DNA of 64,000 bases from Alphaproteobacteria bacterium (GTDB lineage Bacteria > Pseudomonadota > Alphaproteobacteria > JANQMY01), in the NCBI GenBank assembly GCA_028289425.1, contig JANQPL010000012.1, positions 1 to 64,000 on the forward strand, in the 5' to 3' direction. Shown here piece after piece: positions 1-64,000 of the stretch. Made by a program: the position numbers and the translations under genes. The notes beneath the pieces are model-generated. The model had not been told where the DNA came from, made no database searches, and saw only the letters and a list, made by a program, of their open reading frames with translations. Position 1 is the first letter of the stretch. Each line of letters begins with the position of its first letter.

Positions 1-1094
1 GCGAATTTGACACCGGCGGCATCGGCCATACGCTGATCTTTGGTGGCGAATACATCAACACCTCGTCGCGGCAAGATCGGTTAAATGCCTTTTGGGATAC
101 AACGTCGGATGACAATGAGGTCTTCACAATCATGCGTCCGCTCAACTTGAGAGGCGGCGTTGGTGTCAACTCGTCGGGCGTTACGACAACGAATAATTTT
201 AACGACCCGGCAGCCTTTAACGACGACACGGATGTGGACATCAATGTTTATTCCGCGTACATCCAGGATCAGATCGAAGTTACAGAGTGGTTGGATCTTG
301 TTGGCGGCATCCGGTATGACCGGTTTGAAATCGACGTCGACAATCTTGACCCGAGTAATCGGGAGTTTCGGTCGCGCAATGATGATGAGCTATCACCGCG
401 CGGTGGCGTGATCATCAAGCCGGTCGAGAATATGTCGGTCTACGCAAGCTACAGCAAAACCTTCCTGCCGCGTAGCGGCGAGCAGTTTTCAAATATCAAT
501 GGCGTCAATAACGCGCTCGAACCGGATACGTTCCGTAACCTCGAGGGCGGTATCAAGATTGACTTCACCCCTCAGTTGAGCTTCACAGCGGCCTATTTCG
601 AGATCAAACAAAAATCACCGCAGCCTGCCGATTTGGATCCAACGACGCTGGACGTTATCGAGTCTGTCATCGAGGGTTTTGAGGTTCAACTCCAAGGCCA
701 AGTCAACGACTGGTGGTTTGTCTCTGGCGGTTACAGCTATCTCGATGGCGAGCAAGTCGATAATACGGGGGCCGGAACAGGCCTGCGCCCACGTGAGTTG
801 CCCGAACATATGTTCTCTGTCTGGAATGACTTCTTGGTGACGGACAGATTAGGCCTTGGGTTTGGTCTGACGTATCAAGACGAAAGCTTCGTTAACAACG
901 GCAATACCGCGGTCCTGCCGAGCTATGTTCGGCTAGATGCAGCGGCATACTATGACGTCACTGATGATATCCGCGTTCAGGTGAACATTGAGAACCTGAC
1001 GGACAAGCTGTACTTCCCGAATTCGCACAGCACGCACCAAGTGACTGTGGGCGCGCCCATTAACGCGCGTTTTGCTATCGTTGGGCGCATCTAA
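1..1094 (+). CDS. TonB-dependent siderophore receptor, C-terminal part (5' end outside window)
   Basis: The reading frame is open from base 3 and continues upstream of the window, so the first internal ATG at 132 is not a start. The roughly 363 visible residues are the last part of an outer-membrane beta-barrel with alternating amphipathic strands and aromatic girdles (for example GIRYDRF, SVYASYSKTF, VSGGYSYLDGE). The end NLTDKLYFPNS followed by a final strand is typical of ferric-siderophore receptors, close in style to the Fiu/catecholate group. Such receptors import iron chelates using TonB-ExbBD energy. The last residue is Ile rather than the usual Phe/Trp. Plug and TonB box lie outside the window, so the ligand cannot be assigned. 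Confidence 0.9.
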   Translation, partial: EFDTGGIGHTLIFGGEYINTSSRQDRLNAFWDTTSDDNEVFTIMRPLNLRGGVGVNSSGVTTTNNFNDPAAFNDDTDVDINVYSAYIQDQIEVTEWLDLVGGIRYDRFEIDVDNLDPSNREFRSRNDDELSPRGGVIIKPVENMSVYASYSKTFLPRSGEQFSNINGVNNALEPDTFRNLEGGIKIDFTPQLSFTAAYFEIKQKSPQPADLDPTTLDVIESVIEGFEVQLQGQVNDWWFVSGGYSYLDGEQVDNTGAGTGLRPRELPEHMFSVWNDFLVTDRLGLGFGLTYQDESFVNNGNTAVLPSYVRLDAAAYYDVTDDIRVQVNIENLTDKLYFPNSHSTHQVTVGAPINARFAIVGRI

Positions 1095-1100
1095 CGATTT

Positions 1101-1131
1101 AGGATTTGGGCTGACGGTCAGCCCAAATCCT
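1101..1131. terminator. Perfect 15-bp inverted repeat after the TonB receptor
   Basis: Arms 1101-1115 and 1117-1131 are exactly complementary around a single central base and begin seven bases after the receptor stop codon. The opposing gene at 1148-1435 ends just beyond, so the hairpin could end transcription from both sides. No clear T-tract follows on the plus strand. Confidence 0.6.
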
Positions 1132-1147
1132 CTCCGTTCATACCGCT

Positions 1148-1435
1148 CTAAATGCGCTCGTCGTGGCCTGCCGGCACCACATGGGCGCCCGGCGCCTCGC
1201 CGTCCAATTCCGATGTGGAAGAGAAAAGACCTTGGGCCGCGCCACACAGATCGGGCCGCTCGATGCAGGTTTTTTCGAGATCGATGAGTGAGGTGGCTAC
1301 TTGTTCCCCCACCATGTTGATCACAATGGGAACGTAGGCGTGCACGCGCACCTGAATCGCCTCAAATGTGCTGGCGGGGATGAACACCGCGAAGACCGCC
1401 AGCCAAAACAACGCACGCAACAAAAACATAGCCAC
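1148..1435 (-). CDS. Small secreted or membrane-anchored protein, DUF5330-like
   Basis: A 95-residue protein starting MAMFLLRALFWLAVFAVFIPAS, a clear N-terminal hydrophobic segment (signal or anchor, about residues 3-22). A predicted helix follows, then a short region with two cysteines in the context CIERPDLC. This order (hydrophobic N-terminus, one helix, paired Cys) matches small DUF5330-type proteins of alphaproteobacteria, whose function is unknown. The C-terminal 25 residues look disordered. It is convergent with the TonB receptor and has no operon partner. The family match is from memory of the motif. Confidence 0.6.
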   Translation of the reverse strand: MAMFLLRALFWLAVFAVFIPASTFEAIQVRVHAYVPIVINMVGEQVATSLIDLEKTCIERPDLCGAAQGLFSSTSELDGEAPGAHVVPAGHDERI

Positions 1436-1658
1436 ACTGTATCCTAAACCTGCACTTTAGGACCTTAACGATTTGGTATTTAGTTCAAGTAAATCCCAAA
1501 TACTTAATTTTAGACATCGATGTAAAAACGGCGCAGATTAGGGTCGTATACTTAATATTCTCTTCAGCTTTTGGTAAGAAGACGCGGAGAATCGCTGCAT
1601 TTGCGCGCGAATTGCGTGCGGCATGAGTGCACATAGATAGGGTACATTGATAGGGTAC
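1436..1658. other. Intergenic region with AT-rich hairpin and 12-nt tandem repeat
   Basis: No gene is seen. It holds a 12-bp imperfect hairpin (arms 1471-1482 and 1490-1501, one mismatch, 7-nt loop) and, just before the next gene, the 12-nt direct repeat gatagggtacat at 1636-1647 and 1649-1660. The second copy runs into the ATG start of the DUF1491 gene. Confidence 0.5.
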
Positions 1659-2006
1659 ATGGATCGCGAACCGCGGCTACAGACCGATTTCTGGGTGAAG
1701 GCCTATCTGCGCCGCTGTGAGGCCGAGGGCGGAGCGGCCTTTGTGGTGCGCCGGGGCAATCGGGAAGCCGGTGTGGTGCTGATCAAGATTAACGATTTGG
1801 ACGGCAACTTTTTGGTGCTGACGCGGTCCCGCGATATGGACGGTGCGCTCATTTGGCGCCGGGGCACAGGGCCAAACCCGGTTGAAGAGGCGGTCGCCGA
1901 CAGCTATTTGGAAAAACAGCTCAATTTTGACCCGGATCTATGGGTTGTAGAGGTCGAAGACCGGGATGGCCGTCATTTCCTTGATGAGCCCGTGCTGACC
2001 GATTGA
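1659..2006 (+). CDS. DUF1491 family protein
   Basis: A 115-residue soluble protein. Visible family features are the N-terminal LQTDFWVKAYLRRCEAEGG block, an acidic middle, and the C-terminal block WVVEVEDRDGRHFLDEP, which are typical of DUF1491 proteins found almost only in alphaproteobacteria. ATG at 1659 is chosen over an in-frame TTG at 1647 because it starts near the conserved region. Function is unknown. It lies about 80 bases upstream of prfC on the same strand and could share its transcript. Confidence 0.8.
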   Translation: MDREPRLQTDFWVKAYLRRCEAEGGAAFVVRRGNREAGVVLIKINDLDGNFLVLTRSRDMDGALIWRRGTGPNPVEEAVADSYLEKQLNFDPDLWVVEVEDRDGRHFLDEPVLTD

Positions 2007-2084
2007 GCTTATGCCGCTCTTAACTCGGCTTGTGGTCCAAGTCGTTCTGAGCTACACCCCGCGGCTTCATACAAGGAGAAACAA

Positions 2085-3680
2085 GTGAGTACCGCTGAAG
2101 CACCAGCCGCCGAATTGTCTGCGCCCAAAGCACACGGCCCGCAAACCCGGCGTACCTTTGCGATTATCTCGCACCCGGACGCGGGCAAGACCACGCTGAC
2201 GGAACATCTGTTGTTGCTTGGCGGGGCAATACGGCTGGCGGGTCAAGTGAAGGCGCGGGGCGACAACAGGCGCGCCCGGTCGGACTGGATGAAGATCGAG
2301 CAGCAGCGGGGTATTTCGGTAACCACGGCGGTGATGACCTTCGAATATGAAGACGTCACCTTCAATCTGCTGGATACGCCGGGCCACGAAGACTTCAGTG
2401 AAGATACCTACCGTACGCTGACAGCCGCGGACTCGGCCGTCATGGTGATCGACGCCGCGAAGGGGATTGAAGCCCAGACGCGCAAATTGTTCGAAGTCTG
2501 CCGGTTGCGCGACATTCCGATCATCACCTTTGTGAACAAGATGGACCGGGAAGCGCGCGATCCTTTCGATTTGATCGAAGAGGTGGCGGATCAGTTGGCG
2601 CTCGACACGGCGCCGGTCATGTGGCCGGCCGGCATGGGCAGCCGCTTTAGAGGGTGTTTTGATCTGAGGACGGATGACTTCGTCGCCTTTACCGATCAAG
2701 GTAATCAGCGCGTGGGCCACAACGCCATCGCCGATTACCTGGACGAAGAAGAACGCTCGGAGCTTAATGAGAATGTGGAGCTGGTGCGGGAAGCCTGTCC
2801 ACAATTCGATCTGGAGGCCTATCGGGAAGGGCATTTGACACCGGTTTTCTTCGGCAGCGCGCTTAAGAACTTCGCTGTCGAGGAACTGCTTACCGGGGTG
2901 CACCATTGGGCGCCCCAGCCGCGAGCGCAAGCGGCAACCACGCGAGAAGTATCGCCCGAGGAAAAGAAAGTGTCCGGATTTGTGTTCAAAGTACAGGCCA
3001 ATATGGATCCCAATCACCGGGACCGGGTTGCCTTCATGCGCCTTTGTTCAGGTAAGTTTCGCCGGGGCATGAAGCTCAACCAAATCGGCACCGGAAAGAC
3101 CATCGGCATTCACAATCCCATTTTGTTCTTTGCGCAAAACCGTGAACTGGTGGACGAAGCGTTTCCCGGCGACATCATCGGCATTCCCAATCACGGTGTG
3201 CTGCGGGTGGGCGATACACTGACGGAGGGGGAAGAGCTTCAGTTCACGGGCATACCGAGCTTTGCCCCGGAAATCCTACAGCGCGTACGCCTTGACGACC
3301 CCATGAAGCTGAAGCATTTGCGCCGCGCGCTTGAAAGCCTGGCGGAAGAGGGCGTGACCCAAGTGTTTAAACCGATGATCGGCGCCCAATGGATCATCGG
3401 TGTGGTGGGTCAGCTTCAGCTAGAAGTCCTCAAAGAACGGATCGCCGCCGAATATAACATCGATGTGGGGCTGGAGCCTGCGCCGTTCGAAACCGCGCGA
3501 TGGGTTTACGCGGACAATGACGCCGACGTGAAAGCGTTCGTCGATCGCAATAAGGGCGCCATGGCCGAAGATCGGGATGGAGCACCTGTGTTCCTTGCCA
3601 AGAGCGGCTGGGAACTTAATTATGCTAGCGAGAAGTTTCCTAACGTCCGATTTGAAGCAACGCGCGAGCGCACCACCTAA
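2085..3680 (+). CDS. prfC: Peptide chain release factor 3 (RF3)
   Basis: A 531-residue translational GTPase that removes RF1/RF2 from the ribosome after peptide release. G1 is HPDAGKTT (about residues 30-37), followed by switch I with QQRGIS, G3 DTPGHEDF, G4 NKMD and the RF3-specific extension with YREGHLTPVFFGSALKN. The length matches the family (about 530). The start is GTG at 2085, preceded by a strong AAGGAG at 2071-2076. It is followed after 15 bases by an MscS channel and then by the arfA candidate, all on the plus strand. The unit thus links translation termination with ribosome rescue. Confidence 0.97.
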   Translation: MSTAEAPAAELSAPKAHGPQTRRTFAIISHPDAGKTTLTEHLLLLGGAIRLAGQVKARGDNRRARSDWMKIEQQRGISVTTAVMTFEYEDVTFNLLDTPGHEDFSEDTYRTLTAADSAVMVIDAAKGIEAQTRKLFEVCRLRDIPIITFVNKMDREARDPFDLIEEVADQLALDTAPVMWPAGMGSRFRGCFDLRTDDFVAFTDQGNQRVGHNAIADYLDEEERSELNENVELVREACPQFDLEAYREGHLTPVFFGSALKNFAVEELLTGVHHWAPQPRAQAATTREVSPEEKKVSGFVFKVQANMDPNHRDRVAFMRLCSGKFRRGMKLNQIGTGKTIGIHNPILFFAQNRELVDEAFPGDIIGIPNHGVLRVGDTLTEGEELQFTGIPSFAPEILQRVRLDDPMKLKHLRRALESLAEEGVTQVFKPMIGAQWIIGVVGQLQLEVLKERIAAEYNIDVGLEPAPFETARWVYADNDADVKAFVDRNKGAMAEDRDGAPVFLAKSGWELNYASEKFPNVRFEATRERTT

Positions 3681-3695
3681 ACCGGTACCCAACCC

Positions 3696-4859
3696 ATGGA
3701 CTCATTCGCGGAATTCTGGACCATCGTCGAGAATGTATGGCAGGACACGGTGCTGGGAATCAGTGTCAGCCGGCTGATGATTGGCATTGGCATCCTGTTC
3801 CTTTTTTTCGTGCTGCGTTCCCTGATCGCGCGTTTCCTCATTTATGAGTTAAGGCTCCTGACAAAGCGCACCAAAACCGAATATGACGATTTGGTTCTGG
3901 AGGCCCTGGCAGAACCGTTCAAGCTCATACCCATTGCGATTGGCATTTTCGTCGCCGGACAGACCATGGAACTGGAAGGAATGGCAGCGCTGATCGTGCA
4001 AAATGTGGTGATCTCGCTGGTCACTGTCATCATCTTTTGGGGCCTCTACAAAATTACGGATCCCTTGGCGCGGGCGCTTTCTCGATTTGAGCATATCCTC
4101 ACGCGGCCTTTGACCAATTGGCTGGTGCGCGCACTTAAAGTGATTTTCGTCGTGATCGGAAGTGCCGCGGTTCTTGAAGTGTGGGGCATTCAAGTGGCCC
4201 CTCTGATCGCCGGCGCCGGCCTGTTTGGCGTGGCCGTCGCCCTTGGTGCACAGGACATGTTCAAGAACCTAATCGCCGGCATCTCCATCATTGTGGAGCG
4301 CCGCTTTTCGCCCGGCGATTGGATTAAAGTGGACGGCGTGGTCGAAGGCACGGTGGAGAATATCGGCTTCCGTTCGACCCTGGTGCGCCAGTTCGACAAG
4401 GCGGAAGTTTATGTGCCCAATGCCAAGCTGTCGGACGATGCGGTGGTGAACTTCACCAAAATGACCCACCGGCGGATCTATTGGAAGATCGGCGTGGAAT
4501 ACCGCACCACGAAAGAGCAATTGCGGCTTATTCGAGATCAAATCGAAGACTTTATTCTGACCCATGACGAATTTGCCAAGCCACCGGAAGTTGCCACCTT
4601 CGTGCGTATCGACAGTTTCAACGATTCCTCGATCGATATCATGGTCTACTGCTTCACGAAAACCACGATTTGGGGCGAGTGGCTCGCCCTCAAAGAAGAA
4701 CTGGCCTATCGCATTAAGGATATTGTGGAAGGTGCGGGCACGGGCTTTGCTTTTCCCAGCCAGTCCCTATATGTGGAAAGCCTGCCGGCTCAGGATCGGC
4801 CGGAACCCTTTGTTCCGCCCACCAAGCCGGCAAAGTCAGAACCCGTATTGGAGAGCTGA
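3696..4859 (+). CDS. Small-conductance mechanosensitive ion channel, MscS family
   Basis: A 387-residue inner-membrane protein. Several hydrophobic segments lie in the first 150 residues. The pore helix GAGLFGVAVALGAQDMFKN is followed by the beta domain with RRFSPGDWIKVDGVVEGTVENIGFRST and the cytoplasmic alpha/beta domain. These are MscS hallmarks. It releases solutes on hypo-osmotic shock. The C-terminal tail is rich in Pro and Lys. It sits 15 bases after prfC and 14 bases before the arfA candidate, probably one operon. In Escherichia coli, arfA lies next to another mechanosensitive channel gene, mscL, a curious parallel. Confidence 0.93.
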   Translation: MDSFAEFWTIVENVWQDTVLGISVSRLMIGIGILFLFFVLRSLIARFLIYELRLLTKRTKTEYDDLVLEALAEPFKLIPIAIGIFVAGQTMELEGMAALIVQNVVISLVTVIIFWGLYKITDPLARALSRFEHILTRPLTNWLVRALKVIFVVIGSAAVLEVWGIQVAPLIAGAGLFGVAVALGAQDMFKNLIAGISIIVERRFSPGDWIKVDGVVEGTVENIGFRSTLVRQFDKAEVYVPNAKLSDDAVVNFTKMTHRRIYWKIGVEYRTTKEQLRLIRDQIEDFILTHDEFAKPPEVATFVRIDSFNDSSIDIMVYCFTKTTIWGEWLALKEELAYRIKDIVEGAGTGFAFPSQSLYVESLPAQDRPEPFVPPTKPAKSEPVLES

Positions 4860-4873
4860 ATTGGAGATTTGAA

Positions 4874-5053
4874 ATGAGAAAGGTAAAGAGGCGGCGGAAC
4901 CCCGTCGCGGCGCGATTATCCAAATCGCGTTTCAAGCCAAAAACCGTCCTTGCACGGAAAGGCAAGGGAAGTTACAGGCGCCGGTCGAAACACCCACAAG
5001 GGGGACACGATCGGCGCTTTTTTGTTGCGCGGCGTTTGCGTGGGGCCGCCTAA
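4874..5053 (+). CDS. arfA: Alternative ribosome-rescue factor ArfA, with terminator inside the gene
   Basis: A 59-residue very basic protein. Residues 29-40 read RKGKGSYRRRSKH, matching the ArfA core KGKGSYMRKGKH of Escherichia coli, and residues 9-27 align with the upstream helix of ArfA. GGAG at 4863-4866 precedes ATG by 7 bases. ArfA recruits RF2 to ribosomes stalled on mRNAs lacking a stop codon. The gene contains an intrinsic terminator (4978-5023) whose T-tract encodes F49-F50, 28 bases before the TAA. Most transcripts should therefore lack a stop codon, and the product would be made stably only when trans-translation is overloaded. Its last four bases overlap the convergent DUF2336 gene. 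The call rests on motif recall and the regulatory layout. Confidence 0.8.
   Translation: MRKVKRRRNPVAARLSKSRFKPKTVLARKGKGSYRRRSKHPQGGHDRRFFVARRLRGAA
4978..5023 (+). terminator. Intrinsic terminator embedded in the arfA coding sequence
   Basis: Left arm gcgccggtcg (4978-4987) pairs with cgatcggcgc (5008-5017): 10 bp with one G-U. The 20-nt loop can form a small inner ccc/ggg stem. Six T follow at 5018-5023. The stop codon of the gene is only at 5051-5053, so termination here yields a non-stop mRNA of about 50 codons. This is close to the 53-55 residue active ArfA made from truncated mRNA in Escherichia coli. Confidence 0.85.
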
Positions 5054-6168
5054 GCCGCGATGGACTCTTTCTCGATGGTCATCCGGCGTACCCGCCAGAA
5101 CCGCATGACGCGCTGGGCGGTTTCGGTATCGATCTTGTCATAGATCCGCAGCAGCACATTGGTGTTGTTGAGATTGCGCAGCTGTCCTTTATCCATTAAC
5201 AAAATGATTGTCGAAAAGGTGGAGCGGTCGAATTGACTTGCTTTGCAGGCAATTGCAATGGCCTCGCCTGTCGGGTCGCTCAGCACCCGATTGGCGGAGC
5301 GCTCATCAAGCCCGGTCAAGTGCGAAAAGGCGCATAGGAATTCGCGAATTTTCTTTTCCCGCACCATCCGCACCAGGAATGACTCATTGAGTTCCTTTCG
5401 GCTGGCGGCTTGTTCCACATATTGCTGTGCGCGGGTGAGCTTTTTTTCCGATGTCTCCAAATCCCGCGACAGGCTGTCGGTGGTGCGTTGGATCGCCTCG
5501 TCGACCATATCGGGGTCCAACCCCTTATTCCGGTCCAGAATGTAGCTGCGCAGCTTCGATGAAACGAAGAAGAACATGTCATTCATCAAGTCCGGCGGCA
5601 GGTCCTGACGTTGGATGATAGGGGCCTGGAGCGCTTTGTTTTTCTCACTACGCTGAACAATGGTTTCCATAGATCCGCGAGAAATGACGGCTCCTTCATT
5701 TGCGACCAATTTGAGAAAAACCTGATCGTTTCCCCGTTCCACAAGTTCGTCGGTCACTTTTTCGCTGATCGTATTGCGCTCACAGATCGCGGCCATATGT
5801 TCTTGCCCCTGCAGGCGGATGATGGCAATGAGATCAGCATCATGCAGAACGCCGCTTTGGCTCAAGACGGAGTGTGCAACCTCGATTTCGTCGTTGGCCA
5901 ATTGAGATATCAGATTACGTGGCGCTTCTGGCACGCAAGATAAGCGTTCGGCCAGTTCTTTGCGGACGCTCATTTCGAATTCTCGGGCGATTTGGCCCGC
6001 GATAGCGCCGAAATTCTCCGCCTGGCTGGCGTCGAAATCCTCGGTCGACTCGAGAAAAACATCGGTAATGCCGCGTAACAGCTCGCGCCTTTTCTCGCTC
6101 GATGGTTCTTTGGCCAAGGTAAGAAGGTCGTTCAGACGGCTCGGTGCTGAAGTCATAACTGAGGCCAT
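5050..6168 (-). CDS. DUF2336 domain-containing protein
   Basis: A 372-residue soluble, mostly helical protein. It has HEAT-like pairs of helices in the first 250 residues, including ELAERLSCVPEAPRNLISQLANDEIEVAHSVLSQS and LVANEGAVISRGSMETIVQRSEK, which is the DUF2336 pattern of alphaproteobacteria. The C-terminal 120 residues are helical with ARQ/KK-rich stretches. Molecular function is unknown. ATG at 6168 or 6153 are both possible starts. The gene is convergent with arfA and overlaps it by 4 bases. Confidence 0.85.
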   Translation of the reverse strand: MASVMTSAPSRLNDLLTLAKEPSSEKRRELLRGITDVFLESTEDFDASQAENFGAIAGQIAREFEMSVRKELAERLSCVPEAPRNLISQLANDEIEVAHSVLSQSGVLHDADLIAIIRLQGQEHMAAICERNTISEKVTDELVERGNDQVFLKLVANEGAVISRGSMETIVQRSEKNKALQAPIIQRQDLPPDLMNDMFFFVSSKLRSYILDRNKGLDPDMVDEAIQRTTDSLSRDLETSEKKLTRAQQYVEQAASRKELNESFLVRMVREKKIREFLCAFSHLTGLDERSANRVLSDPTGEAIAIACKASQFDRSTFSTIILLMDKGQLRNLNNTNVLLRIYDKIDTETAQRVMRFWRVRRMTIEKESIAA

Positions 6169-6240
6169 TCGCGTGATGATTAAAGACGTGCGTGAATGGC
6201 TAAAGGATGGCTCAAAAATGTAAAAAAACGATGGGATCGA

Positions 6241-6279
6241 TAGTTAAACCTGTCATAGATACAGTTACAGGTTTAACTA
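6241..6279. promoter_or_regulatory. Perfect 13-bp inverted repeat between DUF2336 gene and aminotransferase
   Basis: Arms 6241-6253 (tagttaaacctgt) and 6267-6279 (acaggtttaacta) are exactly complementary with a 13-nt loop. It lies 22 bases past the stop of the upstream aminotransferase gene and 73 bases before the DUF2336 start. It could be a terminator for the former or an operator for the latter. No T-tract follows it on either strand. Confidence 0.5.
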
Positions 6280-6300
6280 AAATTATCCCGGTACGGATCT

Positions 6301-7626
6301 CTAATGCGCTTTCGCCAGCGCTTGATCGATTGATGTCTCCAGGATGGTCACCATCTGATCGATCTCTTCTTCCGCAATGATATAAGGGGGGCCAAGCGTA
6401 ATGATGTCGCGCACGGGCCCCGTGCCACCCGGATAGAAAAAGGCACCGTTTGCCATGCCGGCGCCCACGATCCGGTTGGTGATGTTGTCTTCCGGCGCAA
6501 ACCGCTCCAACGTTTCACGGTCTTTGACGATTTCCAACGACCACAGAAAACCACGGCCTCTGATTTCCGCCACATGCGGATGTTGCGCCAACCGGTTCAA
6601 ATGGCGCTCCAGCACGGGGGCCATTTCTTGCACCCGATCCACTAATTTTTCCCGTTCCATAATGTCGAGCACCGCATTCGACGCAGCGCAGGCGGACGAT
6701 TGCCCACCATAGGTGTAGAACATGAGGCTCTGATTGTTCTCGACCAGCACGTCGACAATCTCGTCGGTGGCGTAGACGCCCACCAGCGGTGCGTACCCGG
6801 CGGTCAGGCCTTTGCCGGACACCATGATGTCGGCTTTGATGTCCCAATGTTCGCTGCCGAACCGTTTGCCGGTGCGGCCAAAACCGGTCATGACCTCGTC
6901 GGCGATCAGCAGGAGGCCGTAACGCTTGCAGATCTCTTGAACCTTTGGCCAGTAATTGTCGGGTGGGACGATGGCGCCGCCGCTCGACCCGATGATCGGT
7001 TCGCCGATAACAGCGGCAACGGTCTCTGGGCCTTCGGCAATGATGATTTCTTCCAGCGCCTGCGCACAGGCCCCGCCGCAATCGCCGCCGCCCCGTTCAT
7101 GATGGCGCAGGGGATAGGGCGTGGGCGCCAGCGGCACTTGGTTCCACATGGGCTCCAATCCTGCGCGCCGGCTGTCATGTCCGCTTACGGATAAACACGC
7201 GACTGTGGTGCCGTGATAGGAAATGTCCCGGCCGATAATCTTGTAGCGGCTCGGTTCACCGCGGTTTACGTGGTAGAGCCGCGCTAGACGCAAGGCCACG
7301 TCCACGGCTTCCGACCCACCGCTCGACAAGTGGACGCGCGGCAAGTGTTTCGGCAGCCACTTCTTTTGTAGGCGCTCCACCAACCCAAGGCGGTCGTCGG
7401 TGGCGAAAGGCGGCACGATATAGTTTTTCTCCGCCATGCTGCGTGCGACGGCCTCAACCACCTCTTGGCGCCCATGTCCGATATTGGCGACAATCGCGCC
7501 GCCCGATGCGTCGAGGATCGCGTGGCCATCCTTGGTGTAGAGAAAGCAGCCTTCCGACCGCGCAATTTCTACTGTCCGGCCGCTCGGTACAAAAGGCCAG
7601 GGAGGCAGATCCTGCTTTGGGCTCAT
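6301..7626 (-). CDS. Class III PLP-dependent aminotransferase
   Basis: A 441-residue fold-type I aminotransferase. The start region SEGCFLYTKDGHAILDASGGAIVANIGHG is the typical class III N-terminus. LLIADEVMTGFGRTGK contains the conserved Asp for the PLP ring nitrogen, and SGKGLTAGYAPL contains the Schiff-base Lys. These enzymes transfer amino groups from omega-amino acids or diamines to a keto acid. The gene follows ornithine decarboxylase on the same strand after 70 bases, so a diamine or polyamine-related substrate is a reasonable guess, but the motifs do not fix it. Confidence 0.9.
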   Translation of the reverse strand: MSPKQDLPPWPFVPSGRTVEIARSEGCFLYTKDGHAILDASGGAIVANIGHGRQEVVEAVARSMAEKNYIVPPFATDDRLGLVERLQKKWLPKHLPRVHLSSGGSEAVDVALRLARLYHVNRGEPSRYKIIGRDISYHGTTVACLSVSGHDSRRAGLEPMWNQVPLAPTPYPLRHHERGGGDCGGACAQALEEIIIAEGPETVAAVIGEPIIGSSGGAIVPPDNYWPKVQEICKRYGLLLIADEVMTGFGRTGKRFGSEHWDIKADIMVSGKGLTAGYAPLVGVYATDEIVDVLVENNQSLMFYTYGGQSSACAASNAVLDIMEREKLVDRVQEMAPVLERHLNRLAQHPHVAEIRGRGFLWSLEIVKDRETLERFAPEDNITNRIVGAGMANGAFFYPGGTGPVRDIITLGPPYIIAEEEIDQMVTILETSIDQALAKAH

Positions 7627-7664
7627 GGTCGATCCTTCTTAAGCGCGAACGATCGGTGAGCTTA

Positions 7665-7678
7665 TCACGGGCCCGTGA
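7665..7678. promoter_or_regulatory. 14-bp palindrome between odc and aminotransferase
   Basis: The sequence tcacgggcccgtga is a perfect palindrome inside the 70-base gap between the two genes. It may act as a protein-binding site or a weak hairpin separating the expression of odc and the aminotransferase. Nothing more can be concluded. Confidence 0.35.
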
Positions 7679-7696
7679 AGGGGAAAGACGGGAATC

Positions 7697-8911
7697 CTAG
7701 AGTGCGACAACCGTGCCGGCGGCGTCCAACTCCTCCGGGTCGCCCACCACCACGAAGGATTTGGGCAGGTACCCATTGAAGTTCGACGCATAGGCGTTGC
7801 TGTAGGCGCCCATCATGCCGAACTCGATCCAATCCCCGCGCTTCAAATCGGCGGGCAATGTCATCGTATCGTTCAGTTGATCGCACGAATCGCAGGTGGG
7901 GCCGAACACGGTGTAATCGGTCGTCGGTCCATTGAACGCGCGGATCTCACCGGTGGCATTCTCGCGAAATGCGCGGATGGGATAATTGATGGCCGCGCCT
8001 TCCAAATTGCGCTCCATGAAAGACCCATAGGCGCCGTCATTGAGATAGAGCTGGTTGCCTTTGCGCAAGATCACTTGTGCCACAAGCGAGACGCCCTCGG
8101 CCACCAGTGCGCGCCCAGGCTCTGCAAACAGATCCACCGCCGGACCGAACATTTGTTTTTCGCGAAACGCCTCAATCGCTTTGAAATAGTCGTCCAGCGG
8201 CGGCGTCTGACCGCCCGGATAAGGGCAGGGGAAACCACCGCCCACATCCACCGTCTGGATACTGACATTTGCCTGGCGCGTGACATCCTCGCAGATCTCG
8301 CCGGCCCGGGTGAACGCGGCCGGATCTTCACATTGAGAGCCCACATGGAAAGTTAGGGCGGGCATGGCACCGCGCGCGGCGATCTGTTGGAGCAACCGGA
8401 CGGCCGTCTTCCTGTCGGCGCCAAATTTACTCGATAGGTCGAACATGGCGTCGTCATTGTCGGTGGCAAGCCGCACGAAGATCGTGAGGCCTTCGCCGCC
8501 CGTCTCGTCGAAAATAGCGTCCAGCGCGTCTTCCGTATCCACGGCAAAATCGCGAATGCCGAATTCCCGATATGCGGTTTCATAGGCGCCCACCGGCTGA
8601 AACGGTGCCATCAAATAGGCGGACGCATCGGGATAGCGCTGCCGGATGAGCGCAACCTCTTCAAGGGAGGCCACGTCGAAATCGCGAATGCCGGCCGCGT
8701 AGAGCGGATCGAGCACCACGGTCGACGGGTTGCACTTGACCGCATAAAGCGTCCAGCCGGGAAATCCCCGCAGAAACTCCGTGACCTTGGCTTGCAGCAG
8801 CTTGGGCTGAACCACATAGGTGGGGGCATTTGGGCGCAGGCTTTCGATCACGTGCTCGACGCTCGAGAAGCGGCGGGACGGGTCAAGATGTGTGGCGGGA
8901 ACCAAACTCAT
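7697..8911 (-). CDS. Ornithine (or lysine/ornithine) decarboxylase, fold type III
   Basis: A 404-residue PLP enzyme of the eukaryotic-type ODC family. LYAVKCNP holds the PLP Lys (K59), TFHVGSQC the pyridine-stacking His, DVGGGFPCPYPG the phosphate-binding glycines, and GPTCDSCD (337-344) the catalytic Cys and substrate Asp. It makes putrescine from ornithine, the first step of polyamine synthesis, feeding SpeE/SpeD encoded near 47 kb. It is followed by the aminotransferase gene. The 135-base upstream region holds the GCGCAC-N3-GTGCGC dyad shared with the speE/speD promoter and the XRE locus. Lysine as a second substrate cannot be excluded. Confidence 0.93.
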   Translation of the reverse strand: MSLVPATHLDPSRRFSSVEHVIESLRPNAPTYVVQPKLLQAKVTEFLRGFPGWTLYAVKCNPSTVVLDPLYAAGIRDFDVASLEEVALIRQRYPDASAYLMAPFQPVGAYETAYREFGIRDFAVDTEDALDAIFDETGGEGLTIFVRLATDNDDAMFDLSSKFGADRKTAVRLLQQIAARGAMPALTFHVGSQCEDPAAFTRAGEICEDVTRQANVSIQTVDVGGGFPCPYPGGQTPPLDDYFKAIEAFREKQMFGPAVDLFAEPGRALVAEGVSLVAQVILRKGNQLYLNDGAYGSFMERNLEGAAINYPIRAFRENATGEIRAFNGPTTDYTVFGPTCDSCDQLNDTMTLPADLKRGDWIEFGMMGAYSNAYASNFNGYLPKSFVVVGDPEELDAAGTVVAL

Positions 8912-9046
8912 TTACGTGTACACTCCAATGCAAATCCGCCCCGCCAAGGCCTGCGGGCGCGCTGATATACGCCAAAAGCGGCCGACTTGGTAGCACTTTT
9001 CCACAGAAAAGGGAAGCGCACTCTGTGCGCAATTTTTTGAGAGGGC
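8912..9046 (-). promoter_or_regulatory. odc 5' leader, candidate structured RNA
   Basis: A GC-rich 135-base stretch between the PqiA-like gene and odc, far longer than a plain ribosome-binding site needs. It includes a 6-bp hairpin cttttc/gaaaag (8996-9001 with 9006-9011) next to the operator, several G/C blocks able to pair (for example around 8941-8990), and the palindrome gtgtacac just after the GGAG ribosome-binding site. Alphaproteobacterial odc genes have been reported to carry a conserved leader RNA (the speF element). Whether this is one needs a covariance-model search. Confidence 0.4.
9016..9030. promoter_or_regulatory. Operator-like dyad GCGCAC-N3-GTGCGC in front of odc
   Basis: Perfect 6-bp inverted repeat with a TCT spacer, centred 112 bases before the odc start. 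The same dyad occurs three times between the XRE gene and the 80-aa gene (27879-27951) and once between speE and speD (47051-47065). No convincing -35/-10 pair could be placed for odc, so activation and repression are both possible. Confidence 0.6.
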
Positions 9047-9559
9047 TTAGGCCGGTTTGGGCCGGGAAATGATCCAATTAATGCCCAGCATGCACAGCGA
9101 CGACAGCAGCACGCCGGCCGTGAAAAAGGCAACGCCCGGTCGCAAATCGGCCGAGTTGATGAGTTGACCGTTGATGATCAAAATGGTGAGCGCCAGCACG
9201 AACACATCGGCCATGGCCCATTTGGAAATGGCAACCAAAAAGCCAATGGTGCGTTTCGCGGCGTGTCCATGCCGGTTCCATTGGCGCAAGGCGAGAAAGC
9301 CGGCGATGATCTTTGCCAGCGGCAAGAACACTGAGAAGATAAGAACAACGGCGCCGATCAATTCCTGACCGTTTCTGAAAAAGCGGTCTATCCCCTCCAG
9401 AATGGAATACTCGCGGCTGATAAACCCGAGCTGTGTGATCGAAAGGGCCGGCAGAAACAAGCCGGCCACGAACAGGATGAAGGCGATGGTGAGTGCAAAC
9501 TCTACCAGCCATTGAAATGGCGACACCGGATTTTGTGAGGGCAGGGCAGCGTCGGTCAT
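9047..9559 (-). CDS. Paraquat-inducible protein A family membrane protein
   Basis: A 170-residue integral membrane protein with four hydrophobic helices (about residues 17-40, 63-82, 106-130 and 143-163). The pattern FLPALSITQLGF ... GAVVLIFSVFLPLAKII ... SKWAMADVFVLALTILI is characteristic of the PqiA domain. PqiA works with MCE-type PqiB in lipid transport in the envelope. No pqiB or pqiC is present here, and this is a single-domain version. It lies upstream of odc on the same strand. Confidence 0.85.
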   Translation of the reverse strand: MTDAALPSQNPVSPFQWLVEFALTIAFILFVAGLFLPALSITQLGFISREYSILEGIDRFFRNGQELIGAVVLIFSVFLPLAKIIAGFLALRQWNRHGHAAKRTIGFLVAISKWAMADVFVLALTILIINGQLINSADLRPGVAFFTAGVLLSSLCMLGINWIISRPKPA

Positions 9560-9651
9560 CTATGAAAAATCGTCCTTTCGCCGATGATTTTATCTCAATG
9601 ACCTGCTAAGCCTCAACCAATGGCGGCACGGTTGCGCGGGGCGTGGTGGGT

Positions 9652-10416
9652 ATGAATTTCAAGACGACGGAAAAGTTTACGGGCAAGAGTGACGACTATG
9701 TGAAATATCGCCCGACCTACCCGCAAGCGGCCTTAGAGGCGATTTCGGAGCGTTGTCCCTTGGTTCCGGGTGCCATGATTGCCGATGTTGGGGCGGGAAC
9801 GGGCATCTTTTCCAAACTCTTGCTCGAGCGCGGCTGCACGGTGATTTCGATCGAACCCAATGACGACATGCGCTCGGCGGCGGATCAGTATTTGCAGGGC
9901 ATGGCGGGGTCGCTGGTGCTGCCCGGGACGGGAGAAGCGACCGGCCTGGTCAGTGCGTCATGCGATTTGGCCGCCGTGGCGCAGGCGTTTCATTGGATGG
10001 ACCCGGTCAAAACCAAGACGGAGTTTTTGAGGATCCTCAAGCCTGGCGGCTACACGGTCTTGATCTGGAACGAGCGCGACATCACCACGCCCTTTGGTGC
10101 GGACTACGAAAAGGCGTTGGCCGTGTGTCCGGGGCACCGTAAGCACGAACACAATTATGAGGTGACGATGGAGACGATAGAGGCGTTCTACGGCGGACCG
10201 TTCGACATGCTGACGTTTCCCAATCAACAGAGTCTCGATCTAGAAGCGGTGAAGGGGCGGCTGCAGTCGACTTCATATGCGCCGACGCCCAATGATCCGC
10301 TCTTCGAGCCGTTGATGGCGGATCTCGACCGCATATTCGAGCAGCATCAATCGGACGATGCGGTCACCTTCGACTACACGACTCGGCTTTATATCGGACC
10401 ATTGTCCGGAGACTGA
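9652..10416 (+). CDS. Class I SAM-dependent methyltransferase
   Basis: A 254-residue Rossmann-fold methyltransferase. Motif I is IADVGAGTGIFSK, motif II acidic loop ISIEPND, and the post-motif AAVAQAFHWMDPVKTKTEFLRILKPGG is typical of the methyltransferase_11 type related to yeast Tmt1/Crg1. The N-terminal FTGKSDDYVKYRPTYP block is common to that group. ATG at 9652 is preferred to the GTG at 9643. The substrate is unknown and there is no operon context. Confidence 0.88.
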   Translation: MNFKTTEKFTGKSDDYVKYRPTYPQAALEAISERCPLVPGAMIADVGAGTGIFSKLLLERGCTVISIEPNDDMRSAADQYLQGMAGSLVLPGTGEATGLVSASCDLAAVAQAFHWMDPVKTKTEFLRILKPGGYTVLIWNERDITTPFGADYEKALAVCPGHRKHEHNYEVTMETIEAFYGGPFDMLTFPNQQSLDLEAVKGRLQSTSYAPTPNDPLFEPLMADLDRIFEQHQSDDAVTFDYTTRLYIGPLSGD

Positions 10417-10459
10417 TGAAGAGATAATACGGGTTGCCCCTCGTGATGGTAAGTATTCC

Positions 10460-10626
10460 CGTCATCACGAGGAGCCCTGTTGGGCGACCTGCCTTTGGGC
10501 AGGCAGGCGACGTGACGTAGGGTGCATTAGCGAAGCGTAATGCACCGTTGCCAATGCACGTGGCGGATTACGCTTCGCTAATCCGCCCTACATTGCCGCG
10601 CCGCCTATCGGCGGCTCGCAATGACG
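10460..10626. repeat. 167-bp palindromic element with imperfect terminal inverted repeats
   Basis: Ends CGTCATCACGAGGAGCC and, inverted, CGTCATTGCGAGCCGCC bracket two strong hairpins. One is ggtgcatta/taatgcacc (10521-10546), the other ggcggatta/taatccgcc (10562-10587), and their loops are reverse complements of each other. The left end also forms a 10-bp stem with 10439-10448 that may terminate the methyltransferase transcript. A shorter relative lies at 29954-30058. Such elements are usually non-autonomous dispersed repeats. Confidence 0.7.
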
Positions 10627-11139
10627 TTAAGTCGATTTCTTTGCAGCAATTTTGCGCTGACGCAGCGACAGTACCGGCGTGCGGGTGTCGGCGCCGGGCT
10701 GGTAGAAGACGGACATTTCGGCCAGCGCGTCTTTCCACGCGGCCACGTCTTTTTCTTTCTGTACTTCGAAGGAATCGAAGCCGCAGCGCAGCATGAACAG
10801 AAACTGGTCGCGCAGTACATTGCCCACGGCGCGGATTTCGCCCTTGTAGCCCATTTCGTCGCGCAGGCGGCGGGCGTAGGAATAGGCGCGGCCATCCTTG
10901 TAGACCGGAAATTCCAGCGCGATCAGGCCGAAATGGCCCAGATCTTCTTCGATAAGGGATGGCGGCTGATCCGACTTCAGACGGATGCCCAGGGGTTGAT
11001 TGCATTTGCGCAAGTCTTCCCGGTCCTTTTGCCACCGCTCCAGACTAACGATGATGCTGCAGCCATCAGGCCGCTGATCGTCATCCCCCACGGCCGTCCA
11101 ACTATCATCCGTGACTCGGCCGTCCTTAACCAGCGGCAT
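10627..11139 (-). CDS. DUF934 family protein of sulfite assimilation
   Basis: A 170-residue protein with LGIRLKSDQPPSLIEEDLGHFGLIALEFPVYKDGRAYSYARRLRDEMGYKGEIRAVGNVLRDQFLFMLRCGFDSFEV as its core, the DUF934 signature (shown here only to mark the block; key parts are the PxxxDGRxYSxARxLR and DQFxFMxRCGFDSFE motifs). These proteins sit directly after the nitrite/sulfite reductase in alphaproteobacteria and are thought to help sulfite reduction. The start MPLVKDG at 11139 overlaps the reductase stop by 14 bases, so translational coupling is likely. Confidence 0.88.
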   Translation of the reverse strand: MPLVKDGRVTDDSWTAVGDDDQRPDGCSIIVSLERWQKDREDLRKCNQPLGIRLKSDQPPSLIEEDLGHFGLIALEFPVYKDGRAYSYARRLRDEMGYKGEIRAVGNVLRDQFLFMLRCGFDSFEVQKEKDVAAWKDALAEMSVFYQPGADTRTPVLSLRQRKIAAKKST

Positions 11140-12784
11140 AAAGCGTCTCCTTGAAGGGCGCCAGGCCGACGCGGCGATAGGTTTCCAGGAACTTTTCGCC
11201 GTCTTGCTTTTTGTCGAGATAAGTATCGACAATGGTTTCGATGGCATCGATCACTTTGTCTTCGGTGAAGGCGGGGCCGACAATGTCCCCCAAGGATGCG
11301 TTTTCGTCGGCAGAACCGCCGAGAGTAATCTGGTAGAATTCCACACCCTTCTTGTCGACGCCCAGAATGCCGATATGGCCCACATGGTGGTGCCCGCAGG
11401 CATTGATGCAGCCGGAAATCTTGATCTTCAATTCACCGATGGCATCCGCGCGCTCCCCCGTGCCGAAGCGTTCGCTGATTTCCTGCGCCAGCGGAATGGA
11501 ACGGGCATTGGCCAGGTTACAGTAGTCGAGGCCGGGGCAGGCGATAATATCCGTAATCTGACTAATATTGGCCGTCGCAAGATCATGGGCCTTTAGCGAC
11601 TGCCACAGATCGTACAGATCACCTTGTTCCACGTAAGGCAGGGTTAGGTTCTGCTCGTGGGTCACGCGGATCTCATCCATACTGTATTTCTGCATGAGGT
11701 CCGCAATCGCATCCATTTGATCGGCCGACGCATCGCCCGGAATACCGCCGATGGGCTTCAACGAGATGTTAACGATGGCATAGCCCGGTACTTTGTGTTC
11801 GGCCACATTGTTGGCAACCCAGGCGGCGAAGGCAGGGTCTTCCGATTTCTTCGCTTGAAAGTCGGCGGAAATCGTCGGCAGCTCTTTGTAGGCGGGATCC
11901 GCGAAATATGCGGTGATGCGCTCGATTTCATCATTGGGCAGATTAAGTTCGCCGGTCTTATCGATTTTGGCGAATTCGTCTTCCACCATTTGCGCGAATT
12001 TCTCCGCACCCGTCTGGTGCACCAGGATCTTGATACGGGCCTTGTAGAGATTGTCGCGCCGTCCAAGCTCGTTATAGACGCGCAAGATCGCTTCCAGATA
12101 GGCGAGTAATTCGTTCTTCGGCAGGAACTCTCGAATGCGGGGTCCCACCATGGGGGTGCGGCCCTGGCCACCGCCCACATAGACTTCGAAGCCCACTTCG
12201 CCTTTGTCGTTCCGGACAATGATCAAACCGATATCGTGTACTTTGATGGCAGCGCGATCATGGGGCGAGCCGGTGACGGCGATTTTGAATTTGCGGGGCA
12301 GGAAGGAGAATTCGGGGTGAAGCGTCGACCATTGACGGATGATTTCGCTGGCAATGCGCGGATCTTCAATCTCGTCCGCGGCAACGCCCGCATATTGGTC
12401 GGACGTCACATTGCGGATGCAATTGCCGCTGGTCTGGATCGCATGCATCTCGACAGTGGCCAGATCTTTCAGAATGTCCGGCACGTCGCCGAGCTTCGGC
12501 CAATTGTATTGAATGTTCTGGCGCGTGGTGAAATGCCCATAATCCCGGTCGTACTTTCGCGCGATATGCGCCAGCATGCGCATCTGTTTTGATGACAAGG
12601 TGCCGTACGGAATGGCGACCCGAAGCATATAGGCGTGAAGCTGAAGGTAGAGCCCATTCATCAAGCGCAGGGGCTTGAATTCATCCTCTTCCAGTTCACC
12701 GGAAAGGCGGCGTGCCACTTGGCCACGGAATTGCTCTACCCGTTCATTGACCAGTTGCTGGTCAAATTCATCATAGCGATACAT
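11126..12784 (-). CDS. cysI: Nitrite/sulfite reductase hemoprotein (CysI-like)
   Basis: A 552-residue siroheme and [4Fe-4S] enzyme. The siroheme-facing block TSGNCIRNVTSDQYAG, and the cluster cysteines in ACPGLDYC and SGCINACGHHHVGHIG are all present. It reduces sulfite to sulfide for cysteine synthesis. Family resemblance to ferredoxin nitrite reductases leaves the exact substrate open, but the flanking DUF2849 and DUF934 genes fix the context as sulfite assimilation. No cysG, cysH or cysD genes are visible in this window. It starts at ATG 12784. Confidence 0.93.
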   Translation of the reverse strand: MYRYDEFDQQLVNERVEQFRGQVARRLSGELEEDEFKPLRLMNGLYLQLHAYMLRVAIPYGTLSSKQMRMLAHIARKYDRDYGHFTTRQNIQYNWPKLGDVPDILKDLATVEMHAIQTSGNCIRNVTSDQYAGVAADEIEDPRIASEIIRQWSTLHPEFSFLPRKFKIAVTGSPHDRAAIKVHDIGLIIVRNDKGEVGFEVYVGGGQGRTPMVGPRIREFLPKNELLAYLEAILRVYNELGRRDNLYKARIKILVHQTGAEKFAQMVEDEFAKIDKTGELNLPNDEIERITAYFADPAYKELPTISADFQAKKSEDPAFAAWVANNVAEHKVPGYAIVNISLKPIGGIPGDASADQMDAIADLMQKYSMDEIRVTHEQNLTLPYVEQGDLYDLWQSLKAHDLATANISQITDIIACPGLDYCNLANARSIPLAQEISERFGTGERADAIGELKIKISGCINACGHHHVGHIGILGVDKKGVEFYQITLGGSADENASLGDIVGPAFTEDKVIDAIETIVDTYLDKKQDGEKFLETYRRVGLAPFKETLYAAG

Positions 12785-12843
12785 GACGTATACTTCGTGT
12801 TTGAGGTCTCAACGCGTCGCGGCGCAAGACATGCGTAAGGGCG

Positions 12844-13167
12844 TCAGGAGGCCTTTTTGAACTCAACAGGCTCGGCCGCTTGCTTGCCCAAATCCAAGCG
12901 CACGGTTGGACCGTTTGCCCGAATATGTTCGCGCTTTTTCACCGGAATGGCCACGCCGTTTTCGATCGTTACATCGAATAGATACGGATCAAGCACCACG
13001 CGATCATCTACCGACTTTTCGCCCTGCTCCAGCAATTGCTGAGCTTCCGCTTTGTCGGTAACAAACTTGCTCTCGTCTAGGGATTCAGCCCAGTTTCCGG
13101 CGGCATCAAGATAGACGACTTCGCCGTCGTTAAGCCGGTTTGCCGTGACTGCCTGTGCGGGTGTTGC
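12844..13167 (-). CDS. DUF2849 protein of the sulfite reductase operon
   Basis: A 107-residue protein whose core TANRLNDGEVVYLDAAGNWAES and DDRVVLDPYLFDV, ending in a basic PVKKREHIRANGPTVR region, is typical of DUF2849. Members are found upstream of nitrite/sulfite reductase genes in alphaproteobacteria, usually next to cysG, which is absent here. The start MATPAQ at 13167 fits the family, and ATG at 13191 is an alternative. Function is unknown beyond the sulfur-assimilation context. Confidence 0.85.
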   Translation of the reverse strand, partial: ATPAQAVTANRLNDGEVVYLDAAGNWAESLDESKFVTDKAEAQQLLEQGEKSVDDRVVLDPYLFDVTIENGVAIPVKKREHIRANGPTVRLDLGKQAAEPVEFKKAS

Positions 13168-13434
13168 CATCCTGTCGTCTCGCCTTGTCATAGAAAATCC
13201 CCGCGCCCTGGGCACGGCTGAGCTATTAACAGGAAATATGGGGGATCAGGAATTAAACGTCAATATTAGTGTGAATAATAAATAATCACAGTAATAACGT
13301 GTGAAAAAGAAATTGGTAAATGAAAACTGACATACCCTTCCGTAAAGTGCGACAAAATAGTAAGATTTCAACTATTGATGAAATAGGCGGGGCCGGTTTC
13401 CCCGGCTCGGCTGTAATTATGGGGAATTTGTCCC
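13168..13434. other. AT-rich intergenic region and leader of the cold-shock gene
   Basis: About 250 bases between divergent genes. It is notably AT-rich in 13236-13390 compared with its neighbours. Near the cold-shock start it forms gccgg/ccggc (13392-13406) and ggga/tccc hairpins. The latter covers the GGGGA ribosome-binding site at 13421-13425 and abuts the ATG. A long leader that folds and unfolds with temperature is known for cspA-type genes, but it is only suggested here. Confidence 0.45.
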
Positions 13435-13644
13435 ATGCCAACTGGCACAGTTAAATGGTTCAACGCCCAAAAGGGCTATGGCTTCATTATCCCGGAAGAC
13501 GGCACTCAGGATGTATTTGTTCACATTTCCGATGTTGAACAGGCGGGCATGTCGGCGCTGTCCGAAGGGCAAAAGTTGACTTACGAGATTGCAGACAATC
13601 GTGGAAAACAGAAAGCGGTTAGTTTGGCTCAAGTAGCCGATTAA
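13435..13644 (+). CDS. Cold-shock protein, CspA family
   Basis: A 69-residue single OB-fold protein. TGTVKWFNAQKGYGFI and DVFVHISDVE are the RNP1 and RNP2 nucleic-acid-binding motifs. It acts as an RNA chaperone or transcription antiterminator. The length and motifs match the family exactly. Its last four bases overlap the 3' end of the convergent ABC permease gene. Confidence 0.97.
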   Translation: MPTGTVKWFNAQKGYGFIIPEDGTQDVFVHISDVEQAGMSALSEGQKLTYEIADNRGKQKAVSLAQVAD

Positions 13645-14456
13645 CGCGCATTCTGATCGATCGCGCTCTCATGCCAACGCCGGAGCAGCAAATGCTCCAG
13701 CCAGCTTAGCAAGAAGAAAATACCGACCCCGAGCAGCGACAAAAGCAGCAAGGCGGCGAACATTTTCGGAATTTGCAGGCGGTTGCCTGCCTCTACGATG
13801 CGCCAGGCAAGGCCCGTCGCTGCGCCTGAACCAGCCACAAACTCCGCCACAACAGCACCGATCAGGGCCAAGCCCCCCGAAATCTTCATACCGGCGAGTA
13901 TGTACGGCGTGGCATTTGGCAATTGCAGGCGGGTCAGAACCTGCCAGCGTGACGCGCCATAGAGCTGGAACAGCTCCCGCAAATTGGGGTCGGTCGATTT
14001 AAGGCCCAGCGTGGTGTTTGACAGGATCGGGAAGAAGGCGACGATCCAAGCCAGAATGAGCAGGGCGGTTTCCACCCGGTCGAAGCCCACCCAGATCAGG
14101 ATGAGCGGCGCGATGGCGACAACGGGTGTCACTTGAAGAACCACCGCATAAGGAAATAGCGCAAGCTCTAACAGGCGGCTCTGGGTGAACAAAACGGCCA
14201 GGGCCACGCCGCCGATCAATGCCAGTACGAACGCCAGAATCGTCACCCGCAAAGTGGCCCAGGCCGACACCATGAGGCTCGCCCAATTTTCAACGAGCGC
14301 CGCACCGATGGCGGACGGGGCCGGCAAGACAAACGGCTTTATGTCGTAAAGCGCTACCAGCCCTTCCCAGCTCGCCAGAAAGAATAGGCCTAATGCCAAC
14401 GGCAACAGGATCTTTGCGGCCCGTTGTGCCGGTGTGTTTTGATTGGCATCCGCCAT
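13641..14456 (-). CDS. ABC transporter permease (SsuC/ThiX type)
   Basis: A 271-residue inner-membrane permease with about six helices and the BPD_transp_1 coupling motif FQLYGASRWQVLTRLQLPNATPYILAG. It starts at ATG 14456, which overlaps the TAA of the ATPase gene by one base (TAATG), showing tight coupling. It forms an importer with the following ATPase and substrate-binding protein. The closest named groups are those for sulfonates, nitrate or thiamine precursors. The substrate cannot be fixed from this protein. Confidence 0.9.
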   Translation of the reverse strand: MADANQNTPAQRAAKILLPLALGLFFLASWEGLVALYDIKPFVLPAPSAIGAALVENWASLMVSAWATLRVTILAFVLALIGGVALAVLFTQSRLLELALFPYAVVLQVTPVVAIAPLILIWVGFDRVETALLILAWIVAFFPILSNTTLGLKSTDPNLRELFQLYGASRWQVLTRLQLPNATPYILAGMKISGGLALIGAVVAEFVAGSGAATGLAWRIVEAGNRLQIPKMFAALLLLSLLGVGIFFLLSWLEHLLLRRWHESAIDQNAR

Positions 14457-15220
14457 TATATGGATATCCCGCTTCGAAGCGCCTGAGAGACCTGACGACA
14501 ATAATCGGCATACTGAGGAGATAGCCGAAACTCTTGGGTGCGCGGGTAGGGCGCATCAATGGAGATGTCTGCAACAATGCGCGCCGGCCGCTCGCTCAAG
14601 ACAATGATGCGCTCGGACAGATAGACGGACTCATAAACGCTGTGGGTGACGAAGACGACCGAGCAAGCCTGCCTTTGCCAGATGGCCAGAAGATCGTCAT
14701 TCAGTTTTTCCCGGGTGATTTCGTCCAAGGCGGCGAAGGGTTCGTCCAACAAAAGCAAGGCGGGATCGGTGATCAGCGCACGCGCAATGGACGCCCGCAT
14801 CTTCATGCCCCCCGAAAGTTCCCGTGGATAGGCGTTTTCGAATCCCGACAAATCCACAAGGGCAAGCATATGGTCGCGTTTGGGCGCTATTGCAGCAGCC
14901 GGCAGGCGCGCGAGTTCAAGGGGCAGCGAGACATTACGTTGTAATGTGGCCCAGGGCATCAATGTGGGTTCCTGAAAGACGAAACCAATGGAGTCGTGGC
15001 CATTGTCTTCCAATTTCCAACCGATTGAACCTGACGTCACCCCAGTCAGATTTGCGATTGCGCGCAGCAGGGTGCTTTTTCCGCATCCTGACGGTCCCAA
15101 AATGGACGTGAACGATCCCCGGTCAATCGTCAGAGACAAGTTTTCGAAAGCGGTAACGCCGCCCTCGAATGTCTTTGCCGCTTGATCGATCGTGACGAGG
15201 GGTGATTGCGCGTCGCCCAT
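14456..15220 (-). CDS. ABC transporter ATP-binding protein (SsuB/ThiZ type)
   Basis: A 254-residue ATPase with Walker A GPSGCGKST, Q-loop VFQEPTLMPWATLQRN, signature LSGGMKMRASIARAL, Walker B LLLLDEPFAALDE and H-loop FVTHSVYESVYLS. All catalytic residues are present. It lies between its permease and substrate-binding protein genes, with a 6-base gap to the latter. Confidence 0.94.
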   Translation of the reverse strand: MGDAQSPLVTIDQAAKTFEGGVTAFENLSLTIDRGSFTSILGPSGCGKSTLLRAIANLTGVTSGSIGWKLEDNGHDSIGFVFQEPTLMPWATLQRNVSLPLELARLPAAAIAPKRDHMLALVDLSGFENAYPRELSGGMKMRASIARALITDPALLLLDEPFAALDEITREKLNDDLLAIWQRQACSVVFVTHSVYESVYLSERIIVLSERPARIVADISIDAPYPRTQEFRLSPQYADYCRQVSQALRSGISI

Positions 15221-15226
15221 GAAACT

Positions 15227-16264
15227 TTATTGGCTTTCGGCAGGCGATGTTGAGGCGCTGCCGACAAACTGCAATGTGTAGGCCTTTTGGTAGGGGAGGT
15301 TTTTTTCGTAGACACCGCTTTCTGACATGATTCCGAAGAACGCGTCCCATCTGGCATCGGTCATAACGCCAATGCCGGCATTCTCCGCGTCACCTGATTT
15401 GACAATGCCGTAGGCCCTCATTTTGTCGATGGCTTGGGCCAAAATGTCATCGGTCATTTCCGGATTGTCTTGCTTGATCAGGGCGTTGCCGGCGGCAGGA
15501 TCCCCGAAGAGATAACTCTCCCATCCTTCCACTGTCGCGGCGACGAACGCCTGCACGATGTCGGGCTTTTCTTCTATCCACGTGTTTGGCGCCAACACCA
15601 TTGCGCCATAACTGGGATAGCCGTGATCGGCCAGCAGAAAGATGTGGGGTTTGATGCCGCTTTCTTTTTCGATTGTGTACGGCTCGGAGGACAGATAGCC
15701 CTGCTGGATCGCTTTCGGGTTCACGATAAAGGGCGCACTGTTGAAAGTGTATTTGCGGATTTGGCTGTCCTCAAATCCGTATTTGGCGCGCAGCCATACC
15801 CAGAACGCGTTGATGGTCGCATCGGAAATCATGATCGGATGACCGCGCATATCTTCGATCGACTGGATGTCGTCGCGGGGGTGGGTGATCAGCACCTGCG
15901 GATCTTTTTGAAAGGATGCCATGACCGCCGTGACCTCGGCCCCCGCGGCGACCAAGTTAAGCGGGATGAAGCTGTTGGAGCCCATGCCTAGATCGACGGC
16001 GCCGGCGGCCATCAATTGGGGAATATTGACGGCCGGCCCGCCTTGCAGGATCTCCACGTCGAGGCCGTGCTTTTCATACAGGCCTTCCGCGAGGGCTTGG
16101 TAGAAGCCGCCCTGTTCCGCTTGTGCCTTCCAATCGGTGGCGAAGGTTATTTTCTCCGCCGCCCCTGCGCCGACAGCCCACAGAAATCCGAGAAACAGAG
16201 TGACGACGCCAAGGCATCGCCGCCAGAACGACGACACTGGTTTTAAGGTACTTTGTGCGGTCAT
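15227..16264 (-). CDS. ABC transporter substrate-binding protein, NMT1/THI5-like
   Basis: A 345-residue periplasmic protein. The signal peptide spans about residues 14-35 and ends in AGAAEK. The mature part begins KITFATDWKAQAEQGGFYQALAEGLYEKHGLDVEI, the NMT1/THI5 pattern seen in ThiY and related proteins that bind pyrimidine or riboflavin-like ligands. GGPAVNIPQLMAAGAVDLGMGSN follows. It is first in an operon with the ATPase and permease. No thiamine or flavin riboswitch is visible upstream, so the ligand is left open. ATG at 16282 is an alternative start. Confidence 0.88.
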   Translation of the reverse strand: MTAQSTLKPVSSFWRRCLGVVTLFLGFLWAVGAGAAEKITFATDWKAQAEQGGFYQALAEGLYEKHGLDVEILQGGPAVNIPQLMAAGAVDLGMGSNSFIPLNLVAAGAEVTAVMASFQKDPQVLITHPRDDIQSIEDMRGHPIMISDATINAFWVWLRAKYGFEDSQIRKYTFNSAPFIVNPKAIQQGYLSSEPYTIEKESGIKPHIFLLADHGYPSYGAMVLAPNTWIEEKPDIVQAFVAATVEGWESYLFGDPAAGNALIKQDNPEMTDDILAQAIDKMRAYGIVKSGDAENAGIGVMTDARWDAFFGIMSESGVYEKNLPYQKAYTLQFVGSASTSPAESQ

Positions 16265-16293
16265 AATTTCCCCGTGCTGCACCGCTGCAATCG

Positions 16294-16872
16294 CTAGCTT
16301 GGTTTTAACCGCGGAACAACAATCGTTCGCATCTCTTCGATGAGAGCGCAGGTGCTCGCCTCGCGCATGTCATTGATTGCGGCCCGCTTGGTTTCATCAG
16401 AAACCAAAATCCGGATGACCGCAATCCCTTGATCTTTAGGCGACTCAATGATGGGCACGGAAATGTCTTGCTTGAGATATTCGCGCGCCGAAGTCGGCCC
16501 CACCAAATCAATGGTCACGTTATCGATCGGCGTCTGGGATTCGTTGAGCAGGAAGAAGGCTTCCCGGTCGCGGGTGTAAAGCGCCAGCGACCAGAAGGTC
16601 TTCGGCACGAAGGTTTCGATGCGCAACGGCGCCTCGGTTACGTCGTAAATGCAGGTGGATACCAACATGGTGGGGTTGGCGAGTTCTTCGTTCGCAACCG
16701 TGGTCACACCGGCTTGGTGGTGAAACATGGCGTTGGCGGGCGCGTTTTCCAAAAGCCGGTTGAGCGTCACCGTGGTCAGCACGACGGGTGTGGCGTAGAC
16801 CACAACCAGGTGCACAACGGCCGCGAGAATGAGGCAGACCGTCAGCCAACGGAGTTTGGTGTTCACTGGCAT
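16294..16872 (-). CDS. DUF1254 domain membrane-anchored protein
   Basis: A 192-residue protein with an N-terminal transmembrane helix (about residues 9-30) and a periplasmic domain containing NAMFHHQAGV, LVSTCIYDVTEAPLRIE and FWSLALYTRDREAFFLLNE, features of DUF1254. It overlaps the DUF1214 gene upstream by 10 bases. The two genes correspond to the halves of the fused DUF1254-DUF1214 proteins of other bacteria. Function is unknown, though an envelope location is clear. Confidence 0.8.
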   Translation of the reverse strand: MPVNTKLRWLTVCLILAAVVHLVVVYATPVVLTTVTLNRLLENAPANAMFHHQAGVTTVANEELANPTMLVSTCIYDVTEAPLRIETFVPKTFWSLALYTRDREAFFLLNESQTPIDNVTIDLVGPTSAREYLKQDISVPIIESPKDQGIAVIRILVSDETKRAAINDMREASTCALIEEMRTIVVPRLKPS

Positions 16873-17522
16873 TCTTCAAGCACGATTTTGGGCAAGGCTT
16901 CATCATCCTCGCCGGACAACAATTCGGCATCAGCTCCGAAAATGCGGAGCACTAAATAAAACCTCTCATCTGGGCGGATCGGCAGCCACCGGTCGTAGCG
17001 CGTTTTGTCGGTCACATAGACAACAAGATCGGTCTGCAGCGGTTCCACAATGATGTCGGTGCCGAACACATTGTCCGGTGAGGCGGGCACCAACGTTTCC
17101 CGCGACAGTGTATGTGGGGCGCCGGGCAGGTCGATAATGTTGTCGGACATATCGTAGGCGGTGAGCGTCCACCATCGGGAATCGAGCGGCTTACCGCTGA
17201 CCCGATAATCGCAAGTGCCGCGCAACCGGCGACCGTCCGTGTCCGTCCGTGCCACAAACACAGCAATTTCGTCAGGCGGCAGAACAAAGGGACCTTCGCG
17301 GGCAAGCCGGGCCTCACTGTAGGGCGTTTCTATGGACTTACCGCCGAGTGTTTGAAGCTTCCATGGGCCGTAAAGGTCGTTTGCTTCCGGGCGTGTGGCA
17401 TCGATCGCCCAAACCGCCGTCAGATAACCGATGACGATTGCCGTCATCATCAGGAAAAAGCCGGCAAGGAAGCGGTCCAGCGCGGGATACAAGGCAATCG
17501 ATTTGATGTGGTCGGAAAACAC
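16863..17522 (-). CDS. DUF1214 domain membrane-anchored protein
   Basis: A 219-residue protein with one N-terminal membrane helix (about residues 20-42) and a periplasmic domain including RGTCDYRVSGKPLDSRWWTLTAYD and the C-terminal RYDRWLPIRPDERFYLVLRIFGA, which are DUF1214 hallmarks. It lies 12 bases after the PBP1A gene on the same strand and overlaps the DUF1254 gene. The pair is common in Hyphomicrobiales and probably forms one complex. No enzymatic residues are evident. Confidence 0.82.
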   Translation of the reverse strand: MFSDHIKSIALYPALDRFLAGFFLMMTAIVIGYLTAVWAIDATRPEANDLYGPWKLQTLGGKSIETPYSEARLAREGPFVLPPDEIAVFVARTDTDGRRLRGTCDYRVSGKPLDSRWWTLTAYDMSDNIIDLPGAPHTLSRETLVPASPDNVFGTDIIVEPLQTDLVVYVTDKTRYDRWLPIRPDERFYLVLRIFGADAELLSGEDDEALPKIVLEECQ

Positions 17523-17534
17523 GTCGCCTAGCTC

Positions 17535-19472
17535 CTAAAAAGGCCACCAGCCGCGGCCACGGCGGCGTGGTTTGCGGCGCCCGACACTTTCCAATTGTTC
17601 GGAGAGGTCGCGCAGGTAGCGCCGTGCTCGGTTGCTCACTTGTGCTGTCCGCATCGTTCTTTCGACACCCGGCAGCTCGGCGACCTCCTGCCCGTAATGG
17701 GCGCGGTCCATGAAATTCTTCCAAAATTGTGCGGGCAAGCTGCCGCCGCCCACCCGTTTCATGGATTCCCCATCGTCATTGCCGACCCACACGCCGGTCA
17801 CCAATGTGGGCGTATAACCGATGAACCAGGCATCCCGAAAATCTTGGCTCGTGCCGGTTTTCCCGGCGGCCGGCCGGTCGGACAGTTGGGCCGCGCGGCC
17901 GGTGCCTTCCTGCATGACCTGATAGAGCATGTAAGTCATTTCGACCGCATGCGCCCTTTCCATCACCCGTCGCTTCGGCAGTTCCCCGCGTTGGTAAAGA
18001 AACGGGCCGTCGGGGATTTGAACCGACAAAATGCCATGCCGGTCGGTGGTCATGCCGCCGGTGGCAAAGGGCACATAAGCTCCTGTCAGTTCCAACAAGG
18101 AAACTTCCGACGTACCCAGAGCAATGGAGGGATTGGGAGAGAGTTCGGACTCGATCCCCAGCCGTTGGGCAACGCCGATCACCTTGTCCCGGCCCACGGT
18201 TTCGGATACGCGCACGGCCACTGTGTTGATGGATTTCTCCAATGCCGTGCTCAGCGTGACAAATCCGCGATAATTGCCCGTCGCGTTTTGCGGTGTCCAT
18301 TTGTCGACCGTGAGGGGAGCGTCCTCCATAACGGATTCAGGCGTCATGCCTTCTTCCAGTGCCGCCAGGTAGACGAACGGTTTGAAGGCGGATCCAGGTT
18401 GCCGCTTAGCTTGGGCCGCGCGGTTGAATTGGCTTTCGTCGTAGCTGGTGCCGCCGATCATGGCGCGCACACCACCTTCAATGTCCATAGTGACGAGCGC
18501 TGCCTGATCGGCGTTGAGCACTTGGCGTTTCGGCTCCAGGCTGCTCAGCAAAGCAAGTTCGGCTTTGAGCTGAAGGGCGGGATCGAACGTGGTCTTCACC
18601 ACCACGTTCACATCGGGGCGGCCGATCAGTTCCGACAGCTCCTCGGTGACCCAGTCTACAAAGTAATTGGCCGACCCGGACGCTTCCGTCTCGACCAAGC
18701 CAGCCGGCTGAACCCGTGCAGCGAAGACCTCGCCATGGGTCGCCGCGCCAATCTCGACCATTTTGTTCAGCACCAAATTGGCGCGCCGGTGGGCCCCTTC
18801 AATATTGTTTGTGGGGGCGTAGCGAGACGGTGCCTGGGGCAGACCTGCCAACAGTGCCGCTTCCGCAATGGTCACGTAGCGCGCGGACTTGCCGAAATAG
18901 TATTGGGACGCCGCTTCCACGCCATAGGTGCCGGCGCCCAAATAGATGCGGTTGAGGTAGAGCGTCAGGATTTCGTTTTTGCTGAGATTGGCTTCCAGCC
19001 ACATGGCCAACAGCATTTCCTGCACCTTGCGTTCGAGGGTGCGTTCGGGTGTCAGGAACAGATTTTTGGCCAATTGCTGGGTGAGCGTGCTGCCGCCCTG
19101 AGCCAAACGGCCCTCTTGATAGTTCACCCAAAGCGCACGGGTGAGGCCCCGCAGGTCTATGCCGTAGTGCTGGAAGAAGCGGCGATCTTCAATGGCCAGG
19201 AAGGCATCGATCAGGTGTTTGGGCAGTTCGTCCAGGGGCACCAGGCTGCCGTAGCGGGCGCCGCGCTTCATCAGGATCTCGCCGTCACGGTCAAGGAAGG
19301 TGATGCTCGGCGCGCCTTGTTGATCCCAGATCGCGGACAGGCTCGGCGGTTTGGGTAACAATGCCGCCGCGTAGCCCACAAAGCCGATCAAGCCCACAGT
19401 GAGCGACATGGAAATCGCGATGAACGCGTTGCGGCCGTATCGCCGCCAACTCTTTCGGGAAGATGCGCTCAT
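17535..19472 (-). CDS. Penicillin-binding protein 1A family peptidoglycan synthase
   Basis: A 645-residue bifunctional murein synthase. One membrane anchor (about 14-38) is followed by the GT51 glycosyltransferase with the catalytic Glu in AIEDRRFF (E95) and GGSTLTQQLAKNLFL. The transpeptidase domain has RQPGSAFKPF (nucleophile S361, K364), KSIN (S413) and AGKTGTSQD (K537). The C-terminus is basic (RRKPRRRGRGW). It polymerises and cross-links the cell wall. It heads a probable operon with the DUF1214 and DUF1254 genes. Confidence 0.95.
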   Translation of the reverse strand: MSASSRKSWRRYGRNAFIAISMSLTVGLIGFVGYAAALLPKPPSLSAIWDQQGAPSITFLDRDGEILMKRGARYGSLVPLDELPKHLIDAFLAIEDRRFFQHYGIDLRGLTRALWVNYQEGRLAQGGSTLTQQLAKNLFLTPERTLERKVQEMLLAMWLEANLSKNEILTLYLNRIYLGAGTYGVEAASQYYFGKSARYVTIAEAALLAGLPQAPSRYAPTNNIEGAHRRANLVLNKMVEIGAATHGEVFAARVQPAGLVETEASGSANYFVDWVTEELSELIGRPDVNVVVKTTFDPALQLKAELALLSSLEPKRQVLNADQAALVTMDIEGGVRAMIGGTSYDESQFNRAAQAKRQPGSAFKPFVYLAALEEGMTPESVMEDAPLTVDKWTPQNATGNYRGFVTLSTALEKSINTVAVRVSETVGRDKVIGVAQRLGIESELSPNPSIALGTSEVSLLELTGAYVPFATGGMTTDRHGILSVQIPDGPFLYQRGELPKRRVMERAHAVEMTYMLYQVMQEGTGRAAQLSDRPAAGKTGTSQDFRDAWFIGYTPTLVTGVWVGNDDGESMKRVGGGSLPAQFWKNFMDRAHYGQEVAELPGVERTMRTAQVSNRARRYLRDLSEQLESVGRRKPRRRGRGWWPF

Positions 19473-19837
19473 TCCTGGACCGCCAGTTGCCTCGTGCCGT
19501 CGACTTACATGGGTTTAGGGAAGTTCGCCAGAAAACGCTGCGCCCACCCGCTGGTTTTCTGCGGGCAACGTCCGCCGCCAATTTGACCATAATGGGGCGC
19601 GCGCGCTGAACAGCACCTGAAAATGGCCGGCAATCGGGTCAAAACAAGCATCAGAAAAACCCACCAACAAACTGATAGTTAATAGAAAACGACAACTTAG
19701 TTACTGTTTGCTTGAGGAGGCGGCAGAAGCACCGTTTTTGTCTCAAAGTGGCACGGCCAACACCCTATATCTATCTTGGCGCGCCGGGCTTCGGTGCTCT
19801 ATGTCTGATGTTCTTCCAATAATGATGGTGATGACCG
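19473..19837. other. Intergenic region between divergent PBP1A and SDR genes
   Basis: About 365 bases that must hold promoters for both directions. The part near 19640-19720 is AT-richer. No strong hairpin, repeat or convincing small gene was seen. Confidence 0.5.
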
Positions 19838-20641
19838 ATGGACTTAGGTTTGCTGGGCAAAACGGCTTTGGTGACGGGGGCTAATCGCGGGACGGGGGCG
19901 GCAATTGCCCGGACCCTGGCATCGGAAGGGGCCCTTGTGCTGGTTCACCGGTTGGCGCAAGACGCTCCGGACCCCACCACGGACCAGATCGTGGCGGATG
20001 GCGGCCAGGCGATCTCGGTCTGCGGCAATATCACCACGGAATCGGGGGCCGATGGGCTTGCCCATTCACTGGCGGAAAAGGCGGACTCCATCGATGTGCT
20101 GGTCAACAATTACGGGACGGCGGAAGCCGGCCAGTGGATCGACCTGACCGCCCAGGAATGGACGGATATGTACGAAAAGAACGTGCTCTCCGCCACGCGC
20201 TGTATCGAGCGGTTTTTGCCCAGCATGCGCGACAAGGGCTGGGGCCGGATCATCCAAGTGGGCACCATCGGATCCTTCCGGCCCAATGCGCGCATGCCCC
20301 ATTACTACGCCGCGAAGGCCGCTCTGGCGGCAGCCACCGTCAGTCTTGCAAAAGAACTCGCCGGCACCGGCATAACGGTGAACACGGTCAGCCCCGGTCT
20401 CATAAAAACGGCCGAGGTGGAAGCGCATTTCCTGGCGATGGGTGAGCGCAAAGGGTGGGGCAATGATTGGGCGACGGTGGAAAAGAAAGCGCTGGAACGC
20501 ATGGGCGGTAATCCGCTGGGGCGCATCGCTCTGCCGGAAGAGGTAGGCGATCTTGTCGCGTTTGTAGCCAGCACCCGGGCGGATTATATCAACGGCGAGA
20601 ATATTCGCATCGACGGCGGATCCATCGACGCGCCTTATTAG
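19838..20641 (+). CDS. SDR family NAD(P)-dependent oxidoreductase
   Basis: A 267-residue classical short-chain dehydrogenase. The cofactor motif TGANRGTGAAIA, NNYG, the catalytic Tyr-Lys in YYAAKAAL and the C-terminal GENIRIDGG are all visible. The serine position reads VGTIGSF, giving a usable Ser-Tyr-Lys triad. It lies 48 bases before two acyl-CoA dehydrogenase genes on the same strand, suggesting a shared role in degradation of a carboxylic or terpenoid acid. The substrate is not determined. Confidence 0.9.
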   Translation: MDLGLLGKTALVTGANRGTGAAIARTLASEGALVLVHRLAQDAPDPTTDQIVADGGQAISVCGNITTESGADGLAHSLAEKADSIDVLVNNYGTAEAGQWIDLTAQEWTDMYEKNVLSATRCIERFLPSMRDKGWGRIIQVGTIGSFRPNARMPHYYAAKAALAAATVSLAKELAGTGITVNTVSPGLIKTAEVEAHFLAMGERKGWGNDWATVEKKALERMGGNPLGRIALPEEVGDLVAFVASTRADYINGENIRIDGGSIDAPY

Positions 20642-20689
20642 GGCGCAGACAGAAGCCCCCAATCAGGGGGCAGACATAAGAGGCGGGGA

Positions 20690-21838
20690 ATGTTGCCCTT
20701 TCGGTTTGACTATCATGACTTGCCCGGGGAAGCCCTGGCATTGCAGGGGGAAGTGCGGGCGTTTCTGGCGGAAACGCTGAAGGACTATCCGGAAGTAAAA
20801 CGGGCGCGCAATTGGAGCCGGTTTGACGCCGATTTTTCACAGAAGCTTGCGGCCCAAGGTTGGATCGGGCTCACTTGGCCGAAGCAGTATGGCGGCCAAG
20901 AACGCTCCGCCCTCGAACGGTATGTGCTGTTGGAGGAGTTGCTATCCGCCGGAGCGCCGGTTGCGGCCCACTGGATTGGCGACCGGCAAAGCGGTCCGTT
21001 ACTGCTGCGGTTCGGTACACAGGAACAGCGCGATACATACCTTCCGAAGATCGTGTCGGGCGAGGCTTTCTTTTGCATCGGCATGAGCGAGCCCGACAGC
21101 GGTTCGGACCTGGCAAGTGTGCGCACCAAAGCGGAGCCGGTCGACGGCGGCTATGTGGTGAACGGAACCAAGCTGTGGACCTCCAACGCATGGCAGTGCC
21201 ATTTCATGATCGGGTTATTCCGTACACCCACACAAGAGGAGGGGCGGCATGCGGGCCTGTCTCAGTTCTTGGTGGATTTGTCGGGGGACGGTATTACGCG
21301 CCGCCCCATCACCGACCAGACGGGAGGTCGCGAATTTACGGAAGTGGTTTTCGAAGACGCTTTCGTGCCGGCGACTGCCCTGGTGGGGAAAGAAGGTGAT
21401 GGCTGGGGACAAGTCATGTCAGAACTGGCGTTCGAGCGTAGCGGTCCCGAACGGTATTTGTCGAGCTTGCGGCTTGTGTTGAAAACCATGGACCGTATCG
21501 GCCCGGACCCAACCGAAGAACAAGCGGTTGTGATCGGCCGCATCATCGCGCAGCTTTACACCATGCGGCGCATGTCGCTTTCGGTAGCCGGCATGTTGGA
21601 AGCCGGCGAAAATCCAAACTTGGAGGCTGCTGTCGTCAAGGATCTGGGCGCTGTCTTCGAACAAGGCATTCCGCAAATCGCACATGATCTGTTCGGCGAC
21701 GATGTGGACCCGGACAGCGATGATGATTTCGAAGCGGTCATGGCTTACCTCACCCAAGGGTCTGTGTCGTTCTCCCTGCGCGGTGGGACGCGGGAAATCC
21801 TGCGCGGCATCATCGCCCGCGGCCTTGGTTTGCGATAA
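20690..21838 (+). CDS. Acyl-CoA dehydrogenase
   Basis: A 382-residue flavoprotein. FCIGMSEPDSGSDLASVRTKAEPVDGGYVVNGTKLWTSNAW is the standard FAD and substrate-binding middle (key parts SEPxSGSDL and NGxKxWxSxA), and the C-terminal FSLRGGTREILRGIIARGLGL closes the family pattern. It oxidises an acyl-CoA at the alpha-beta bond, passing electrons to ETF. SD gaggcgggga precedes the ATG. It is followed 10 bases later by a second, shorter acyl-CoA dehydrogenase, so the two may form a heteromer. Confidence 0.92.
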   Translation: MLPFRFDYHDLPGEALALQGEVRAFLAETLKDYPEVKRARNWSRFDADFSQKLAAQGWIGLTWPKQYGGQERSALERYVLLEELLSAGAPVAAHWIGDRQSGPLLLRFGTQEQRDTYLPKIVSGEAFFCIGMSEPDSGSDLASVRTKAEPVDGGYVVNGTKLWTSNAWQCHFMIGLFRTPTQEEGRHAGLSQFLVDLSGDGITRRPITDQTGGREFTEVVFEDAFVPATALVGKEGDGWGQVMSELAFERSGPERYLSSLRLVLKTMDRIGPDPTEEQAVVIGRIIAQLYTMRRMSLSVAGMLEAGENPNLEAAVVKDLGAVFEQGIPQIAHDLFGDDVDPDSDDDFEAVMAYLTQGSVSFSLRGGTREILRGIIARGLGLR

Positions 21839-21848
21839 GAGGTGGGGT

Positions 21849-22832
21849 ATGAGCGAAACACGTAATCTCCTGGAAGAAACCGCCAACAAAGTTTTCGAAG
21901 AATGCGTCACCCAAGACGTACGGGATGCGGCTGAAGAGGGCGCTTGGCAACAGGCTGCTTGGGCGACTACCGAAACGTCTGGCCTAACACGCGCCTTTGC
22001 GGAAGAAGAAGCCGTCGCGTGGGAGGACGCGTATGTGCTGTTCCGTGCCGCCGGCGCTCATCGCGTGCCGTTTCCGTTTTCGGAAACGCTGATTGCCGGC
22101 TGGTTGCTGAAGTCGGCCGGCCTCGACGTACCGGAAGGGCCGATCACCATCGTCGTTGCTAATGACGCCGATGCAACGCTTTCGCGCGTGCCTTGGGGGC
22201 GGGATGCGGCCTTCCTTGTGGTCGCTCGCGGTCAGCAGGTTCAGCTTTTTGAGAAATCACAGATCACGGCCGCGCCTGGAAAGAACATGGCCCGGGAGCC
22301 TCGGGACACGGTGGAAGTTTCGGGCACTCCCATGGCGGAAAAAGGCTTCGAGACTGCATCAGATGTGGCTCGGCATCTGGGTGCACTTGCACGCTCGGCG
22401 CAGATGGCGGGGGCGCTTGGCTGGATGCTGAGCACGTCGGTCGAATATGCCAACGATCGGGTTCAGTTCGGCCGGGCGCTTGGTAAGTTCCAAGCAATCC
22501 AGCAGCAGTTAGCGGTGCTGTCCACAGAGGCGGCGGCGGCCGACCATGCGGCGATGGTGGCGTTTACCGCCATGGGCGAAATCTTGCCCGAAACAAGAAT
22601 CGCCGTTGCGAAGGTGCGCGCCGGCGAGGCTGCCGGCAGAGCCGCCGCCATTGCTCATCAAGTGCACGGTGCCATCGGTTTTACCCGGGAACACGCACTG
22701 CACACGGCAACACGGCGCTTATGGTCTTGGCGGGCTGAGTTCGGCGCTGAACGCTATTGGGCGGACAAGCTGGGCCGAGCTGCTCTGGCGCAAGGGTCCG
22801 AGCAGCTCTGGCCCACATTGGCGCGGGCATGA
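21849..22832 (+). CDS. Acyl-CoA dehydrogenase family protein (short partner)
   Basis: A 327-residue acyl-CoA dehydrogenase-like protein starting at ATG 21849 after gaggtgggg. The C-terminal helical domain is clear: YANDRVQFGRALGKFQAIQQQLA and HQVHGAIGFTREHALHTATRRLWSWRAEFG. The middle beta domain is short and lacks the usual SEPxxGSD block, so it probably cannot act alone. Together with the preceding full-length gene it resembles the alpha2beta2 acyl-CoA dehydrogenases known from steroid side-chain degradation. That comparison is inference. Confidence 0.85.
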   Translation: MSETRNLLEETANKVFEECVTQDVRDAAEEGAWQQAAWATTETSGLTRAFAEEEAVAWEDAYVLFRAAGAHRVPFPFSETLIAGWLLKSAGLDVPEGPITIVVANDADATLSRVPWGRDAAFLVVARGQQVQLFEKSQITAAPGKNMAREPRDTVEVSGTPMAEKGFETASDVARHLGALARSAQMAGALGWMLSTSVEYANDRVQFGRALGKFQAIQQQLAVLSTEAAAADHAAMVAFTAMGEILPETRIAVAKVRAGEAAGRAAAIAHQVHGAIGFTREHALHTATRRLWSWRAEFGAERYWADKLGRAALAQGSEQLWPTLARA

Positions 22833-22857
22833 TCACGGTCTTGGAGCCTTCTTCAAT

Positions 22858-23532
22858 CTAGTAGATCGGATCGCAAGCGATCACATGACCGTTATAAGCG
22901 TTGACCGTCAGCCGTATGGGGCTGCCATATTTGTCGTAACTGTGCGCGTAATAATGTCCGTGGCGCATGCGAACCCGGTGCACACGATGAAATCCCTGAT
23001 GTGCCAGCCGATGCCTTAGTTGGCGTACGGATAAATAATCGTTGTGATGGCCATAGCCGCCCGCTGAAAGATATTTCTTGCGGATGAGTTCGCCGGAATA
23101 TGCGTCGAATGCGACGCGCACGTACCGGCCGCGCCGGTCATAGGCCCGTGCCACGTAGCGGTCCCCGCGCCGGTCTATAAATTCGATGCCGTAAAACCCG
23201 CGATGGCGCAGAATGCGGCGGATGACGCGCCGGGGCAGATGCCCATCGTGATAGCTGTGGTGGCGGCTGCCGTATCCATCGCGGTGTCGGCGGCGTTCAC
23301 CATATTCGGCCGGTTGCACACGCTCGGTTACCGCTTTGCCGCGCTCGTTACCGCGATTCACCCGAGCCTTTCCGCCGTAGTTGGGCGGTGCACTCAGCTT
23401 TTCCGGGGGCCCCGACGAGTAGACGCCCGTCGCAGGAGAGGGCCCGCTGGCCGCTGCAAATGTGGGGGCTGACATTACCAACGCAATCGCGGCCGCTCCC
23501 GATAAACCGCGTATTAGGGAAGACATGAACAT
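22858..23532 (-). CDS. Periplasmic protein with two PepSY-like repeats
   Basis: A 224-residue secreted protein. The signal peptide is about residues 1-28, ending in PTFAAASG. A low-complexity His/Arg/Tyr-rich middle is followed by two related units, RRILRHRGFYGIEFIDRRGDRYVARAYD...VRVAFDAYSGELI and LRHRLAHQGFHRVHRVRMRHGHYYAHSYD...IRLTVNAYNGHVI. Both have PepSY-like helix-hairpin topology. The start at 23532 is chosen over longer in-frame options because it begins at the signal peptide. It is divergent from a second PepSY-like gene next to a two-component system. Confidence 0.75.
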   Translation of the reverse strand: MFMSSLIRGLSGAAAIALVMSAPTFAAASGPSPATGVYSSGPPEKLSAPPNYGGKARVNRGNERGKAVTERVQPAEYGERRRHRDGYGSRHHSYHDGHLPRRVIRRILRHRGFYGIEFIDRRGDRYVARAYDRRGRYVRVAFDAYSGELIRKKYLSAGGYGHHNDYLSVRQLRHRLAHQGFHRVHRVRMRHGHYYAHSYDKYGSPIRLTVNAYNGHVIACDPIY

Positions 23533-23654
23533 AATTCCAACTCCATTTCCGAGAACATTCGGTCGATGCGTGCTATCTTGGCATTTGGTCTCTGAACTGG
23601 AGCTGGGCGTGCTATTCATCGCGCGTTCAGAGGGGAATCCGTAGTAGTCGCCAG

Positions 23655-23954
23655 ATGATGAACGCCGTCCGCCTTTTGTTTGTCTGTTTGTGTCTAGGAC
23701 TTGGCTTCGCCGTGCCCACGACGAACGTGGCTCATGCGTGCGAAGGGGTTTCTTCGGCACAAGGCGTTTCCATGAGAACGATCGTAAGCCGAATCAGGCA
23801 GCATTTGCGTGATCCGGGTGGACGGGTCTTAAGGGCCTGCACCGTTCGCAGTGGTGGACGCACGGTCATTGAGGTGAGATGGCTGACATCGAGCGATCGT
23901 GTCGTGTTCGTAACAGTCGATGCGAAAACCGGGGCAATCCTAGATACGCGGTGA
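23655..23954 (+). CDS. Small periplasmic PepSY-like protein
   Basis: A 99-residue protein with a signal peptide (about residues 1-28, cleaved near AHA) and one PepSY-like unit: MRTIVSRIRQHL ... RVLRACTVRSGGRTVIEVRWLTSSDRVVFVTVDAKTGAILDTR. It ends 6 bases before the response regulator gene and is probably co-transcribed with it. PepSY proteins often sit next to PhoPQ-like systems and may tune the sensor, but that is inference. Confidence 0.8.
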   Translation: MMNAVRLLFVCLCLGLGFAVPTTNVAHACEGVSSAQGVSMRTIVSRIRQHLRDPGGRVLRACTVRSGGRTVIEVRWLTSSDRVVFVTVDAKTGAILDTR

Positions 23955-23960
23955 TTTACT

Positions 23961-24656
23961 ATGCGGCTCCTTGTTGTTGAAGATGATCTGGACTTATCAC
24001 GGCAGCTTGTCACGGCCTTGTCCGATGCGGGTTATGCGGTCGACGCGGCCAATGATGGTGAAGAGGCCCATTTCTTGGGCGAGACCGAACCTTATGACGC
24101 CGTAATTCTGGACTTGGGCCTGCCGGAGATGGATGGCGTGACCGTCCTTGAAAAATGGCGCCGCGACGGCCACTCCATGCCGGTTCTGATCTTGACCGCG
24201 CGGGACCGTTGGCGCGACAAGGTTGCCGGATTTGATGCGGGTGCGGACGATTATGTGGCGAAACCATTTCACACCGAAGAATTGTTGGCGCGGCTGCGCG
24301 CGCTGTTGCGGCGTGCGGCGGGCCATGCCTCGCCGGAACTGGAATGCGGTCCGCTGACCATCGATACGCGTGCGGCTAAGGTGATGGTGGACGGCACGCC
24401 CATCAAGCTCACATCGCTTGAATATCGCCTGCTTGCCTATTTGATGCATCACCGCGGAAAAGTCGTGTCCCGTACGGAATTGGTCGAGCACTTGTACGAC
24501 CAGGATTTTGACCGGGATTCCAACACCATTGAGGTGTTTGTGGGCCGCCTGCGCAAGAAGCTTGGCGTAAACCTCATTCACACCGTGCGCGGACTGGGTT
24601 ATCGTCTGGCCGACCCGGCGGAAGACGCCGCAGGGCAAGCAGAAGGTAAAGCATAG
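23961..24656 (+). CDS. Response regulator, OmpR/PhoP family
   Basis: A 231-residue regulator. The receiver domain has EDD near residue 6-8, the phospho-acceptor Asp in DAVILDLGLPEMDG, the Thr in LILTARD and the Lys in VAKPFH. The winged-helix DNA-binding domain ends in NTIEVFVGRLRKKLGVNLIHTVRGLGYRL. It is downstream of a PepSY gene and upstream of its sensor with a 3-base gap. The group resembles PhoP/FeuP regulators that govern envelope responses. Confidence 0.93.
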   Translation: MRLLVVEDDLDLSRQLVTALSDAGYAVDAANDGEEAHFLGETEPYDAVILDLGLPEMDGVTVLEKWRRDGHSMPVLILTARDRWRDKVAGFDAGADDYVAKPFHTEELLARLRALLRRAAGHASPELECGPLTIDTRAAKVMVDGTPIKLTSLEYRLLAYLMHHRGKVVSRTELVEHLYDQDFDRDSNTIEVFVGRLRKKLGVNLIHTVRGLGYRLADPAEDAAGQAEGKA

Positions 24657-24659
24657 ACT

Positions 24660-26027
24660 TTGTGGCCCAGATCACTCGCTGTTCGCCTCATCGCCGGCGC
24701 CGCCGCTTGGAGCATCATCGCGCTTGCTGCCGGTGGCTTCATTCTGTCGTCGGTCTTTCGCGACAGCGTGGTGCGATCCTTTGATGCCCAGTTAAACGTC
24801 TATCTTGAAGCACTGATTGCCGATTCCGAAGTGCTGCCCGACGGTAAGCTCACGGCGGCGACCGATTTGGGGGACCCGAGATTCGGTCAAGTCTTTTCCG
24901 GCTGGTATTGGCAGATTGACGGATCGAAAGGGGTGGGATCGCCGCCCGGTCCGGATTCGCGCTCCCGCTCCTTATGGGACGAAGTGATTAGGATCGACAG
25001 CGGGCTTGAGTCGGGCGGCGTCATTAGGGGGTACACCAATGGGCCGGACCGGCAAACACTCCGATACATTGCGCGCGAGATCTCGTTGCCGGGTTCGGGC
25101 CTGCCGTTCACCTTCATTCTGGCAGGCGATACCGCTGAGATCGAGGCGGAGGTCAGCCGGTTCGACACTATGCTCTATTGGTCGTTTGCCATCTTGGCGG
25201 CCGGACTGTTGGTGGCGCTGTTCGTTATTGTTCGGCTTGGGCTTTTGCCGCTCAACCGGGTAAGCGCGGCCCTTGCGGCCATTCGGAGCGGTCGGGCCGA
25301 CCAGCTGACGGGCGACTTCCCGCTCGAAATTCAACCGCTTGCGGATGAATTGAATAGTCTCGTGGAACACAATGCGGCGCTGCTCGAACGGGCGCGCACC
25401 CATGTGGGCAATCTGGCCCATTCGCTTAAAACCCCGCTAAGCATTCTAAAGAACGACGCTCACGCCCAGTCCGGACCATTTGCACAAACCGTTAGCCGCC
25501 AAGCGGATGTGATGAAACGGCAGGTTGACCATTATCTGAGCCGGGCGCGCACGGCCGCCGCCGCCAACATTCTTGGCAGCAGGACCGAACCGGAGGAAGC
25601 GCTGACGCCGCTCGCCCGCACTTTGCGCAAGATTTACGAGGAACGCGGTGTCGCCATCGATACCGAGATCTCGGGCGATCTTTCCTTTCGCGGCGAGCGG
25701 GAAGATTTTGAGGAAATGGTCGGCAATCTGATGGACAATGCCTGCAAATGGGCGCGGTCCCAGGTCAAAGTGACGGTGCAGCCGGTGAATGCGGAAAGCC
25801 ATCGTCTTGGTGTCTCCGTCGAGGATGACGGCCCTGGCTTGCCGGACGAAGCCAAAGACGAGGTGATGAAACGCGGGGCGCGGCTTGATGAAAGCGTGCC
25901 GGGCTCCGGGCTTGGCTTGTCGATCGTTCGGGATATCGCAGAGCTTTACAACGGCCAACTGACCCTTGAGGAATCGCCCTTGGGCGGCCTGAACGCGACG
26001 CTCGTTCTGCCGGCTGTCGAGAGTTAA
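24660..26027 (+). CDS. PhoQ-like sensor histidine kinase
   Basis: A 455-residue membrane kinase starting at TTG 24660. It has two membrane helices (about 9-30 and 172-195) around a periplasmic sensor of about 140 residues, then HAMP and a His-kinase with H-box LAHSLKTPLSILKND. The ATP-binding N, G1 and G2 boxes are in DNACKWA, EDDGPGLP and GSGLGLSIV. The periplasmic domain with acidic residues and the paired regulator suggest a PhoPQ/FeuPQ-like sensor. The signal is unknown. Confidence 0.92.
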   Translation: MWPRSLAVRLIAGAAAWSIIALAAGGFILSSVFRDSVVRSFDAQLNVYLEALIADSEVLPDGKLTAATDLGDPRFGQVFSGWYWQIDGSKGVGSPPGPDSRSRSLWDEVIRIDSGLESGGVIRGYTNGPDRQTLRYIAREISLPGSGLPFTFILAGDTAEIEAEVSRFDTMLYWSFAILAAGLLVALFVIVRLGLLPLNRVSAALAAIRSGRADQLTGDFPLEIQPLADELNSLVEHNAALLERARTHVGNLAHSLKTPLSILKNDAHAQSGPFAQTVSRQADVMKRQVDHYLSRARTAAAANILGSRTEPEEALTPLARTLRKIYEERGVAIDTEISGDLSFRGEREDFEEMVGNLMDNACKWARSQVKVTVQPVNAESHRLGVSVEDDGPGLPDEAKDEVMKRGARLDESVPGSGLGLSIVRDIAELYNGQLTLEESPLGGLNATLVLPAVES

Positions 26028-26038
26028 GCTCGCGCGAG

Positions 26039-27421
26039 TTACGCCGCCGGTTGAGACGGTCCCGGCTGGCTGCTGTCTTTCACCAGCCGAATCTCGTCGT
26101 CTTCGGCGATCAGATCTTTGAGAGTCAAGCCCCTTAGCGCGTTGGCGCGCGCCTGGCGCATGTCGGCCACCAAATTCTTGATGTGCGGATTGGTCAGTGT
26201 GTGGCGTGCCCCATGATGCCCTTGTTCATCCGCACCCCGCACAATGTCGATCACATGCGCCAAGGAAATCTGGTCCAACGGCTGGGCCGGCAGATAGGCG
26301 GGCTCGTCGCCGGCCGCCGCTACGATGATTTTGTTTCCTTGGAACGCCGTGATGATGCGGCTCACCGAATCCAATGGCACCGAAAGATGGCGTGCCAAAT
26401 CGTTGGCGGTCCATGGTGACAGGCCCGCACTAAACCTCTGGGCGATCAGCATGGCTACGTGAAGGGCGAGCCGTTCCCGTTCGGCAATGCTCAATAGCAG
26501 GCTTCTCGGCTGAAGTGTAACATATTCAGGATGCTGATGATAAAAAGCGATCTTTAGTCCAATGAGCAGGATTGTCCAACCGGCGTAAAGCCAAACCATG
26601 AAAAGGACAAGCGAGGCGAGCGCCGAATAGATCGCGGCGTATTGGGCCGATCCGACCACGAAGGAGGCAAACGCCCATCCTGTGACGTTCCACAAAATGC
26701 CGGCGGATATGCCGCCGACCAGGGCGCTCACAAACCGCACGCGCGCATTCGGCACAAAGCAATAGATGAATGTGAACGCTGATATGACCAACAGATAGGG
26801 CGTGAGCTGAATGCCGGCGGCAATCAGGGTGCCGAAGGGCTCTATCCGAGCAATGGCCTCGAAGATGGCGCTGTTCATCAGGCTGGCCATGATCCCGACC
26901 GCAGAGAATACAAGCACGGGGCCGATGAGGATCACGCTCAGATAATCGCTGAAGCGTCTCGCCAATGGGCGCAATGACCGCACTTGCCAAATTTCGTTAA
27001 ACGCTTCTTCGATTTTCTGAAGCAGGGAAATGACGGTGTAGACCAGGAACAAAAGGCCGATCGATCCCAAGACGCCAATGCTGATGTTGGAAACGAACGA
27101 AACGACGGTATTGGTGATCTCAACACCTTGCTCGCCCAAAGGTGCGAGAAGATTGAGCAACGTGATTTCTATTTCGTTGTGGACGCCAAAGGCTTTGAGG
27201 ACGGAGAAACTCACCGCCAGCACCGGCACGATCGAAAGCAGCGTGGTGTAAACCAGGCTCATGGCCAGCAAGCTCAGGCGGCCGTCGGCGAAATCCCGCG
27301 CCACAACGGAACAAACACGCGCGGCAGAAACGGCGATGCGTTGCCAAAACGGTAGCGCGCGTAGATTTGCTTCCCAGATTTTCTCGCGCACCCATGTGCG
27401 CCATTTGGTCAGGTACACCAT
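26039..27421 (-). CDS. YihY/BrkB family membrane protein with winged-helix tail
   Basis: A 460-residue protein. Six hydrophobic segments in the first 290 residues include SLVYTTLLSIVPVLAVSFSVLKAFG and the signature region SALVGGISAGILWNVTGWAFASFV. A cytoplasmic C-terminal part of about 170 residues looks like a winged helix (LSPWTANDLARHLSVPLDSVSRIITAFQGNKII). Older names as ribonuclease BN are not supported for this family, and function is unknown. It is convergent with the histidine kinase, 11 bases apart. Confidence 0.9.
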   Translation of the reverse strand: MVYLTKWRTWVREKIWEANLRALPFWQRIAVSAARVCSVVARDFADGRLSLLAMSLVYTTLLSIVPVLAVSFSVLKAFGVHNEIEITLLNLLAPLGEQGVEITNTVVSFVSNISIGVLGSIGLLFLVYTVISLLQKIEEAFNEIWQVRSLRPLARRFSDYLSVILIGPVLVFSAVGIMASLMNSAIFEAIARIEPFGTLIAAGIQLTPYLLVISAFTFIYCFVPNARVRFVSALVGGISAGILWNVTGWAFASFVVGSAQYAAIYSALASLVLFMVWLYAGWTILLIGLKIAFYHQHPEYVTLQPRSLLLSIAERERLALHVAMLIAQRFSAGLSPWTANDLARHLSVPLDSVSRIITAFQGNKIIVAAAGDEPAYLPAQPLDQISLAHVIDIVRGADEQGHHGARHTLTNPHIKNLVADMRQARANALRGLTLKDLIAEDDEIRLVKDSSQPGPSQPAA

Positions 27422-27480
27422 CTGCTCTTGCTGATCATGAGGGCGCGGATCCCGCTGCTACAAGACGGCGAGCAGTAGGT

Positions 27481-27729
27481 TTAAGCGTGCACCTTCTTTT
27501 CTTTCCGCCGGTCTTTATCCCTGGCGTCGGGTCCATGATAATCTGGAATTTCCAAGGTAAGGGCATAGCATGCCAGCCTTACGGTTTTCGGAATAATGAC
27601 TTCCTTACCGTCCCGGTTGCCTTTTTCGTAGTACTGGACCACGCGGCGCTTTAGCCCCAGCGCCTCAGCCGCTTCCTTTTGCGACAGTTTCAGAGATTTT
27701 CGCCATCTTTTGAAATCAGCGGCATCCAC
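27481..27729 (-). CDS. XRE-type helix-turn-helix regulator
   Basis: An 82-residue DNA-binding protein read from GTG at 27729. An in-frame start at 27795 would add 22 residues without family character. The HTH is DFKRWRKSLKLSQKEAAEALGLKRRVVQYYEKG, followed by VIIPKTVRLACYALTLEIPDY, a layout common for small chromosomal XRE regulators of alphaproteobacteria. The C-terminal tail is very basic (DKDRRKEKK). It is divergent from the 80-aa gene, and the region between holds three tandem dyads that it may bind. The same dyad precedes odc and lies between speE and speD, so it is the best local candidate for a polyamine-gene regulator. This is inference from motif sharing only. Confidence 0.82.
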   Translation of the reverse strand: MDAADFKRWRKSLKLSQKEAAEALGLKRRVVQYYEKGNRDGKEVIIPKTVRLACYALTLEIPDYHGPDARDKDRRKEKKVHA

Positions 27730-27878
27730 AACGCACCGTTTCCCTTTGAGTCGGCGGTTTACCCCGCCTGCGTCAAAGACCAAAAAAACACACACCGTCT
27801 CGAATTTCGAGATTTACTCCAGAAACCCAGGATTTCCGCCATATTTTAAACAAACGATCAGCCAGAAAGCAATGATTG

Positions 27879-27951
27879 ATGCGCACCTCGTGCGGGTCGC
27901 CTTGACAATGCGCACACAGTGCGCATATAGGAAGTGCGCACCACGTGCGCA
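27879..27951. promoter_or_regulatory. Three tandem operators (TGCGCAC-N3-GTGCGCA)
   Basis: Site 1 (27879-27897) is imperfect on its right arm. Site 2 (27908-27926) is a perfect 8-bp dyad with spacer ACA. Site 3 (27935-27951) is a perfect 7-bp dyad with spacer CAC. Centres are 29 and 26 bases apart. Site 2 fills the space between the -35 and -10 boxes of the plus-strand promoter and site 3 covers the start region, so a bound protein would block RNA polymerase. The density and perfection of the dyads make chance unlikely. Confidence 0.75.
27902..27931 (+). promoter_or_regulatory. Sigma-70-type promoter of the 80-aa gene
   Basis: TTGACA at 27902-27907 is a perfect -35. TATAGG at 27926-27931 is the -10 with an 18-base spacer. 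Predicted start is near 27938, giving a leader of about 80 bases. The spacer is fully occupied by operator 2. Confidence 0.7.
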
Positions 27952-28017
27952 TTTTTGTCAATCGGAACGCGATTGCAAATGCAGACAGCCTCACAAAAAG
28001 AATGAAAGGAGGTCGAT

Positions 28018-28260
28018 ATGTGGAATTGCGTTTATGTCTATGGTGATCACGCCTATGCCAGACGGAAGTCTTTCGAGCGCTCTGAAGGCGTTTCTATTGA
28101 CGAGGCCGAACGCGTGCGGACCTATGCCTTGTGGCCAAGATATGTTTTTCGCGTCGAATACGACGGTGAACATGTCCTCACCACAGATCCGGTGGATGTG
28201 CGCCGCATCACCAAGAGACACCCCGTAGCTGATGTGACGGTTATACAAATCGTTAACTGA
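28018..28260 (+). CDS. 80-residue protein of unknown function under XRE-type operators
   Basis: A small soluble protein with many aromatic and charged residues (for example WNCVYVYGDHAYARRKSFE, ALWPRYVFRVEYDGEHV) and a predicted beta-rich second half ending ADVTVIQIVN. No signal peptide, membrane helix or known domain was recognised. It has a near-perfect ribosome-binding site, aaaggagg, 6 bases before ATG, and a strong promoter interrupted by operators, so it is likely produced strongly when derepressed. A terminator follows at 28306-28337, making it a single-gene unit. If the operators report polyamine status, this protein joins that response. Confidence 0.8.
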   Translation: MWNCVYVYGDHAYARRKSFERSEGVSIDEAERVRTYALWPRYVFRVEYDGEHVLTTDPVDVRRITKRHPVADVTVIQIVN

Positions 28261-28305
28261 TGCGGCATGTCACCCGGTGGCAATGAGCCGCCGATGCATA
28301 CAAAG

Positions 28306-28337
28306 ACCCGGCTCTCTGTCTTGGAGAGCTGGGTTTT
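28306..28337 (+). terminator. Intrinsic terminator after the 80-aa gene
   Basis: Arms acccggctctc (28306-28316) and gagagctgggt (28324-28334) form an 11-bp stem with one G-U pair and a 7-nt loop, followed by four T and a further T-rich stretch. Confidence 0.8.
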
Positions 28338-28498
28338 GGTTTGTCTCGACACAGCCGGTTGGCCCTGGCACGTCATGGGAAATTGCCTATTAACCAATTT
28401 CCGCCACATTGCAAATGTGTTTGCATGACAATCGTTGCCCAATGCGGCAGCCGGGCAAACACATTGGGTCCACCACAGAAACAGTGGCGCGTTCACCG

Positions 28499-29905
28499 AT
28501 GATGAAATCGGAAACACAAGAACAATTGAAAGCTGTCCTGTCCGGCTTGCCGGAGAAGTACGTGGAACCTTTTGTGAGCGCCGTAGAATTCGACCGGCTG
28601 GCGGGTGGCAATCTGCCCCATTCGCTGATCATTGAAAGTCTGCGTCCGGCATTGAAAAAATTGGGTGTTCCAAGGTTCGGCACGCCGACCCCGTTGCGAC
28701 TGTTTTGCGAACCCTTTGAAGACATTCTGTTCTCAGGACCGGTCTTTCCAAAGTCGCCCGGACGTGTTTCCCGCCTGTCGATAGCACCGGTCTGGGATTG
28801 GCTGTCGGAACTGATTCCCGACGCCCACAAATCCCTCTACGACCTGATCGTGAAGCAGATCTTGTCGCGCCAAGAAGAAAAACTTACCGCGGCGACCGGT
28901 GAATTGCATCGCATGTCGGCGAATGCGCTCAGCACGATCTTCCTCTCCTACGAAATCGGCACGCCCGAATATGTGGCCATGGCGAAGCGTCTTGGCAGCG
29001 AGGCGATCTTGGAAGACGCCCGCGACATTGCAGCCGTGTTGACGATCGCTGCCTATGCCCATCGATTGAAGGAACAGTTTCCCCGGCCAATCTTGAAGCT
29101 CGACGAGGATGACTTCGTTTTCATTCGCGCGATTTATGACGAACTGTGTGAACGGTATCCAAACCAATCGAAATATCTGGTTTACTTGCTCATGGGTCGG
29201 ATGAAAAAACCGTGGCACGTGTTAAGCGTTCTGCCGGTCCTTTGTCGAAGCAAGAATGAAGATAAAATTCGCGAGTCCGAACTCGGCGAAGTCGGCGATC
29301 AAATATTTTCGGACATCGAACAACTCGCCGGCGAAATCGAAAGAACGGATTTCCTAAAGCGCGGTCCGGCAAAAAGCCTCAATTTGCTAACGCAATTTGT
29401 GGAAGCGTCCAGGGGCATAACCCGGCAGATGAGCTTGAAGCGCGACGGCCCATGGGGCAAGCGCCTTTTCGAATCGCGCAAGCGCGTAGCGCAAGCCATG
29501 GAGCATCAGCTCAATCGTTCGGTTGACACCATCATTTCCGCATTTCCGACGGTCAAGATGGGCGCCTTTGGTGACACCGGGGCCCACCGGCCGGATCTAA
29601 CGGAAGCGCCTAATTCGGACGATGTGGAACACGCCGCAAAGATCGCCATTTTCATAGATCGTACACGGACGTTAGCGGCGGATGCGGCGTTCGGCAAACA
29701 CCACAAAGAAGCGTCCAGCCGCGTGGAGCAGTTTCTGCTGGGCTATGGCGCCGATATGATCACCGAAGTGCGCGCCGGCAACAATGACACCATCCGTAAC
29801 CTCCAAGCGCATTTGGAAGCGACGGTAAAGCTTACCGGCCTGGTGGTGGGGGAAGAAGAAGCCGATCTGTTCCTCCGGCGAGCCACCACGGCCGCGCGGA
29901 ACTAA
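28499..29905 (+). CDS. 468-residue conserved-looking protein of unknown function
   Basis: Read from ATG at 28499 (a second ATG follows at 28502). Longer in-frame starts reach into the terminator-proximal spacer and add no convincing residues. The protein is soluble and almost wholly helical, with leucine-rich and charged stretches (LPHSLIIESLRPALKKLG, FIRAIYDELCERYPNQSKYLVYLLMGRMKKPWHVL). The C-terminal 120 residues are strongly helical and could be coiled. No catalytic motif, signal or membrane segment was recognised. It stands alone between the XRE segment and a dispersed repeat. Codon use looks like that of neighbours. Confidence 0.75.
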   Translation: MMKSETQEQLKAVLSGLPEKYVEPFVSAVEFDRLAGGNLPHSLIIESLRPALKKLGVPRFGTPTPLRLFCEPFEDILFSGPVFPKSPGRVSRLSIAPVWDWLSELIPDAHKSLYDLIVKQILSRQEEKLTAATGELHRMSANALSTIFLSYEIGTPEYVAMAKRLGSEAILEDARDIAAVLTIAAYAHRLKEQFPRPILKLDEDDFVFIRAIYDELCERYPNQSKYLVYLLMGRMKKPWHVLSVLPVLCRSKNEDKIRESELGEVGDQIFSDIEQLAGEIERTDFLKRGPAKSLNLLTQFVEASRGITRQMSLKRDGPWGKRLFESRKRVAQAMEHQLNRSVDTIISAFPTVKMGAFGDTGAHRPDLTEAPNSDDVEHAAKIAIFIDRTRTLAADAAFGKHHKEASSRVEQFLLGYGADMITEVRAGNNDTIRNLQAHLEATVKLTGLVVGEEEADLFLRRATTAARN

Positions 29906-29953
29906 GGCAGTTCGCTCTTAGCATTACATCGCGTCAATAGTGGGTGTGTCTTA

Positions 29954-30058
29954 CGTCATCGCGAGCGGGCGAGAGCCCGCGCGGCGATCCAGAACAACAA
30001 GTACAACACAAGTCGCTCTGGATCACTTCGTCGCCCGGTTGGGCTCCTCGTGATGACG
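29954..30058. repeat. 105-bp palindromic repeat element
   Basis: Ends CGTCATCGCGAGCGGGC and, inverted, CGTCATCACGAGGAGCC are imperfect terminal inverted repeats. Inside lie gcgggc/gcccgc and gatccag/ctggatc pairs. The right end equals the left end of the 10460-10626 element in inverted form over 17 bases. This pattern is widespread in alphaproteobacterial genomes. Likely non-autonomous, it may also end the upstream transcript. Confidence 0.72.
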
Positions 30059-30101
30059 AATCTATCGCGGAGCCGATGCGCTAGCCTAAGCCTGAAAAGC
30101 T

Positions 30102-31301
30102 CTAAACGACACGTTTTTCGCGGAAGCCCGCGATCTCGCCTTCGGAAAAGTCAAGCTGTTTGAGAATGTGATCCGTGTGCTCACCAAGTAGGGGCGCGCG
30201 GCGCGTGATGCGGCCGGGCGTCTCCGAGAACGACACAGGCGTGCGGGCGACGGGCGCCGGTCCCGGCACATTGGGGTAGTCCACGTTTTGCATAAAGCCT
30301 GCGGCTTGTATGTGCGGGTCCATCAAGACTTGCGCCGGGTTAAGCACGGGGCCCGCCGGAATGCGCGCCTCCTCCAATTCGGCAAGGCATTGTTCCAAGC
30401 TGCGTTCCGCGCACCAGGCGGACATGCGGTCGCTGAGGGCGGCGCCATTATTGCCGCGCGCCTCGTCGTCTTTGAAACGGGGATCGTTGAGCCAGGTGTC
30501 GGCATCGCCCATCAACTGGGCCCAACGCTCGAACAGGGGCTGGCCTACAATCCAGACGATGAGCCATCCATCCTTCGCTTGGAAGATGTCGGCGGGGCCG
30601 GATGTTTGGCTACGGTTGCCGGTGGCTTCCCGATTGATGTTTGTGAGCGATTGTTCGATGAGATTGAAGTTGAAGAATGAAAGGGCGGTTGAGAGTAGGG
30701 CGCCTTCCACATGCTGCCCCTGTCCGGTTTTTTGCCTGTTGAAGAGGGCCGCTACGGTGCCGAAGGCGCAGAGCGATGCCGTGCCGAAATCGACCCATGG
30801 CGTGTAGGCTTTGGTCGGCTTTCCCGGTTCGCCGGTAAGGTACGCCGCGCCGGACATCACTTGTCCGATGCCGTCGAATCCCACGCGCTCGCTATAAGGA
30901 CCGCCTTTGCCGAAAGCGGTCACCGAGGTGAGGATGATATCGGGTTTGAGGGCACACAGGCTGGGATAGTCGAGGCCCATGGCTTCCAGCGTGGCGGGCG
31001 GCAGGTTGGCGATGACCACATCGGCGGTCCTCACCAAACGACGGACGATTTCGCGTCCATCCTCTTTCATGGGATTGAGGGTAATACCCAGCTTGTTCCG
31101 GTTCATTTGCATGTACTGGGCGCCGGCCACATTGTCGCTGCCCGGAGGTGTCATGGGCATGACAAAGCGGTCTTCGCTGCCGCGCACTTTCTCGACGCGG
31201 ACGACTTCGGCCCCCAGATCGCCCAGCAAGGCCGCGCAATAGGGCCCGGCGATGTAACGCCCAAAGTCCAGCACCCGAATGCCGTCCAAAATGCCCGCCA
31301 T
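30102..31301 (-). CDS. CoA-transferase, CaiB/BaiF family III
   Basis: A 399-residue enzyme. DGIRVLDFGRYIAGPYCAALLGDLGAEVVRVE is the standard N-terminus, and the catalytic Asp is in PWVDFGTASLCAFG (about residue 170). GGPYSERVGFDGIGQVMSGAAY and the C-terminal GEHTDHILKQL complete the family layout. It moves CoA between acids such as carnitine, formate or bile acid derivatives. The substrate is not fixed. It is divergent from a second, more distant CoA-transferase gene 73 bases away. Confidence 0.92.
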   Translation of the reverse strand: MAGILDGIRVLDFGRYIAGPYCAALLGDLGAEVVRVEKVRGSEDRFVMPMTPPGSDNVAGAQYMQMNRNKLGITLNPMKEDGREIVRRLVRTADVVIANLPPATLEAMGLDYPSLCALKPDIILTSVTAFGKGGPYSERVGFDGIGQVMSGAAYLTGEPGKPTKAYTPWVDFGTASLCAFGTVAALFNRQKTGQGQHVEGALLSTALSFFNFNLIEQSLTNINREATGNRSQTSGPADIFQAKDGWLIVWIVGQPLFERWAQLMGDADTWLNDPRFKDDEARGNNGAALSDRMSAWCAERSLEQCLAELEEARIPAGPVLNPAQVLMDPHIQAAGFMQNVDYPNVPGPAPVARTPVSFSETPGRITRRAPLLGEHTDHILKQLDFSEGEIAGFREKRVV

Positions 31302-31374
31302 GGCTCACTCCTGTTTGTTATGTGTTGCGGGCACTATAGGCTAGCGGCGGAACAGAAGAACAGGGGAAGCGGTC

Positions 31375-32778
31375 ATGCAGGCCTATGTCGAGCTTGGGCA
31401 GGAAGTGTTTGAGCCCTTCGAAACTGGCGGCGCGATGATTGGTGTTTCCGGCAAGGATCCAGTCATGCCGACCAAATTGCGTATCGGGGAGGCCGCAGCG
31501 GCCGCATTGGCGATTGGTGCTTTTGCAGCATCCGCCCTCCATCGAGAACGCGCCGGATCAAACAATGTAGGGATAAGCGATATAAATGTGGACGTTGCGC
31601 TCGCTGCTGCGTCGCTCTTGGGCTTCTTCGTTCAACGTTTGGATGGCTCGGAACTCCCGCGTCCCTCTTTGTTGAATCCGACCGTGGACCTTTATCCCTG
31701 CAAGGATGGCCGTTGGATTCATTTGCATGGCGGGTTTCCAAATCTCGAAAAAGGTCTGCTCGATTTCTTGGACTGTGAACGTGACAAAGAGCAAGTGGCC
31801 GCGAAAGTGGTGCAGTGGGACTCACAGGCTCTCGAAGATGAGATTGCGGCGCGCGGTTTGTGTGCCTGTGTTGTGCGGACAGAGGAAGAGTGGCGCGCCC
31901 ATCCGCAAGGAAAGGCATTGGTCGCAAAGCCGATCGTCGAGATTGAAAAGGTTAGCGAGACGGAACCGATCAAAAAGGGTTTGGATGGGACGGTGCCGGA
32001 ACGCCCGCTTGACGGCATCCGTGTTTTGGACCTGACACGCGTCTTGGCCGGACCCGCCTGCGGCCGAACGCTTGCCTCTCACGGCGCCAAGGTCCTCAAT
32101 ATTTCCGCTGAGCATCTGCCGAGTGTCGAACCGTTCGTCGTGGATACGGGACATGGTAAGCGAAACGCCTACTTAGACGTTCGGAAAGAGGCCGATCGTC
32201 AGACCCTCGACGCGCTCATTCAAGACGCCGATGTGTTTTGCCAGTCCTACCGCCCCGGCGCGCTGGCAAAATATGGATTGTCGCCGGAACAACTCATGGA
32301 AAAGAAGCCGGGTCTGATCGTCGTATCCATCAATTGCTACGGACATGACGGTCCGTGGGCGGCCCGCCCCGGCTGGGAGCAATTGGCCCAATGCGCAACG
32401 GGCATTGCCGATTTGGAGGCGAAGGACGGCGTGCCGAAACTGTTGCCCGCGGCGGCCACCGATTACACGACCGGCTATTTGGGGGCCCTGGGGGCAACGG
32501 TCGCCTTGTTAAGACGCTTGAAGGAAGGCGGGAGCTATCACGTGAAAGTGTCGCTTGCGCGCACGGGCATGTGGCTGCTGGATCTCGACCGCGCCGAGGG
32601 GGCGGACGACGTGGATTTTTCCGCCACTCTTGCCAAGCTCCAATCAAAAATGGTCACGACCGAAACGCCGTTCGGCTCGCTCGTCCACCTTCCGCCGGCG
32701 GTTTCCATGACGAAAACGCCGCCCCGATGGGAATTGCCGCCGGCACCCTTGGGGGCTCATCCGGCGGCATGGTGGTAG
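31375..32778 (+). CDS. CoA-transferase, CaiB/BaiF family III (divergent member)
   Basis: A 467-residue protein. The family domain sits in the C-terminal half here, from PLDGIRVLDLTRVLAGPACGRTLASHGA, with the probable catalytic Asp in AAATDYTTGYLGALGA. The first 200 residues contain another partial family-like region (PSLLNPTVDLYPCKDGRWIHLHGGFPNLEKGLL, a typical C-terminal block of CaiB proteins). The order thus looks permuted relative to the usual single unit. A ribosome-binding site AGGGGAAG precedes the ATG. It is divergent from the preceding CoA-transferase. Confidence 0.85.
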   Translation: MQAYVELGQEVFEPFETGGAMIGVSGKDPVMPTKLRIGEAAAAALAIGAFAASALHRERAGSNNVGISDINVDVALAAASLLGFFVQRLDGSELPRPSLLNPTVDLYPCKDGRWIHLHGGFPNLEKGLLDFLDCERDKEQVAAKVVQWDSQALEDEIAARGLCACVVRTEEEWRAHPQGKALVAKPIVEIEKVSETEPIKKGLDGTVPERPLDGIRVLDLTRVLAGPACGRTLASHGAKVLNISAEHLPSVEPFVVDTGHGKRNAYLDVRKEADRQTLDALIQDADVFCQSYRPGALAKYGLSPEQLMEKKPGLIVVSINCYGHDGPWAARPGWEQLAQCATGIADLEAKDGVPKLLPAAATDYTTGYLGALGATVALLRRLKEGGSYHVKVSLARTGMWLLDLDRAEGADDVDFSATLAKLQSKMVTTETPFGSLVHLPPAVSMTKTPPRWELPPAPLGAHPAAWW

Positions 32779-32783
32779 GCGCC

Positions 32784-32845
32784 TAGAGCAACGTGCGCTC
32801 AATCCGTCCCTTGCGGGGTTGGTTTGAGCGCACAGAGTTGCTCTA
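32784..32845. repeat. Imperfect inverted repeat with 19-base arms
   Basis: tagagcaac and gtgcgctcaa (32784-32802) face ttgagcgcac and gttgctcta (32824-32845) with a 3-base bulge. It lies directly behind the divergent CoA-transferase and resembles dispersed intergenic palindromes of alphaproteobacteria. It could serve as its terminator. Confidence 0.6.
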
Positions 32846-32857
32846 ATTCATAGATGT

Positions 32858-32920
32858 AGATCATCTTTATGCGATCAACTGGATCGTCGAAGATAAGTCC
32901 AGTTGATCGCATGATGATCT
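32858..32920. repeat. Second inverted repeat overlapping the adh stop codon
   Basis: Left arm agatcatc plus tgcgatcaactgga (32858-32883) and right arm tccagttgatcgca plus gatgatct (32898-32920) form a long, nearly perfect stem with a 14-nt loop. The right arm reaches into the TAG stop of the formaldehyde dehydrogenase gene on the other strand. Confidence 0.6.
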
Positions 32921-34028
32921 AGTATTCGATCACACTACGGATCGATTTGCCTTCATGCATGAGGTCGAAGGCTTCGTTGATTTTCTCGAGCGGCATTTTG
33001 TGGGTGATCATTTCGTCAATGGCGATCTGACCGTTCATATACCAATCGACAATTTTGGGCACATCGGTGCGGCTGCGCGCACCGCCAAAGGCGGTACCTT
33101 TCCAGACGCGCCCGGTGACCAATTGGAAGGGGCGCGTGGAGATCTCCTCGCCCGCGCCGGCAACGCCAACGATGACACTTTCCCCCCAACCGCGATGACA
33201 GCATTCCAATGCTTGACGCATGGTTTCCACTTTGCCGATGCATTCAAAGCTGTAATCCGCACCGCCGCCGGTAAGGTCGACCAGATAGGGGACAAGGTCG
33301 CCTTCCACCTCATTGGGATTCACGAAATGGGTCATGCCGTATTTCTCCGCAAGCGGAACACGGCCCGGGTTAATGTCGATGCCGACGATCTGTTCGGCGC
33401 CCACCAGGCGAGCGCCCTGAACCACGTTAAGGCCAATGCCGCCCAGGCCGAACACGACCACCCGTGATCCCGCTTCCACTTTTGCCGTGTTGATCACAGC
33501 GCCGATGCCTGTCGTCACTCCACAGCCGATGTAGCAAATCTTATCGAAAGGCGCGTCCTCGCGCACTTTGGCGACAGCGATTTCGGGAAGCACGATAAAG
33601 TTCGAGAAGGTGGATGTGCCCATATAGTGGTGGATCATGTCTTTGCCTAACGAAAAGCGCGACGTTTCGTCAGGCATAAGGCCGCGGCCTTGGGTGTCAC
33701 GGATCGATGTGCATAGATTCGTTTTGGGATGCAGGCACGATTTGCATTCGCGACATTCCGGCACATAGAGCGGTATTACGTGATCTCCTGCTTTGACCGT
33801 CGACACGCCCGCGCCCACATCGGCGACAATGCCGGCGCCTTCATGGCCGAGCACGCTTGGGAATATGCCTTCGGGATCGCGCCCGGATAATGTGTAGGCG
33901 TCGGTGTGGCAAACACCCGCAGCTTTAAGCTCCACCAGAACTTCGCCTTCCTTTGGTCCTTCCAAATTAAGGGTTTCGAGGGTGAGTGGTTTGCCTGCTT
34001 CGTAGGCGACAGCGGCTTTGGTTTCCAC
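32919..34028 (-). CDS. S-(hydroxymethyl)glutathione dehydrogenase / class III alcohol dehydrogenase
   Basis: A 369-residue zinc enzyme. The catalytic-zinc block GHEGAGIVADVGAGV, the structural-zinc cysteines in PECRECKSCLHPKTNLC, and the NAD motif FGLGGIGLNVVQGARLVGA are present, as is GRVWKGTAFGGARSRTDVP, typical of glutathione-dependent formaldehyde dehydrogenase. It oxidises the formaldehyde-glutathione adduct. No S-formylglutathione hydrolase gene is adjacent. Formaldehyde detoxification would suit the GcvT-linked oxidase operon at 47.8-52.2 kb if that makes formaldehyde, but this is inference. Confidence 0.95.
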   Translation of the reverse strand: METKAAVAYEAGKPLTLETLNLEGPKEGEVLVELKAAGVCHTDAYTLSGRDPEGIFPSVLGHEGAGIVADVGAGVSTVKAGDHVIPLYVPECRECKSCLHPKTNLCTSIRDTQGRGLMPDETSRFSLGKDMIHHYMGTSTFSNFIVLPEIAVAKVREDAPFDKICYIGCGVTTGIGAVINTAKVEAGSRVVVFGLGGIGLNVVQGARLVGAEQIVGIDINPGRVPLAEKYGMTHFVNPNEVEGDLVPYLVDLTGGGADYSFECIGKVETMRQALECCHRGWGESVIVGVAGAGEEISTRPFQLVTGRVWKGTAFGGARSRTDVPKIVDWYMNGQIAIDEMITHKMPLEKINEAFDLMHEGKSIRSVIEY

Positions 34029-34138
34029 AATGATCCCTTTCTTTATTGTATCTTCCCGCCGGGCACCTTAGGAATTGGGCGCCTTGGTGGCAAGGGCAGG
34101 GGTCGCCGCGCGCGGCATTACGCAAGACAGGAAGTCAT

Positions 34139-35224
34139 GTGATCGTAATTTGGTTTTTGATCGCAGCGATATCGCTGGCAACACTCTTTGCCCTTGTCGC
34201 GCCGCTGATGAGGTCAGGGGTTGCGCGGCGTCCCGGTGGCGATAGCCGCGCGGTCTATGAAGATCAGTTGGCGGAGTTAGAGCGCGATGTGGATCGCGGC
34301 GTCATCTCGCCGGAAGAAGCCGATGGGTTGCGCACGGAAATTTCCAGGCGGTTGTTGGATGCGGACGAAAAAGAAGGCGGCACGCCACAGGCCGACCTAT
34401 CCTCAAACACACTAAGGCAGGTCGCCGGCGTAACGTCGGTTCTCCTCATTGGCGGAAGTGCCCTTTTGTACGTGTGGTTGGGCAGTCCCCACTTGCCCGG
34501 CGTTCCCGCTTCCGAACGCGCCGCCGAACGCGAATACGTGCAGAACATCGAGAAGCTCGCGGTGATGATGAAGGCGAACCCAGAGGACCCCAAGGGTTGG
34601 CGATTCCTCGCGGTCGGATATCGCGCCATGGGGCGCTTGGAGGATGCGGCGGCCGCGTATGAACAGGCCGTCACTCGGGGGGAGGCCGATGCCGAACTCA
34701 TGACCGACTACGGTGAAATTCTTCTGCTGCTCAATCAAGGCCGCATCACCGATCGGGCCCGCGAACTTTTCGAAAGCGCGGTTAAGGCAGACCCGGAAGA
34801 TCAGCGGGCGCAGTATTATCGCGCGCTTGCCTTGATGCAATCGGATCAATTGGAACAGGCGCTTGTGGAATTCCAGGCCCTTCAGCGCACGGCTCCCGAA
34901 GATGCCCCTTGGCTTCAAGGGATTGAGGCGCGCATTAACGAGATCGAGCAGATGCGCCAAGCCTCCGGCGAAGCGGACGTGGCGGAACTCAGACAAAACC
35001 CGGACATTCTTGCAATGGTCCAAGGGCTTGCCGAGCGGCTGGAGGAAAATCCCGACGATTTGGAAGGATGGTTGCGTCTTATCCGTTCTTACACTGTGTT
35101 GGATCAGATCGACCTGGCCCTTGAGGCCGTGTCGACTGCCCTCGACACTTTCGACGGGCAGGAACAGGCCGTCTCCGCCATTAATGCGCTTACGGAGGAA
35201 TTGGGTTTAGCCGAGACGAACTAA
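34139..35224 (+). CDS. ccmI: Cytochrome c maturation protein CcmI
   Basis: A 361-residue membrane protein starting at GTG 34139 with AGGAAG just upstream. Two membrane helices (about 3-22 and 93-113) flank a cytoplasmic loop with AVYEDQLAELERDVDRGVISPEEADGLRTEISRRLL (the leucine-zipper-like CcmI motif). The periplasmic C-terminal part has TPR repeats (GWRFLAVGYRAMGRLEDAAAAYEQAV and later). It chaperones apocytochrome c to the CcmFH heme lyase. The ccmE-F-H genes follow only after a lipoprotein gene on the other strand and a repeat element. Confidence 0.9.
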   Translation: MIVIWFLIAAISLATLFALVAPLMRSGVARRPGGDSRAVYEDQLAELERDVDRGVISPEEADGLRTEISRRLLDADEKEGGTPQADLSSNTLRQVAGVTSVLLIGGSALLYVWLGSPHLPGVPASERAAEREYVQNIEKLAVMMKANPEDPKGWRFLAVGYRAMGRLEDAAAAYEQAVTRGEADAELMTDYGEILLLLNQGRITDRARELFESAVKADPEDQRAQYYRALALMQSDQLEQALVEFQALQRTAPEDAPWLQGIEARINEIEQMRQASGEADVAELRQNPDILAMVQGLAERLEENPDDLEGWLRLIRSYTVLDQIDLALEAVSTALDTFDGQEQAVSAINALTEELGLAETN

Positions 35225-35832
35225 ATCGCCTGTTTGAACTCGCCATAAAGCTCCGGAAACAAATCGCCAGGCGGCTGCGCGTCCACAAATGCCGCCAACT
35301 CGGCAGAGCTAGCGGTAATCCGTATGGTTCGGGAGAGACCGGACGACGATACACTGCCGGCAAGCGTACCGTCTTGGATTGCCGTTTCGAATCTATCGGC
35401 GTCGGCGAAGTATAATGCCAGTACGCCCTCGTCGTTCAGCGTGTAGCGCATGAGATGGAACCCATTGAGTTCCTCGACCGGTTGTCCATCGCTTTCGGTC
35501 CAATAGACGTTCAAGTAGTGCCCATTGGTGAGCCGCGAACTGGTCACATCGAACTCCGCCCAGCCGCCGTCGGCTTCGTCGGCCGTTTGGGCGGTGACGA
35601 GGATTGCCTTCAATTTGCGCTCGACGGTTTCCACGAAATGCAGAAAGACGGGCTGGTCTTCATCGTCAATGCTGCCGATCCAAGCGCCCATAAGGCGACG
35701 GTCTAGCGGTTCAGTTTCGGACGTCGGCAGGGGGTTTTGGGCGGTGGGCAGACAGGCGGCAAGGGTCAATGCGAGGGCGAGACCCAAGATGGCCCGAAAT
35801 GCGCCTTGAAATCCGCCAAATACAGCGCGCAT
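35221..35832 (-). CDS. Predicted lipoprotein of unknown function
   Basis: A 203-residue protein with a lipoprotein signal, lipobox LAAC with Cys27. The mature part is beta-rich (WIGSIDDEDQPVFLHFVET, LNVYWTESDGQPVEELNGFHLMRYTLNDEGVLALYFAD) and looks like a lipocalin-like or extracellular sandwich fold of unknown role. ATG at 35832 is chosen as nearest the signal. Its 3' end overlaps the ccmI stop by 4 bases. It sits inside what is elsewhere a continuous ccmI-ccmE-ccmF-ccmH operon. Confidence 0.75.
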   Translation of the reverse strand: MRAVFGGFQGAFRAILGLALALTLAACLPTAQNPLPTSETEPLDRRLMGAWIGSIDDEDQPVFLHFVETVERKLKAILVTAQTADEADGGWAEFDVTSSRLTNGHYLNVYWTESDGQPVEELNGFHLMRYTLNDEGVLALYFADADRFETAIQDGTLAGSVSSSGLSRTIRITASSAELAAFVDAQPPGDLFPELYGEFKQAI

Positions 35833-35894
35833 GTTTGACACCCCCGCCGAAACCGCCACATCTCGTTTATGTCATCGAACGAATTGGGCCGAAC

Positions 35895-36040
35895 TAGGGC
35901 ATGATCGTTTTTCAAGGAAATTAATCATGCCCTAGATTCTTTGGTTGTCGCGCCTGCCTGCGCGAAGCCGCAGCTTCGCTTCGGCGAAGGCAGGCGATCG
36001 GACGGTTAACCGGGTGCCACTTAACCTGATCGCGCTCTGA
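35895..36040. repeat. Dispersed 145-bp repeat, copy A
   Basis: Begins with a gggcatgat/atcatgccct palindrome, then a gcctgcc/ggcaggc stem around gaagc/gcttc inner pairs, and ends with gacggttaaccgg and ccacttaacctgat blocks. Copy B at 55509-55655 matches over nearly the entire length, with a few base differences. It lies between the lipoprotein gene and ccmE. Confidence 0.8.
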
Positions 36041-36161
36041 GACCATAGGTTAATCCAATGGTTCGCGTCATCATGCCAACTTGCGGCCCAAATCAAGGTT
36101 TTGTATGGCCCTAGGGGTCGTGGGTTGCGCATGCGCGGCCCATATTTGTCGGAGTGAATGA

Positions 36162-36617
36162 ATGACGCGTCGTCGCCGTCGCTTAACCTTAGTCATCGCC
36201 GGGCTAGCCACCTTGTCGGTCGCAGCCTTGTTGGTCCTCACGGCTTTGGAAGACAACATTGTGTTCTTCTATAGCCCGTCGGAAGTGGCCGCCCGAGAGA
36301 TCCCGGCAGAGCAGCTTATTCGGGTTGGCGGCTTGGTGGCTGAGAACAGCGTCAAACACGGCGCGGCTGACCTGGTGGAATTCACGGTGACCGACGGGGC
36401 GGAGACCGTGCGCGTTCAGTTTTCAGGATCGCTGCCGGACCTTTTTCGGGAAGGCCAAGGCGTGGTTGTCGAAGGAGCCTTTAACAATACGAAACTTTTC
36501 TTGGCCTCGAACGTACTCGCAAAACACGACGAAAACTATATGCCGCCCGAAGTAGCCGACGCCCTAAAGAAAGGCGGCAACTGGCATGGCGATGAACATG
36601 AAGAGGCCCGGCCGTGA
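36162..36617 (+). CDS. ccmE: Cytochrome c maturation protein CcmE (heme chaperone)
   Basis: A 151-residue protein with a membrane anchor (about 8-28) and an OB-fold periplasmic domain. The heme-binding His is in LAKHDENYMPPEV, the family signature, with the following Tyr that ligates heme. RVGGLVAENSVK and the beta strands fit. It carries heme to CcmFH. It overlaps ccmF by 4 bases (ATGA-type overlap). Confidence 0.95.
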   Translation: MTRRRRRLTLVIAGLATLSVAALLVLTALEDNIVFFYSPSEVAAREIPAEQLIRVGGLVAENSVKHGAADLVEFTVTDGAETVRVQFSGSLPDLFREGQGVVVEGAFNNTKLFLASNVLAKHDENYMPPEVADALKKGGNWHGDEHEEARP

Positions 36618-38602
36618 CCGCTGAACTCGGTCAGTTCTTTCTTATTCTTGCCTTTTGTGTGTCGGTGCTGCAGGCGACCGTACCGCTCTACGGCGCCCAT
36701 AAAGGCATTTTGCCCCTCATGCAGATGGGCGACCGAGCCGCGCAGGCACAGCTCACTCTGGTCGGTGCGTCGTTCGCGTGTTTGACCTATTTGTTCGTCG
36801 TTTCCGATTTCTCCGTACAGAACGTGTTCATGAACTCCCACACGGCCAAACCGATGATCTACAAGATTGCCGGCGTGTGGGGCAATCATGAAGGGTCGAT
36901 GCTGTTATGGCTGCTGATCTTGGCGGCGTTCGGCGCCTTGGTGGCGACGTTCGGGAACAACCTTCCCGTGGATTTCAGGGCGCGTGTGCTGGGCGTGCAC
37001 GCGATCATCTCAACGCTCTTTCTGCTGTTTGTTTTGCTCACCTCCAATCCGTTCAACCGGGTTGTTCCGGTGCCCCTCGAAGGGCAGGGGTTGAACCCCA
37101 TTCTGCAAGATCCCGGGCTCGCGTTTCATCCGCCGTTTCTCTATTTCGGCTATGTGGGATTTTCCATGGCCTATTCCTTTGCGGTAGCGGGGCTCATCGG
37201 CGGCAACATCAATCCGGCCTGGGCCCGTTGGGTGCGCCCGTGGACGTTGGCGGCTTGGGTTGCGCTCACCATCGGGATCGGCTTGGGCAGCTGGTGGGCC
37301 TACTACGAACTGGGTTGGGGCGGCTGGTGGTTTTGGGATCCTGTGGAGAACGCATCGTTTATGCCATGGCTCGTCGGAACCGCGCTGCTTCATTCGGCGA
37401 TCGTCGTTGAAAAACGAAACACGCTGAAGGTTTGGACGATCTTTCTCGCGATCACCACGTTCGGGCTCAGCCTGTTAGGAACGTTCCTTGTGCGCAGCGG
37501 TGTTCTCAGTTCGGTTCACGCGTTTGCAAACGATCCGGATCGCGGCCTGTTCATCCTGCTTATTCTGATTGTGCTGGTGGGTGGTGCGTTCGCGCTTTTT
37601 GCGTGGCGTGCCCGACAATTCGCGCCGGGTCCGATGTTCGCGACCGTAAGCCGTGAGAGCGGATTGATCCTCAACAATCTGTTTTTGATGGTTGCGGCCG
37701 CGACCGTTTTTATTGGAACGCTCTATCCCTTGTTCATCGATGCCTTGGGGCTTGCAAAGATTTCGGTCGGTCCGCCCTATTTTAACGGCACCTTTATCCC
37801 GCTCATGATCCCGCTGATGCTTGCCGTGCCTATTGGCGCAAGCCTGTCCTGGAAGCGGGCGGATTTACCAGGCGTGATGCAAAGGCTTTGGGTGGTGATG
37901 GTCGCCAGCATTGCCGTCGCGCTGCTGCTTTTGGCGTTTCAGGGCATTGGTCAGGCCCTTGCAGCCATCGGCTTCGGGCTCGCCACTTGGCTTGTGCTTG
38001 GCTCTCTCTTCGAGTTGATACGCCGATCAAATCTTTTTGTCGCGCCTTTGGGGCGGTCTGTTGAACTACTCCGCAGTACGCCGCGCTCCACATACGGAAT
38101 GGTGGTGGCACATGCCGGGCTTGGTGTGTTGGTGGCGGGCATTACGGGTGTATCGCTGTGGCAGTCGGAAAAGGTGGATGCCCTGAAGGTCGGTGATGTG
38201 ATGACCATCGGCGGATATCAAGTCACCTTGGAGCGGGTCGATCCAGTGGAAGGTCCGAACTATCTTGCGACGCGTGGCGTGTTTTTACTCGAGCGCAACG
38301 GCCAGCGGCTCGCCGAGCTGACGCCCGAGCGGCGGCAATACTCACCCGGCGGCCAGATCACCACGGAAGCCGGCATTCGGTCGACCCTGTGGAGTGATGT
38401 CTATGTCACTATCGGTGAGCCGGCGCCGAACGATGCCTCCCGGCGCACCGTGCGCCTGTATGAAAAGCCGCTGGTGGTGTGGCTGTGGATCGGCGCGTCG
38501 TTGATGGCGCTGGGCGGCGGGCTCTCTCTCACCGACCGACGGCTGCGGATTGGTGTGCCAAGGGCCCGACGCTCGGATCCCGAGGTGCTTGCCCATGTAT
38601 AG
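36614..38602 (+). CDS. ccmF: Cytochrome c heme lyase subunit CcmF
   Basis: A 662-residue multi-pass membrane protein. The WWD domain is [26 protein letters not shown], flanked by conserved His residues ([28 protein letters not shown]). With CcmH it ligates heme to CxxCH motifs in apocytochromes. It starts at GTG 36614 within the end of ccmE, and its last bases overlap ccmH, showing tight coupling. Confidence 0.96.
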
Positions 38603-39056
38603 GCTTGCAACGTTTGTCATTGCGTTTTGCATCGGCTTGTCCACACCCGTATTGAGCGTGGAGCCTGACGAGATCCTCTCAGATCCGGCTCTGGAAGAGC
38701 GGGCGCGCGCGATCTCACAGCAACTGCGCTGTCTGGTTTGCCAAAACGAGTCGATCGATTCTTCCAATGCGGATGTGGCGCGAGATTTGCGGGTTATTGT
38801 ACGCGAGCGCCTGCAGGCGGGCGATAGCGATGAAGAGATCATCGACTTCGTGGTCGGCCGCTACGGTGATTTTGTGTTGCTCAACCCACCCCTCCGTAGC
38901 CGGACGGTTCTGCTTTGGGCGACGCCGGCAATTCTACTGGGGGCGGGCGGCCTGTTGATTTTTCTCTTCTATCGAAACATGGCTGGTCGACGCGTCGATA
39001 CGCCTGATTTGTCGCCGGACGAAAAACAGCGTCTCGAGCGCTATTTGGGCTCGTGA
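38595..39056 (+). CDS. ccmH: Cytochrome c-type biogenesis protein CcmH (thioreductase subunit)
   Basis: A 153-residue protein. The signal is about residues 1-20, followed by the redox motif [11 protein letters not shown] (LRCxxCQ), [10 protein letters not shown], then a C-terminal membrane helix (about 108-127). It keeps apocytochrome cysteines reduced for heme attachment. ATG at 38595 overlaps ccmF by 8 bases. Genes for ccmABCD and ccmG are not in the window. Confidence 0.95.
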
Positions 39057-39065
39057 AGCGGCCAA

Positions 39066-39536
39066 TCAGGAAGCGGGCTTTTTGACAAAGGCAGCATCGG
39101 TAAGGATGAAGACCGTGACGGTTTCATCTGTCTTCTTAAGCATTGCCTCGATCACATTCATGCCATTGACGGTCTCTTCGCCGTCTTTGAAGCGCCCATC
39201 ATGGGCCAAGGCGACCGGTGTGAAACTGGATTCGTAGTTGATGACTTCACATTCTCCATTGGCCATGCGCGAGGACATGAGGCGCATGGTTGGATGTTCC
39301 CGCCCGAACACGTGAAGCGTTTCGCCATTGATGCTGCGGCGTTGTGCCAGCATGTCTTTGTTAAGCGCTTCTGCCAGTTCCTCGGCAACGGATTTATTCA
39401 TACAAAAGAACAAGCCCGCTTCGCGCCGTTCGACCCCTTCTTCAAAGGGCAGCAGAGATGCGGCGGTCTGCGCGAAACCGATCGCCGCGGCCGTTAGTGC
39501 TGCTGTTAAGAAACAGATGCCGGAAAGGGCGCGCAT
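39066..39536 (-). CDS. Secreted protein of unknown function
   Basis: A 156-residue protein with a signal peptide (MRALSGICFLTAALTAAAIGFAQT, about residues 1-23). The mature part contains two Cys (FFCMNKSVAEELAEAL and NGECEVINYESSFTPVA) that could form a disulfide, and ends in a basic tail KKPAS. No domain is recognised. It is convergent with ccmH, 9 bases apart, and divergent from the hydrolase-OsmC gene. Confidence 0.7.
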   Translation of the reverse strand: MRALSGICFLTAALTAAAIGFAQTAASLLPFEEGVERREAGLFFCMNKSVAEELAEALNKDMLAQRRSINGETLHVFGREHPTMRLMSSRMANGECEVINYESSFTPVALAHDGRFKDGEETVNGMNVIEAMLKKTDETVTVFILTDAAFVKKPAS

Positions 39537-39657
39537 AGGGGCGTTCTCCTGTGAACCGGTCAGTTTTGTCCCATGCAGGGCGCCTCAGCGCAATGTGTTT
39601 TGTGACGGTGTCGACAGGCGGGTAGGATGCGGCCCTTCCTCCTCTCGAAAGGATGTG

Positions 39658-40914
39658 ATGATGGTCAAAAAATTCGAGCGCGTAGCATTTGCGGGCAGCT
39701 TGGGCGATGAACTGGCAGCCAGGCTTGATCTTCCGGACGGTCAAGTACAGGCGGTGGCACTCTTTGCCCATTGCTTTACCTGTTCGAAAGACATTTTCGC
39801 GGCGGCGCGCATTTCGCAAGGGCTCACCCAGGCGGGATTTGCCGTGTTTCGCTTCGATTTCACCGGGCTCGGGCAAAGTGGCGGTGATTTTGCCAACACA
39901 AATTTTTCGTCCAACGTGGCGGATTTGATCGCCGCGGCAGATCACCTGAGAGAAACCCGGTCGGCGCCGCAAATCCTAATCGGCCATAGCCTGGGGGGCG
40001 CGGCCGTTATCCAAGCAGCGTCGCACATCCCCGAAGTGCAAGCGGTGGCGACCATCGGTGCGCCGGCGGAAGCAGACCACGTGGTAGAAAACTTTCATGC
40101 TCAGCTCAACGAAATCGAACAACAGGGGGTTGCGGCAGTCGAACTTGGCGGACGCACTTTCTCGATCAAGAAACAGTTTCTGGACGATTTGAAAAACCAG
40201 TCCATCAAAGCGGCTGCGAAGGAGCTTCGAAAACCGCTGCTCATCATGCATGCACCCCTTGACCAAACCGTTGGAATAGACAACGCCGCGGATCTGTTTG
40301 TCGCCGCGCGTCACCCCAAGAGTTTTATTTCCTTGGACACGGCGGATCATCTTCTGACCGCAAAGTCTGATGCGGCCTATGTAGCCCAGGTGTTGGCGGC
40401 TTGGGCGTCGCGATACGTCGATTTCGAGAAACCGGCCGATCAAGGCCGAGACATACCGAAGCCCATCGAAGGCGGCGTTGTTGTGCGCGAAACCCGCAAC
40501 GGTAAGTTCCAGCAGGATGTTGTTGTGGGTCCGCATCTTCAATATGCGGATGAGCCCAAATCATTCGGCGGCGATGAGACAGGGCCGACCCCTTATGAAT
40601 TCGTCAGCGCCGGGCTTGGCGCCTGCACCTCCATGACCATGCGCATGTATGCGGACCGAAAGAAATGGCCGGTGGAGCGCATTACGGTCACGGTGCATCA
40701 CGACAAGATCCATGGGAAAGACTGTGACGAGTGTGATGTCAGCCCCAATGCCAAGATCGATCAATTCGTGCGGGACATCGAAATCGAAGGCGATCTTGAC
40801 CAAGAGCAGTTGGATAAGCTGATGGAGATTGCCGACAAGTGTCCGGTTCACCGCACGCTCAACGCGCCGGTGCACATACCAACCAATCTCGTGGGGGGTG
40901 GTGCGTCTGACTAA
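39658..40914 (+). CDS. Bifunctional alpha/beta hydrolase - OsmC family fusion
   Basis: A 418-residue fusion. The first 255 residues are an alpha/beta hydrolase with nucleophile elbow GHSLGGAAV, acidic residue near HAPLDQTVGI and His in LDTADHLLT. The last 150 are an OsmC domain with SAGLGACTSMTMRMYADRKKW and DKCPVHRTLNAPV, holding the two peroxidatic-type cysteines. Such fusions occur in many proteobacteria and are thought to combine esterase and peroxide-reducing activities. ATG at 39658 or 39661 follows the gaaagga ribosome-binding site. Confidence 0.92.
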   Translation: MMVKKFERVAFAGSLGDELAARLDLPDGQVQAVALFAHCFTCSKDIFAAARISQGLTQAGFAVFRFDFTGLGQSGGDFANTNFSSNVADLIAAADHLRETRSAPQILIGHSLGGAAVIQAASHIPEVQAVATIGAPAEADHVVENFHAQLNEIEQQGVAAVELGGRTFSIKKQFLDDLKNQSIKAAAKELRKPLLIMHAPLDQTVGIDNAADLFVAARHPKSFISLDTADHLLTAKSDAAYVAQVLAAWASRYVDFEKPADQGRDIPKPIEGGVVVRETRNGKFQQDVVVGPHLQYADEPKSFGGDETGPTPYEFVSAGLGACTSMTMRMYADRKKWPVERITVTVHHDKIHGKDCDECDVSPNAKIDQFVRDIEIEGDLDQEQLDKLMEIADKCPVHRTLNAPVHIPTNLVGGGASD

Positions 40915-42332
40915 TGGGCCTCTTCTGATTGTTCCTCTTTGACGAAGAACATGAGCAGAAAGCCCACCACGAAGAAGGCGAGTACGATGGCGAAGCCGGC
41001 TCGCTGGCTTTGAAAGATGGCGGTCGTAATGCCGATGGCGAAGGGGGCTATGAAAGCTGTTGCTTTTCCGGTCAACGTATAGAGGCCGAAAAACTCGCCT
41101 GCCATATTAGGCGGTACGATGCGCGCGAGCATGGTGCGGCTTGAGGCCAAACCGGGGCCGGCAAACAATCCACCAAACATGGCAACGGAGATAAACAGCT
41201 GCTCCGGGAAGGTGGTGAAGCCAAGGGCTGTGTAAAGACCTCCAAGCAATGGCATTTGCGTGACCGCAACGCTCTCAGGGGTCCAGAAGAACAGGACGAT
41301 GTCGGGCGTGATGCTGATGGAGACAACATTGGTCAAGGCAAATCCGGCAACCGCTATCATGATGGTTTTTTTTGACCCGATTTTGTCGTCGAGCCAGCCG
41401 CCGACGGCACCGCCGATCGCCGATATGTTCAACGTGATAAGCGCGAATATGCCTACTTGGGCTGTGGTCCAGCCAAAGATGCCGGCTGCGTAAATGCCGA
41501 TGAAGGCGAAGACGGCGGTCATGCCGTCATAATAGATAAGCCGGGCCAGCAGGTAGATCGCGATATTGCGGTAATGGGATAGTGCCTTGAAGGTTTCATA
41601 GAGCCGCGTCAGGCCAACGCGCGTTGCGGTCGCAACGCTGAGATCGGTGCGCGGAATGTCGGGCGTAAAAAAGAACAGCGGTAGAATCAAAATGCCCAGC
41701 CACACAGCCGTGAGCGGACCGACAATACGATCGGGTCCGAAAGCATCTTTGTCGAGACCGAGCGCGGGCGTTTCCGGCAGCGAAAAGAAGAACAACCAAA
41801 TCAGAAAGACCGTGGAGCCTGCAACATATTGCGAGCTGTATCCGAGACCGCTGAGCTTGCCCACCGCATTGTGGCTCACTAAAGACGGCAGCATGGCATT
41901 GTGGTAGACGCTTGCGAACTCCAGCATGACCGCCGATAGGATGAGGCAAAAGATGACAAGAGGCAGCAGTTCCGGCATGGCGGGCGATGCAAACCACAAG
42001 CCAATTGTGGAAACGCCGGCGACGGTTGCGAAGATGGCGATGCCTATTTTTCGTGCACCTGTCGCGTCGGCAAGCGAGCCAAGTATGGGGCTCAGCATGG
42101 CGATGACGAGACCGGCCGTGCCCTGAATATATCCCCAATAGGATTGCCCTGTTACCGGATCGCCGATGACGACCGATGAAAAGTACGGGCCGAAGACAAA
42201 AATGTTGATGAGTAAGAAATAGGGACCTTGCGCAAGCTCATAGGCGAGCCAGCCGAATTGTCCGAGCGGTGAAGCTGTTTTGCCCCCAAGAATGGATGTC
42301 GGTTGGTTGCTGTCCAACGCGGCGTCCGCCAT
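40911..42332 (-). CDS. MFS transporter, UMF1 (Atg22-like) family
   Basis: A 473-residue 12-helix membrane protein. GWLAYELAQGPYFLLINIFVFGPYF is the UMF1-type first helix, and AMLSPILGSLADATGARK the MFS loop motif. The centre (MFRLYETFKALSHYRNIA-like linker) and second half LGGLFAGPGLASSRTMLARIVPPNMAGEFFGLYTLTGKATAFI are typical of the Atg22/UMF1 family. The substrate is unknown. ATG at 42332 is chosen over one 15 codons upstream. It is convergent with the OsmC fusion (4-base overlap). Confidence 0.9.
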   Translation of the reverse strand: MADAALDSNQPTSILGGKTASPLGQFGWLAYELAQGPYFLLINIFVFGPYFSSVVIGDPVTGQSYWGYIQGTAGLVIAMLSPILGSLADATGARKIGIAIFATVAGVSTIGLWFASPAMPELLPLVIFCLILSAVMLEFASVYHNAMLPSLVSHNAVGKLSGLGYSSQYVAGSTVFLIWLFFFSLPETPALGLDKDAFGPDRIVGPLTAVWLGILILPLFFFTPDIPRTDLSVATATRVGLTRLYETFKALSHYRNIAIYLLARLIYYDGMTAVFAFIGIYAAGIFGWTTAQVGIFALITLNISAIGGAVGGWLDDKIGSKKTIMIAVAGFALTNVVSISITPDIVLFFWTPESVAVTQMPLLGGLYTALGFTTFPEQLFISVAMFGGLFAGPGLASSRTMLARIVPPNMAGEFFGLYTLTGKATAFIAPFAIGITTAIFQSQRAGFAIVLAFFVVGFLLMFFVKEEQSEEAH

Positions 42333-42723
42333 ATGCGTCTCTTCTAGTGGTTCGATCTGATTCGCGCTGCCGCTCACAATGCATGATCACTCTGCTTTGA
42401 CAACATCGAGCCGGCGCCGCGCGCGAATCACTGTTTCAAATGTGACGTTTTTGTCCCGCGCGTTGCGGCAACAACACGACCTCCTTGTGGATAAGTTTGT
42501 GGACGAAAAAAAATTCGATTTCTCATTTGCTTTTTGTTGGCATTGTCCGGAATCCCAGTAAAATCCTAGCGATTCGCAATGCAGACAACTCGAATCCCTC
42601 TTCTTCTTTGGGGTTCGCGACTTCAACGAAAAGACAAAATTGTTCGCGACGCTATATTTGGTGGCAAAGGGGTGTCCGTATTGCTATATCTTGTGTGTTC
42701 GGACTGACTAAAGGGTTATCTCA
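42333..42723. other. Intergenic region upstream of HU with one DnaA box
   Basis: About 390 bases without a convincing gene. TGTGGATAA at 42486-42494 is a perfect DnaA box (reverse orientation), followed by a near match gtttgtggac. The segment 42500-42620 is AT-rich. A promoter for HU is expected near 42640-42700, but no clear -35/-10 pair was seen. Confidence 0.5.
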
Positions 42724-43008
42724 ATGAGCAAATCTGAATTTATCGATGCCGTCGCAAAGCGAGGCAAGATCAGCAAGGCAGAAGCCAAGCGTGCAGTTGA
42801 ACTGGTGTTTGGAGAAGTCGAAGCTGGTCTGAAGTCAAACAAGAATGCCGGGCGGTTTACGATCGGCACGTTTGGCACATTTTCGATTACGAAACGCGCT
42901 GCCCGTAAAGGCCGTAACCCACGGACGGGTGAACCGATTAAGATCAAAGCATCGAAGTCGTTGCGCTTTAAGCCGGCTATGCAATTGAAAAAAGCTGCCG
43001 GCTGCTAA
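42724..43008 (+). CDS. HU family DNA-binding protein
   Basis: A 94-residue histone-like protein. MSKSEFIDAVAKRGKISKAEAKRAVELVF is the helical dimer half. GTFSITKRAARKGRNPRTGEPIKIKASKSLRFKPA is the beta-arm signature (RNPRTGE, the loop with the intercalating Pro). The C-terminus adds QLKKAAGC, ending in a Cys, which is unusual. It packages and bends DNA as a dimer. It is followed by a strong terminator. Confidence 0.96.
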   Translation: MSKSEFIDAVAKRGKISKAEAKRAVELVFGEVEAGLKSNKNAGRFTIGTFGTFSITKRAARKGRNPRTGEPIKIKASKSLRFKPAMQLKKAAGC

Positions 43009-43031
43009 TTCCAAATCACTCATTACTTTCC

Positions 43032-43065
43032 AAACCCGCCGGCGGAAATGCTGGCGGGTTTTTTT
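43032..43065 (+). terminator. Intrinsic terminator of the HU gene
   Basis: Arms aaacccgcc (43032-43040) and ggcgggttt (43053-43061) form a 9-bp stem with a 12-nt loop, and the right arm runs into seven T (43059-43065). Confidence 0.88.
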
Positions 43066-43127
43066 GTGTTCAACAGAGTATCGTTCGACCATTAGTTCGA
43101 GTTGAAAGTGATCGATAATCGGCAACC

Positions 43128-46079
43128 ATGGTTACTCTGATCGAACAGGTCCAAGAACAATTGCCGCGTCCGTTCAACCAAGCGCGGGCGCGGCGGTCGC
43201 TTGGCCAGGTGCTGGAACATGCGCGCGCCACTGAAGATCAAAATGAATGCGCGCTGATCACGAAGGCCTTACGACGCGTGACCACGCGGCGGCTGTTGCG
43301 CGCCGTATTCGGCAACAGCCCGTTTCTAACGCGCCTGGTTTTGAAAGATCCGGCCTATGTCTGCGGACTCTTCGACACCAATGCGGAAGAGGCGTTCGAT
43401 GCGATCCTTTCCGATCTGAAAGAATGCAGCGCAAACCCAAACGAAGCCGAATGGATGCGCGCGCTGCGCATTGCAAGACAGCGCGCTGCTTTGTTGTTGG
43501 CGATGGCGGACCTTGGTGGGGTTTGGGATGTGGACGGGATCGTTCGCAGATTGACTCTGTTTGCGGATGCCTGCGTTCAGCAAAGCGTTGAATGGGTGCT
43601 CACCCAATTGACGGATGAGCCGCTTCGCGCCGCCAGTACACCTGCCAAGCTTACGGCCGACAGTGGTTTTTTCGTGTTGGGCATGGGGAAGTTCGGCGGT
43701 CACGAGCTGAATTATTCGAGCGACATTGACCTCATCGTTTTTTTCGATGCGGTAAAGCTATCTCGCCTCACGGACAAAGAACCGCAAATGCTTGCCATTG
43801 CGGCGACTAAGAAACTTGTGTCTTTGCTCAACGACATGACGGCCGATGGCTATGTGTTTCGGGTGGATTTGAGGCTTCGGCCGGATGCCGGAGCGACGCA
43901 GGTCGCCCTGTCCACGGAAGCCGCGGAAATCTATTACGAGACATTCGGTCAGAATTGGGAACGCGCTGCTTTCATCAAGGCACGGGTGATTGCCGGCGAT
44001 CACGGGGTCGGAAATGCCTTCCTCGAACAACTTCGGCCGTTCATCTGGCGGCGTTATCTGGACTATGCCTCCATTGAAGACGTTCACAGCATTAAGCGCC
44101 AGATTCATGCCCATGGCGGTCACCGGGAAATTGCGGTCAATGGCCATGACGTAAAGCTGGGGTGGGGCGGCATTCGAGAGATTGAGTTCTTTGTCCAAAC
44201 GCAGCAACTCATTTTGGGCGGCCGTGATGTGAGTCTTAGGGGGCGGACGACCTGTGAGGTGCTCGCGCGGTTGTCGGACCGGAAGATGATCAGTGCCGAC
44301 GTTGTCGCCGATTTGACGGGCTCCTATCGCTTCCTTCGTATGGTGGAGCATCGGCTGCAGATGATTGAGGATCAGCAGACACACACGCTTCCGGCCGACG
44401 ATCAGGGCGTTGCCCACGTGGCGCTCTTTTGTGGATTTGACGATGTGGCGGCGTTTCGCGACAAGTTGCTCGGAACACTGACAATCGTTCGGGAGCACTA
44501 CAACAGCCTGTTTGAGCAGGAACCGTCCTTGTCCAAGGAAACGGGCAGTCTGGTGTTCACGGGCGTTGATGACGATCCCGAAACCCTTAAGTCCCTTGAG
44601 GATTTGGGCTTTGAGCGTCCTAAGCAGATTTCTTCGGCAATCCGTGCGTGGCATCATGGGCGGCTGCGTGCCACACGCAGCGAGCGCGCTCGGCAGAAAC
44701 TCACCGCTATTGTGCCTGTACTTCTTGAGTCTTTCTCGAAAGTGTCCGACCCGGATGCTGCATTCGCCCGGTTTAACCGGTTTCTGGAAGGATTGCCGGC
44801 GGGCGTTCAACTCTTCTCTTTGCTGCATTCAAATCCACAATTGCTTGGTCTGTTGTCGTCGGTTTTGGGGATCGCGCCGCGGCTTGCGCCCATTCTTGCG
44901 GGCAATGCCCGCATGTTGGATGCGGTTATCGAACCTGGATATCTCGACGGCTTGCCGACGCTTTCGGAATTGAAAGGCGATTTTGCAGAAAGAATCCGAA
45001 CGGTTTCCGCGTATGAGACCGTCTTGGACGAAACCCGGCGATGGGCCCATGAGCAATCGCTGCGCATCGGTATTCAGACCTTAACTGGTCGCGCGCAAGC
45101 CGACGCGGCGGGGGCCGCCTACGCGAATCTGGCAGAAACCATCGTCGCGGCTCTGTTGCCGATCACGGAAGCCTATGTGGCCGAAAAGCACGGCAGTATC
45201 GCTGGCAGCAGCATGGCGGTGCTGGCCATGGGCAAGCTGGGGTCTCGCGAAATGACCGCAGCATCGGATCTGGATTTGATTTTCGTCTACGACGCACCGG
45301 ACCCTGACGCGGTTTCCGATGGCGACAGTCCCCTGTCGGTCACCCAATACTTCATGCGGTTGAGTCAGCGTTTCATCAATGCGCTGACGGTGCAAACCAG
45401 CGAGGGTGGTCTGTTTGAAGTGGATATGCGGCTGCGCCCATCCGGCAATTCAGGCCCGCTCGCCACGTCACTTGAGCGGTTCGAATCGTATCAAATGACC
45501 GACGCTTGGACCTGGGAGCACATGGCCATGACCCGCGGTCGCGTGGTGGCCGGATCCGACGTATTGAAATCGAAAATCGATCAAGTGATCGCCGCCGTGA
45601 TGTGTCGAGAGCGAGATGTTCTGAAAATTGCCAAAGATGTCTTGGACATGCGTGCGCGGATAGAGGGGGAATATTCAAGCTCCAATCCGCTTGAGATCAA
45701 GAATGTGCGCGGCGGCTTGTTGGATGTTGAATTCATTTGTCAGTTCCTACAGCTCAAACATGCCAACGATCATCCTGAAATCCTGCGGGTCAATACAAAG
45801 GAGTCGCTAACGGCGATTGCTCGGACGGATATATTGAGCAGGGACGCGTCCCAAGAACTCCTCAGCGCGTGCGAGGACTATCACAAGCTCATACAGATCA
45901 CGCGCATCGCGTTTGAATCGTCCTTCAAAATTGAAGATGTATCCGCGGGTCTGGAACAGATTCTGTGCGCGGCAGTGGGGTGCGAAAGCCTTGTGGAATT
46001 GGAAAATCACCTCAAGCGCTTGCAAGCGCAGGTGAAAGATCAGTTTACAAATATCATTGAGATACCCGCCGGCATCTGA
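43128..46079 (+). CDS. glnE: Bifunctional glutamine synthetase adenylyltransferase/deadenylase
   Basis: A 983-residue enzyme with two nucleotidyltransferase domains. The deadenylase site GMGKFGGHELNYSSDIDLIVFFD is about residues 184-206, and the adenylylase site AMGKLGSREMTAASDLDLIFVYD is about 699-721. Both GxGKxG and SDxD metal motifs are intact. Helical regulatory parts lie between and after. It adjusts glutamine synthetase to nitrogen status via PII. It is convergent with speE, 11 bases apart. Confidence 0.97.
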   Translation: MVTLIEQVQEQLPRPFNQARARRSLGQVLEHARATEDQNECALITKALRRVTTRRLLRAVFGNSPFLTRLVLKDPAYVCGLFDTNAEEAFDAILSDLKECSANPNEAEWMRALRIARQRAALLLAMADLGGVWDVDGIVRRLTLFADACVQQSVEWVLTQLTDEPLRAASTPAKLTADSGFFVLGMGKFGGHELNYSSDIDLIVFFDAVKLSRLTDKEPQMLAIAATKKLVSLLNDMTADGYVFRVDLRLRPDAGATQVALSTEAAEIYYETFGQNWERAAFIKARVIAGDHGVGNAFLEQLRPFIWRRYLDYASIEDVHSIKRQIHAHGGHREIAVNGHDVKLGWGGIREIEFFVQTQQLILGGRDVSLRGRTTCEVLARLSDRKMISADVVADLTGSYRFLRMVEHRLQMIEDQQTHTLPADDQGVAHVALFCGFDDVAAFRDKLLGTLTIVREHYNSLFEQEPSLSKETGSLVFTGVDDDPETLKSLEDLGFERPKQISSAIRAWHHGRLRATRSERARQKLTAIVPVLLESFSKVSDPDAAFARFNRFLEGLPAGVQLFSLLHSNPQLLGLLSSVLGIAPRLAPILAGNARMLDAVIEPGYLDGLPTLSELKGDFAERIRTVSAYETVLDETRRWAHEQSLRIGIQTLTGRAQADAAGAAYANLAETIVAALLPITEAYVAEKHGSIAGSSMAVLAMGKLGSREMTAASDLDLIFVYDAPDPDAVSDGDSPLSVTQYFMRLSQRFINALTVQTSEGGLFEVDMRLRPSGNSGPLATSLERFESYQMTDAWTWEHMAMTRGRVVAGSDVLKSKIDQVIAAVMCRERDVLKIAKDVLDMRARIEGEYSSSNPLEIKNVRGGLLDVEFICQFLQLKHANDHPEILRVNTKESLTAIARTDILSRDASQELLSACEDYHKLIQITRIAFESSFKIEDVSAGLEQILCAAVGCESLVELENHLKRLQAQVKDQFTNIIEIPAGI

Positions 46080-46090
46080 GTTGCGCCGGT

Positions 46091-46951
46091 CTACTTGGAC
46101 AGCGCTTCAATCCAGTTGGGCAGGGCGTAGGCTGCACGATGGATTGCGGGATTGTAGTAGGTGGTGGAGATGGCCGTATCCGCATAGCGCTGCTGCACCA
46201 GCTTCAAATTGTCTTCCCGGCCAAGGGCAAACCCTTTGCTAGCCCAGGTTAGAGCCATGAAGCCCCCTGTGTATGTGGGCGTCACTGTGAGATAAACGCC
46301 GCTGTGGTTGAATGTGTTGCGGAGCTGGCGGCAGGTGTCGCTCAATTCCTCCGCTTGAAGAAAGGGCGCGCCGGTTTGAAAAACCGCGATGCCCTCCGGC
46401 GTCAACGCATCCGAAATCGTTCGGTAGAACTGGTCGGAAAACAGAACCTCCGCGGGACCCACCGGGTCCGGCCGGTCGCTAACGATCAAATCGTATTTGC
46501 CCAATTGCTCGGGTTCTTTCAAGAACTCTGCTGCATCACAGATGTTGACGTTCAGGCGGCTATCGTCAAAGGCGCTGGCATTGAGGTCCGTGAAATGTTC
46601 ACGACACAGATCAACCACGCGGCCGTCAATTTCCGCAAGATCGACCGTCTCGACCGACTTATGCTTGAGTGCTTCCTCCGCAACCGCCAAGTCGCCGCCC
46701 CCCACGATGGCCACTTGTTTCACATTGCCGTGTTCGAGCATGGGCAAATGGGTCAGCATCTCGGAATAGCTGTCTTCGTCGCGGGTGGTGATTTGAACGA
46801 TCCCGTCGAGTGCCATGACGCGTCCATTGTCTTCCGTGTCGAAGATTTGGATGTGCTGGAACGTGCTGCGCTCATCGACCAGCATGTCGCCCATCAACCG
46901 AAACCCCTGAAAATACCCGCCGTGAAGGTCTTCGATGAATGTTTGCGTCAT
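46091..46951 (-). CDS. speE: Polyamine aminopropyltransferase (spermidine synthase)
   Basis: A 286-residue enzyme that adds the aminopropyl group of decarboxylated SAM to putrescine. FQHIQIFDTEDNGRVMALDGIVQITTRDEDSYSEML covers the polyamine and dcSAM-binding start, and SDRPDPVGPAEVLF contains the catalytic Asp. The usual GGGDG motif reads GGGDLA, losing one glycine. ATG at 46951 fits the family, and a 35-residue upstream extension does not. It is divergent from speD, with the shared operator dyad 107 bases from its start. Confidence 0.93.
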   Translation of the reverse strand: MTQTFIEDLHGGYFQGFRLMGDMLVDERSTFQHIQIFDTEDNGRVMALDGIVQITTRDEDSYSEMLTHLPMLEHGNVKQVAIVGGGDLAVAEEALKHKSVETVDLAEIDGRVVDLCREHFTDLNASAFDDSRLNVNICDAAEFLKEPEQLGKYDLIVSDRPDPVGPAEVLFSDQFYRTISDALTPEGIAVFQTGAPFLQAEELSDTCRQLRNTFNHSGVYLTVTPTYTGGFMALTWASKGFALGREDNLKLVQQRYADTAISTTYYNPAIHRAAYALPNWIEALSK

Positions 46952-47050
46952 TTTGTGCGTGTTTTCCCTATGCTCGAGGCAACCGTAAATCGCGCGGACA
47001 TATAGGGCAGTTGAGCTGTGATGAGAACCCAAAATAAAGTGGTCAAAAAA

Positions 47051-47065
47051 GCGCACGTCGTGCGT
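47051..47065. promoter_or_regulatory. Operator-like dyad between speE and speD
   Basis: GCGCAC-GTC-GTGCGT, a 5-of-6 dyad matching the sites at odc and the XRE locus. It is placed between TTGACC (minus strand, near 47040-47045) and TTGACG (plus, 47075-47080), so one protein could act on both genes. Confidence 0.55.
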
Positions 47066-47074
47066 ATTTTTTTG

Positions 47075-47104
47075 TTGACGCGGGCCGTCAAATTTTTTTA
47101 TATG
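47075..47104 (+). promoter_or_regulatory. Predicted speD promoter
   Basis: TTGACG (47075-47080) and TATATG (47099-47104) are separated by 18 bases that include a seven-T run. The predicted start near 47111 leaves a leader of about 135 bases before speD. Confidence 0.55.
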
Positions 47105-47246
47105 CGCGCCGCGCTGCCGGCATGAACCCGACCAGTTTCCGGGTATGTGTCCCCAACCTCCTAGCGTTATTGCGGGGGTATGAACCGATAAATGTCCAAG
47201 AGGCGCTGTTGATTGAACATCTATCTGGTGGAAGGGACATACGGCG
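47105..47246 (+). promoter_or_regulatory. speD leader with short upstream reading frames
   Basis: The leader contains a 12-codon frame (ATG 47145 to TGA 47183) and a six-codon frame starting atgtccaag near 47192 that ends shortly before speD. It has GC-rich blocks that may pair (for example cccc near 47150 with ggggg near 47173). No known riboswitch pattern was recognised. Short upstream frames regulate AdoMet decarboxylase in eukaryotes, but neither here has a good ribosome-binding site. Confidence 0.3.
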
Positions 47247-47681
47247 ATGTCTCAGTCGAAAGTTGTTAAACTGTCCGACACGGCGGCGGAAACGGCCCAA
47301 CCTGCTGAAATCAAAGACTATTTTGTGGAGCGAGACGGCCTGGTTTTCGCGGGCAGTCACATTATTGTGGATCTCTGGGGTGCCCAGGGGCTGACGGACG
47401 TTGCCTTCATCGAGGCCGCCCTGCGCAAGGCCATCACCGCGTCGAAAGCCACATTGTTGCACATCCACTTGCACCAGTTTGGGCCAAATGAAGGCATCTC
47501 CGGCGTGGCTGTTTTGGCGGAATCGCACATCAGCATCCACACATGGCCGGAGCGCGAATTCGCCGCCATCGACATATTTATGTGCGGTGGGGCTGACCCG
47601 GCCAAAGCGATCCCGGTTCTGAAAGAAGCGTTTCAGCCGACGAACGTGTCGATCGGCGAATACAAACGCGGTGTGGTCTGA
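47247..47681 (+). CDS. speD: S-adenosylmethionine decarboxylase proenzyme
   Basis: A 144-residue prokaryotic-type AdoMetDC. The self-cleavage site that makes the pyruvoyl group is E92-S93 in LAESHISIHTWPE. The downstream IDIFMCGGADP and the HIHLHQFGPNEGISGVAVL strand complete the family pattern. It makes decarboxylated SAM for SpeE. The N-terminal 20 residues are an extra tail. It is divergent from speE and upstream of the FAD oxidoreductase operon. Confidence 0.94.
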   Translation: MSQSKVVKLSDTAAETAQPAEIKDYFVERDGLVFAGSHIIVDLWGAQGLTDVAFIEAALRKAITASKATLLHIHLHQFGPNEGISGVAVLAESHISIHTWPEREFAAIDIFMCGGADPAKAIPVLKEAFQPTNVSIGEYKRGVV

Positions 47682-47785
47682 CAGCATTTCCGTTAACGTG
47701 CCGGTAATGTCTTGAAGCGCCGCGTGCACGCTCTGGTGGGTTGGTAAACACAATCTTTATTCCGTCGGCGTTAGGCTCGCGCAGA

Positions 47786-47813
47786 GGGGTGGCGAGACTT
47801 TATCTTGCGCCCC
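47786..47813 (+). other. Hairpin between speD and the FAD oxidoreductase operon
   Basis: ggcgaga and tcttgcgcc, with flanking gggg and cccc, can pair as a bulged stem around cttta. It may be a terminator-like or attenuator hairpin. It has no T-tract. Confidence 0.3.
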
Positions 47814-47837
47814 TGGGGCAGTAATCAGGCGCAAGGG

Positions 47838-49436
47838 ATGACGCAACAAGTCGACGTGGCGATTATCGGTGCAGGCCTTAACGGCCTGACCGCTGCAGCC
47901 TATTTGGCAAAAGGCGGTCACCGTGTGGTTGTGTTGGAACGCGGTGACCGTGTGGGCGGTGCTGCGGCAAATCGCGAAGTCTTTCCAGGCTATGTGTATC
48001 CGACCGCGGGTTACGCCAGCCAAATGGTGCATGCATCGATCATGCACGATTTGGAGTTGGGACGTCATGGTCTGGCGTTCGTCCCGGCCCGTGCCAATGT
48101 CACCCTGTCGTCCGACGGGGATAATCTGGCCACCTATCCCGACGTTGAAAAAACAATTCGCGCCATACAGCACCTGTCGTTGCGCGACGCGGAAGCCTAT
48201 GGGCAGATGACTGTGAAGCTGCGTCGCTTCGCGGCGTTCGCGCAACCCTTTCTGGAAGCCGAGAGGGAAACATCAAAACGCCGTGCGCCGGACCCATTTG
48301 CGCCGTTTGAGCGGATTCAAAAACTGGTCGACGCTCAGGGTGCGGAAGAGATGCTTGACTGCCTGCGATGGTCGGTTGAAAGCCTGGGACATGCGCTCGA
48401 TGGATGGTTTGAGGTGCCGGCGCTAAAAGCGCATTTGGCGGGGCGTGCGCTTTTGGGGGCGTCGCTTGGACCCTATTCGGCAACAACGGCGCCGTTGCTG
48501 TCAAAGTCACTTGGCTTTTTCGCACACCAGCAGTCCGGCGGTATCGGCTATGTGCGGGGCGGCGCCGGTGCGCTATGCGAAAGCCTGATGAAAGCGTTGT
48601 GGTCCTATGGCGGCGATGTCCGTTTGGAAGCAAAGGTTTCCGACATTCGCCTCAAAGACGGAAATGCGACCGGCGTTGTCCTCGACAGGGGCGATGAGAT
48701 TGAAGCTTCGACGGTGGTTTCAAGCTTAGATGTAAAGCAAACCTTTCTCACCCTGTTCGACTTGAAATCACTTCAGCAAACATTCATCGACAAGGTGCTG
48801 AAGGTCAAAACCCGTGGGGCCCTGGGCAAGATGAGCATAGCGTTGGACGCGCTGCCAAGATTTCCTGCCATTCCGCCTGCTTCGCCTCTTTGGGTTGGTG
48901 ATTGGCAGTTGACCCCCACCTTGCTCGATTTGGAGCGGGCTTTTGACGATTGGAAAAACAAGATCGCCCCGCAACAGCCCCACATCGTGTTCAACACGCC
49001 GAGTGTTTTCGACTCCACACTGGCGCCGCCGGGCAAGCATGTCATGCTTGTTTTTATCCAGTATCTGACCGACGAGTTGCTGGAGGGCCCTTGGGACGAT
49101 CAGAAGAAGGAGGCACTTTGTCAGAAGGTGGTCGATCAGATTGCCGAGCATAGTCCGGGCTTCAAGGATCTTATTCTTCATACGGAACTTCAGACGCCCG
49201 GCGATTTAGAGGACATGTTCGGTCTGAGTGGCGGTCACATCTTTCACGGCGAAGCGTCGCCCGACCAATTGTTGACACATTCGGCCTTCTCCAACGTGGC
49301 CGAACATCGGGCGCCCATCGGCAATCTCTATTTGTGTGGTTCAGGGTGCCACCCGGCAGGCGGACTGTTGGCCATGTCAGGTCAATCAGCGGCAAAAGTC
49401 ATTGAAGCCGATCTAGCGCCGCGGAGATGGCTATGA
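47838..49436 (+). CDS. FAD-dependent oxidoreductase, phytoene desaturase/PYROXD2-like (1)
   Basis: A 532-residue flavoprotein. The dinucleotide-binding motif VAIIGAGLNGLTAAAYLAKGG and VLERGDRVGGAA lie at the N-terminus. GGIGYVRGGAGALCESLMKAL and the C-terminal LYLCGSGCHPAGGLLAMSGQSAA are the second FAD-binding region of the phytoene-desaturase/amine-oxidase superfamily. ATG 47838 starts just before the fold; TTG 47805 is possible. The operon partners are a paralogue and a GcvT-like protein, which argues against carotenoid synthesis. The substrate is unknown. Confidence 0.88.
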   Translation: MTQQVDVAIIGAGLNGLTAAAYLAKGGHRVVVLERGDRVGGAAANREVFPGYVYPTAGYASQMVHASIMHDLELGRHGLAFVPARANVTLSSDGDNLATYPDVEKTIRAIQHLSLRDAEAYGQMTVKLRRFAAFAQPFLEAERETSKRRAPDPFAPFERIQKLVDAQGAEEMLDCLRWSVESLGHALDGWFEVPALKAHLAGRALLGASLGPYSATTAPLLSKSLGFFAHQQSGGIGYVRGGAGALCESLMKALWSYGGDVRLEAKVSDIRLKDGNATGVVLDRGDEIEASTVVSSLDVKQTFLTLFDLKSLQQTFIDKVLKVKTRGALGKMSIALDALPRFPAIPPASPLWVGDWQLTPTLLDLERAFDDWKNKIAPQQPHIVFNTPSVFDSTLAPPGKHVMLVFIQYLTDELLEGPWDDQKKEALCQKVVDQIAEHSPGFKDLILHTELQTPGDLEDMFGLSGGHIFHGEASPDQLLTHSAFSNVAEHRAPIGNLYLCGSGCHPAGGLLAMSGQSAAKVIEADLAPRRWL

Positions 49437-51037
49437 AAAGAAGCCAACGTGATCTCCACCAATATGACATTGCGGTGATTGGCGCCGGCCACAATGGGCT
49501 TGTGTGCGCGGCCATGTTGGCAAAGTCGGGAAAACGGGTGGTTCTTTTGGAAGCGCGGCAAAAGATCGGCGGCCTGTGCGTCACGGAAGAAATTGCCGAA
49601 GATGTGCAGGGGTCCGTGTGCGCCCATTTGGTCCACGGGCTCAACAAGCGGGTTGTTTCCGACCTTCGGCTGTCTAAGCATGGCATTACGTTCGCGGATG
49701 GCTTTCAATCGACAATTGCCCTTAACGAAGATGGTCAGCATCTGACGCTCACGCGCGATGTGGCCGAAACGAAAAACAACATTGCGTCCTTTTCAACCAG
49801 TGATGCCAATAACTACCTGAAATTCGACGAGCGCCTGTCGGCCTTCGCGCGCGTGTTGTCGGTTTTGGCCGACGAACCCATGCCCTCTATCGTCCATGCC
49901 GCCAAGGGTGATGAACGTCAGTGGCATAAGGCCCGTCAGGCGCTTGCCAAGCTTCCGGCGGATCAGAGCGCAGACTTTCTTCATGCCCTCTCGTCCAGTT
50001 TGGCGGATTTCCTCGATGACTATTTCGAGACCGATTTGTTGAAAGGGGCGTTGGCGCATGATGCGGTGATGGGGAATGCGTTGGGCCCGCGCAGCCCGGG
50101 ATCTACGTTGGGCCTCTTGTATCGGCGGACCACTGAATTGCTGGGCGATCCCCACTATTTCGGTCACCCGATTGGCGGCATTGGCGCGATTTCCGATGCG
50201 CTCGGCAAAGCCGCATTGGAAGCGGGGGCGGACATCCGGTTGGGTGCGGATGTGACCGGTCTCAACGTCATCGATGGCAGTGTGGTGGGTGTCACCCTTG
50301 AAGACGGCCAGACCATCTCGGCGCGTGCTGTCGTCTCAAGTCTCGATCCGCGCAAAACGTTTCTGTCCTTACTTCCGGCAGGTACTGCCGATCTGCGGTT
50401 CCTTCGCAAGATGCGCCACTGGCGCTGCGAGGGCGCGGCGGCCAAAGTAAATTTCGCGCTGGATGCCATTCCGGAATTCGTCGGCCTTTCGGAAGAGGAG
50501 GTGACCCGGTCGCGTCTGTTGATCTGCCCCAGCACGGACTATCTTGAGTTTGCTTTCAATCACACAAAATACGAAGAGTTTAGCGACTATCCAGCGCTGG
50601 AGATCGTAATTCCGACGGCGCTCGACCCGACCCTCGCCGAGCCCGACCAGCATGTGATGTCAATTTTGGTGCATTATTGTCCGCTTCACGTGAAGGAGGG
50701 CTGGAACAAAGTTCGAGACCGCTTCGTGGAACGTATTATTCGCGTGCTGACGACTTTCGCACCGGACATCGCCGACGTGATCACAGCCGGTCAGGTGCTC
50801 ACGCCTGCCGACATTGCTCAAGATTTTGGGTTGACCGGTGGGCATTGGCATCACGGCGATCTGTCCTTGGATCAGAGTTTCTTTTTCAGGCCGGATGCCG
50901 CGGCGATGCACTACGAGACACCTGTGCCGGGGCTCTATGTCTGCGGTGCCGGAAGCCATCCCGGTGGAAGTTTGACCGGCACGCCGGGCCACAATGCCGC
51001 CCAGGTGATCTTGACGCGTGAAAAGGAACGGGCATGA
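49427..51037 (+). CDS. FAD-dependent oxidoreductase, phytoene desaturase/PYROXD2-like (2)
   Basis: A 536-residue paralogue of the preceding gene product: IAVIGAGHNGLVCAAMLAKSGKRVVLLEARQKIGG at the start, FGHPIGGIGAISDALGKAALEAGAD in the middle and LYVCGAGSHPGGSLTGTPGHNAA at the end. The start overlaps the upstream gene (ATG 49427 or, for an ATGA overlap, 49433), and its stop overlaps the GcvT-like gene, so all three are translationally coupled. The two FAD proteins may form a heteromer. Confidence 0.88.
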   Translation: MAMKRSQRDLHQYDIAVIGAGHNGLVCAAMLAKSGKRVVLLEARQKIGGLCVTEEIAEDVQGSVCAHLVHGLNKRVVSDLRLSKHGITFADGFQSTIALNEDGQHLTLTRDVAETKNNIASFSTSDANNYLKFDERLSAFARVLSVLADEPMPSIVHAAKGDERQWHKARQALAKLPADQSADFLHALSSSLADFLDDYFETDLLKGALAHDAVMGNALGPRSPGSTLGLLYRRTTELLGDPHYFGHPIGGIGAISDALGKAALEAGADIRLGADVTGLNVIDGSVVGVTLEDGQTISARAVVSSLDPRKTFLSLLPAGTADLRFLRKMRHWRCEGAAAKVNFALDAIPEFVGLSEEEVTRSRLLICPSTDYLEFAFNHTKYEEFSDYPALEIVIPTALDPTLAEPDQHVMSILVHYCPLHVKEGWNKVRDRFVERIIRVLTTFAPDIADVITAGQVLTPADIAQDFGLTGGHWHHGDLSLDQSFFFRPDAAAMHYETPVPGLYVCGAGSHPGGSLTGTPGHNAAQVILTREKERA

Positions 51038-52212
51038 ACACGCGGCCGTCGCCATCGATGAGCCCGACACCGTTCCATCTGCGAACGGCCCGATTGTGCC
51101 TGTCGAACGCATGGGTCGGCCAAAACGGATGGACAAAGGTTGATTTTTACACGGACGTTTTGGAGGAATATTGGGCGCTTCGAAACGGTGCGGGTATCCA
51201 TGACCTTACAGGCTTGCTTCACTACCGCATTGTCGGTGCCGACGCATCCAGCTTTCTCGACTATCTCACCACGGTCAATGTGGGCATGATGCCAGAGCGA
51301 ACGGCACGCCATGTTTTGTGGTGTGATGATCAAGGGCATGTGGTTGGCGACGGCATTCTTTATCGTCTTAAGCCTGATGAGTTCCGGCTCTTTACCCAGC
51401 AAAGTTCGTACCTCTGGTTCGCCGATGCATCGGTCGGATTTGCGACCGTGGTCGAAGATGTGAGCCGGAACTTTGGCGGGCTTGCCATTCAGGGGCCGGA
51501 TGCCCGGAACGTGCTTCAAGCGGTAGGGCTAACCGATGTGGCGGCAATGGCTCCAATGGAAGTGGTCGAAACGACGATCCAGAACGTGCCGGTGTTGGTT
51601 GGACGGGTCTCGTCCGGCGCCGAGTTGGGCTATGAACTGTTCGTCGACGCCAACGACGCTCCATTCTTGTGGGACGAACTGGCCCACCACCGCATCCTGC
51701 TCACAAGTCCGGTTGGTGTATCGGCTTTTCACACCGCGATGGTGGAAGCTGGGCATCCGCGCCTTGGTTTCGATTTTCTGAGCTCGGAGACGACAATTCG
51801 CGGGCGTCGGTCCGTGACCCCTATGGAATTGGACATGAACCATCGCGTCGACTTCAACAAACCACATTTTATTGGCCGGCGGGCACTAGAACAAAAGTGG
51901 ACGGCGCCGCCCCATCAGAAACTATGCGGTATCACTTATGATGGGCCGGGCGCTTTCAGCGGCTGTCCGATCAGGTCCAAAGGCACGGATGTAGGGGCAA
52001 CCACATCCATTGTTTGGTCGCCCAAACTTGCGCGGCATGTGGGACTTGCCTGGATACTTACCTCCGCCATGTCGGGGGCAGAACCGCTCGAACTCCACGC
52101 CCATATTGCGGACGAACTCAAAGCGGAACCGGTTTCAGTGCCCGTCTCCGTAGGGCCGCGACGGCACTATCGTTCGGCAACTTTTCTGGAAACCCCTGTC
52201 GCCGTCGCGTAA
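51034..52212 (+). CDS. GcvT-like aminomethyltransferase / folate-binding protein
   Basis: A 392-residue protein of the T-protein fold. LRNGAGIHDLTGLLHYRIVGADASSFLDYLTTVNV is the family N-terminus. The middle GLAIQGPDARNVLQ and GYELFVDANDAP and the later MELDMNHRVDFNKPHFIGRRAL, with the GcvT C-terminal barrel after it, fit glycine-cleavage T-protein or dimethylglycine-oxidase folate domains. It would accept a one-carbon unit on tetrahydrofolate. It is the last gene of a coupled operon with two FAD enzymes, like a split version of the fused FAD-GcvT sarcosine/dimethylglycine dehydrogenases. Confidence 0.88.
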   Translation: MNTRPSPSMSPTPFHLRTARLCLSNAWVGQNGWTKVDFYTDVLEEYWALRNGAGIHDLTGLLHYRIVGADASSFLDYLTTVNVGMMPERTARHVLWCDDQGHVVGDGILYRLKPDEFRLFTQQSSYLWFADASVGFATVVEDVSRNFGGLAIQGPDARNVLQAVGLTDVAAMAPMEVVETTIQNVPVLVGRVSSGAELGYELFVDANDAPFLWDELAHHRILLTSPVGVSAFHTAMVEAGHPRLGFDFLSSETTIRGRRSVTPMELDMNHRVDFNKPHFIGRRALEQKWTAPPHQKLCGITYDGPGAFSGCPIRSKGTDVGATTSIVWSPKLARHVGLAWILTSAMSGAEPLELHAHIADELKAEPVSVPVSVGPRRHYRSATFLETPVAVA

Positions 52213-52586
52213 ACCGGGGCCGGCAATAGGAACGGGGCGACCACCTGGGTTAGCCGATCAAAGCTCAGGGGTTTCGCGAAGAAGGCGAAGAAACCTGCAG
52301 ATCGCATGCGCTTTAAGGTCCAGTCGTCAGCCGGTGCGGACATGGCGATGACCGGCGTATGCCGAGCCTGGTCGATCACGTTTAGGCGTACTTTGAACTC
52401 GAACCCGGACATTCCCGGAAGCTCCGGTTCGGCAAAGATGACGTCGAAAGATTTTTGAGCTGCGATGCGTAGCGCTTCTTCGCCGGTGCGGGCATGGCTC
52501 AAATCGCATGGGTACGATTTCAGACAGCTACGCAATTGATCGAATATCAGTGGACTGTTGTCCAGGACCAGTACGGATCGAATCAT
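52167..52586 (-). CDS. Degenerate single-domain response regulator (Glu at phospho-site)
   Basis: A 139-residue receiver. D9-N10 begins the acidic pocket, S83 is the switch residue and K105 lies in FFAKPL. The phospho-acceptor position reads FAEPELPGMSG, with Glu53 instead of Asp. Glu at this site often mimics the phosphorylated state or disables phosphorylation. There is no output domain. It follows the histidine kinase gene (83-base gap) and is likely co-expressed. Its 3' end overlaps the convergent GcvT-like gene by 46 bases. Confidence 0.85.
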   Translation of the reverse strand: MIRSVLVLDNSPLIFDQLRSCLKSYPCDLSHARTGEEALRIAAQKSFDVIFAEPELPGMSGFEFKVRLNVIDQARHTPVIAMSAPADDWTLKRMRSAGFFAFFAKPLSFDRLTQVVAPFLLPAPVYATATGVSRKVAER

Positions 52587-52669
52587 CTTACTCCCTCATG
52601 TGAAAAGTTGTAGGGAACGCAACGCATACCGATCGAATACCAGAAGACCTGATTGATGTTTCGTTTGGG

Positions 52670-55249
52670 TTAACGACCTCCAATCACTCGTTTTGCTCTT
52701 TCAACGATGTCCTCTTCAGACTGAATATCTTCCTGGGTGACAACATCTCGCGGTTTCAGTTTTTGTTCAATAGGAATCTCGAACACCACAGTCGTGCCGT
52801 CCCCTTCATTACTTTCGATCGTCAGTGTGCCGCCATGGAGCTCGGTCAGCGACCGGGCCAAGGCAAGACCAATTCCCTTGCCCTCATGAGACTTAACGTC
52901 TTGCTTCTCGATCACCTCGAACGGCTGTCCTAATGCGCGTATTTTGTCCTGCGGAATCCCGATTCCCGTGTCGCTTATGGAAACCGAGACACGGTCGTCT
53001 GTGAACTGTCCGGACACGTGGATTGCACCGTTTTCCGGTGTGAATTTGATGGCGTTCGACAACAATTGAAGCAGGATTTGCCGGATGGCGTGCTGGTCGG
53101 CGTAGACGGTCGGCAGGCGGCTCAAGTCAGTTGTAATTCGGATGCTGGATTCCCGCGCGCGGATTTCCACAACCTGCAGGACTTCCCGAAGTATGTCCTC
53201 CAAGTTCAAATGAGCACGCACCAATTCCAGGCGGCCTGAGTCGATACGCGACATCTCTAGGATATCTTCAATCATTGTGAGCAGGTGCTGGCCGCTCTCA
53301 AAGATGTCGGTCGCGTACACCCGATACTTTTCATCGCCGAGCGAGCCGTAAATCTCGGACATCATCATTTCCGAAAAGCCGATAATGGCGTTGAGCGGCG
53401 TTCGCAACTCGTGACTCATATTGGCGAGGAATTCGGATTTCGAGCGGCTCGACTCTTGAGCCCGCTTTTTCTCAATGGCATAGCGGTCGGCAAGGTCGGC
53501 AAGTTCCCGCGTTTGTTGTTTAAGCTGCCCCCGGGATTTCTTGATGTGGTCGATGCTGGCCAGCAAAACCGACTGGCTGTCCTTCAACATCCGTTCCTGT
53601 TTTTTCAGGCGGGTGATTTCCGTGCCCACCTGAACCATGCCCCCGTCGCTGGTTTTTTGATGGCTGAACTGGAACCATCGACCGTCTTGAAGTTTCACTT
53701 CACGGTCGTCGAGGGTCGTTCTTGCGGACACTGCATTCAGTAAGTCGCGGTCATCGGGCGGCAACAGTGTCGAAATCTCGCGGTAGCATTTGTTGGACAA
53801 CAGGGTGGCACTTTGTCCATCCACCAAATGAAAACTTTCGTTGAGGCTTTCCACCGTCTCTCGAAGCCGCTGCTCGGTTTCCGCGAGCTGTTCCCGCGCC
53901 TGGCGCTCTGCGGAAACATCGATCGCAACGCCGAGGAACCGTTTGGACCAGAGATTTTCATGGCGGATGGAGTGACCCTTCAGCCGGATCCACGCCCAGT
54001 TTTCATCCGCCCGTTTTAGGCGCAGCACCAAATCATAATCGGACGTGGCGGCGTCCATATTCGAGGTCAGGCCTTGGAAGCTTGCCCGGTCTGACGGATG
54101 GATCAGCTCTTCGATTTCGTCAAAGGTGCGCACGGTTGCCGTGTCGTCGTATCCCAAAAGGCGGAACATGGCTGTGGACCAATAGACCTGACGGCCTTCC
54201 AGATCCCAATCCCACACGCCGCATTTGGCCGCCGACACAGCCATCTCGTAGCGCTGTTTGTTGTAGAGCAAAGTGCGGTTGAGCTGGTCTTTGCGCCGCG
54301 CTTCGCGAATGAAGAAAACCGCGCAGGTAATCCCTACAATCCCGGGCGCAAAGATCAGCAGCAGATAGGTGGGCAATGCGCCGTACCAAGGCGACAGCGC
54401 CGTTGCCACCGGCAGGGATAGGGTGATTGCGAAGGGGATCTCCGACAGGGCGTGGAAGGCCAAAAGCCGGTCTTTGCCGTTGAGAGGATAGGTGTAAATG
54501 GGCTTTGCCAAATCGCTGGTATTTTTATCGAGCCACCCGACAACTTCTTTTGGGATATGAATTCGCTCATCTTCATTGGTGATGCCGGAAACGAAATCGG
54601 ATTTGCCGTCAAGCAGCACCAATTGGTCCGCGTTGAGAGCGCCGGCGCCATCGACCGCCGCCGTCAACAGTTTTCGGGTTTGAACCCAGGCAACCAGAAG
54701 GGCGGGAGAGGCGCCGATCCCGGTAACGATTGCCACCGGTGCATCGCGATCCAATGCACTTTCCGGCCGCCACACCAGAGTGCCGCCATTGGGGCGCGGT
54801 ATCTGATCATCCCAACTTGACGACAGCCCCGCCGGCGGGCTGCCCGCAAATGCGCTTGCCCCCACTTGGGGGGCCGTCAGGACCAGTCCGGTCACCCACG
54901 GGACGGCCTCTTGCAGCTTCGAATAATGAGCGTCCAGATCGACCGGCAATGTAGTAGCCCGGCTAATGTCGGCGGCGGCGGCTTCTGCCGCGGCAATTGT
55001 CGATTTGAACCGGGCGTCGATTTCGGCACCGGCAAGGACCGTTTGTGTTGTTAGCAGTCGTTCCGCATTCCACAGGGTTTCGGCATGGCGGCTTCGGATC
55101 TCAATCGTCACGATCAAAACCAGGGCCACGACAAAGAAAGTTGTGAGGAACACAGCGGGCAGGTGGGACTTTGCCCCGTACACGAATTGTACGGGTACGA
55201 TTGACGATCCCAAACTGATGTTCGAGTCTCGAGTTTCCGGTTGGTCCAT
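52670..55249 (-). CDS. PAS-containing membrane histidine kinase (PleC/DivJ-like core)
   Basis: An 859-residue kinase. Membrane helices at about 29-50 and 293-317 flank a periplasmic sensor of about 240 residues. Then come a PAS/PAC domain (KCGVWDWDLEGRQVYWS...RLLGYDD), a second PAS-like unit with a coiled linker, H-box FLANMSHELRTPLNAIIGFSEMM, N-box LLSNAIKFTP, G1 DTGIGIP and G2 GKGIGLALA. The HisKA-HATPase core is close to PleC/PdhS kinases of alphaproteobacteria. The ligand is unknown. A degenerate receiver gene follows. Confidence 0.9.
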   Translation of the reverse strand: MDQPETRDSNISLGSSIVPVQFVYGAKSHLPAVFLTTFFVVALVLIVTIEIRSRHAETLWNAERLLTTQTVLAGAEIDARFKSTIAAAEAAAADISRATTLPVDLDAHYSKLQEAVPWVTGLVLTAPQVGASAFAGSPPAGLSSSWDDQIPRPNGGTLVWRPESALDRDAPVAIVTGIGASPALLVAWVQTRKLLTAAVDGAGALNADQLVLLDGKSDFVSGITNEDERIHIPKEVVGWLDKNTSDLAKPIYTYPLNGKDRLLAFHALSEIPFAITLSLPVATALSPWYGALPTYLLLIFAPGIVGITCAVFFIREARRKDQLNRTLLYNKQRYEMAVSAAKCGVWDWDLEGRQVYWSTAMFRLLGYDDTATVRTFDEIEELIHPSDRASFQGLTSNMDAATSDYDLVLRLKRADENWAWIRLKGHSIRHENLWSKRFLGVAIDVSAERQAREQLAETEQRLRETVESLNESFHLVDGQSATLLSNKCYREISTLLPPDDRDLLNAVSARTTLDDREVKLQDGRWFQFSHQKTSDGGMVQVGTEITRLKKQERMLKDSQSVLLASIDHIKKSRGQLKQQTRELADLADRYAIEKKRAQESSRSKSEFLANMSHELRTPLNAIIGFSEMMMSEIYGSLGDEKYRVYATDIFESGQHLLTMIEDILEMSRIDSGRLELVRAHLNLEDILREVLQVVEIRARESSIRITTDLSRLPTVYADQHAIRQILLQLLSNAIKFTPENGAIHVSGQFTDDRVSVSISDTGIGIPQDKIRALGQPFEVIEKQDVKSHEGKGIGLALARSLTELHGGTLTIESNEGDGTTVVFEIPIEQKLKPRDVVTQEDIQSEEDIVERAKRVIGGR

Positions 55250-55508
55250 CTGGATTGCGGTCCGGAAGAGCTATCCCGCGTACCCAACGGGATTCCGTCT
55301 GCCCATACCCCATGTCTGATTCGTTAACAAAAAGTTATTATCCAGAGCAGGCCAAATGTGTCACCTATTTAAAGGTGCAAGCCACCAAACATTTTGCTTG
55401 AAAAACCAACCTGTTAGTAAAGTGGGGCGCGAATCATCGAAGAGCGCGAAGTTATCCACAGGAATATGTGGATAAGCCATGTGGATAAGTCGTCCTGCAG
55501 CGCCGGTC
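55250..55508. other. Intergenic region with AT-rich segment and DnaA-box cluster
   Basis: About 260 bases between the kinase start and a repeat. The segment 55320-55420 is AT-rich and holds TTAA-N7-TTAT (from 55326), which partly matches a CtrA site, and a one-mismatch DnaA box TTATCCAGA (55339-55347). Three perfect DnaA boxes follow at 55452-55488 (separate entry). No gene was seen. Confidence 0.5.
55452..55488. other. Three perfect DnaA boxes in 37 bases
   Basis: TTATCCACA at 55452-55460 (forward) and TGTGGATAA at 55467-55475 and 55480-55488 (reverse) match the DnaA consensus TTATNCACA exactly. The first two face each other and the last two are in tandem, 13 bases apart. Neighbouring genes (kinase, pepN) are not those of a known chromosome origin, so a DnaA titration or regulatory site is more likely than oriC. 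Confidence 0.6.
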
Positions 55509-55655
55509 TAGGGCATGATCATTTTTCTCGGAAACATAATCACACCCCAGATTCTTTGTTGGTCGCGCCTGCTTGCGCGAAGCCGGAGCTTCGCTTCGGC
55601 GAAGGCAGGCGATCGGACGGTTAACCGGATTCCACTTAACCTGATTGCGCTTTAG
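55509..55655. repeat. Dispersed 145-bp repeat, copy B
   Basis: Matches copy A (35895-36040) over nearly its whole length, including the gcatgatc start, the cgcgaagccg(c/g)agcttcgcttcgg core and the gacggttaaccgg...ccacttaacctgat end. The first palindrome is more degenerate here (cataatcacacccc). The element ends inside the stop codon of pepN. Confidence 0.8.
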
Positions 55656-58315
55656 CCGCTGAGTGTCTTCGACACGATCTCGAATACATTCCGGGACAGA
55701 TTGTCCGCGCTCGATATGCGTTCCAGGGACAGGCGTGCTTTTGCCTGCCGATCTTCATCATATCGGCGCCAGGATTCGAAGACGGACGCAATACGTGCCG
55801 CGATTTGCGGGTTGGTTTTGTTGAGCCGGACGACGGCTTCTTCTAAGAACTTGTACCCTTCACCGTCGGCGCGATGGAATTGACTGTGATTTGCAAAACC
55901 GAAGGCACCGATGAGGGCGTAGACCCGGTTGGGGCGGTCCCAAGAAAAGACAGCGTGTTCCGTCAACGATCTGACGGTTTCTAGCGTGTTGTCTCGTTTG
56001 GCGATCGCTTGAATGCGCAGCCATTTGTCGATCACCACCGGATCGTCCTTCCACGCATTGCAGAAATCATCGAGCGCCGCCGTGCGTTCCGGGTCGTCGG
56101 AGTCGGCCAGCAGCGTCAGCGCGGCCATTTTGTCTGTCATATTGTCGGCGCCGCGGTACTGGCTCGCGACCATCTGATCTGTTTCCGATGTCTCCAATTG
56201 TGACAGGTAGGCAAGGGCGCAATTCCGCAAGGATCGCCGTCCCGCGGATGCCGCATCGGGCGCGTAAGGCTCATTTGACGTGAGGCGCTGATAGACCTCT
56301 TGGAAGTGAGGGTGCAGTGCGCCTGCAATCTCTTTGAGGACCTTTTCGCGCGCCGCATGCAGGCCGTCCACATTCACCGGCGCCGATGCCTGCGCCAGTT
56401 CCCCCTCGGACGGTAATGAAAGCATGAGCGCAACAAAGGCAGGATCCAACGTGTTATCGGACAGGGCGTTGCCGAACGCCTCGACCAGGTTTGCAATGCG
56501 TGCCTCGGTGCCCTCCTTGCCGTCCGCCAGATCGAGCAAAAGCGTGGTGGCGAATTGCTGGCTTGCGTCCCAACGGGAGAATGGGTCCTTGTCGAATGTC
56601 ATGATCGCGGTTTGGTGCCGCGTGGCCGCGTCACCGTTTAGGGTGATGGGCGCGCTAAACCCGCGGAACAGGGATGGGATCGGCGTTTCCGGAATATTCT
56701 TGAAGCGGAAGGTTTGAGACTTATCCGTAAGACTGAGCACCCGATCGGTTGGCGCGTCGCTGCTCTTTTCGTCATCCAGCAACAACGGCAACTCCGATCC
56801 GTCCTGAGACAACAGCGCCATATTGATCGGCACATGGAGGTTTTGTTTGTCTTGCTGATCGGGCGTCTTTGGATGGTTTTGCGTGAATGTGATGTCGTAG
56901 GTTTTGTTCGCGCTGTCGTATGACTCATCGGCAATGATTTCAGGCGTGCCCGATTGGTCGTACCATCTCTTGAACTGAGTAAGGTCCACCCCGCTTGCGT
57001 CTTCCATCGATTTGACAAAGTCGTCGACCGTGGCCGCTTCACCGTCATGGCGCTCGAAATAAAGATCCGTCCCCTTACGGAAGTTTTCGGCGCCAAGCAG
57101 CGTGTGCATCATGCGAATGACTTCTGCGCCTTTTTCGTAGACCGTGGCCGTATAGAAATTGTTGATTTCCATATAAGCCTTGGGCTGCACCGGATGGGCG
57201 AGGGGGCCAGCGTCCTCCGGGAACTGACCGGCGCGCAGATTGCGGACATCGGCAATCCGTTTCACGGGCGCGCTGCGCATGTCCGAGGAAAACTGCTGAT
57301 CACGGAAAACCGTCAGACCTTCTTTGAGCGACAGCTGAAACCAGTCCCGGCAGGTGATCCGATTGCCCGTCCAATTGTGGAAATATTCGTGGCCGATGAT
57401 CCCCTCGATCAAGGCGTAATCCATGTCGGTGGCGGTGTCGCTGCGGGCCAGGATGTATTTGGCATTGAAGATGTTGAGGCCCTTGTTTTCCATGGCGCCC
57501 ATATTGAAGTCGGCCACTGCTACGATCATGAAAATGTCCAGATCGTATTCCCGCCCATAGGCTTTCTCGTCCCACGCCATGGAGTTTTTCAAGGACTCCA
57601 TGGCGAAGCCGCAGCGGTCCTCATTTCCGGGTTCCACATAGATGCGCAGATCAATGGTGCGCCCCGACATGGTTGTGAAGGTGTCGGTGACGGCAATTAG
57701 ATCGCCCGCCACAAGAGCGAACAAGTAGGATGGCTTGGGAAAGGGGTCGTGCCACTCCGCCCAATGGCGGCCGTCGGGCAGGTTGCCAGACCCGACCGGA
57801 TTGCCGTTCGAGAGCAGAACCGGGCACGTCTTTTTGTCGGCTATGATCTTGGTGGTGAAGACGGCGAGCACGTCAGGCCGGTCCAGATAATATGTGATGT
57901 TTCGGAACCCTTCGGCCTCGCATTGGGTGCAATACATACCGTTGGACATGTAAAGCCCCTCGAGCGCCTTATTTTTTTCCGGCGCAATTTCGCTTTCGAT
58001 CGCGAGTTCGACCGAGCCCTCGCTGTTTGCGCCAGGTGAATGGACGGTCAGGGTCTCGGCATTGACCGAGTAATCGTCTTTAGTGAGCGCCTTCCCATTC
58101 AATGTCAGGGAAAGAAGCTTCTGGTCTTCGCCATGCAGCACCAAAGGGGTGCCCGCCGCGGTGCCGTCCATGGGGCGCAGAACCAATTTGGATGTGACGC
58201 GGGTTGCGGTCGGCTGTAGGTCGACGGTGAGATGGATCGTTTCGACAGTGTAATCCGGCGGACGATAGTCTTTCAGGTAAATGGTCTGCGGTTGTTCTTG
58301 GGCGGTTTGGGACAT
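55652..58315 (-). CDS. pepN: Aminopeptidase N
   Basis: An 887-residue M1-family zinc peptidase. MGAMENKGLNIFNAKYIL is the substrate-anchoring motif and GHEYFHNWTGNRITCRDWFQLSLKEGLT holds the zinc His-Glu-x-x-His with the distal Glu in KEGLT. Length and C-terminal helical repeats match PepN. It removes N-terminal residues from peptides in the cytoplasm. ATG at 58315 is preferred to one 14 codons upstream. It lies downstream of the repeat copy B, which overlaps its stop. Confidence 0.96.
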   Translation of the reverse strand: MSQTAQEQPQTIYLKDYRPPDYTVETIHLTVDLQPTATRVTSKLVLRPMDGTAAGTPLVLHGEDQKLLSLTLNGKALTKDDYSVNAETLTVHSPGANSEGSVELAIESEIAPEKNKALEGLYMSNGMYCTQCEAEGFRNITYYLDRPDVLAVFTTKIIADKKTCPVLLSNGNPVGSGNLPDGRHWAEWHDPFPKPSYLFALVAGDLIAVTDTFTTMSGRTIDLRIYVEPGNEDRCGFAMESLKNSMAWDEKAYGREYDLDIFMIVAVADFNMGAMENKGLNIFNAKYILARSDTATDMDYALIEGIIGHEYFHNWTGNRITCRDWFQLSLKEGLTVFRDQQFSSDMRSAPVKRIADVRNLRAGQFPEDAGPLAHPVQPKAYMEINNFYTATVYEKGAEVIRMMHTLLGAENFRKGTDLYFERHDGEAATVDDFVKSMEDASGVDLTQFKRWYDQSGTPEIIADESYDSANKTYDITFTQNHPKTPDQQDKQNLHVPINMALLSQDGSELPLLLDDEKSSDAPTDRVLSLTDKSQTFRFKNIPETPIPSLFRGFSAPITLNGDAATRHQTAIMTFDKDPFSRWDASQQFATTLLLDLADGKEGTEARIANLVEAFGNALSDNTLDPAFVALMLSLPSEGELAQASAPVNVDGLHAAREKVLKEIAGALHPHFQEVYQRLTSNEPYAPDAASAGRRSLRNCALAYLSQLETSETDQMVASQYRGADNMTDKMAALTLLADSDDPERTAALDDFCNAWKDDPVVIDKWLRIQAIAKRDNTLETVRSLTEHAVFSWDRPNRVYALIGAFGFANHSQFHRADGEGYKFLEEAVVRLNKTNPQIAARIASVFESWRRYDEDRQAKARLSLERISSADNLSRNVFEIVSKTLSG

Positions 58316-58398
58316 GAGCAACTTTCGGCGGCGGGTTTGAAATCGACACCGCCACATATAGCGATGGGGCGGCGCGCTTGCCAGCGAAACCGGCGCGG

Positions 58399-59238
58399 TC
58401 AGCCGGATCGCGCGGTCAACAATCGCTGTGCCAATTCGGCAAATCCTTCGCCCCCTTCCTTTTGTGTGATCCAGTTGGGAAGGCGGGTCATTCGGTCCGT
58501 GAATTTCCTGACATTGGCAACACCGACCGAATTTTCGAATGCTTCAAACATGGGAACGTCATTGGGCGAGTCCCCGACGAACATCAGCCGCGAATTAGCC
58601 GCCGAGAAATCCGCCGATTGCGTGTCCCCTATGAAACGTTTGGTCATGGATAGTTTATCGAAATCGCCGAACCACCCGTTCACGTGGATGGAACTGACTT
58701 TCGCTGTCGCGCCGGCGTCCGTAAAGATACGAACGATTGTGTCAATCGATTGCCGGTCCAGCGGTGTCACATCTTCCCGGAAGTCGATCGCTAGGTCGCT
58801 TTCCCGATAGGCCTGATCCGCGGAGACCGCAGCGCCCGGAACCGCAGCTAGGATTTCCGATTGAAGCTTTTGCAGCTTTTGCTGATTGGCTCTCCGTTCC
58901 TCAGCATCTTGCCAATAGACCCGGTCCATTGCCCTGAGCGCACGGTCATACCGAAAATAGAAGGCACCGTTCTCGCCGATCACACCATCCACCGGCCAGA
59001 AGCGTGCGATCATATCGCACCAGCCGGCTGGCCGCCCCGTGACCGGCACCACGGAGAAGCCGGCAAGGCTCAATCGTTCGACCGCTCCGTAGGCCGCTGA
59101 CGGCAATTGACCGTTGGTCGTCAACGTGTCGTCAATGTCGGTGAAGAGCGTCGTGATTGCGCTCAAGGTTTCGGCAGGACACTGATCTAACGGCTGCATG
59201 CAATCGGCGCTCTCAAGATTTGTGGAGACGTCACTCAT
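58399..59238 (-). CDS. HAD family hydrolase (HAD-IIB, sugar-phosphatase-like)
   Basis: A 279-residue HAD protein. Motif I TDIDDTLTTNG has the nucleophile Asp, motif II VVPVTGRPA, motif III Lys near FGDFDKLSM, and motif IV FVGDSPNDVPMFEAF. The order and the cap region fit HAD-IIB phosphatases such as mannosyl-3-phosphoglycerate or sucrose-type phosphatases, but the substrate is not fixed. Start ATG at 59238 is chosen. A longer frame would add 22 residues overlapping the neighbouring gene. It lies downstream of the conserved hypothetical at 59273. Confidence 0.88.
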   Translation of the reverse strand: MSDVSTNLESADCMQPLDQCPAETLSAITTLFTDIDDTLTTNGQLPSAAYGAVERLSLAGFSVVPVTGRPAGWCDMIARFWPVDGVIGENGAFYFRYDRALRAMDRVYWQDAEERRANQQKLQKLQSEILAAVPGAAVSADQAYRESDLAIDFREDVTPLDRQSIDTIVRIFTDAGATAKVSSIHVNGWFGDFDKLSMTKRFIGDTQSADFSAANSRLMFVGDSPNDVPMFEAFENSVGVANVRKFTDRMTRLPNWITQKEGGEGFAELAQRLLTARSG

Positions 59239-59272
59239 ACCAATCCTGAGTGTGCGGAGAAAGGCGCTTGTG

Positions 59273-59806
59273 TTACTTGTCGTGGACCACTTTCTTGAGC
59301 ACAAGCCTGCCGCGCTTGACCAAGGGCTTGAGGAAGGCCGGGATGTCTTGATCGTTCATCTCGCACAGAGTCACCAACTCACGGGTCACATTGAGAAGAT
59401 CCAGACTGGATGACAGGATGCGGGCCTGCATTTCTATTTTGTCCGGATAAAGATCATACTCCGCGCCGGGAACGCGCCATCCACCCCATTCGGTTTCCCC
59501 GGTGATCACCACGGGCACGCTGCCGGGCTGGGGATGATGACCACACTCATCCGCTTCTTTCCAGCCATTGGGCGCGCGTACAACCCGCCAATGATCTCCC
59601 GCGTCAGACAGAGCCAATTCGGGGTCGGCTTGCTCCGGTTCCAGTTCGGTTTCTTCAAATTCGCGTCCGAAGCCCACGTCATAGGTGATGCGAAAGGGTT
59701 CATCCAAGCCTTTCACCCATTGGGGCAGCACTTTTTCCACCAGCGCTGTGGTGCCGACGGGTTTGACAAATACCCGCTGGTTCTTGTGGAAAAGCGCCTT
59801 GGCCAT
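59273..59806 (-). CDS. Conserved alphaproteobacterial hypothetical protein
   Basis: A 177-residue soluble protein starting MAKALFHKNQRVFVKPVGTTALVEKVLPQWVKGLDEPFRITYDVGFGREF. The first 60 residues look like an SH3-type small barrel, followed by WRVVRAPNGWKEADEC, GETEWGGWRVPGAEYD and a C-terminal helical part ending in KKVVHDK. I know this only as an unnamed family of alphaproteobacteria. ATG at 59815 is an alternative start. It is upstream of the HAD phosphatase gene on the same strand. Confidence 0.75.
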   Translation of the reverse strand: MAKALFHKNQRVFVKPVGTTALVEKVLPQWVKGLDEPFRITYDVGFGREFEETELEPEQADPELALSDAGDHWRVVRAPNGWKEADECGHHPQPGSVPVVITGETEWGGWRVPGAEYDLYPDKIEMQARILSSSLDLLNVTRELVTLCEMNDQDIPAFLKPLVKRGRLVLKKVVHDK

Positions 59807-60018
59807 TGCGGCCATCTCCTCTCAACGCGTTCCGGAAACCGTTCTTTAAGGTGCCTCTTCTGTCCTTTCCGTAGGGTTAATATCGCGTTTGTAGACAATT
59901 CATGGAATTCCTTGATTGATCCAAAAAGACCGCTAAAACCTTTGGCTAGAACACGCCTTAATGCGGAACGTGGCGAGACGCCCCAGCCGGAAACAACACG
60001 TAGGGTGAGGATGATCAG

Positions 60019-61146
60019 ATGAATTTTGACTTTTCCGACGACCAGAAATTTTTGAAGGAGCAGGCGCGCAAGTTCTTGAGCGAACAATGCCCTCCCGCCG
60101 TCATGCGCGCGGTGCTCGAAGGCGACCAGTCCTACGACGAAAAATTGTGGAAGGCGATCGTCGAAATGGGATGGACCGGCACCACCATCCCCGAGTCCTA
60201 TGGTGGACTTGGGCTTGGCCATTTGGAACTGTGCGTCATCGCGGAAGAATTGGGGCGCGCCATTGCGCCGGTGCCGTTCTCGTCATCGGTTTATCTGGCC
60301 ACCGAAGCTCTGTTGCTTTCCGGTTCGGAGGAGCAAAAGCAGACTTATTTGCCGAAACTTGTGACCGGCGATGCGATCGGCACCTTGGCCATTGCCGAAA
60401 GCGCTCAACAGCCGCTGCCCAAGAACATTCATCTGTCGGCCGATGGCGGCAAGCTGACCGGCACCAAACTCGGCGTGCCCGACGGCGACATCGCTACGTT
60501 TTGCGTGGTCGCTGCCAAGACCGGGAACGACGACAGCGAGCGGTCGATTTCCCTGTTCCTAGTCGATCTGACCGGTCCTGGCGTGAAGCGGGAACGCGTA
60601 AAGTCAATCGACCCCTCCCGTTCGCAGGCAACCGTCATATTCGACGGTGCCCCGGCCGATCCATTGGGCGCGGCCGGTGACGGCTGGCAAATCGCCAAAG
60701 AAGTGCTCGACCGCGCTGCCATTCTCACCGCCTTTGAACAAGTGGGCGGCGCCGACGTCTGTCTCGACATGGCCAAGACGTATGCCATGGAGCGGTATGC
60801 CTTCGGCCGGTTGATCGGGTCCTATCAAGCGATCAAACACAAGCTGGCGGACATGTACATCCACACGGAGCTTGCTCGCTCGAACGCCTATTACGGCGCT
60901 TGGGCACTTCATACGAATGCGGCGGAACTTCCGACCGCGGCCGCAGGTGCACGCGTCTCGGCCACCAAGGCGTCCACCTATGCGGCGGAAGAGAACATCC
61001 AGACCCATGGCGGTGTGGGCTACACCTGGGAATATGACTGTCAGCTTTTCTATAAGCGCGCCCGGTTGCTGGCGGCAAACCTGGGCAGCGCCCGGGTTTG
61101 GAAAGACAAGCTGGTTTCACAACTCGAAACGCGCAACGCCGCGTAA
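60019..61146 (+). CDS. Acyl-CoA dehydrogenase (pair 2, first)
   Basis: A 375-residue flavoprotein. LSEQCPPAVMRAVLEGD starts the N-terminal helical domain, ESAQQPLP the middle, and the C-terminal domain has FGRLIGSYQAIKHKLADMYI and IQTHGGVGYTWEYDCQLFYKRARLLA. This C-terminal motif is the type found in the non-standard partner of heteromeric acyl-CoA dehydrogenases. It lies 11 bases before a second full-length acyl-CoA dehydrogenase gene. No ligase or thiolase gene is adjacent. Confidence 0.9.
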   Translation: MNFDFSDDQKFLKEQARKFLSEQCPPAVMRAVLEGDQSYDEKLWKAIVEMGWTGTTIPESYGGLGLGHLELCVIAEELGRAIAPVPFSSSVYLATEALLLSGSEEQKQTYLPKLVTGDAIGTLAIAESAQQPLPKNIHLSADGGKLTGTKLGVPDGDIATFCVVAAKTGNDDSERSISLFLVDLTGPGVKRERVKSIDPSRSQATVIFDGAPADPLGAAGDGWQIAKEVLDRAAILTAFEQVGGADVCLDMAKTYAMERYAFGRLIGSYQAIKHKLADMYIHTELARSNAYYGAWALHTNAAELPTAAAGARVSATKASTYAAEENIQTHGGVGYTWEYDCQLFYKRARLLAANLGSARVWKDKLVSQLETRNAA

Positions 61147-61157
61147 AGGAGCACATC

Positions 61158-62390
61158 ATGGATTTCAACGACACACCGGAAGAAGCCAAGTTTCGTGCCG
61201 ATGTAAAAGAGTGGCTTGCGGCCAATGCAAAGCCAAAGTCTGACGGCGGCGTGCCTAAGCGGCGGTATGAAACCGGCAAGGATGAAATTGCCTGGGCAAA
61301 AGAGTGGCAGGCGAAAAAAGCCGATGCCGGATATGCCGCCATCACCTGGCCTAAAGAGTTGGGCGGGCTTGGCGGTACGCCGATGCAGAGTGTGATCTAC
61401 AACCAAGAAGAATCCAATTACGAGATACCGCCGGGCATTTTCGGCATCGGTCTTGGCATGTGCATCCCGACGGTTATGAAGCATGGCAGCAAAGATCTGA
61501 ATGACCGGTACGTGCAAAAAGCGCTGCGCGGTGAGGAAATTTGGTGCCAGCTGTTCTCGGAACCGGCGGGCGGTTCGGACGTGGCCGGTTTGCGGACGAA
61601 AGCCGAAAAACAAGGCGACAAATGGATCGTCAACGGTCAAAAAGTATGGACGACCGGCGCGCAGTTCTCCGACTACGGTTTGCTTATTGCACGGACGGAC
61701 CCCGATGTGCCCAAGCACAAGGGGATTACGGCCTTCATTGTCGACATGAAGCATCCCGGCGTCGAGGTGCGTCCAATCAAACAGGCATCCGGCGATTCCG
61801 GATTCAATGAAGTGTTTTTCACCGACGTGGAAATCAATGACGATCATCGTCTGGACGAAGTTGGCAATGGCTGGAAAGTATCGCTTACCACGCTCATGAA
61901 TGAACGTATGTCCATCGGCGGCGGTGGGGGCGGTCCGTCCATCTCGGAGCTCATTGATCTTGCCAAGACCGTTGAACTCGAATCCGGACCGGCCATCCAA
62001 GACGGCGCGGTGCGTGAAAGGATTGCCGACTGGTATGTACAAGGTCAGGGGCTTGCCTATACCCGCTATCGGGCCCTGACCGCGCTTAGCAAGGGGGCTA
62101 TTCCCGGACCGGAAAACTCCATCGGCAAGGTTGTCGGCGCCAAGCGCATGCAGGATATGGCGGCGTTTGGGCTCGATTTGCTGGACATGGCCGGCGGTGC
62201 CGTGGGCGGGGAGCAGGCCGATACGATCCAAACCATGCAAAACATCTATCTATCGGCGCCCGGATTGCGGATCGCCGGCGGCACGGACGAAATCCTGCGT
62301 AACATTATTGCCGAACGGGTGCTTGGTCTTCCCGGCGATATCCGCGTCGACAAGGAAGTGGCGTTTAAGGAACTGCCGACGGGCAAATGA
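61158..62390 (+). CDS. Acyl-CoA dehydrogenase (pair 2, second)
   Basis: A 410-residue flavoprotein starting at ATG 61158 after aaaggagc. EIWCQLFSEPAGGSDVAGLRTKAEKQGDKWIVNGQKVWTTGAQ is the FAD and substrate block (SEPxxGSD, NGxKxWTTxA). The C-terminal YLSAPGLRIAGGTDEILRNIIAERVLGLP is standard. It and its upstream partner likely form an alpha2beta2 acyl-CoA dehydrogenase. It is followed by a palindromic repeat, not by another metabolic gene. Confidence 0.93.
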   Translation: MDFNDTPEEAKFRADVKEWLAANAKPKSDGGVPKRRYETGKDEIAWAKEWQAKKADAGYAAITWPKELGGLGGTPMQSVIYNQEESNYEIPPGIFGIGLGMCIPTVMKHGSKDLNDRYVQKALRGEEIWCQLFSEPAGGSDVAGLRTKAEKQGDKWIVNGQKVWTTGAQFSDYGLLIARTDPDVPKHKGITAFIVDMKHPGVEVRPIKQASGDSGFNEVFFTDVEINDDHRLDEVGNGWKVSLTTLMNERMSIGGGGGGPSISELIDLAKTVELESGPAIQDGAVRERIADWYVQGQGLAYTRYRALTALSKGAIPGPENSIGKVVGAKRMQDMAAFGLDLLDMAGGAVGGEQADTIQTMQNIYLSAPGLRIAGGTDEILRNIIAERVLGLPGDIRVDKEVAFKELPTGK

Positions 62391-62408
62391 AGTACTTGGT
62401 ACATTGTC

Positions 62409-62537
62409 ACCCCGGATGCGCTGCAGCATGAAATGACGCTGCGCTGATCCGGAGTCTATGCAGACGTCATGCAACCAAAATGGATCCCGGATCTGCAGCG
62501 CATCACTGCGTGCTGCGCAGCGTCCGGGATGACGTGA
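62409..62537. repeat. Pair of palindromic repeats behind the acyl-CoA dehydrogenases
   Basis: Unit 1 (62412-62452) has ccggat/atccgg arms around gcgctgcagc and gctgcgc blocks. Unit 2 (62484-62530) has atcccgga/tccgggat arms around ctgcagcgca and tgctgcgcag. They are the CCGGGAT-ended palindromes common between alphaproteobacterial genes and likely end transcription from both sides. Confidence 0.7.
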
Positions 62538-62544
62538 TTTTGTT

Positions 62545-63009
62545 TTAATGGCACTTCTTGAGTTGGCGTTTGAGTAGCCAATAGTTCACCGGCCAGGCGG
62601 CCAAGAAGCCCGCCGGGATGGCAGCGATCATGCCAATCCAAAACACAGGTTCGAAGATGGACTTGGCATGCACGCCGCCGACGGCGTAAGCGGTCACATT
62701 CATGCCGATTTCCATGGCGGTGATCGACACCAACTCGCCGATCCAGACAATGCTCATGGCTTGTTGCAGGGTCAGTCCCTCGCGCCGCATCAGCGGGCCT
62801 AAGGTGAAGGCAAAGCCGAATACGTATGCCAGGAATATAGCTAGACCCATGGTGGCCCAAGGGCCAAGACCGGCCGACACGCCGATGAACAGGCCCAGGA
62901 TTTCGCCAACCGCGCAGCCCGTCAGACAATGCAGCGTGGCATGGGCCGCCGACACCAAGCTGGTGTCGTGTTTGTGACAAGCTTCGTCGTGAGTCTGATG
63001 CGCCGTCAT
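62545..63009 (-). CDS. DUF4396 domain membrane protein
   Basis: A 154-residue protein with a His/Cys-rich N-terminus (HQTHDEACHKHDTS) and four membrane helices. ATLHCLTGCAVGEILGLFIG and GMNVTAYAVGG are typical of DUF4396. The family often sits beside copper genes. Here it is next to a multicopper oxidase, and the His/Cys-rich start would suit metal binding. ATG at 63009 is chosen. The gene follows the oxidase gene by 13 bases on the same strand. Confidence 0.82.
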   Translation of the reverse strand: MTAHQTHDEACHKHDTSLVSAAHATLHCLTGCAVGEILGLFIGVSAGLGPWATMGLAIFLAYVFGFAFTLGPLMRREGLTLQQAMSIVWIGELVSITAMEIGMNVTAYAVGGVHAKSIFEPVFWIGMIAAIPAGFLAAWPVNYWLLKRQLKKCH

Positions 63010-63022
63010 GGTGTGTCCTTCG

Positions 63023-64000
63023 TCAAAGCTGAATGTTGTCCCGCTCAAGATCAGCATCGCTGGCGACTGTCGCCATCGTGCCATCTGGAGCCTGGTACCA
63101 ACCGGGATCGTCGTAACTGTCCAATTGATCTCGCACCTTCAAGATCGTGAACATGCCGCCCATAGTGATGTAATCATGGGGGCCCTGCGCGCCCACCATG
63201 GGAATTGAGTTTTCGGGGACGGCCATGTGGCCCATGGCAATGTGTTTTCCCATATCGCCCATGCCGTCTGTTCCCATGGCCATGGCGCGGGGGAGCAAAG
63301 AGGCGGTCAGCGCCTGCATGGCCTGCGGGTCGAGACCGATCATATTGGGTAGGTCGTGTCCCATCTGGTTCATCACGTGGTGGGTCATGTGGCAGTGCAT
63401 GGCCCAGTCGCCGGGATTGTCGGCGATAAACTCGATTGTCCGTGTACTGCCGGTGGGGACAAGGACGGTGGTTTCGGGCCATTGAGCGGTTTCGGAAATA
63501 GGCCCGCCATCGGTTTCTGTTACGTTAAATGTGTGCCCATGCAGGTGCATCGGGTGATGATCCATGGCGCTCAGATTCCCGAATCTTATTCGCACTCGGT
63601 CGTTCGTTTTCGCGACCAACGGCGCCGTTCCCGGAAAGCACTTTCCGTTAAGTGTCAGCACATTGAAATCGGTCATTTCGTTGGGGTCGGGGCGATAAGT
63701 GCCCGGCCGCATGTGCCATTCGCTCAGCAGGTAAGCAAAATCCCGGTCGGGGCGCGGCCCCGCCGGCGCACGCGGGTGAACGACAAAAAGGCCCATCAGA
63801 CCTAAGGCCATTTGAGTCATCTCGTCATGGTGCGAGTGATACATAAACGTGCCGTGCTGGCGCAGCATGAATTCATACTTAAATGTTTCGCCGGGCTGGA
63901 TCGCCCGCTGACTTAATCCGCCCACGCCATCCATGCCGCTGGGAACGATCAGGCCATGCCAATGCACGGTGGTGGGGGCCTTGAGCTTGTTCGTTACATA
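63023..64000 (-). CDS. Multicopper oxidase (5' end outside window)
   Basis: About 325 residues are visible, open to the window edge. The frame starts with TVHWHGL, a type-2/3 copper His pair, and contains TFMYHSHHDEMTQM, MDHHPMHLHGHTFNVTE and the C-terminal AMHCHMTHHVMNQMGHD, which together give the four copper-binding His motifs, including the HCHxxxHxxxxM type-1 site. The Met-rich segment MGTDGMGDMGKHIAMGHM suggests copper binding as in CueO/CopA. Likely a copper-detoxifying or laccase-like oxidase. The N-terminus and signal are not in view. Confidence 0.92.
   Translation of the reverse strand, partial: YVTNKLKAPTTVHWHGLIVPSGMDGVGGLSQRAIQPGETFKYEFMLRQHGTFMYHSHHDEMTQMALGLMGLFVVHPRAPAGPRPDRDFAYLLSEWHMRPGTYRPDPNEMTDFNVLTLNGKCFPGTAPLVAKTNDRVRIRFGNLSAMDHHPMHLHGHTFNVTETDGGPISETAQWPETTVLVPTGSTRTIEFIADNPGDWAMHCHMTHHVMNQMGHDLPNMIGLDPQAMQALTASLLPRAMAMGTDGMGDMGKHIAMGHMAVPENSIPMVGAQGPHDYITMGGMFTILKVRDQLDSYDDPGWYQAPDGTMATVASDADLERDNIQL

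Follow-up and report, generated by a model that had tools for sequence, protein, structure and literature searches.

An 82-aa XRE-family protein and a divergently encoded 80-aa protein appear to form, in the stretch of alphaproteobacterial DNA analysed here (64,000 nucleotides; hereafter the window), an autoregulated switch in which the XRE repressor would gate a small effector gene and which, in this genus, would also be wired to polyamine synthesis. We consider this reading likely. The anatomy of the locus, the co-occurrence of the two gene families, the conserved placement of operators and the sites in trans are all read directly from sequence. The module is apparently unannotated, class-wide and recognizable by an operator inside the promoter spacer, and its small-protein family is absent from the libraries searched; literature searches on the motif or the module returned nothing relevant. 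A "hypothetical protein beside an XRE gene" thereby becomes a testable switch, the XRE protein a concrete candidate regulator of putrescine and spermidine synthesis in this genus, and the common promoter slot, with its varied small proteins, a handle for discovering more.

Layout of the locus and its two proteins

The locus (27481-28337) comprises two genes that diverge around three palindromes, XRE on the minus strand and the 80-aa gene on the plus strand:

27481-27729, minus: gene for a putative 82-aa XRE-family repressor (start probably GTG 27729; mechanical ORF call from 27795)
27843-27848, minus: candidate -10 (TAAAAT) of the XRE gene promoter, 18-nt spacer
27867-27872, minus: candidate -35 (TTGCTT) of the XRE gene promoter
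27880-27896: operator 1, TGCGCACCTCGTGCGGG, 12/14 to TGCGCAC-N3-GTGCGCA, beside the candidate XRE promoter
27902-27907, plus: -35 (TTGACA) of the 80-aa gene, perfect
27909-27925: operator 2, perfect palindrome (14/14), filling the -35/-10 spacer
27926-27931, plus: -10 (TATAGG) of the 80-aa gene, 4/6
27935-27951: operator 3, perfect palindrome (14/14), downstream of the 80-aa promoter
28005-28012, plus: ribosome-binding site AAAGGAGG, preceding ATG 28018
28018-28260, plus: 80-aa gene (ATG 28018), alpha/beta product without family match
28303-28337, plus: intrinsic terminator, folding energy below that of shuffles

Much of this had been anticipated by an earlier, sequence-only reading of the same DNA. 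Its three tandem operators between divergent genes are present, and its operator within the -35/-10 spacer is operator 2; its 222-base shared region, on the other hand, needs correction. The 104-aa ORF from GTG 27795 is a mechanical call and, since the N termini of homologues lie a few residues ahead of DFKRWRKS, GTG 27729 is probably the XRE start, so that the intergenic gap is rather 288 bp. The promoter of the 80-aa gene (TTGACA-18-TATAGG), whose 18-nt spacer is occupied by operator 2, had been called near-consensus; this holds for the perfect -35 and is generous for a -10 matching at 4/6 positions, although a TA-type -10 stands there in homologous loci. The promoter was not among the calls of a consensus promoter scanner. 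Operators 2 and 3 are the sole perfect consensus copies in the 5.42 Mb genome. The strong ribosome-binding site and the private terminator were both confirmed: a strong Shine-Dalgarno sequence is seen in most homologues, and the terminator stretch (28296-28350) has a minimum free energy of -27.9 kcal/mol (z=-5.7), with 0/200 shuffles equally stable. The candidate promoter of the XRE gene comes from sequence reading only and displays no clear conservation among homologous loci. Rfam gave no match in the window. On the XRE side of the locus, 26039-27421 encodes a fusion of a YihY/BrkB-type membrane protein with an Rrf2-like winged helix (PF03631 and PF02082). Past the terminator lies a protein of ~470 aa (28500-29905; a 498-aa ORF from TTG 28409) with no significant Pfam match, whose homologues are directly divergent from XRE in the sister species G001 and in loci L033, L040 and L042.

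The XRE protein belongs to HTH_3 (PF01381, 32.4 bits; cut-off 23). Its model (pLDDT 88.6) is a five-helix HTH plus a loose tail, and the nearest solved folds, the HTH of NE0471 (2auw), HipB and Aca1, agree with the sequence search. Residues conserved in ~50 XRE homologues include K-x-R-x-x-Q-Y-Y-E-K-G. Residue 54, the Cys of the "RLAC" helix, is invariant in the same set; redox or metal sensing through this residue is possible. The 80-aa protein, on the other hand, is an orphan, with no match in Pfam, NCBIfam, PHROGs or PADLOC and nothing significant against the PDB by sequence. Structure prediction, proposed earlier as a check, gave a confident AlphaFold model (pLDDT 90.8, pTM 0.76; beta-beta-alpha-beta-beta-beta-alpha-beta, containing two short helices but no HTH) but no convincing fold match in the PDB or among viral structures (best PDB Foldseek E 0.65; VIA Z <=3.2). 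Shortened relatives, retaining the C-terminal half only (...PRFAYRV..TDPVEV...), occur at L053:2598-2771 and in L066.

A small HTH protein beside a small orphan invites comparison with toxin-antitoxin systems of the MqsRA or HigBA type, where XRE would be the antitoxin and the 80-aa protein the toxin. XRE has weak matches to the MqsA family, the MqsA C-terminal domain and HipB are among its fold neighbours, and the MqsA palindrome, too, has a 3-bp centre (PMC4894380). Yet the MqsA-type scores fall below the curated cut-offs (PF15731, 20.1 bits against 30; TIGR03830, 27.1 bits against 61.8), and the genes are divergent, here and in homologous loci, rather than joined in one operon. It is the putative toxin that has the strong ribosome-binding site, the antitoxin starting at a weak GTG, XRE alone is common, and no plasmid or phage match was obtained. 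No toxin fold was found for the 80-aa model, although the lack of an MqsR/RelE-like fold among its Foldseek and VIA matches is weak evidence. We thus set the toxin-antitoxin reading aside, on the scores and the divergent arrangement, as quite improbable.

Distribution, operator placement and partner exchange

With a 20-member profile, the 80-aa family was found in 8 of 385 genomes of the class Alphaproteobacteria, and the XRE family in 36/385. All eight carriers are among the 36 XRE genomes (hypergeometric P=2.7e-9), whereas 28/36 of the latter have XRE without the 80-aa family. Homologues occurring mostly without the XRE gene or its operators had been named in advance as the observation that would count against a module; carriers without the XRE family numbered 0/8, the opposite of that observation. 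The 80-aa gene is the divergent neighbour of XRE in 7/8 carriers and, in the remaining carrier, draft genome G065, the two genes lie on different contigs, the 80-aa gene there having three operators, one of them filling the promoter spacer. A search with the single sequence had given few relatives in the 385 class genomes, 4/5 of the clear ones with a divergent XRE homologue, and a contig scan with the lone 80-aa sequence gave none; diverged members in Thalassobaculum, Oleispirillum and Rhodospirillaceae came from an XRE search in named genomes and a rereading of the upstream DNA. Among cultivable relatives, Thalassobaculum litoreum and Oleispirillum naphthae have both genes. A set of 249 phylum genomes contained no further carrier, a weak result as many of these were members of the class.

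The placement of operators is highly conserved. In 19/20 loci of the 80-aa family (18/19 XRE-linked loci plus G065) an operator separates a TTG-type -35 from a TA-type -10; the loci were gathered by protein similarity and not by operator, hence the count is not circular, although related genomes are not independent. A second operator usually stands 31-34 bp upstream, approximately three helical turns (29 bp in the window), and a third, downstream operator is also observed in G065, G106, G378 and L055. The spacer-embedded operator also occurs in 12/33 XRE loci without the 80-aa gene. One of these comes from a streamlined genome of 1.4 Mb (L049), which retains XRE and a spacer-embedded operator and has a different small ORF as the divergent gene. 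Most XRE homologues have upstream operators whether or not the 80-aa gene is present, and XRE autoregulation is therefore plausible. Overall, the claim of a compact, autoregulated module agrees well with the co-occurrence, the nearly constant divergent neighbourhood and the conserved spacer operators. The composite promoter pattern was also found in 4/19 XRE-negative genomes; thus, single sites in trans can be chance.

What lies opposite XRE is, however, variable among loci without the 80-aa gene. The sister species G001 retains an XRE 84% identical to that of the window, together with one degenerate operator, and has no 80-aa gene (lost or never had), which indicates that the 80-aa gene is dispensable; the gene adjoining XRE there is homologous to the 498-aa ORF located after the 80-aa gene in the window. 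In L027, L028, L031, L034, L036 and L038 the divergent partner is a small basic protein. These partners and that of L024 are ~50 aa long (pI 10-11 where computed) and have the same operator type; the four tested had no Pfam match. Elsewhere the slot is taken by a Lys-rich protein (L058, L068), a shortened 80-aa-like protein (L066) or other genes. Along an XRE tree of 49 rows, with few columns and poorly resolved, the partner type switches several times, and the repressor would thus be the stable element and the output gene the exchanged one. Such exchange points to the 80-aa protein as an interchangeable output, not a co-regulator that XRE always requires.

The same evidence bears on a different role for the 80-aa protein, that of an antirepressor or tuner binding XRE in SinI-SinR-like feedback, in a closed loop with no separate output. 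Consistent with this are the fact that the 80-aa family is never found without the XRE family, the position of its gene under XRE's own operators, and the presence of SinR/SinI among XRE fold neighbours. However, XRE retains its operators where the 80-aa gene is absent and offers little outside the HTH for partner binding, and the slot of the 80-aa gene is taken elsewhere by unrelated small basic or Lys-rich proteins, odd for a dedicated partner of XRE. We give the antirepressor a real but minor chance and, because partners are exchangeable and XRE is independent of the 80-aa gene, favor the 80-aa protein as output.

The module has no phage, plasmid or viral-contig match, and its neighbours in the window are of chromosomal type. 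This context weighs on another reading, an anti-CRISPR-like cassette in which a strongly expressed small inhibitor would stand under an Aca-like repressor. The Aca1-like HTH, the similar operator core (the Aca1 site has the same CAC-N3-GTG core as the window operators; PMC9410881) and the strong promoter and ribosome-binding site of a small orphan protein are all as expected for such a cassette; the divergent genes in place of an acr-aca operon, the missing mobile context, the wide chromosomal distribution and the 6/8 carrier genomes without a Cas1 match are not. With operon order and mobile context both lacking, and a Cas1 match in 2/8 carriers only, the cassette was rejected as very improbable.

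Operators in trans and polyamine genes

Across the genome, 42 sites have <=2 mismatches to the operator, ~30 of them in coding DNA; a reversed control pattern gives 16. Outside the XRE locus, good intergenic sites number three in the whole genome: before an ornithine decarboxylase (ODC)-like gene, between speE and speD, and at a gene for a 37-aa protein. The first two are the sole good non-coding matches beyond the locus within the window. The features are as follows:

7697-8911, minus: ornithine-decarboxylase-like PLP decarboxylase (PF02784, 1e-28; PF00278)
9015-9031: trans operator AGCGCACTCTGTGCGCA, 13/14, preceding the decarboxylase gene; identical block in G001
46091-46951, minus: spermidine synthase, speE (TIGR00417, 271.6 bits, cut-off 249.55; PF01564)
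47050-47066: trans operator AGCGCACGTCGTGCGTA, 12/14, between divergent speE and speD
47247-47681, plus: S-adenosylmethionine decarboxylase, speD (TIGR03330, 129.9 bits, cut-off 75.65; PF02675)
L192:1436-1549 (contig C18 of the same genome): 37-aa Arg-rich ORF, unannotated, pI 12, with tandem operators at ~L192:1705-1742

A GPTCDSxD motif, read in the sequence, suggests that the decarboxylase is an ornithine decarboxylase; against curated NCBIfam equivalogs the protein stays below all cut-offs. When compared with G001, the 37-aa ORF differs at 5 first, 3 second and 19 third codon positions and, given that the changes are mostly at third positions, is taken as coding; it and the small basic partners are possibly one family. 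The operators of the ODC and 37-aa genes are near-perfectly conserved islands in G001, with diverged flanks. Overall, the sites at 9015-9031 and 47050-47066 suggest a polyamine regulon of XRE, and the earlier hint of a response to putrescine or spermidine finds support in them. At ODC and speD the operators seem near or upstream of the -35, and the protein bound there could activate rather than repress. In other XRE-bearing genomes, ODC homologues have no convincing upstream operator; thus, the polyamine wiring is at best genus-specific, and a universal polyamine regulon was discarded. Nor do the trans sites in G029, G378 and G379 fall at genes recognisable as polyamine genes.

The operator that the 80-aa gene shares with ODC and speE/speD in this genome also fits a direct action of the 80-aa protein on polyamine synthesis, for instance by partnering the ODC-like enzyme or inhibiting it in the manner of an antizyme. 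Yet the operator-ODC link is not seen beyond the genus, whereas the 80-aa protein is, and we regard direct action as quite unlikely. A wider version would have XRE regulate polyamine synthesis in the lineage by sensing polyamines or a charge-related state, the 80-aa protein being a dedicated effector of that response (e.g. an antizyme-like inhibitor) and the slot hosting exchangeable small proteins class-wide, many of them highly basic; this, too, we hold to be unlikely.

Proposed mechanism and known systems

Returning to the repressor that gates a small effector gene, we infer that XRE is the protein that binds the operators, that binding means repression, that the 80-aa protein acts as an effector and that the polyamine genes are wired to the same regulator. 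XRE would be a small dimeric HTH repressor recognising GCGCAC-N3-GTGCGC. By analogy with Aca1, a dimer on the spacer operator would exclude RNA polymerase from the strong 80-aa promoter, and tandem sites approximately three helical turns apart would allow cooperative binding. The XRE-proximal operator, overlapping or abutting the presumed promoter of the repressor itself, would set the level of XRE. Upon repressor release, the strong promoter, strong ribosome-binding site and private terminator would deliver the 80-aa protein in a sharp pulse. Within this genus, XRE would also act in trans on the ODC-like, speE/speD and 37-aa Arg-rich peptide genes, and the 80-aa protein would most likely be a small effector made together with altered polyamine synthesis. 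As to the inducing signal, the invariant Cys and the polyamine genes may serve as leads only.

Several known systems share parts of this arrangement. The C-terminal HTH of MqsA resembles XRE in its fold and in a palindrome with a 3-bp centre; yet XRE has no zinc-binding N-terminal domain, no MqsR/RelE-like partner was found and the genes are divergent. Phage lambda cI/cro likewise pairs divergent genes with three tandem operators in the intervening DNA and a small HTH repressor (loci homologous to that of the window have two or three operators), although the 80-aa partner is not a predicted HTH protein and there is no phage context. Among solved structures, the C-terminal HTH of NE0471 (PDB 2auw) matches XRE best both in sequence (E=2e-4) and in fold, the IPxTxxLAC helix included; unlike XRE, NE0471 is a two-domain protein. 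In another alphaproteobacterium, Caulobacter, the XRE-family repressors RtrA and RtrB control one small protein inhibitor, HfiA (PMC6530869), a likeness by description; they are not described there as a divergent pair. Aca1, Aca2 and Aca10 (PMC9410881; PMC9410906) are small dimeric HTH proteins, as XRE would be, similar in sequence and fold, with an operator within the strong promoter of a small orphan protein and, in Aca1, a CAC-N3-GTG palindrome; here, sequence and model comparison recover the inverted repeat in the promoter and the similar HTH. However, in acr-aca operons the aca gene follows acr, whereas the window genes are divergent, and the module is chromosomal and class-wide, with no mobile context found and most carriers without a Cas1 match. 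Overall, the module may best be described as a putative autoregulated HTH repressor gating a small-protein gene, Aca-like at the DNA level.
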